DNA of 22,042 nucleotides from a virus, in the IMG/VR virus record IMGVR_UViG_3300021356_000188, positions 1 to 22,042 of that record. One strand, 5' to 3'. Position 1 is the first letter of the stretch. Every line of letters starts with the position of its first letter. The notes below the pieces were generated by a model. The model had not been told where the DNA came from and made no database searches. It saw only the letters and a program-made list of their open reading frames with translations. The position numbers and the translations under genes are program-made. Shown here one piece after another: positions 1 to 22,042 of the stretch.

Positions 1-3000
1 GATGAGTCATCAGCTGTATTTGATAATGTATATTGATACGCTAGTAATTTAGAAATCTCAATATCAATAAACGGAGTTGATGTTTGATTACCACCATTAG
101 TCATATTAACATTTAAATCAAACGATTTTGAACCTGATGGGTCATTTGATGTACTAAAGAGAACAACACCCTTTTCGTTAAAGTGGTTATTATCATTAAA
201 TTGTAGTGGTAAATCGTAAGTAATGTTAACGTCATCTACTGGTACAAATGTTCCATCGAATGTAGTAGTAGAAACAGAATCATTAACTTTAGCAATAAAT
301 GGTTGGAAATAACTTATATTAATATTGTCAATGCTTGAAATTTGAGCAGTAACACCAGTATCTAATCCAACTACATTTTGACCTGTAACAAACTTCTTAG
401 TTGCTGTGGCAGAACTATTTTCAAGGTGCATAATATCTGGATTTTGTTTATCTAAATATGCTAACTCACCGACTGTTACTGGTTTGTGATTTACTGTTGC
501 ACCTGTGTAACCCCATTCACTTTCAAGTGTTAATGATGTTCCACTATCAACTGATGCAATTTTGTAAATACCATTGACGTTATTACCAGAATCGTGTAAT
601 CTAATAAAATCACCAGCACTATAAACATTGTCTAAGTTACTTCCGCCAGAAACCGTTGTACTGCTTTCAGATACAGAAACGTTAGCAGTTGGGAACGCAG
701 CTTCATCTTGGTATATTTTTTCACCGACATTAAATTGTCCAGCAATATTTCCTACTGTTAAGAACTCTGGATTATTAGGAGTCATTTTCACAAGACCGGT
801 TGCTGCATTAAAGTTAGCTCTTCGTAAAGTAAACTTCATGTCTTCGTCTTGGTAAGATGACCATGCTTGGTTATTTGTTGAAGTAAAGAGAACACCGTCA
901 CCCCAGTCCTGTACGATTGCAGAACCTTGTGAGTTACCTGGGGTTAAATCTGTTCCACCAACTTTAGATATGAATACTAAATAGTTAGGGTCAGATGCAT
1001 CTGGTTGTAATACAATTGCATATTCTTTTTCAACATCAAGTTTAACAGGTGCGTCGAATGCAAATGTAGTTGCAACTGAAGCATCATCAGATGCAGCACT
1101 TGTTAAATCTGCAGGTAACTTATGTACTTTAGAGAATGGTACGATTTGATTAGTTGGATATCCGTTAATAACCTCACGCACTTGTAAAGTAATACCGTTA
1201 TCAGTACTTACACGTTTAAAGAATACATCAACTTCAGATAAGAATACTGAGTTACTACCTTGACCCATACCTTTCTTAATAAAGAATGTTTGAGCGATCG
1301 GGTCACGACCTCTTACCCTTCTTGTAACGTTTCTTGTAGTTGTTCGTGTATTAACATCAAAGTCAGGTTGTCTTGTTGAAGTTGTTAGTGATGTTTTCTC
1401 GACACTAAAGTTATATGCACGATATGTAACGAATCCTTTCGATGTAGATGCTGAATCAATACTTGAATATGTGTCAACGTCTGCAACTTCTAATACTCTA
1501 TCTCCAACATAGAATGTTTCAGCTGGAATATTAAATACAGCTCGTAAATTACCATTAGCGTCTGTTCTTATTGATGTAACACCTTTATCTCCAAGTCTTT
1601 CGATTCCGCTTACTGTATCAGCTGGAGAGCCTTTACAAATATGAGCATTAACATCTACACCATCAAAATAGAAATAATGTTCTGTGTCTGGTCTTAAACC
1701 ACTCATATAAAGTTTAATGTCACGTGATGCCATAAATGGCTCAAATTGGAAGTTAGATACAAAGTCACCAACAGGTGAACTGATTGTATTATTATTAACT
1801 ACAATTTCATTTAGTATTGTTGTGATTTGGTCTGTTGCAATACCAGCACCACCTCTTCCTGTTCTTTCAAAATCAATCTGCTGTACACGAGTATCAGTCA
1901 TTGGAAGGAATCTTTGAATGACATCAACAAATTCTTGGAATGGTGTTCCTAAATCAATTTCTATTTCAACTGGGTTTGTTGTTGTATCATAAGCAGCATC
2001 GTAAGGTGGAGAAATAACACCTTCACCAACATATTTAAAGAAGTTACTTACGCAGTTTCTAAAGTCCGTTGCATAAGGCTGATTAATAATTTCAACATTA
2101 CTATTTTTAGATAATGTACCAATTGCAGGGTCATTTACTGATGGGAAAAGGCTACCGTTTGTATTTGATTTATATTTTAAATCAATTGGGAATGTCTTAA
2201 CTTCAGGTGTTAAAATCTTTTGGTTAAATGGAACTGCTGACCTAAACTCTGGATTACTGATATCAGATAGTGATAAATCATTAAATGGTTCTACAACAAA
2301 TCCATTTTTAAATCTGTTTAATCCATTTTCGTCTGTAATTAATAAGTTTTGTGTATCTGACTCAAGCTGATTAAGGCTGATATAATAAGCCATATTGTCA
2401 ATCTTCTGCTCAAGCGCATGCATATCTTTCATTCGATATGCTTTAACACCAGTTGGTTTAATTTTTACTGAGTAATCTCTTGCGTTCTTTTCAAATGCTA
2501 CCTTAGATGAAAGTGCAGGGAAACTTGGAACAGTAACATCTGCAATAACAAGCTTATCATTTTCAACTTGAGGTGGAACTGGACGTCTTGCTTCCTTACC
2601 TTTAATGATTGAAATTTCACCGTAAGAATCAGCAACAATAGCATCAATACGTTTGAGATAATATTCAATATCAGTTGTTACACTTTCATTAATTGCTGGA
2701 ATTAATGGTGCACCGTAAGCAGCAAAGGTTGCTTGTGTTTGTCCGACTGCAGGTAGAGCAGAGCCACCGTCTGCAGTTGACTCATTTGCACCGTAAGTAG
2801 CGTTAGATTCTTTATCACAGTGTGGTCTAAAGTCTAAGCAGTCTTGTAAGTTATATACCACTCCTGTGTCACTTGTATGTACCGGTATGTCACTTCTATC
2901 AAGTGTATTCGGGTAACTATTGATTGAGAAAAAGTACTCACCAGTAGCACCTGAGACTTGGAATGATTCTAATTGTATTAAAAGATCGCCATCAGCTGGC

Positions 3001-4973
3001 TTTGGTCGACCAGGAATATATTCCATAAATGATAAGTCGTAGTACTGGTCTTTTTGGTTTGTATTTAGTTTAAAGCTATTTGTAAATATAGCACCAGTTG
3101 AATCTTTAACTGTTTTAATTTTAAATACATCTGGGAAACCTAAGTTGTATTGAGTATTAGCAGGTGTAGCATTACCTGAGTAAATTACCTTAATCCAAGA
3201 ATCTCTTACCACTTTATTATATGAGTCAATACCGTTACTACCAGTGCCTACCAATCTTCTGTTGTGGTAAATATAAACTGGGTTTTGCGCACTTGAATTA
3301 ATAGTTAAATCCATTTGAGAATTGTTTAGTGACTTTGTTAATCCAGTTACAGCTTCTCTTACTCCGTTACCAGTGATTACTAAAATGTCATCTTGTTGAC
3401 AATCAAAATCTTCACCAGGGTTTGCTGTTAGTGTAATTGTACCACTTGAATGGTTAGCTTGAACTTTTTGTCTTACAGGAACTAATGTATCAGTTAACTC
3501 AAACGTACCTAAAATACTAGAATCAAATACTAATGGTTTTTTATTTACTTCTTTTAATTTGTTACCTACTTCAATATATCCGTTTCCATCTGATACTCTT
3601 GAAAGCAATGAAATATTTTCAAGTAATTGTACATGTGCAAGATATAATCTTGTCGGTGTAAGGTTTACAGCAATTGCTTCACCCATTTTAGTACCATCTG
3701 CTTTTTGTAAATCAACTGGTGTAAAATCAATTTCAATTCTTCCACTGAAACTTGTAACATCAACATAATGTCCGTATTGTGTACCAATACTTTGATTATT
3801 GACTAATTCTGTATTTTGAATTTGGTCAATTTGAATACTTCTTTCGCCAGAATTTTCTACACGGAATCCTTTAACATATGCAACGCCTTGACCTACAAGT
3901 GCATGAACTTCACTATCACTTGCTCCTTCTGGTATTCTGTCGTCACTTGAAACTGGGAATTGTTCTAATACGTAGTTACCTGACTCTTCGTATGTTCTTC
4001 GAGCCATTTCCTCACCGAGGATATTATATTGAGAAACATCTCTTAATCCAACAGCGTTTCCGTTTTGGTAACGAATAAGTGAGAAGAAGTCAGAATCTTC
4101 TGCAGCTTCTGTAGGAGTTTTAACAACAAGTGTTGGTGTTAATTTTAATCTATCTGCACCAGGTGCGTTTTCGTTTTTAGAACCGTATGCATTATCAAAT
4201 AATGAGTCGTCTTGTAATGCATTGATTTTAGATTCTGTTACTTGGAAACCTACTGATTTGTCTGCAGGTGTTTCACTATAGTTTTCAACAATTAATGTTT
4301 GCTCTGATGCAAATATGAAATGTCCTTTTTGGAAAATAATACCTGGTGACATTTGAATACCAAATGCTTTACCAACGTTTCCAGTTCCACTTGCAACGGC
4401 ATTACCAGCTGTTGCTGAAAGTACGACTTCACTCGATGGTTCATTAGACTCTTGAGTTCCACGTTTCTTTCTAAATACAGTAATAGTATAAGGTTCACCA
4501 TCTGTAAACTCTGTATATGTGGTAGCTGCATCAGCTGGAGCTAAATACTTAATCCAATATGTACTTGGTTTTGCTGTACGATTTGTACCTGATACTGCTT
4601 TAATAATTTGAGCACGAAGTCCAGATATGGTACCTTGCATAACATAAACTTCATCAATTTCAATAGCATCGCCACCTGGGTCTTCAATAACTACTCCACT
4701 CTGATAAAGCTCTGGGTTAACAGCTGCTGTATTATCAATTTTAACATATCTTAAGTCTTCGTAATTATTAAAGGTACAACCTTTTACAATACTTCCTTCT
4801 TTGAATATGTTATCACCAAACTGTTCAATTTGGTTTTGCAGAATGCTTTGTAACTGTGTAAGCTCACGAGCTTGAACCGCAAATCCCGGCTTAAACAAGA
4901 TTCGATTGAATTGTTTATCTTGGTCGTAATCGTCAAAATATGGCGATTGGTTGAGATTTGTGTTAATAGGCAT
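1..4973 (-). CDS. Giant DUF4815-like virion structural protein (partial, C-terminus beyond left edge)
   Basis: The frame is open from an ATG at 4973 to the left edge, giving 1657 codons without a stop. The gene is therefore cut by the window and its true length is unknown. A ribosome site TAAGGAA (4983-4989) lies 9 bases upstream and overlaps the stop of the gp8-like gene. The N-terminus (MPINTNLNQSPYFDDYD, then FKPGFAVQARELTQLQ) is typical of the DUF4815 family of large tail-associated proteins of marine T4-like phages. Further landmarks are NLQDCLDFRPHCD and YGEISIIKGKEARRP in the middle and KAYRMKDMHALEQKIDNMAYY near residue 845. The rest is beta-rich and Thr/Ser/Asn-rich with no enzyme motif. 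It follows gp8, where T4 has gp9-gp12, so it probably belongs to the outer baseplate or a fibre attachment. That role is inferred from position. Family assignment is from memory of the pattern. Confidence 0.85.
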   Translation of the reverse strand, partial: MPINTNLNQSPYFDDYDQDKQFNRILFKPGFAVQARELTQLQSILQNQIEQFGDNIFKEGSIVKGCTFNNYEDLRYVKIDNTAAVNPELYQSGVVIEDPGGDAIEIDEVYVMQGTISGLRAQIIKAVSGTNRTAKPSTYWIKYLAPADAATTYTEFTDGEPYTITVFRKKRGTQESNEPSSEVVLSATAGNAVASGTGNVGKAFGIQMSPGIIFQKGHFIFASEQTLIVENYSETPADKSVGFQVTESKINALQDDSLFDNAYGSKNENAPGADRLKLTPTLVVKTPTEAAEDSDFFSLIRYQNGNAVGLRDVSQYNILGEEMARRTYEESGNYVLEQFPVSSDDRIPEGASDSEVHALVGQGVAYVKGFRVENSGERSIQIDQIQNTELVNNQSIGTQYGHYVDVTSFSGRIEIDFTPVDLQKADGTKMGEAIAVNLTPTRLYLAHVQLLENISLLSRVSDGNGYIEVGNKLKEVNKKPLVFDSSILGTFELTDTLVPVRQKVQANHSSGTITLTANPGEDFDCQQDDILVITGNGVREAVTGLTKSLNNSQMDLTINSSAQNPVYIYHNRRLVGTGSNGIDSYNKVVRDSWIKVIYSGNATPANTQYNLGFPDVFKIKTVKDSTGAIFTNSFKLNTNQKDQYYDLSFMEYIPGRPKPADGDLLIQLESFQVSGATGEYFFSINSYPNTLDRSDIPVHTSDTGVVYNLQDCLDFRPHCDKESNATYGANESTADGGSALPAVGQTQATFAAYGAPLIPAINESVTTDIEYYLKRIDAIVADSYGEISIIKGKEARRPVPPQVENDKLVIADVTVPSFPALSSKVAFEKNARDYSVKIKPTGVKAYRMKDMHALEQKIDNMAYYISLNQLESDTQNLLITDENGLNRFKNGFVVEPFNDLSLSDISNPEFRSAVPFNQKILTPEVKTFPIDLKYKSNTNGSLFPSVNDPAIGTLSKNSNVEIINQPYATDFRNCVSNFFKYVGEGVISPPYDAAYDTTTNPVEIEIDLGTPFQEFVDVIQRFLPMTDTRVQQIDFERTGRGGAGIATDQITTILNEIVVNNNTISSPVGDFVSNFQFEPFMASRDIKLYMSGLRPDTEHYFYFDGVDVNAHICKGSPADTVSGIERLGDKGVTSIRTDANGNLRAVFNIPAETFYVGDRVLEVADVDTYSSIDSASTSKGFVTYRAYNFSVEKTSLTTSTRQPDFDVNTRTTTRNVTRRVRGRDPIAQTFFIKKGMGQGSNSVFLSEVDVFFKRVSTDNGITLQVREVINGYPTNQIVPFSKVHKLPADLTSAASDDASVATTFAFDAPVKLDVEKEYAIVLQPDASDPNYLVFISKVGGTDLTPGNSQGSAIVQDWGDGVLFTSTNNQAWSSYQDEDMKFTLRRANFNAATGLVKMTPNNPEFLTVGNIAGQFNVGEKIYQDEAAFPTANVSVSESSTTVSGGSNLDNVYSAGDFIRLHDSGNNVNGIYKIASVDSGTSLTLESEWGYTGATVNHKPVTVGELAYLDKQNPDIMHLENSSATATKKFVTGQNVVGLDTGVTAQISSIDNINISYFQPFIAKVNDSVSTTTFDGTFVPVDDVNITYDLPLQFNDNNHFNEKGVVLFSTSNDPSGSKSFDLNVNMTNGGNQTSTPFIDIEISKLLAYQYTLSNTADDS

Positions 4974-4986
4974 TTATTTTATTTCC

Positions 4987-6645
4987 TTAAAATTCCAGTA
5001 CAAACTTAAATTCCTCACGCGATAGGTCTGTTCTAGCTAGTGGGAAGAAGTTTTCCATAAAGTAAACTTCACCAGTTTTCTGCATATAGTTTGATAGCGT
5101 AACATTAGAGGCTACCGGACTATTTATATTGATTGTTTGGCCAGTTTCATTTCTAAATGGTAAAGTTAAATCTAATGGTACGTCGTTTGTTGTTGCGTTG
5201 TCGTGTAATGTTGAACCTGTTGAAGGATTATTTGAATATGGTCCTAGGTATTCAGCAAGATAAACTGTATTTGCATTTTCATCAATTTCGTGCACCTTTG
5301 CGCTAAATACTGTTTCGTTATTACTATCAACTTGGATAACAGTACTATTAGCAGATAGTTTATTGTATTCATCTGTTACTACTGCTATTCTATTATCAAA
5401 TACTAAATCTGTAAATCCTGTGTCAAAGTCGGGTGATCGCACAATACCTACACCACCGTAAGTATTTACATCGCCGATTTTTGTATTATCTTCTGCTGTA
5501 ATATATCCATACATCGAAAAGTGTTTACATTTTAATTCGTCAATCATGCTAAATCCATGACCACCTGGTGGTGATAAACGAGGTCGTATCAATGCACGAA
5601 TATCTGTAGTTGTATTATCTTCAGGTAAAAATTGATTTGCGCCTGGGTCTACAATTCTGCCAGTTGCATTTGTATATCCATTACCTTCATCTAGTACAGT
5701 AACGGTCGTAATTCTATTGTTAACAATATTTGGTATTGCTACTGCTCCAGTACCATCACCAATGATTTCTAATTTTGGAAGTATTTTAAAGTTAGCATTA
5801 CTATCAACACCTGCTAAATCTGGAGTAGCTACTCCAGTTAAATATTCTGCACCAACTCTAATTTCTGCATTACCTGTTAATTCGTTGTACCTATAATAGG
5901 TAATCTCAAATAAGCGTGAAACTCCATTAGCAGGGTTCGTTGTATACATGAATTGGCCAGTAAAGTAATTTGTTACTGGACTCCAATCCGTAAACGGTGT
6001 TACGATAATTACACCAGAGTTATATGGTGTTGCAACAAGTCCACCTCTGTGTTCTTCATATCCAAAATTATCTCCTGGATTTTCAACAACTATATCCGAA
6101 ACTGTGCTAAGTGTTGGTGGTACTGGATTATTTGGTACTGGTGTTGGTACAATTGGAACATAACCAATTGCATTATAAGCATCAAATTCTATTTGAGATA
6201 TAACATACATATATTTCCAAACGTATCCATCAGCTGTAATATAAATTTGATTTGTATTTGTTACATCATAATTTGGCGGTGTGGATGCTGTTCCGCCATT
6301 ATTGTTATTTAAACATTTATAAACTCTATAATCACCAGTATCGTTATCGTTTGGACCTACGACTGCATAAAATCTTTGGTCTGTTAAATTAACATTATCA
6401 TCATACTCGACATATGTTTGACCAACCTGCCAAGGATAATATTTAACCATAAAATGGATGTCTGTATTTAGAATTTTTTTACCAAAAAGCGTTCGTTCTA
6501 AAAATCCAATTTTAGAAGCTTGTGCATCTTCTGGTGAGAACGTATCAATGCCAGAAACGAAAACATAGTAATCATTATTAGCAAGGTCATCTATGAATAA
6601 CCTTGTGACATCACTTTTAAAACTATTACTTAATATTTCTGCCAT
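4987..6645 (-). CDS. gp8: Baseplate wedge protein gp8-like
   Basis: This 552-residue protein carries landmarks shared with T4 gp8. YRVYKC (residues 106-111) precedes an Asn/Gly/Pro loop (NNNNGGTASTPP), and then comes DGYVWKYMYVI (139-149), matching the DGYVWEYLFEI segment I recall from T4. In T4, gp8 forms a dimer in each wedge and bridges gp7 and gp10. The protein is longer than T4 gp8 (334 residues). The extra length lies in a middle beta-rich part and a C-terminal part ending in GEVYFMENFFPL and EEFKFVLEF, a tail I associate with marine phage homologues. A late promoter TATAAATA sits 35 bases upstream of the ATG. The ribosome site is weak (GAG only). It is separated from the gp7-like gene by two inserted genes, unlike the T4 order. 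Confidence 0.8.
   Translation of the reverse strand: MAEILSNSFKSDVTRLFIDDLANNDYYVFVSGIDTFSPEDAQASKIGFLERTLFGKKILNTDIHFMVKYYPWQVGQTYVEYDDNVNLTDQRFYAVVGPNDNDTGDYRVYKCLNNNNGGTASTPPNYDVTNTNQIYITADGYVWKYMYVISQIEFDAYNAIGYVPIVPTPVPNNPVPPTLSTVSDIVVENPGDNFGYEEHRGGLVATPYNSGVIIVTPFTDWSPVTNYFTGQFMYTTNPANGVSRLFEITYYRYNELTGNAEIRVGAEYLTGVATPDLAGVDSNANFKILPKLEIIGDGTGAVAIPNIVNNRITTVTVLDEGNGYTNATGRIVDPGANQFLPEDNTTTDIRALIRPRLSPPGGHGFSMIDELKCKHFSMYGYITAEDNTKIGDVNTYGGVGIVRSPDFDTGFTDLVFDNRIAVVTDEYNKLSANSTVIQVDSNNETVFSAKVHEIDENANTVYLAEYLGPYSNNPSTGSTLHDNATTNDVPLDLTLPFRNETGQTININSPVASNVTLSNYMQKTGEVYFMENFFPLARTDLSREEFKFVLEF
5121..5128 (-). promoter_or_regulatory. Possible intragenic T4-type late promoter
   Basis: A perfect TATAAATA reads on the minus strand inside the 3' part of the gp8-like gene, about 148 bases upstream of the giant structural gene. 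The match is exact. In an AT-rich coding region it could arise by chance, so function is uncertain. Confidence 0.3.
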
Positions 6646-6679
6646 TGTGAGCTCGTTTGTAATTTATATTGGATAGAAT

Positions 6680-6687
6680 TATTTATA
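6680..6687 (-). promoter_or_regulatory. T4-type late promoter for the gp8-like gene
   Basis: A perfect TATAAATA on the minus strand lies in the 50-base gap between the subtilase stop and the gp8-like start, one of the few true gaps in the window. In T4 this octamer is the whole late promoter, recognised by gp55 sigma with gp33 and the gp45 clamp. It would drive the gp8-like gene and the giant structural gene. Confidence 0.75.
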
Positions 6688-6695
6688 CACATCAT

Positions 6696-9023
6696 CTACG
6701 TTCCAACTTTTATCTTAGGTCTTGGATATAGTTTACCAGAAGCAGGTCGTCTACCATTTAGAGTACCTCTTGGTTGTCCTATAAATTTACCAGCAGGGCC
6801 TTCTAAAAGAGTGTAATCCATATTCATTCTATATGGTGGTGTTCCTGCTTTAATACTTATGTCTTGTCCGCCGTTTGCAGCTCGTCCTTGAGTAATTCTC
6901 CAAACTGTTCCTGCACTGTAAAGTCTATCTGAATTAAAGTTACCAGCTGAAGGTAAGTTTTCAAAATCTACTAACTCTTCGTCTGCAATAATGTCTAGTG
7001 ACTTTCTAACTGCTAATTCTTTAAATTTATCTTGAGATGGATAAGTAAATCTTTGACTAAAAAATTCATCAATTATACAAGCACCAACTCCTGCAGCTTG
7101 AGGTGCTGCACAACTTGTTCCGCTAAAATAACCATATTTACCATCATTAAAAGAATATATTGGGTTTGCAGTCCATGTATTTGCACCCATTCCGCATAAA
7201 TCAATTCCTTGTCCTCTAGAACTATAATCGTCCATTAAAGGATTTGCTACACTATGTTGTGATGCGCCTATTGTAAATGTTCCTGGTCTTCCTTCACTAT
7301 AGCTTCGTGCTGGCCATCTTGTTGTAGCACTAGAAAATGAATTACCGGGTTGTAAATCGAATGCATCGTAACCTTGCGAGGTGTCTCGTTCTATCTCAAT
7401 TAAACCAGACCCTGCAGCAATTACTACTGATGTATTCCATGATGGATGGTCTGAACGAGAAAAAATATTTCCATAATTTCCTGCACTCTTAAATGAGTAT
7501 ATAGAACCGTCTGTAGTGAAACTATCCCAGATAGGACCTAAAGGATTAAATGTTGTTGCAAACTGTGTACCGTAACGTCCGCCAAATCCCCATACAACAC
7601 ACCATTTATCTGTACTATCATTTGGGTCATTAATAACTTTTGGATAAATTCCATTGTCAATAAAAACACTTAAGTCAGTTCCCCAACTACTACCTGGTCT
7701 ATTAACTGTTGTTGCATTATTATCAGCATCATAATATGTTAAAGATTGAATATCATTAATGTATACTGCTTGAGTATTTTCTGCATTAGTATATCCATAA
7801 GCACCAGTAACAATTGTTGCGTTACGAACTCCTGTGACTGGATTAACTGCTTTAGTTTTATGCCATTGTAATATTGCGTTATATCCTTCTGCAAGTCCGT
7901 CTTCTGTATAAATGACTCTAAGGCTTGATGCTTTGGCCCATCCGTTAAAAGTTCCACCTGCTGCACTTAATACGCCTATAGCATGAGATGAAAAACAATC
8001 TAAATTATCTGTTATTTGTTGTTGAGAAACTAAAGCACTATCATAGTCTTCCCAATCCATTCGAACAAATCTACTTCTTTTATATTCAACACGAAGTAGA
8101 CCACTCATGTTGCTATGATTTGAACATATGTATCTTATATTTGTGCCAGGAATTCCTACTAATAATGACGTAGCTTGTTCGTATGTCATTGCAGAAGTCG
8201 GTTCAAAAACAATAACGTTTCCACCAGCCGCTCCTGTATACCCACCGTTATTTGTAAGTGCACTTGATATATCCATTCCATCAGTAGCTTGGATTTCAAA
8301 TGGATGCATTGAACCTTCGCCGTTTGTAATTCTTAATGTATCACCAGGATACATAGTAATAGCTGGGTCGGATGCATTTGAATGTGTCGTTGCTCTATCT
8401 GTTCCACTAATAACCCAATTGTTTGTACCGTCAGCAGTGGCTGTAAGCTCTATTGTAATAGCTTCGCCTAAAAGTTTTGAAGCTTCAGACCCTAACATAA
8501 AATCAGGATGTGTTGGATATTCGTCATATAAAGGACTTCCAGTTCCAGCTTCCATTGCAACTATATCAACAAATTGTCCTGCAAAGTTTTGTTTAATATC
8601 TGCAGATACTCTTCTGTCTTCGTTTTCAGGTGAACTATTAAAGTATCCTACATTGCCAGAACTTGATGTAATATTATCATCGTTCATGTTACCAGTAAAA
8701 TAAAACTGTGTTCCACCAAAATCTGCACCATTGAGATTTTGATAACCAGATGGCAAAGACCCTGTAATCAATTCTGCACTTCTTTCTAATACTGGAGGAT
8801 TTGAATAATATAAAGTTGGTTCTACTTGTATAGGAAGTTCTATACCAATTACTTTTTCGCTTTCATTGAGTGTATTAACTTCATCTTCAGTTAAGAGCAT
8901 AGAAATAATACTATCAATATTACTCAAATTACTTTTGACAGTCATTCCTGCAGCTTCGTTAGCTAAAAATTCAGGTTCATCAGTACCTGGCTGAAGCATT
9001 ACGATGTAATTAGTTTTTTCCAT
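6696..9023 (-). CDS. Subtilisin-like (S8) serine protease with an inserted cupredoxin-like domain
   Basis: This protein has 775 residues. Residues 1-70 (YIVMLQPGTDEPEF, then LTEDEVNTL and VIGIELPIQVEP) resemble an I9-type propeptide, the intramolecular chaperone of subtilases. The protease core shows the catalytic His segment SSHAIGVLSAAGG (H347), the oxyanion-hole Asn in SAGN (N516) and the nucleophile in FSGTSCAAPQAAG (S637). The first catalytic segment, VDIVAMEAGTG followed by HPDF (172-175), has Glu158 where Asp is normal. Between HPDF and the His segment an extra domain (about 180-312) carries HPFEI (H240) and CSNHSNM (C300, H303, M306), a type-1 copper-site pattern. No signal peptide is visible. 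It directly follows the fibre-like gene with a 3-base gap, so the two are probably co-expressed late and may both be virion parts. It could mature a tail protein, cut host surface protein, or only bind. Protease family is confident; role is inferred. Confidence 0.85.
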   Translation of the reverse strand: MEKTNYIVMLQPGTDEPEFLANEAAGMTVKSNLSNIDSIISMLLTEDEVNTLNESEKVIGIELPIQVEPTLYYSNPPVLERSAELITGSLPSGYQNLNGADFGGTQFYFTGNMNDDNITSSSGNVGYFNSSPENEDRRVSADIKQNFAGQFVDIVAMEAGTGSPLYDEYPTHPDFMLGSEASKLLGEAITIELTATADGTNNWVISGTDRATTHSNASDPAITMYPGDTLRITNGEGSMHPFEIQATDGMDISSALTNNGGYTGAAGGNVIVFEPTSAMTYEQATSLLVGIPGTNIRYICSNHSNMSGLLRVEYKRSRFVRMDWEDYDSALVSQQQITDNLDCFSSHAIGVLSAAGGTFNGWAKASSLRVIYTEDGLAEGYNAILQWHKTKAVNPVTGVRNATIVTGAYGYTNAENTQAVYINDIQSLTYYDADNNATTVNRPGSSWGTDLSVFIDNGIYPKVINDPNDSTDKWCVVWGFGGRYGTQFATTFNPLGPIWDSFTTDGSIYSFKSAGNYGNIFSRSDHPSWNTSVVIAAGSGLIEIERDTSQGYDAFDLQPGNSFSSATTRWPARSYSEGRPGTFTIGASQHSVANPLMDDYSSRGQGIDLCGMGANTWTANPIYSFNDGKYGYFSGTSCAAPQAAGVGACIIDEFFSQRFTYPSQDKFKELAVRKSLDIIADEELVDFENLPSAGNFNSDRLYSAGTVWRITQGRAANGGQDISIKAGTPPYRMNMDYTLLEGPAGKFIGQPRGTLNGRRPASGKLYPRPKIKVGT
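8088..8486 (-). other. Cupredoxin-like domain embedded in the subtilase
   Basis: Residues about 180-312 contain YPGDTLRI, then HPFEI (H240), then YICSNHSNMSG (C300, H303, M306). The one-His-early, Cys-x2-His-x2-Met-late arrangement is that of plastocyanin-type blue copper domains, although classic ones have one or two more residues before Met. It sits between the first (Asp/Glu) and second (His) catalytic segments of the protease, so it looks like an insertion into a surface loop. Copper binding is inferred. Confidence 0.65.
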
Positions 9024-9026
9024 TTA

Positions 9027-10676
9027 TTATGACTCTAATTTAAGTACTGTAATTGTAACATCCATATCTGTTGAACTACCTGTGTTATTTGTAATAGTCA
9101 TAGGTAATTCTGTTTCGTTGTTGTCTAGCCATCCGTAAATAGCAGGAGTAACTTTAAATGTAGTATTTGGTGAAGTCGCAACAAATTCTGCAATAACACC
9201 TGCACCTTCTGGTGGGTCATCTGCTGCAGACCTGTTTAAGTCAGCTGACCTTGATGCAGTATCTGAATATATTCTTATACGACATTCTTTTTCAGCAACT
9301 ATTTCGTAAATTGCAAATGATTTACCACAATTTGTAAATTCTAAATAGTCTAAGTTAGCAAATGAAGATGTTGTCTGTGTTTCTGTTACACGAGAAAGGC
9401 TTCCACCTCCACCACTTGATGATGGGTCAGAAATAACAATATCACCAATCATCGATGAGTGAGATGTACAAATATAATGGTATGTTCCGCTTATATTTCC
9501 AGGAACTTTCCAGTAAAGAGTACCTTCGTATTTACCTTGAGCATTAGAACCAGTAGATTTAGTACCATCATTTCCGTAATGAACAAGACCTGTATTATAA
9601 GCAGTTGTTCCATCAGGTTGTCTGATTTCAAATGGGTGACTTGAAGTAGCACCATTTAATTCAAAACCTATTGTTTGTCCAGCTTGAACATAAACTGTTG
9701 GATTATCACCAGGTAGTTGGTCCATTGTGTATTTTGAACTATCAGGTCCAACAACATAGTAAGTTGAAACAGCAGTGGCTGCCATATCGTGAAGGTCAAG
9801 GTCAGCAGTATTAACTTCTGTTAATCCTGCAAGAGTAGATGAACCACCCCCTCCACCAGATGCACTTAATACACCGTTACTAGCTGATAAATTAGTACCT
9901 GCAATTGCTGCAACAAAATCTACAATTGATTCTTTCTTAGAAGCATTAGAATCATTAGCATCAATAAATCCAAAACTATCTGCAGCTACGTCTATTGCAC
10001 CAGCTGATAAACTGTTAAGGTCGGTGCCACCACCGCCTCCACCACCAGATGCGTTAATTGTAATTTCATCATTGTTTGCATCAGTTGTAATTGTAACATT
10101 GGAACCAGCTACAAAAGTAATACTATCTTCAGCTCCATCAGCTACGATATCACTTTGACCTGCAACGGAGATTGTTTTAAATGCTTCATTAACATTACCA
10201 CCTCCACCGCCGCCAGTTGCTTGTTGAACCCAAGTATATGTACCATCAGCATTTGTTTTTAATACATAATCAGCTGTTTCTGAATTTGTAATATTACCAG
10301 AATAAACATAAGACGCAAGAGGGTCTGTGTAATTAGTAATTGCTCCTTCTGAAGTATCAGCAAGAAGTCTTCTCCAAGAACCGTGAGCATAATACAGTGA
10401 GCCAGTATCGTGAGCATGGCCAATAGCTCCGTGATATGTACTTGCGTCAACTGCATCTAATAAAACTTTTGTGTCATATAAGAATGAAACTTTATGAGGT
10501 TCACCCGAAAGGTCTAAATTTCCGTTAGAATCGAATATGTTGGTAAGCGTTGTTGCATTACCATAACTGAAATATATTTCGTTAAAATTGTCGTTTACTT
10601 TATCGAATGCATTACGTAACGGGTCACCTGACCCATCATTCGCTGATGCTCCGATATTAATTGTTTGCTTGGCCAC
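9027..10676 (-). CDS. Gly-rich tail fibre-like structural protein with cupredoxin-like domain
   Basis: This 549-residue protein starts at GTG, supported by AAGGAG (10685-10690) 8 bases upstream. The N-terminal module (TINIGASANDGSGDPLR, then AFDKVNDNFNEIY) is one I recognise as recurrent in marine phage fibre and structural proteins. Next come a beta module (FKTISVAGQSDIVAD to NDEITINA, about 166-209), a linker domain, a cupredoxin-like domain (about 315-415) and a beta-rich C-terminal domain (about 426-549). Runs of 4-7 glycines separate the modules at residues 155-160, 211-217, 274-278 and 422-425. The cupredoxin-like part has HPFEIR (H347) and YICTSHSSMIG (C403, H406, M409). The gene lies between the gp7-like wedge gene and the subtilase and is probably expressed late. 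A baseplate-attached short fibre or decoration protein fits best; the exact role is unknown. Confidence 0.7.
   Translation of the reverse strand: MAKQTINIGASANDGSGDPLRNAFDKVNDNFNEIYFSYGNATTLTNIFDSNGNLDLSGEPHKVSFLYDTKVLLDAVDASTYHGAIGHAHDTGSLYYAHGSWRRLLADTSEGAITNYTDPLASYVYSGNITNSETADYVLKTNADGTYTWVQQATGGGGGGNVNEAFKTISVAGQSDIVADGAEDSITFVAGSNVTITTDANNDEITINASGGGGGGGTDLNSLSAGAIDVAADSFGFIDANDSNASKKESIVDFVAAIAGTNLSASNGVLSASGGGGGSSTLAGLTEVNTADLDLHDMAATAVSTYYVVGPDSSKYTMDQLPGDNPTVYVQAGQTIGFELNGATSSHPFEIRQPDGTTAYNTGLVHYGNDGTKSTGSNAQGKYEGTLYWKVPGNISGTYHYICTSHSSMIGDIVISDPSSSGGGGSLSRVTETQTTSSFANLDYLEFTNCGKSFAIYEIVAEKECRIRIYSDTASRSADLNRSAADDPPEGAGVIAEFVATSPNTTFKVTPAIYGWLDNNETELPMTITNNTGSSTDMDVTITVLKLES
9402..9413 (-). 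repeat. Poly-glycine linker 4 (4 Gly)
   Basis: Four consecutive GGN codons encode Gly422-425, between the cupredoxin-like domain and the C-terminal beta domain. Confidence 0.85.
9417..9734 (-). other. Cupredoxin-like domain in the fibre-like protein
   Basis: Residues about 315-420 show VYVQAGQTIGFEL, then HPFEIR (H347), and YHYICTSHSSMIGDIVI (C403, H406, M409) about 55 residues later. Spacing and residues match the domain in the neighbouring subtilase, including HPFEI and YIC-x2-H-S-x-M. All four type-1 copper ligand positions are present. Copper binding has not been shown. Confidence 0.65.
9843..9857 (-). repeat. Poly-glycine linker 3 (5 Gly)
   Basis: Five consecutive GGN codons encode Gly274-278, after the linker domain and before the cupredoxin-containing part of the fibre-like protein. 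Confidence 0.85.
10026..10046 (-). repeat. Poly-glycine linker 2 (7 Gly)
   Basis: Seven consecutive GGN codons encode Gly211-217, ending the VAGQSDIVAD-type beta module. Confidence 0.85.
10197..10214 (-). repeat. Poly-glycine linker 1 (6 Gly)
   Basis: Six consecutive GGN codons encode Gly155-160, dividing the N-terminal virion-attachment-like part from the first beta module. Confidence 0.85.
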
Positions 10677-10703
10677 AGCAGAATCTCCTTTGAATTATTT
10701 AAA

Positions 10704-10711
10704 TATTTATT
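10704..10711 (-). promoter_or_regulatory. Probable T4-type late promoter (AATAAATA variant) for the fibre/subtilase pair
   Basis: The minus strand reads TAATAAATA, one base off the TATAAATA octamer, at the end of the gp7-like gene and 27 bases before the GTG start of the fibre-like gene. It is followed by a strong ribosome site (AAGGAG). Position supports function; the mismatch lowers confidence. Confidence 0.45.
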
Positions 10712-13001
10712 ATGCTAATACATCATCAACTGTAACTAGAGTACTATCAACACTAAAGTTTGTAACATCTGCAGATAATGCATCTGTATTTGCTGAATCT
10801 AATGGTGTACCCGTGCCGTCGTCATTGAATAACCTAATAAATCTTGGTTTTGTGCTTCCTGGTATATCGGCTTTGTAAATAAAATCGCCGAACATTTTTG
10901 CACCAGCTAAATGCACATTTTCTTTTAGTAATTTTTCGTATTGACTTTTATCTAGAGTTGATTTAATTTGATATGAATACTCTTGATAGAAATCACTGTC
11001 TTGTATTCTCATTCCTGAGTTATAGTAAGTATCAATTGCTGCACTGTTTGCAGCTTGAGTTGTATAACCATTAATGTGAGATGAGTAATCTTTCCAGAAA
11101 CCTTTGTTTTTACCTTGTTGTGTTGCTTCAATTGTACCAGATGCTAATACAAGGTTTGCATCGAGTGGGTCTCGTAATGTTCCGTCGTCACCGTTAACAT
11201 AGGAAAATCCTGAGTTGGTAATTGCAACTTCGTTAATATAACCCAATTCATATTCAACTCGTGCATTAATAATTGCATTATCACCATATACACGACTTGA
11301 ATAATCTATGCCAACACCCGCAACTGAGAACGAATCATTATTTTCTCTTATAATATTATCTAAACCATTAAATCCTTCCCAGGAATTTGGTAATATATAA
11401 AGTACACCTTGCGTTGTATCTACTGAAGTAACCTGAGCAGTTTTATTTGTATTTGCTTCTGTTATTGTTTCGCCAGCGTTAAATACTACAGATTCTGTTG
11501 GTGTTGTTAATCTAACAATTTGGCTACGCTTATTAAAATTAGAAATTGTATCATCTTTTGCTCTTGCAAATACATCAAAACGATAATCAGAACCTGGATT
11601 AACATTTTCAAATACTTTTATACTACCGATTTCTATACCTGAAGTATCAAATGCATTATCTAATGGTGTACTAAGATTTACTGGACTTACTGAACCTGAC
11701 ATCGGAAAAGTTGCTTCGTAATCTGGAGCATTAATCGATGTTGATAAATGTGGTAAAATAACGTCAGTAATAAGATTAACAGTTTCTACATCTGTAATAA
11801 CTGCATAAACATCTGTATTAGCATCAGGTGGGTTACCTTCTGGATATAACTGAGCTGGAAATGTAGCAGGTGATGAATTATTATAATCAGAAACACCTTG
11901 TTGTATTCCGAGGTTTAACAAATCAATATTTGGACTACGATCTAATGTGCTAATTGCTGAGCCGTCAAATTGTCCAGCAGTCATTTTAACACCAATATTA
12001 TATTGGTTTTGTCCTATAACAATACCTTCGTTACCACTTGTATCTCTTAATCTTTCGTATGGTTCAAATTGTACTTGATTTGACGAATCAGTATTAATTG
12101 CCTGATTTGAAACTAAAAGGCTTGTATTTGCAACTGTATAACCATATCCGCCATTTACATAATCATATAATACGACAGCTCCAGCTGATGTAGTAACATC
12201 TGTAACTATACCTTCTCCACCAACTCCTCTGTCTGCAGCTATAAGAACCTGATCGCCTATTTGCTTATTTGGTTCTCTTGCTTTTGTTGAGTCAACGTTA
12301 AATCCACTTAATGAGCCACCAACAGTACCAAACTCTACTTGTTTTCCGCTGATGTTTGTATAAATCTTATCGTACTTAACAAATACTCCATTAACATTAT
12401 CAATGTAAATAACAGGTGTGTATATTCCGTTAATTAAAATTGAATTGATTTTGCTTACTGAAGCTTTTGCTTGTGAAACTGAACCTGTAATAACACGAGA
12501 AATTAAATCTGCATAAGTGTATTGATTACCTTCAGTATCTGTAAATAAATTATCGTTAGGAAGCATTTGTAAGAAGTTGCCTTCTTTCCATTCAGAGTTT
12601 GAAACTTTCAACATTCTGTTAGAAGGATAAACTACTTCAATATCAAATTCTTTATAGAATGTTGCAAAGAATAACTCAATACCAGCCTTAGTACCTTTTC
12701 TTCTATAAAGGTCTAATACATTCTTAACAAGGAATGGTACAATACTTTCTTTTAATTCGAGGTCAACTAAATATTTGTTTTTGAAGAAAATAAGTAAAGA
12801 TTTAATTGTTGTATCAATATCTTTATATTCAAAAAATCTTCGTGATACATAAGTCGATTGATTAGTAGTAGTTTCTAACCATTTATAATAATCACGAGCT
12901 AATTGAACCAGTTCAGGTCCATCTTCACGATAGACAGCAGGGAATTGCTGATTAATAAAAAAGCTTATACTTTTTTCTATCTGTGAATAATCTTCAGCCA
13001 T
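10710..13001 (-). CDS. gp7: Baseplate wedge protein, gp7/gpI-like
   Basis: This protein has 763 residues. The N-terminal 130 residues (FPAVYREDGPELVQLARDYY, RRFFEYKDIDTT, FFKNKYL, DLYRRKGTKAGIELFF) follow the pattern of tail protein I domains. In phage P2, gpI plays the part of the T4 gp7 wedge core. The middle is beta-rich. Near the C-terminus (about 634-713) lie GFWKDYSSHINGY, DSDFYQEYSYQIKS and LAGAKMFGDF, a block I recall from marine T4-like baseplate proteins. In T4, gp7 forms a heterotrimer with two gp6 copies and holds gp8, gp10 and gp53. The gene sits right after gp6, as in T4, which supports the call, but T4 gp7 is longer (1032 residues). Ribosome site AGGAAA lies 8 bases before the ATG, with a 14-base gap from gp6. 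Confidence 0.65.
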   Translation of the reverse strand: MAEDYSQIEKSISFFINQQFPAVYREDGPELVQLARDYYKWLETTTNQSTYVSRRFFEYKDIDTTIKSLLIFFKNKYLVDLELKESIVPFLVKNVLDLYRRKGTKAGIELFFATFYKEFDIEVVYPSNRMLKVSNSEWKEGNFLQMLPNDNLFTDTEGNQYTYADLISRVITGSVSQAKASVSKINSILINGIYTPVIYIDNVNGVFVKYDKIYTNISGKQVEFGTVGGSLSGFNVDSTKAREPNKQIGDQVLIAADRGVGGEGIVTDVTTSAGAVVLYDYVNGGYGYTVANTSLLVSNQAINTDSSNQVQFEPYERLRDTSGNEGIVIGQNQYNIGVKMTAGQFDGSAISTLDRSPNIDLLNLGIQQGVSDYNNSSPATFPAQLYPEGNPPDANTDVYAVITDVETVNLITDVILPHLSTSINAPDYEATFPMSGSVSPVNLSTPLDNAFDTSGIEIGSIKVFENVNPGSDYRFDVFARAKDDTISNFNKRSQIVRLTTPTESVVFNAGETITEANTNKTAQVTSVDTTQGVLYILPNSWEGFNGLDNIIRENNDSFSVAGVGIDYSSRVYGDNAIINARVEYELGYINEVAITNSGFSYVNGDDGTLRDPLDANLVLASGTIEATQQGKNKGFWKDYSSHINGYTTQAANSAAIDTYYNSGMRIQDSDFYQEYSYQIKSTLDKSQYEKLLKENVHLAGAKMFGDFIYKADIPGSTKPRFIRLFNDDGTGTPLDSANTDALSADVTNFSVDSTLVTVDDVLA

Positions 13002-13015
13002 TTTATTTTCCTATA

Positions 13016-14896
13016 TTAATAACTACTGCTGCCTGATAAAGAACTGCCACCTAATGTTCCAATTGCAGATGACGATGATGTCGTTCCGCTCGTTGGTTTT
13101 TCGTCAAGTACCATATTGACTTGTACATCCTCGTCTCGTATAATAAACACTCGACCTTTTGGTGCTTGATATGTAGAACTCTTTGCTCTTACCATAATTT
13201 TAATTGAGCTTCCGTCAAACGCTTCAACCTCAATTGCATTTAATTTAACTAAACCTAACTTATAATCTACTGTACCTGCAATTGGTTTAAATACTACGGG
13301 GTTTGTAATATCATCTGTAATAAGCATTAAGTTTCCAGCACCATCGTCTTGTATATAAACACATGTTCCATCTATATCAAATGGTGTACTCTTAACTGCA
13401 GGTTTATATTCTTTAAATCCGTTTGCTTCTCTAAATGGATATGGTTTAACTAATTCAGTTTCAAAGTTAAATATTGGTGTTTCTCTATTATTTAATATTG
13501 GACTCCAGTCAATAATTGGCATTACTGTTAGTCCTGTACTTAATAGTGCTGTATCAATTGCATCAACTTGTGCTGCTAATTTACTTGCTCTTAATTTTGT
13601 ATTAAAATCTTCAAGCGTATTTTCTGAATAACTGTTAATAGTACTTCTTACTAATGCTTCAAGTTCGTCTTTTGATTTTTCTGTACTCTTGTTTGTGTAA
13701 ACAATATCAGCAACAACATCTGCGTATATAAATTTAGTCTGTACAAATATTGGTTCAATACCTAACGGACTCTTTTCAGATAAGTAATTAATATAAGTAT
13801 TTGCAAGTGTTGAACTAATTAATGTTGTTTCTGAATCTAAATAAACAGAAATAGCAACACGACCAAATTGAGGTGGGTCTAAATCTTCACCACCATAAGC
13901 ACTTACTGCTGTAATCTCTGGGAATGCTTGTTGTAATAATATTTCGTAATCTTTTGTCGTTACTGCACGTTCTTGCACTGATAACGCTTTAGGAGCAAAG
14001 TATCTAATAGATTCCATACTCTCACGCTCTAATCCTCCAGCCGCTGCAGAAATAGTTGTTACATTAATTGTAGCGCCTTCAATAAAGCTTGTACCAAATG
14101 CGTCTGCACCATTTGCAGTTTCACCAGACGTAATACGATATCTTACTCTTACATCTTCAAACTCTTCTGGTTGTAAACCAAATTCGTTTTTACCAAAATA
14201 AACTGCATATCTGTTATCTAAATAAGGCTCTAAATAAAATACTTTATCGTCAGGTTTAACGCCATAAATTGTATTAGCTCGAGTAAATATATTTCTGTCT
14301 TCTGTTTCTTCTGCATCAACAAAGACAACGATAGAGTCTGTATCAACTTCGTCGTTTGTTAATTGAACACGAAGTACTCCATCAGCATCAACAATAAATC
14401 CTTCTCTCTGGAATGATGCTAACATTGACCCTTCAAAAATTTCTACGTTATCTGCTACATAAACATTAGGTGCTGTTCTTCTTGCAACATATGTTTGATT
14501 AGTTACGAAGGTAAATAAATCACCTTGATAGTTTGCAGAAAAAGTAGTATAGGTCGGAATAGTAATTGTGCTCTCTGTTTGATTTTCATCTGTAATTGTA
14601 ACTTGAACAACAGCTTTAGCAGATTTACGAGAACGTGGAATATAGTTTAATTCTTTTGCATGAGAAACGATTGAGTTCTTTAGGACGGCCGAGTCTAAAA
14701 ACATCTCATTCATTGCCATGTTTGTATAATAATTATTTTGGAAGGTATTAAATGATAGTACATCAAGTAATGCACTCATGTTAGAACCTTCAAAATTATA
14801 ATCTTTGAATTGAGTCTGCGTTTGCAGATATGTTTTAAACTGACTTTTTATCGAATCAAAGTCGAGTTCTGTAATTGGAGTTTTTGGATTGGCCAT
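13016..14896 (-). CDS. gp6: Baseplate wedge protein gp6 (baseplate J-like)
   Basis: At 626 residues it is close to T4 gp6 (660). The N-terminus (PITELDFDSIKSQFKTYL, FEGSNMSALLDVLSFNT, NMAMNEMFLDSA) is the conserved start of gp6/gpJ proteins. A central J-type segment follows (LERESMESIRYFAPKALS, about 289-306, then RAVTTKDYEILL and FPEITAVSAYGGE). gp6 dimers join the six wedges into the inner baseplate ring and change shape during contraction. The last 25 residues are a Ser/Gly-rich tail (from about 602), which looks disordered and is unusual for the family. Ribosome site AAGGAT lies 8 bases before the ATG. The gene follows gp25 with one base between them, fitting a co-assembled wedge operon. 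Confidence 0.85.
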   Translation of the reverse strand: MANPKTPITELDFDSIKSQFKTYLQTQTQFKDYNFEGSNMSALLDVLSFNTFQNNYYTNMAMNEMFLDSAVLKNSIVSHAKELNYIPRSRKSAKAVVQVTITDENQTESTITIPTYTTFSANYQGDLFTFVTNQTYVARRTAPNVYVADNVEIFEGSMLASFQREGFIVDADGVLRVQLTNDEVDTDSIVVFVDAEETEDRNIFTRANTIYGVKPDDKVFYLEPYLDNRYAVYFGKNEFGLQPEEFEDVRVRYRITSGETANGADAFGTSFIEGATINVTTISAAAGGLERESMESIRYFAPKALSVQERAVTTKDYEILLQQAFPEITAVSAYGGEDLDPPQFGRVAISVYLDSETTLISSTLANTYINYLSEKSPLGIEPIFVQTKFIYADVVADIVYTNKSTEKSKDELEALVRSTINSYSENTLEDFNTKLRASKLAAQVDAIDTALLSTGLTVMPIIDWSPILNNRETPIFNFETELVKPYPFREANGFKEYKPAVKSTPFDIDGTCVYIQDDGAGNLMLITDDITNPVVFKPIAGTVDYKLGLVKLNAIEVEAFDGSSIKIMVRAKSSTYQAPKGRVFIIRDEDVQVNMVLDEKPTSGTTSSSSAIGTLGGSSLSGSSSY

Positions 14897-14897
14897 C

Positions 14898-15314
14898 TTA
14901 TCTTATCCTTTCTAATATTAAATCAAGTGATATTGGTCTTTCAACATTCTTGATATAAAAACGTATATTTACACTAACTTTATTGTCGTCGTATATACTT
15001 GAAGCAGTTATGTCTATAATTTCTGCTCTTGGTTCGTAAATTTTAATAGTATCTGCACACCTGCTTTCTATAACTTTTAAAGTACCTGGAGTAATGTTTT
15101 CAAATAATAAAGCTCTAATACCTCCACCAATATAAGGTTGCATTAACCTTTCGCCTGGGTCAGTTAAAATTAAATTCTTAATGCTTTGTTTAACTGCGTC
15201 TTCATCTTTTAAAAGAGCTATATCTTTTGATATAGGACTAATCCTAAGGTCTTTATGAAAGTCGCTGTATAAATTTGGCTTTCTATTTATTGGTGTTTTT
15301 AAACTAATTGTCAT
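14898..15314 (-). CDS. gp25: Baseplate wedge protein gp25 (gpW/gp25 family)
   Basis: At 138 residues it is near the length of T4 gp25 (132). The family core is visible: VKQSIKNLILTDPGERLMQP followed by YIGGGIRALLFE (61-72), and the conserved EPR triad in IYEPRAEI (92-99). The fold is shared with tailed-phage gpW and type VI secretion TssE proteins, where it nucleates sheath assembly at the baseplate. Its start overlaps the stop of the peptidase gene (ATGA at 15311-15314), implying translational coupling. In T4, gene 25 lies in another cluster; here it is next to gene 6. Confidence 0.93.
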   Translation of the reverse strand: MTISLKTPINRKPNLYSDFHKDLRISPISKDIALLKDEDAVKQSIKNLILTDPGERLMQPYIGGGIRALLFENITPGTLKVIESRCADTIKIYEPRAEIIDITASSIYDDNKVSVNIRFYIKNVERPISLDLILERIR

Positions 15315-15631
15315 CTTATTATTTCTCTAACATCTAAATGAATATGATTATCATATATAACTACACCTAAGAATCCAGATTTTTTAGCATTTTTAATAAA
15401 AACTGGAATCCAATCATTACCTTCTAAGTTATTGTATATGTTTAAAACCTCATCTATTTTCTTAAATGAGTCGTCCATTTTAATATCTATAACAAGTCCA
15501 CTAAGGTGAGGGTTATCATTTTCCTTTTTTAAGGTATTTTGATTATAATCTGGACTTACCCAGCCATTTGTTATAGTTATTGTACTACCATATATTTTTT
15601 GTAATCTTTGAAGATATACTTTAACATCCAA
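15311..15631 (-). CDS. Small M15-type zinc peptidase (D-Ala-D-Ala carboxypeptidase/endopeptidase-like)
   Basis: This 106-residue protein has the M15 zinc signature HLSGLVID (H42 to D49, the HxxGxxxD pattern) and the C-terminal pair in NHIHLDVR (H96, H98, D100), preceded by GFLGVVIYD. M15 enzymes cut peptide bonds in peptidoglycan. No membrane segment or signal peptide is seen. Its place between spike/hub genes and gp25 suggests a tail-tip enzyme that opens the wall during DNA entry, replacing the lysozyme domain absent from the gp5-like protein. The start is doubtful: the first available codon is TTG at 15631 with no clear ribosome site, while the frame stays open upstream for 15 codons (through GLPAYTHLDLD, which looks native) with no standard start codon. 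An atypical start or translational coupling to the upstream gene is possible. Confidence 0.75.
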   Translation of the reverse strand: MDVKVYLQRLQKIYGSTITITNGWVSPDYNQNTLKKENDNPHLSGLVIDIKMDDSFKKIDEVLNIYNNLEGNDWIPVFIKNAKKSGFLGVVIYDNHIHLDVREIIR

Positions 15632-15657
15632 ATCTAAATGTGTATATGCTGGTAAAC

Positions 15658-16926
15658 CTACACCTTTTCTTCATCGAATACATCACCTTCAAGTTTAAAA
15701 GTGCTATCAGAACCTTTTATTACACTCATGCACTCAGGCAAGTTTTTATAATCTTCAGCTTTAATTTCTTCAACATCAATTTTTTCATAACCAGGAATTG
15801 TTTGTCCAGCACTTCCGTCACTATTCCATATACTATTTAGGCTATTTATGTCTTGCTGCTTCTGTTCTTTTGAAAATCTTATTGCTCCATTACGAATTGC
15901 AGTGGAAGTATTTTGATTTCCAATAGCTTGTAATCTCTTAATAACTCTTTGATATCTATTTCCGTAGTCATCTAATGGATTCTTAATTTCATTAACAAGT
16001 GCTTCAACATTACTTGCAAGAGCACAAAAACGTGCAACCAAGAATTGCATTGTTGCTAAATCCATTTGCTCAAATAAACCAAAGGCGTAATCCATAAACC
16101 CTTTGAGTTTATTTTTCATTTTCTCTTGTTGTTCTTTTGTAAGCTCATTACACATACGCTCTTTACGAGTCATTATATACTTTGTATGAGATTTGTCAAT
16201 ACCTACAACTAAATCTCCTATTTGGTCCATAATATCAAAGTTGTTAATTGCTGCCATTATTTTTTCATAAATTTTAACTACAGAATCTATAATTTTTTCT
16301 TGGATTTCTTTTACTAATTTTTTAACAACTTCTTCTTCCAATACTTCAAGTGGATTCATACCTTCGTACTTACCAAGAAGTGCTTGAAATTTAGCATATG
16401 CTGCAGCAGCATCTTGGATTATTCCATCTATTTCACCAATTAAATCATAGAAAGAATCTATAGTATTAAACAAATTATTCATACTATTACAAAAACCGCC
16501 TAAAATACTTTCGTAAATATCACCTTGGTAATATCTGTCTAAATTAGAAAGTAAAACATCTGGTGTTTGATTAATAATAACGTTTGGCGAATAATTATAC
16601 GATTCCATAAAATCAGCCATCTCAAGCTGCGTAACATTACCACGATTCCATCTATTATCTAAAGATGGATAATTTGAAGAGTCATAACTTCGAAGCGAAC
16701 CATTAATATAATCAACACTTTTACCAAAGTCATTACCAAATTTATTAATCATATTTTTAATTGGATTATTGTTTGTTTCTGCTACAATATTATCAGCAAG
16801 CTCTTGAGCAAAAACATCAATCTGGTTTAATGTATATGAGCCATCAGCGTTTACTGTAGGGCCAGGGTTAATTCTTTGCTGATTAAGATATGTTTGACTT
16901 CGTCTGTCTACGCAACTACTAGCCAT
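15658..16926 (-). CDS. Helical protein of unknown function in the hub cluster
   Basis: I do not recognise a family for this 422-residue protein. It is mostly helical: residues about 140-315 have long amphipathic stretches rich in Lys/Glu/Leu/Ile (for example LEVLEEEVVKKLVKEIQEKI, 193-212), suggesting coiled coils or a helical bundle. The N-terminal 100 residues are polar and Asn-rich; the C-terminus (from about 340) is charged. No transmembrane segment, signal peptide or catalytic motif is seen. Start ATG overlaps the gp5-like stop by one base (TAATG), so translation is coupled. Between the spike and the M15 peptidase, it is probably a virion or tail-assembly protein, perhaps a hub partner or chaperone; this is position-based only. 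Confidence 0.75.
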   Translation of the reverse strand: MASSCVDRRSQTYLNQQRINPGPTVNADGSYTLNQIDVFAQELADNIVAETNNNPIKNMINKFGNDFGKSVDYINGSLRSYDSSNYPSLDNRWNRGNVTQLEMADFMESYNYSPNVIINQTPDVLLSNLDRYYQGDIYESILGGFCNSMNNLFNTIDSFYDLIGEIDGIIQDAAAAYAKFQALLGKYEGMNPLEVLEEEVVKKLVKEIQEKIIDSVVKIYEKIMAAINNFDIMDQIGDLVVGIDKSHTKYIMTRKERMCNELTKEQQEKMKNKLKGFMDYAFGLFEQMDLATMQFLVARFCALASNVEALVNEIKNPLDDYGNRYQRVIKRLQAIGNQNTSTAIRNGAIRFSKEQKQQDINSLNSIWNSDGSAGQTIPGYEKIDVEEIKAEDYKNLPECMSVIKGSDSTFKLEGDVFDEEKV

Positions 16927-18644
16927 TATTCTTCAGCCTCCATTGATTCCGCAAATCCTAATGCATAACCTAAAGCAAAGTAACCATTCGGTACTATTGA
17001 AACGCCGTGACTTGCTGGTTGAGGCATTTGAATCCTAGGCATTCCCAATCCACCCTCTGGCAATATATTAATATCAAACCCTGTTAATGCAACTAATGGC
17101 GATGTAAGTACTGTAGCAGCAAAACCTGGGCCATTTCCTTGTGGGGCCACAGCACCTGAAATTATTCCTGGAGCAGGTGGTGCAATTGGTGTAGAAACAC
17201 CCGGTGGATTCATTAGAGGTAGTGTTGGAAATGCTGGTGGAGCTACCGGAGCAGTGCCACTTGGGGCACCAGAGCCTACAGGACCAGTATAAGCCCAAGC
17301 AGATAATCCTGCAGTACTAATTCCAAAAGCAGTTATTGTATTAGCAATAACAGCGCCAGGAACTGTTAAGGCTCCAATTTGCCCGCCAGTAGCTAATAGT
17401 TCAACAGTATTAACTGCACCTGCATTCCATAAACCACTGAATGAACCGTTTGCCGAAAGCATATTTACTGTTGGTGAAGTAACACTAAATCCTCTAGATG
17501 TCTGTGACCCTGTACTTCCAACTAATGGAGTTAGTGATACGGGTGATGTTCCTAATGCAGTATTAATAATACTTCCAATTGCATATATGTGAGTATCTGC
17601 AGCTGATGTTAAACGAATTGCTTTATTTGCATAAGCACTAAATGTAAGCATTGCCGTATTTTTAATATGGCCAGAAACGTTATTGATTTGTTTTTCTGCT
17701 TCTATCTGTACTTCGTTTCTACCAAATATTGTTACTCTATCTGCATTGCCTTCAATTTTAGTTGAAGCACCACGCATGAATAAATGGCCACCAACATTAT
17801 GATATGATTGACCACCCACTGTAACTTCGTTTTCGCCGTGAACAATTCGTTTATAGTTACCCATAATTTCTTCTGTCTTGTTACCTTTAACATAGACATG
17901 AGAATTACCATTAATCGTAACTACTGAATGACCTGAAGATTCATGTTTAGTTCCAATATTAACTTCATAGCGATCACCTTGCGATCGCTCTTTAAATGCA
18001 CCGATAGCATCTATTTCAATATATGCACCAGACTTATGTGTAATTGTAATACGCTCTGCGTTTGGCGTATCATCTAATTCAATACTATGACCACCTCGTG
18101 ATTCAATAACTCTATTAAATGGATATCGTGCTGCATAAGCTGGAGGTGGTTCACTCCATGTTGTATCTGAATCTGCTATTTTTTGTCTTTGTACTGCGTT
18201 TGCATCACGAGGACCAATATATGTATTTTCTAAATCTTCAGCACGTTTTAATCTACTTGATTGTACTTCACCAATATCTTTAGGGGCACCAAGCCATCCT
18301 AAAATAGCTTTAGCAAATGGTGGAATAACGCCGATACCATCTTTTGCCGGTGATTCTTTTTCAGTATACTGGCCAGGAATAAGTCCAAGTATTATTGGAT
18401 GTTGGCCTTCTTCACCATCTAAAAACATTCCAAATACAAAAGAGTTAAGTGGTGGTGGAGTTGGATTTTCATCATAGTTACCTACAACACATGTTGCCCA
18501 AGGTAATGCATCAGTAGAAACTTCATCTTGTGTTCCGTGAATACCAAATGCACGAACTTTAACGCGGCCCATAAAAGCGCCATCTAAAATATCTTCGACT
18601 TTACCTACAAAAAATAATGGATTACTAATTCCTTTACCTGCCAC
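16926..18644 (-). CDS. gp5: Baseplate central spike/hub protein gp5-like, without lysozyme domain
   Basis: This 572-residue protein starts at GTG (18644) with a strong GGAGG site (18654-18658). Residues 8-95 form the OB-fold of gp5/VgrG spikes: FFVGKVEDILDGAFMGRVKVR, LPWATCVV, and FLDGEEGQHPIILGLIPG. In T4 a lysozyme domain follows; here there is only a linker (about 95-175). Residues about 185-330 (GHSIELDD, ITITHKSGAYIEID, VTINGNSHVYVKGN, GQSYHNVGGH) look like the repeating strands of the trimeric spike beta-helix. The tail (about 450-510) is Pro/Ala/Gly-rich, then FDINILPEGG and a short C-terminal segment. It should trimerise on gp27 and puncture the outer membrane. The first 11 bases overlap the hub gene. 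Confidence 0.8.
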   Translation of the reverse strand: MAGKGISNPLFFVGKVEDILDGAFMGRVKVRAFGIHGTQDEVSTDALPWATCVVGNYDENPTPPPLNSFVFGMFLDGEEGQHPIILGLIPGQYTEKESPAKDGIGVIPPFAKAILGWLGAPKDIGEVQSSRLKRAEDLENTYIGPRDANAVQRQKIADSDTTWSEPPPAYAARYPFNRVIESRGGHSIELDDTPNAERITITHKSGAYIEIDAIGAFKERSQGDRYEVNIGTKHESSGHSVVTINGNSHVYVKGNKTEEIMGNYKRIVHGENEVTVGGQSYHNVGGHLFMRGASTKIEGNADRVTIFGRNEVQIEAEKQINNVSGHIKNTAMLTFSAYANKAIRLTSAADTHIYAIGSIINTALGTSPVSLTPLVGSTGSQTSRGFSVTSPTVNMLSANGSFSGLWNAGAVNTVELLATGGQIGALTVPGAVIANTITAFGISTAGLSAWAYTGPVGSGAPSGTAPVAPPAFPTLPLMNPPGVSTPIAPPAPGIISGAVAPQGNGPGFAATVLTSPLVALTGFDINILPEGGLGMPRIQMPQPASHGVSIVPNGYFALGYALGFAESMEAEE

Positions 18645-20082
18645 TTCTTAGAACCTCCACTTTCTTTGTCGCACGCTTACCAGTATCTTTACCTGCATCC
18701 GACCAATCATATTTAAACATTTGTAATACAGTTTTTAATATACCATTAGAGACATCGTTTTCAACATTAGTAACTAAAAATCTTCCGCTTAGTTGTGGAT
18801 TTTCAGTTTTATCAGTTGAAACATTTTTTGCAGATGTATTTACTCTAACAATATCACCAGCACTAACTTCAAGTCTTCCTTCTGTTACACCAATAACTGA
18901 AGTAGCTTGAGCATGATTTTTATAAAATGTTCTTTGTGCTGCTAAGTTTCTAAAATTTGTTTCTGCTCTAAAAGCTTTAGAACTGTTATCGTCTTTATAA
19001 TCTCTAATAATCATATATTGTCTAGCATTTTCATCAGTAAATGTTTCTTTTATAAAATCTTCTGAGTGCCTATCATTTTTAATAGACGCACTTTGTCCAG
19101 TTATATCTTTAAATTTAGGTAAGAAATTTTCGCGATAATTATAGTTATGTCTTTTGTGTGTTCGTTTTAAAATATCAACTTCAACTATCGTTACATTATA
19201 TGCACCGCTTGCCATTTCATTACCGACATCAACTCTCAATGGATTACCAAATTGTGAAAATCCGGTAATTTGTTCGTAAGAGTCATCTGGGTCTAAAGAA
19301 ATAAATGCGGCATAATTAAATGTAGCAATTGGATTATCAGCTCCGTATAGATAAAGCCATTCATAACTAACAAAATAGTATCCATCGTAAGTTTCAAAAA
19401 ATCTAAAAGACGAACCTGCGTTTGGTTCTTTACCGAATGTTCTTCGAGCTACAAATTGTATCGCTTGTGCTGGAGTCATATCAGGTATTGTAAGTTGCAT
19501 AAGCTCTTCAGTTTTTTCAATAATAAGATGTCGGCCGGGCGAATTTTTTAAATTATATTTTAAAGTTCCAGGTGGAAATTTTTTTTCTCTTGTTGAATAA
19601 TTAATATAAGGCGCTAATTTCTCATCTTTATGATAATATTTTGTAAATATTTTTTCTACAATACTGCTTGCGGTTTCATTTATATATGCTGTAATAAAAC
19701 TTCTTTTACTTGCTTCAAAGCTGGTTTTAGTTACCCAATGTAGAGTATATGCTAATCCGCTTTGGTCATCGCTAATATTTACATCATCAACTTTATATAC
19801 GTGACAATCTAAATCAATTTCTGTTTGCATATCATAAGATCTTATAACAAGATTTAAAGTTTCTTCTCCTCGTATAGGCATTTCTTCTAAAAGACCAATA
19901 CTGTCATAAACTTCTAATGTGCCTGAAAGCGCTGAATTATTTACTGACTGAGAAATTTGAAAAGAAGTAATCATAGCGCGAAGATTAGCATTTTCTTTAT
20001 GGCCAATAGCATTACCAAACTTTGCTATTTCGGCAGATATTATTTCGCATCTTGAAGGATTAAATGCTCCTTTTTGTTCCAT
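18634..20082 (-). CDS. gp27: Baseplate hub protein gp27-like
   Basis: This 482-residue protein has features of the gp27/gpD hub family: FQISQSVNNSALSGTLEVYD (41-60), then IRGEETLNLVIRSYD, a long middle domain with FRFFETYDGYYFVSYEWLY, and a C-terminal part with VSAGDIVRVNTS and LSGRFLVTNVEND. T4 gp27 (391 residues) forms the trimeric ring linking the tail tube symmetry to the gp5 spike. The gp5-like gene follows immediately with an 11-base overlap, supporting the partner assignment. Start is ATG at 20082, two bases after the upstream stop. The family was recognised by pattern, not by alignment. Confidence 0.7.
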   Translation of the reverse strand: MEQKGAFNPSRCEIISAEIAKFGNAIGHKENANLRAMITSFQISQSVNNSALSGTLEVYDSIGLLEEMPIRGEETLNLVIRSYDMQTEIDLDCHVYKVDDVNISDDQSGLAYTLHWVTKTSFEASKRSFITAYINETASSIVEKIFTKYYHKDEKLAPYINYSTREKKFPPGTLKYNLKNSPGRHLIIEKTEELMQLTIPDMTPAQAIQFVARRTFGKEPNAGSSFRFFETYDGYYFVSYEWLYLYGADNPIATFNYAAFISLDPDDSYEQITGFSQFGNPLRVDVGNEMASGAYNVTIVEVDILKRTHKRHNYNYRENFLPKFKDITGQSASIKNDRHSEDFIKETFTDENARQYMIIRDYKDDNSSKAFRAETNFRNLAAQRTFYKNHAQATSVIGVTEGRLEVSAGDIVRVNTSAKNVSTDKTENPQLSGRFLVTNVENDVSNGILKTVLQMFKYDWSDAGKDTGKRATKKVEVLRSGR

Positions 20083-20084
20083 AA

Positions 20085-20342
20085 TTATTCACTCACTGCA
20101 GCTGCAAATTCTTTCGTAAGTTGCCTTAGATAACTATTATCAAATAAATAAATCTCTTTCTTATTATTGTTTAATGTTTCTTCATATTCGTAAATACGAT
20201 AAGGTTCCCATTCATCTGGGATAATTCTTTTAATAATAATTTTTTGCCCTAGTTCCGTTCTCATAATTACTCTATCTTCTCTACGTAGATAGATTGTTCT
20301 AAACGATTCAGGTGCTAATAAAATTTCGTCTACTGATGCCAT
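20085..20342 (-). CDS. Small protein of unknown function in the baseplate operon
   Basis: This 85-residue protein is not recognised. It is acidic to neutral, with no signal peptide or membrane segment. Predicted beta-like segments (FRTIYLRREDRVIM, QKIIIKRIIPDEW) are followed by a helix (LRQLTKEFAAAV). It has a good ribosome site (AAGAAGG) and fills the space between gp53-like and hub genes with 2-3 base gaps, so it is almost surely expressed. A small baseplate or assembly protein is likely. Confidence 0.75.
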   Translation of the reverse strand: MASVDEILLAPESFRTIYLRREDRVIMRTELGQKIIIKRIIPDEWEPYRIYEYEETLNNNKKEIYLFDNSYLRQLTKEFAAAVSE

Positions 20343-20345
20343 TTG

Positions 20346-20720
20346 TTATACCTTCTTCACATAATAAATGATGTTATCGTCGTTGTTAGGGTCACGAGTC
20401 CAGTCAATAACATCTTCTCCAACTTCACCAGATTGTTCTGTATATTTTTCTACTAAATAATCGTTGAATGTTTGTGGGTCCATCGGCCATTCGTGGTATG
20501 GGTCAATAATATTGTTAGCCATATAAACTAACCAAACATAATCTACTGAACCATAATAGAAGTTTGCTATGTCTTCTGCACGTTCACCTTCTGAAACTGT
20601 ATAAGGATAATATAGGTATGGATTGTTAGATACAGCACGAGTGAAGTTAGAGCGTCTAGAAATATCTCTTACTCTACGACCTTCATATTCGATTATTGGA
20701 AACTTTTCAAAATATTTCAT
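20346..20720 (-). CDS. gp53: Baseplate wedge protein gp53-like
   Basis: This 124-residue protein is shorter than T4 gp53 (196). Residues 38-75 (YPYTVSEGERAEDIANFYYG, then SVDYVWLVYMANNIIDPYHEWPM) carry the family core, a LysM-like turn that ends in a conserved DPYxxWP element. In T4, gp53 locks neighbouring wedges together and helps the baseplate assemble around the hub. Its ATG overlaps the stop of the gp48-like gene by one base (TAATG). As in T4, it lies near gene 4 and upstream of the gene 5 homologue. Confidence 0.85.
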   Translation of the reverse strand: MKYFEKFPIIEYEGRRVRDISRRSNFTRAVSNNPYLYYPYTVSEGERAEDIANFYYGSVDYVWLVYMANNIIDPYHEWPMDPQTFNDYLVEKYTEQSGEVGEDVIDWTRDPNNDDNIIYYVKKV

Positions 20721-21910
20721 TATACCACCCGTTCTCCAGGTCCTACAAAGCCTGGGTTGAAGTCAGTCATTCCTGCAGGTAAATCTTTGGAAATTGTAAT
20801 ATTTTCACCGCCTGTTTTAGATTGTCCGCCATAATCTTCGGATGTATGAATTGCAAGTTCGCTGAATGATATTGATAATGATACGCTTGCTGGTCTTCCG
20901 CCTTTCAGTATTTCTGGAATTCCACCTCCGCCATAATCTACAGTAACATTACTAACCATACAACGTTTAAATCTCATAAAATGTTCTTCGTCGACACCTA
21001 GTAAGTAAAGTTCTACAATAGACGGATAATTCAAAAACGCTTTTGCTGTTATACCTCCAGCTCCTGCATCCTCTGTTGTAGGTAAAGATTTTTGTTTTAC
21101 TAAATTCACAATTTCTTTAATCATTTGTGAATCAGTTCTATTGCTTGGAAATAAATCCCAGGTAAATGTAAAGTTACGTAAGTCAACACCCGAGAATGAT
21201 AATGTCTCTTGTGGGTTTACAGTACGCTCTCCAACAACTGCAATTGATTTTGCAATTTCTCCACTGATAAAGTTACGAGCTAAATAACCAGCCATTGCTG
21301 TAGCTTTTTGACTATCAAAATTACCAAGAGCAGAAGCACTATCTTTTAAAGCTTGCAACATAGTTGCACCATAACCTTCTACGTTTGCTTTCTGGCCCAT
21401 CATACGACCATAATTATTAATATTGCTAAGCATTGATTCTGCTGTGGTGCTAATATTACTTATCATACCATCAATACCACCACCATCATCAAATTGTGCA
21501 AGTCCACTTGCTAAACGCTCATATAAAAAATCACGTTCAAATTGTTGTACTCTAATATTTTGAGTATCATTTAATGTTCTTGGGAATGGTAATTCGATAG
21601 CAGTTGATGATGTTACTGCAGGTAATCCTATATTTGGGTCAGCTGCTTGTGCTGATAAAGTTTGTAAAAGATCTAAATTCTTATTTGCTCCAACACCAGT
21701 AATTTCACCTGGATTTTCTTTACTGTATACAGCAGCAACACTACTTACATATTTTTGATAATTATAATTTTTAAATATTAGTAATAGACCATGCGGCATT
21801 GGTTTACTAGGAAAAGAAAATACCTCTCCCATTGCCATACCATTCTTTCTCCCGTCATTATTATATTGACTTCGTAATTTAAGGAGCTCTGGTCGATTAG
21901 ATTTTGCCAT
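20720..21910 (-). CDS. gp48: Tail tube cap / baseplate-tube junction protein (gp48-like, possibly gp54)
   Basis: This 396-residue protein resembles the gp48/gp54 pair that caps the hub and starts tube polymerisation in T4 (364 and 320 residues). Recognisable parts are an N-terminal PELLKLRSQY motif, a helical insert (about 115-220), and a C-terminal tube-like domain: VDLRNFTFTWDLFPSNRTDS (242-261), a helix IKEIVNLVKQK, FLNYPSIVELYLLG and CMVSNVTVDYGGGGIPEIL with a final SLSISFSEL strand. gp48 and gp54 are related and only one is seen here, so the name could be either. It is the first gene of the minus-strand block, 41 bases from a perfect late promoter. Confidence 0.7.
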   Translation of the reverse strand: MAKSNRPELLKLRSQYNNDGRKNGMAMGEVFSFPSKPMPHGLLLIFKNYNYQKYVSSVAAVYSKENPGEITGVGANKNLDLLQTLSAQAADPNIGLPAVTSSTAIELPFPRTLNDTQNIRVQQFERDFLYERLASGLAQFDDGGGIDGMISNISTTAESMLSNINNYGRMMGQKANVEGYGATMLQALKDSASALGNFDSQKATAMAGYLARNFISGEIAKSIAVVGERTVNPQETLSFSGVDLRNFTFTWDLFPSNRTDSQMIKEIVNLVKQKSLPTTEDAGAGGITAKAFLNYPSIVELYLLGVDEEHFMRFKRCMVSNVTVDYGGGGIPEILKGGRPASVSLSISFSELAIHTSEDYGGQSKTGGENITISKDLPAGMTDFNPGFVGPGERVV

Positions 21911-21924
21911 TTTTTTCTCTTTTT

Positions 21925-21932
21925 AATAAATA
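21925..21932 (+). promoter_or_regulatory. Possible late promoter for gp4
   Basis: The plus strand reads TAATAAATA (21924-21932), one base off the late octamer, 47 bases before the gp4 ATG. It lies downstream of the opposing promoter, so the two transcripts would overlap by a few bases. Weak evidence. Confidence 0.35.
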
Positions 21933-21951
21933 GTAATTGGATATTTTAGAT

Positions 21952-21959
21952 TATTTATA
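21952..21959 (-). promoter_or_regulatory. T4-type late promoter for the main baseplate operon
   Basis: A perfect TATAAATA reads on the minus strand in the intergenic space, 41 bases before the gp48-like ATG. The genes from gp48-like to gp7-like follow with gaps of 26 bases or less or with overlaps, so this promoter may serve all ten of them. Confidence 0.75.
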
Positions 21960-21979
21960 CGGAGTTGCGAAAATAGATT

Positions 21980-22042
21980 ATGGCTTATAGAGGGAGATTT
22001 AAACCCGCAAATCCGCAGAAATACAAAGGGGACCCAACTAAG
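21980..22042 (+). CDS. gp4: Head-completion protein gp4, N-terminus only (cut by right edge)
   Basis: Only 21 codons are in the window, read from ATG at 21980. MAYRGRF, then KPANPQKYKGDPTK, matches the conserved start of T4-like gp4 head-completion proteins (recalled T4 start: MAYSGKW followed by a PKN and KYRGDPKK pattern). gp4 finishes the packaged head before tail joining and has an endonuclease-like fold. GGAG (21961-21964) is upstream but 15 bases away. It is the only gene on this strand and is divergent from the baseplate operon; in T4 gene 4 and gene 53 are neighbours on the same strand. Confidence 0.75.
   Translation, partial: MAYRGRFKPANPQKYKGDPTK

Follow-up and report, generated by a model that had tools for sequence, protein, structure and literature searches.

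A C-terminal adaptor domain ties a gp9-type gene to a subtilase-family gene in phage tail modules that carry a movable cupredoxin-like module

What ties together two neighbouring phage tail genes whose products both carry a domain resembling the blue copper proteins? The pair lies in a 22 kb IMG/VR fragment of a marine virus (22,042 nt; hereafter the window) whose minus strand encodes a T4-like tail module; from upstream to downstream the order is tail proteins, gp5-like, gp25, gp6, gp7-like, adaptor, subtilase, gp8-like and a large gp10/VrlC-like protein truncated by the contig end. Both reading frames of the pair were confirmed (Table 1), with 3 nt between the adaptor stop codon and the subtilase start. 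The closest cultured gp6 proteins, at 39% identity to that of the window, belong to Sinorhizobium phages of the phiM12 group; the 61 pattern matches to the subtilase in genome contigs include no true bacterial or host relative, and therefore give no clue to the host. Elsewhere, at 15311-15631 and 15658-16926, the window has an M15-like peptidase and its upstream neighbour as separate genes, the two being fused in most relatives into one protein of ~515-547 aa.

The initial annotation read the pair as a two-gene insert between genes 7 and 8. For the adaptor this does not hold: cyanophages S-SSM5 and S-RIM8 show the order gp7-gp9-x-gp8, and a gp9 between gp7 and gp8 is therefore ordinary cyanophage gene order and no insert. 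The sole unusual occupant of the interval is the subtilase. An empty site, with gp7 adjoining gp8 and neither gene between, is found in Sinorhizobium phage phiM12 and in one IMG/VR locus (L143).

Table 1. Features of the adaptor-subtilase pair and its flanking genes in the window (residue numbers refer to the respective protein).
Feature	Coordinates	Strand	Evidence
gp8-like baseplate wedge protein, downstream neighbour, survey bait	4987..6645	-	phrog_438
Subtilase (S8-family) P0001, 775 aa	6696..9023	-	Peptidase_S8, phrog_15006, Foldseek
Catalytic Ser637 (FSGTSCAAP)	7113..7115	-	64/64 relatives
Oxyanion-hole Asn516	7476..7478	-	64/64 relatives
Catalytic His347	7983..7985	-	64/64 relatives
Subtilase cupredoxin-like insert, residues 188-314; ligands His240, Cys300, His303, Met306	8082..8462	-	Hold-out HMM, alignment
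Glu158 at catalytic-Asp position	8550..8552	-	Glu 55/64, Asp 9/64 relatives
I9-like propeptide, residues 1-66	8826..9023	-	Model, secondary structure beta-alpha-beta-beta-alpha-beta
gp9-type tail/baseplate adaptor P0002, 549 aa, GTG start	9027..10676	-	T4_gp9_10_N, phrog_677
CT domain, residues 425-549, phrog_15343-like	9030..9404	-	phrog_15343 match; next-gene and reciprocal surveys
Adaptor cupredoxin-like domain, residues 297-418; ligands His347, Cys403, His406, Met409	9423..9788	-	Model, Foldseek, HMM
gp9/10-like N-terminal baseplate-docking segment, residues 1-50	10527..10676	-	Pfam match residues 3-43
gp7-like baseplate wedge protein, upstream neighbour	10710..13001	-	phrog_17744 baseplate wedge subunit

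The upstream product, initially described as a Gly-rich fibre-like protein, is instead a gp9-type adaptor, matching T4_gp9_10_N (E 3e-6; 27.8 bits against a cut-off of 25) and phrog_677, 'baseplate wedge tail fiber protein connector' (E 4e-45). Its gp9/10-like N-terminus is followed by Gly-rich linkers, the cupredoxin-like domain and a phrog_15343-like segment of ~125 residues that ends the protein, which we call CT. The likeness to T4 gp9, the long tail fibre socket, lies in the N-terminal segment and the baseplate gene neighbourhood, from which a comparable adaptor role is presumed; the C-terminal part in the window consists of linkers, a cupredoxin and CT, which differs in sequence from the fibre-binding domain, and the next gene encodes a subtilase rather than a fibre. 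Similar in part are the gp9 connectors of S-SSM5, S-RIM8 and P-TIM68, which have a C-terminal cupredoxin and lie between gp7-like and gp8 genes, but which have no CT match and are followed by a YHYH protein (the next gene in S-SSM5 and S-RIM8) or by gp8. In loci L086 (11234-15394) and L169 (9259-13911) the gene that follows a cyanophage gp9 without a CT match encodes a YHYH-domain protein.

The downstream product scores above the curated cut-off for Peptidase_S8 (PF00082; 34.5 bits against 21.8) and matches phrog_15006 (E 9e-53), and a Foldseek search with its model returns EpiP and subtilisins, with the pseudoprotease CspC also among the structural matches. Most of its first 66 residues are modelled with pLDDT ~82-90 and their secondary structure fits an I9 propeptide, although the Inhibitor_I9 profile (PF05922) gives weak matches in 2 of 22 relatives (best E 0.05). 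It shares the fold, a putative propeptide and the Ser-His-Asn residues with S8A subtilases such as EpiP and subtilisin BPN', and differs from them in the Glu at the catalytic Asp, the cupredoxin insert and its structural-gene context. With His347 and Ser637 kept and Asp replaced by Glu158, the triad is not the canonical Asp-His-Ser, and we therefore speak of a subtilase-family protein rather than a proven S8 peptidase. The propeptide and the conserved Ser, His and oxyanion Asn nevertheless suggest a self-maturing enzyme.

We searched IMG/VR with CT as bait, using a profile built from a closer sequence set, as the 14-sequence CT alignment was too diverse to scan with. Among the best 80 loci, whose proportions are not population frequencies and whose within-clade counts are not independent, CT is at the protein C-terminus in 80/80, and the gene that follows it (n = 78) is a subtilase by HMM in 57, a member of an alternative family in 19 and a match to neither profile in 2, one of these two being Peptidase_S8 by Pfam; some of the survey sets share sequences with the profiles used to score them. 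The next gene starts -11 to +7 nt from the CT gene, with a single exception at 34, and of the 60 subtilases among the 440 ORFs in these loci 57 lie directly behind CT. Pfam searches with ten of the next-gene proteins gave Peptidase_S8 for all nine taken as proteases and no match for the tenth, from the alternative family. The members of that family include proteins of 767 aa (L085), 776 aa (L167), 929 aa (L170) and 427 aa (L166), sometimes with a cupredoxin, and the two members tested had no Pfam match. In two loci (L204, L213) a second subtilase gene lies directly behind the CT-linked one.

The reciprocal search gives the same picture. Among the best 80 loci recovered with the subtilase as bait, CT lies immediately upstream in all those with enough upstream sequence (72/72 loci; 51/51 clusters at 90% identity), reaching the stop codon of its gene, with a gap of ≤24 nt in all but one. 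Presence of CT also separates the gp9-type genes: a subtilase is next in 99 against 4 of those with CT and in 3 against 41 of those without, counts drawn from related sequences, for which a p-value overstates the contrast. CT itself sits behind varied N-termini (gp9_10_N, Mtd_N and others), and its link to the protease is therefore independent of the docking part. The pair is tied by the adaptor's C-terminal CT domain and not by the cupredoxin; the initial view that the two genes belong together near the tail is thus borne out by the CT surveys, whereas the shared cupredoxin offered as the reason is contradicted by its distribution and history, below. Linkage of this kind could also arise through translational coupling or co-inheritance as a cassette, without any binding between CT and the protease. 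Alternatively, the subtilase might serve tail assembly rather than attack on the host, cleaving the adaptor or itself in the role of a maturation enzyme or autoproteolytic chaperone. We consider this unlikely, though still a live rival: an I9-like propeptide implies self-processing and the coupling to a single structural partner is tight, but CT reaches precisely to the adaptor stop codon, is kept in every case and shows no evident cleavage linker, and gp9-type genes that lack CT mostly have no neighbouring subtilase.

Because the catalytic Asp is replaced by Glu, proteolysis by the window's clade may be weak or absent. A stronger form of this argument makes the clade's subtilase a pseudo-enzyme that serves as a binding scaffold at the tail tip, with the cupredoxin in its binding face. 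The prevalence of Glu among relatives (Table 1), the occurrence of the cupredoxin in two different core loops as well as at the C-terminus, and the place of CspC, beside active subtilases, among the structural matches all lend it something, yet the Ser, His and oxyanion Asn are conserved in 64/64 relatives, which is unexpected in a dead enzyme, and most of the wider CT-linked subtilase family keeps Asp together with the other catalytic residues. In our judgement it has a rather small chance of being right, but it too stays a live rival.

The claim that both products carry a cupredoxin-type domain with all four type-1 ligands proved correct. A profile built without any subtilase copy finds the subtilase domain (E 1.9e-12), and one built without any gp9 copy finds the adaptor domain (E 5.2e-13). 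An alignment of 19 diverse copies leaves just seven columns invariant, namely the four ligands and one Gly, one Pro and one Tyr. In the PDB the cupredoxin profile matches plastocyanin, amicyanin and Cu nitrite reductase, and the top Foldseek matches of the adaptor model are the blue copper proteins rusticyanin, amicyanin and plastocyanin. Given the hold-out profiles, the invariant ligands and these PDB and Foldseek matches, the resemblance is not due to chance. Structure modelling supports a Greek-key beta-barrel for the adaptor copy (pLDDT ~86-92) and leaves the subtilase copy at low confidence (pLDDT ~47-60), so that for the latter the fold is supported by its sequence only. As the curated cut-off of the cupredoxin family in Pfam (PF00127) is not reached (14.7 bits for the adaptor against 21.2; copies in relatives reach E 7e-5 to Copper-bind), we write 'cupredoxin-like'. 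Both window copies have the ligand-loop spacing C-x2-H-x2-M, which is that of amicyanin. With amicyanin and plastocyanin they share the four type-1 ligands, and they differ in being fused into phage tail proteins, in their other loops, and in that copper binding is only predicted. A 356-aa protein (L055) has a ligand-less cupredoxin-like copy at residues 21-162 beside one that keeps its ligands.

The initial annotation proposed a survey of the pairing, and in it the two cupredoxins are distributed independently. The loci found with gp8, a bait that selects for neither gene, were combined with those adaptor-search loci that contain gp8 (each search giving its best 80 loci), and clusters at 90% gp8 identity were taken as lineages. 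In these 29 lineages the domain is present in both proteins in 7, in gp9 only in 5, in the subtilase only in 12 and in neither in 5, with no association between the two (odds ratio 0.58, Fisher p = 0.69); one mixed cluster (L005/L010) includes one 'both' and one 'subtilase only' state. In three of the five 'neither' lineages a cupredoxin is found at the end of gp7 instead, so that, counting gp7 with gp9 and the subtilase, 27/29 lineages have the domain and two lack it in all three genes. Loci L038, L149, L151 and L156 have the cupredoxin as the gp7 C-terminus rather than in gp9 or the subtilase. Mapped on the gp8 tree, the states require a minimum of 7 changes for the gp9 copy and of 4 for the subtilase copy, with no independent pair in which both changed in the same direction; the power of this comparison is low. 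Identity between the window's two copies is 21%, the adaptor copy groups with other gp9 copies (support 100/100), and a sister relationship between the two is rejected (AU p = 0.039, a modest value on long branches), which gives no support to the idea that the domain was duplicated recently in this genome.

Within the subtilase, alignment with insert-free relatives places the window's insert between Glu158 and His347, at a site (A) shared with L045 and L140; most relatives have it in a later loop (site B), and in S-H9-1, S-CAM4 and ACG-2014i it is C-terminal. The S-CAM1 subtilase (L084, residues 196-306) carries a circularly permuted copy, in which the Cys-His-Met strand comes first: once the insert is rotated, its profile score rises from 65 to ~92 bits, whereas a normal copy scores best unrotated. 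The cupredoxin is thus a separate, movable accessory module, found at three subtilase sites and in three proteins with its four ligands kept, and because the ligands are preserved while the carrier protein changes, copper binding by the domain is probably used. Another group of phages, with small genes (L056-L083), encodes proteins of ~216 aa that consist of a gp9-like N-terminus and a cupredoxin, without CT and without a subtilase.

Could copper itself then be the means of entry? Copper-loaded cupredoxins at the baseplate rim might, by analogy, engage metal or cupredoxin receptors in the host outer membrane as a Trojan horse, for which iron in phage tail fibres is a discussed, if loose, precedent (PMC11705849). 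The invariant ligands and the presence of the domain in gp7, gp9 or the subtilase of nearly all lineages speak for such a role and the two lineages lacking it in all three genes speak against, and we give it a slim chance. That the shared cupredoxin makes both proteins act jointly on copper or on one target, as the conservation of the four ligands in both might suggest, is extremely improbable and is rejected as the link between the genes by the lineage counts, the gp8 tree and the non-sister window copies.

Our preferred reading, towards which we lean slightly, is that CT mounts the downstream protease on the tail and that the cupredoxin is an accessory. The pair would then be one case of a widespread tail cassette, consisting of a CT-ended adaptor followed by a subtilase-family protease or, sometimes, another tip protein. 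In T4, the N-terminal domain of gp9 binds gp7 and its C-terminal domain carries the long tail fibre (PMC3004832). By analogy, the N-terminus of the window's adaptor would dock on the baseplate as gp9 does on gp7, and CT would hold the protease as the C-terminal domain of gp9 holds the fibre. A self-maturing protease at the baseplate rim could then clip host-surface proteins during adsorption; its target would most likely be a protein on the host surface. The cupredoxin would be a metal-binding module gained independently by rim proteins (adaptor, protease and gp7) that probably tunes target recognition and does not couple adaptor to protease. The cyanophages S-CAM1, S-H9-1, S-CAM4 and ACG-2014i have a comparable arrangement, in which a CT-ended gene is followed after 1 nt by a cupredoxin-bearing subtilase (annotated 'proximal tail fiber' and 'subtilisin-like serine protease'; phrog_15006, phrog_9158), but there the pair lies in the fibre region, the upstream gene is not a gp9, and the cupredoxin of the subtilase is C-terminal or, in S-CAM1, permuted. 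A general system, in which adaptors of various kinds use CT to mount, at the tail periphery, a serine protease that activates itself and cuts host-surface proteins, with a roaming copper-binding accessory, is plausible, though we would stop short of calling it probable.

Most enzymes known from phage tails are hydrolases of polysaccharide or peptidoglycan. The open-access literature searched has no paper on phage tail cupredoxins or on this adaptor-subtilase pairing. If the proposed reading is true, the protease cassette, present in many phage contigs and marked by CT, would represent a common and so far unnamed adsorption strategy, a proteolytic counterpart of the polysaccharide-degrading tailspikes. 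The cupredoxin, moving across three sites and three proteins and once permuted while keeping its four ligands, clearly exemplifies a metal-binding module that is mobile among virion genes.

Follow-up and report, generated by a model that had tools for sequence, protein, structure and literature searches.

The gene at positions 6,696 to 9,023 of the window (the whole 22,042-nt stretch of viral DNA analysed here) raises the question of how a blue copper-like domain came to lie inside a subtilase, and of what it does there. The initial annotation placed a cupredoxin-like domain at 8088-8486, i.e. residues 180-312 of the 775-aa ORF, between the HPDF segment and the segment of the catalytic His347 and not at a terminus. 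It proposed that the domain could make protease activity dependent on copper or redox state, or could serve as a substrate-docking arm. The identity and the position of the domain were borne out. A cupredoxin profile matched it over model positions 2-107 of 108 (i-E 2e-25 in our own ORF set), between HPDF (172-175, on the catalytic-acid strand) and RFVRMDW (318-324, the strand before the His helix), so that it precedes both His347 and Ser637 in the sequence. The gap between these two motifs is 142 residues in the window versus 7-11 residues in homologs at about 20 IMG/VR E-type loci (i.e. with Glu at the acid position; they include L031, L037-L042, L045, L051-L058 and L062, measured from the HPDF-like motif to the RF..MDW strand); the alignment comparison suggested with the annotation thus finds the insertion absent from some relatives. 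Because these homologs lack the domain, between flanks that are conserved, and the core aligns to subtilases without it, the window cupredoxin is an insertion, and we rule out that it is part of the protease fold. An assembly chimera is also unlikely, as a second contig (L001) that differs at one residue carries the same insertion.

Table 1. Features of the window discussed in the text, with the basis for each assignment.
Feature	Position	Strand	Basis
gp8-like baseplate wedge subunit, downstream neighbour	4987..6645	-	PHROG 438 E 5e-49
775-aa virion-type S8 subtilase ORF with embedded cupredoxin	6696..9023	-	PF00082, PHROG 15006, fold Z 16-18
Ser637, catalytic (GTSCAAP)	7113..7115	-	invariant; Pfam and phmmer alignments to subtilisin
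Asn516, oxyanion-hole Asn (SAGN)	7476..7478	-	invariant in alignment
His347, catalytic (SHAIGVL aligned to HGTHVAG-type motif)	7983..7985	-	invariant in alignment
Cupredoxin domain, residues 193-311, site 1	8091..8447	-	HMM match, PDB profile matches, absence in homologs
Cys300-x2-His303-x2-Met306, predicted Cu ligands	8106..8126	-	columns 41/44, 41/42, 41/43
His240, predicted type 1 Cu ligand (HPFEI)	8304..8306	-	column 43/45
Glu158, catalytic Asp position (VDIVAMEAG)	8550..8552	-	hhalign, E column on D column
Propeptide-like (I9 fold) N-terminal domain, residues 1-66	8826..9023	-	model and Foldseek
gp9/10-like baseplate wedge / tail fiber connector, upstream neighbour	9027..10676	-	PF07880 E 3e-6, PHROG 677 E 4e-45
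Second window cupredoxin, connector residues 304-416	9429..9767	-	profile match; HPFEI and CTSHSSM, full ligand set

The protein that carries the insertion is a divergent S8 homolog by fold and not a canonical S8 peptidase, since Glu158 stands at the Asp position. The Pfam match to PF00082 (E 1.7e-8) covers residues 526-675 only, i.e. the C-terminal S8 part; PHROG 15006 (tail fiber) matches the ORF with E 8.8e-53, and residues 186-310 give a separate match to PHROG 9158. In place of an Asp-His-Ser triad the window subtilase has His347 and Ser637 with Glu158 as the acid, and the oxyanion-hole Asn is present. The annotation had assigned the His347 segment correctly; what it lacked was that the first catalytic position is Glu and not Asp. 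Misassignment of the catalytic segments is ruled out for His, Asn and Ser, and for the acid position the alignment of E-type with D-type (Asp) phage subtilases sets VDIVxvE on VDVVIVD (hhalign, prob 99.9). The N-terminal domain has a beta-alpha-beta-beta-alpha-beta topology in the structure model (mostly pLDDT 76-88) and matches the subtilisin propeptides 1scj_B and 3cnq_P with Foldseek TM scores, normalised by target, of 0.74-0.75. The Glu is found in 37/37 E-type ORFs (near-copies counted), which could mean that these are pseudoproteases, in which Glu for Asp inactivates the enzyme and the fold is a mere carrier; this would be compatible with any reading of the cupredoxin. We consider it unlikely, however, as invariant His, Asn and Ser together with a retained propeptide-like domain would be unusual in a dead enzyme. 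Because all of the catalytic parts and the propeptide-like domain are constant, the Glu-His-Ser-Asn set favours some proteolytic activity of the E-type subtilases. One insert-free relative (L037, 2325-4202) has GTSNAAP at the catalytic Ser, versus GTSC or GTSM in the others.

We modeled the window protein (P0001) with AlphaFold2, using an alignment whose key columns had been checked. Structure prediction had been proposed with the annotation as a check on the embedded domain, and it succeeded for the protease and not for the insert: Foldseek identifies the core as a subtilase (prob 1.0, E 1e-3), and in VIA-align it superposes on subtilases including PCSK9 and proteinase K with Z 16-18 (rmsd 3.0-4.2 A over 212-236 residues, all within model residues 104-743), but the embedded cupredoxin itself has pLDDT values of 30-43. 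The low-confidence model (mean pLDDT 48) suggests that the protease core folds around the inserted cupredoxin. A sister protein with two inserts gave a core subtilase match with Z of about 10-11. Models of circularly permuted cupredoxin homologs (described below) were all-beta and mostly at pLDDT 67-86; with Foldseek a permuted model gave no more than weak matches, to two-domain laccases, which may be expected because this aligner is order-dependent.

As a single sequence the window cupredoxin had no match in Pfam or the PDB, and its link to blue copper proteins therefore comes through the family profile. A profile of 16 phage cupredoxins with the window domain as its first row matched the solved structures of copper nitrite reductase (1.9e-7), amicyanin (2.7e-6), plastocyanin (6e-6) and rusticyanin, and the C-x2-H-x2-M spacing of the window domain is identical in the matched amicyanin. 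When the rows were tested singly, four matched Pfam Copper-bind and three Cupredoxin_1, the window row matching neither. The family thus combines homology to solved blue copper proteins with two His, a Cys and an axial Met. Among 45 non-redundant phage cupredoxin domains (<70% identical) the four ligand columns are 93-98% conserved (counts in Table 1), versus a median column majority of 0.49, and in the four exceptions mostly several ligands are missing jointly. Loci fetched by protease patterns alone showed similar ligand retention, except for decayed copies in L052. In that contig the ORF starting at 3416 has three tandem cupredoxin copies before the protease (residues 191-489), of which the first is intact and the second and third lack the Cys-His-Met ligands, i.e. 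the copper site has decayed; the copy in L091 has also lost its ligands. The cupredoxin fold can therefore persist without copper, and such copies, together with the many sites at which the domain is found, are what would be expected if it were a passive spacer, i.e. a stable beta-sandwich spread by recombination with an inherited but unused copper site. We regard this as quite unlikely, since four ligands that are near-invariant against about 49% per column, and usually lost jointly, make the copper site look selected in most of the phage copies. The conserved ligands instead favour the use of copper by the module.

The positions of the domain in relatives indicate a movable unit whose copper site is conserved. 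It was found at site 1 (the site occupied in the window) and at a second site (site 2), in both strand orders at each, as well as in an N-terminal linker, at the C-terminus and in the adjacent connector gene. In Synechococcus phage S-CAM1 and in IMG/VR relatives the site 1 domain is circularly permuted, its halves being reversed such that profile positions 88-108 (or 66-108) precede 1-86, i.e. the C-H-M half comes before the HPFEI half; there are 18 such pairs in all. Permuted domains lie at two sites within phage subtilases, examples being L021 5294-5638, L026 site 2 and L010 4550-4921. A second, permuted copy occupies site 2 in L021-L024 and L026-L029, and an unpermuted copy occupies it in L045, L051, L053-L058 and L128. 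L016 and L021 differ at site 2 by a clean 339-bp segment: the module is missing from L016, and in blocks of 150 bases the aligned flanks are for the most part 83-99% identical. At least one cupredoxin lies at the C-terminus of D-type phage subtilases, namely that of S-H9-1 and those of dozens of contigs, a number biased by the use of that very domain to fetch them. Homologs without the module keep all of the catalytic residues. On the E-type core tree, where exact placements are uncertain owing to several long branches, gains and losses are not separable everywhere and some site 2 inserts were removed by the column filter alone, site 1 occupancy requires two changes and site 2 occupancy four. 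In the domain tree the permuted copies form one group (SH-aLRT 94) and the window copy stands apart, for which reason we think that the permutation probably occurred once and that the window insertion was a separate event. Derivation of the window copy from the cupredoxin of the neighbouring gene was not supported, as the two do not group, in a domain tree whose support is weak.

The subtilase gene lies within a cluster that also contains gp25-, gp6-, gp7- and gp53-like genes and has the gene order of a baseplate module. This neighbourhood and the PHROG 15006 label suggest that the window subtilase is located in the virion. The upstream connector carries its own cupredoxin (Table 1); in seven relatives (L038, L040-L042, L055, L057 and L062) the ORF upstream of the subtilase likewise contains one. 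Using a hand-written consensus of the cupredoxin domain as query, for which the counts are valid, we found the module in 84 phage records, nearly all from marine cyanophages, where it occurs in connectors, fibers and wedge proteins including the wedge initiator; none of its relatives was found in 84,980 cellular genomes.

These distributions bear on the role of the module. The annotation's copper/redox switch, in which a domain beside the active site would activate or silence the protease depending on copper or redox conditions, draws on the location of site 1 directly after the catalytic-acid strand and HPDF, on the conserved ligands, and on the occupation of site 1 at least twice. We nevertheless judge it very unlikely: the module is not confined to site 1 but is found at site 2, at both termini, in a neighbouring protein and in two strand orders, unlike an allosteric switch that depends on geometry, and module-free homologs retain every catalytic residue. 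What appears to be kept across relatives is a copper-type domain on the tail assembly and not a fixed geometry relative to the active site. The annotation's second suggestion fares better, in that a docking or adhesion arm is plausible. In its protease-specific form the domain would keep the substrate, either a tail fiber or a protein of the host surface, close to the active site, and phage subtilases are indeed repeatedly paired with cupredoxins at many positions, a pairing subject to ascertainment bias; the module is common, however, in tail proteins that are not proteases (connectors, fibers and the wedge initiator), which makes this form improbable. Because the module occurs in several loops, at both ends, in both orders and in neighbouring proteins, we favour autonomous display or adhesion over a copper switch, the adhesion role being suggested by analogy.

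Taken jointly, the observations would be explained by a tail or baseplate Glu-His-Ser subtilase with an inserted, copper-binding, mobile display or adhesion cupredoxin, a reading to which we give an even chance. According to it, a type 1 copper module would have been inserted into the loop between the first two core strands of a propeptide-bearing T4-like phage subtilase; the protease core would fold around the module and display it on the protease surface, where it would most likely bind copper and act as an autonomous mobile domain, an equivalent in marine phages of the promiscuous Ig-like domains on phage virions, and the subtilase may process a tail component or a host surface protein. A broader proposal, tentative and somewhat unlikely, is that marine T4-like phages have spread a blue copper domain through their tail proteins and that copper aids adsorption or attack on the host surface. 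The copper would then be acquired either inside the infected cell or from seawater, and the domain would have been spliced, once in circularly permuted form, into the Glu-His-Ser protease.

Each of the components is already known: S8 subtilases, cupredoxins, and beta-sandwich domains that are mobile among virion proteins. S8 peptidases have been noted in cyanophages (PMC3037559), and mobile Ig-like beta-sandwich domains such as T4 Hoc are described in PMC10385173; the window module resembles the latter in its working, but belongs to the cupredoxin family and has a conserved copper site. According to the annotation, no described phage protease of this design was known, which fits the papers searched; the databases do contain relatives, whose labels go no further than tail fiber protein or subtilisin-like serine protease. 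The S-CAM1 protein YP_007672920 (PHROG 15006, 'tail fiber protein') is an E-type subtilase like that of the window, 28% identical to it over 99%, with a cupredoxin at the window's site, there permuted (model 66-108 before 2-86). In Synechococcus phage S-H9-1 the subtilisin-like serine protease YP_010669573 has the same cupredoxin family fused to a phage subtilase, but with an Asp-type catalytic site and a C-terminal domain. Synechococcus phage S-BM3 (L006) encodes a peptidase S8 (WDS61281, about 2,650 aa by record coordinates) with a cupredoxin likewise nested between S8 catalytic segments (residues 294-397, with a second, partial match at 716-838), but inserted later, before SAGNG with the oxyanion Asn. 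Amicyanin, plastocyanin and rusticyanin share the profile homology and the His...Cys-x2-His-x2-Met pattern with the window domain, which differs in being embedded in a virus tail protease and has no known electron-transfer partner; PCSK9 and proteinase K-type subtilases share the core and propeptide folds but lack the Glu and the nested domain. In the literature searched, which covered few subscription papers or preprints, we found no description of phage cupredoxins, of their combination with subtilases, of copper-site conservation in tail proteins or of the natural circular permutation. The same-site presence/absence and the independent insertion sites document that type 1 copper domains are mobile components of phage tails, the natural permutation retains all four predicted copper ligands, and the analysis reveals a subfamily of proteases in which Glu replaces the catalytic Asp. 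The question of copper also bears on the oceanic role of metals on phage tails, where discussion has until now concerned iron.

No Rfam or tRNA features were found in the window. The closest relatives of its gp6-like protein are those of Sinorhizobium phages phiM19 and phiM12 (39%). Between the baseplate genes, at 15311-15631 on the minus strand, lies a 106-aa protein with a match just below threshold to Peptidase_M15_3 (E 1e-4), possibly a cell-wall peptidase.
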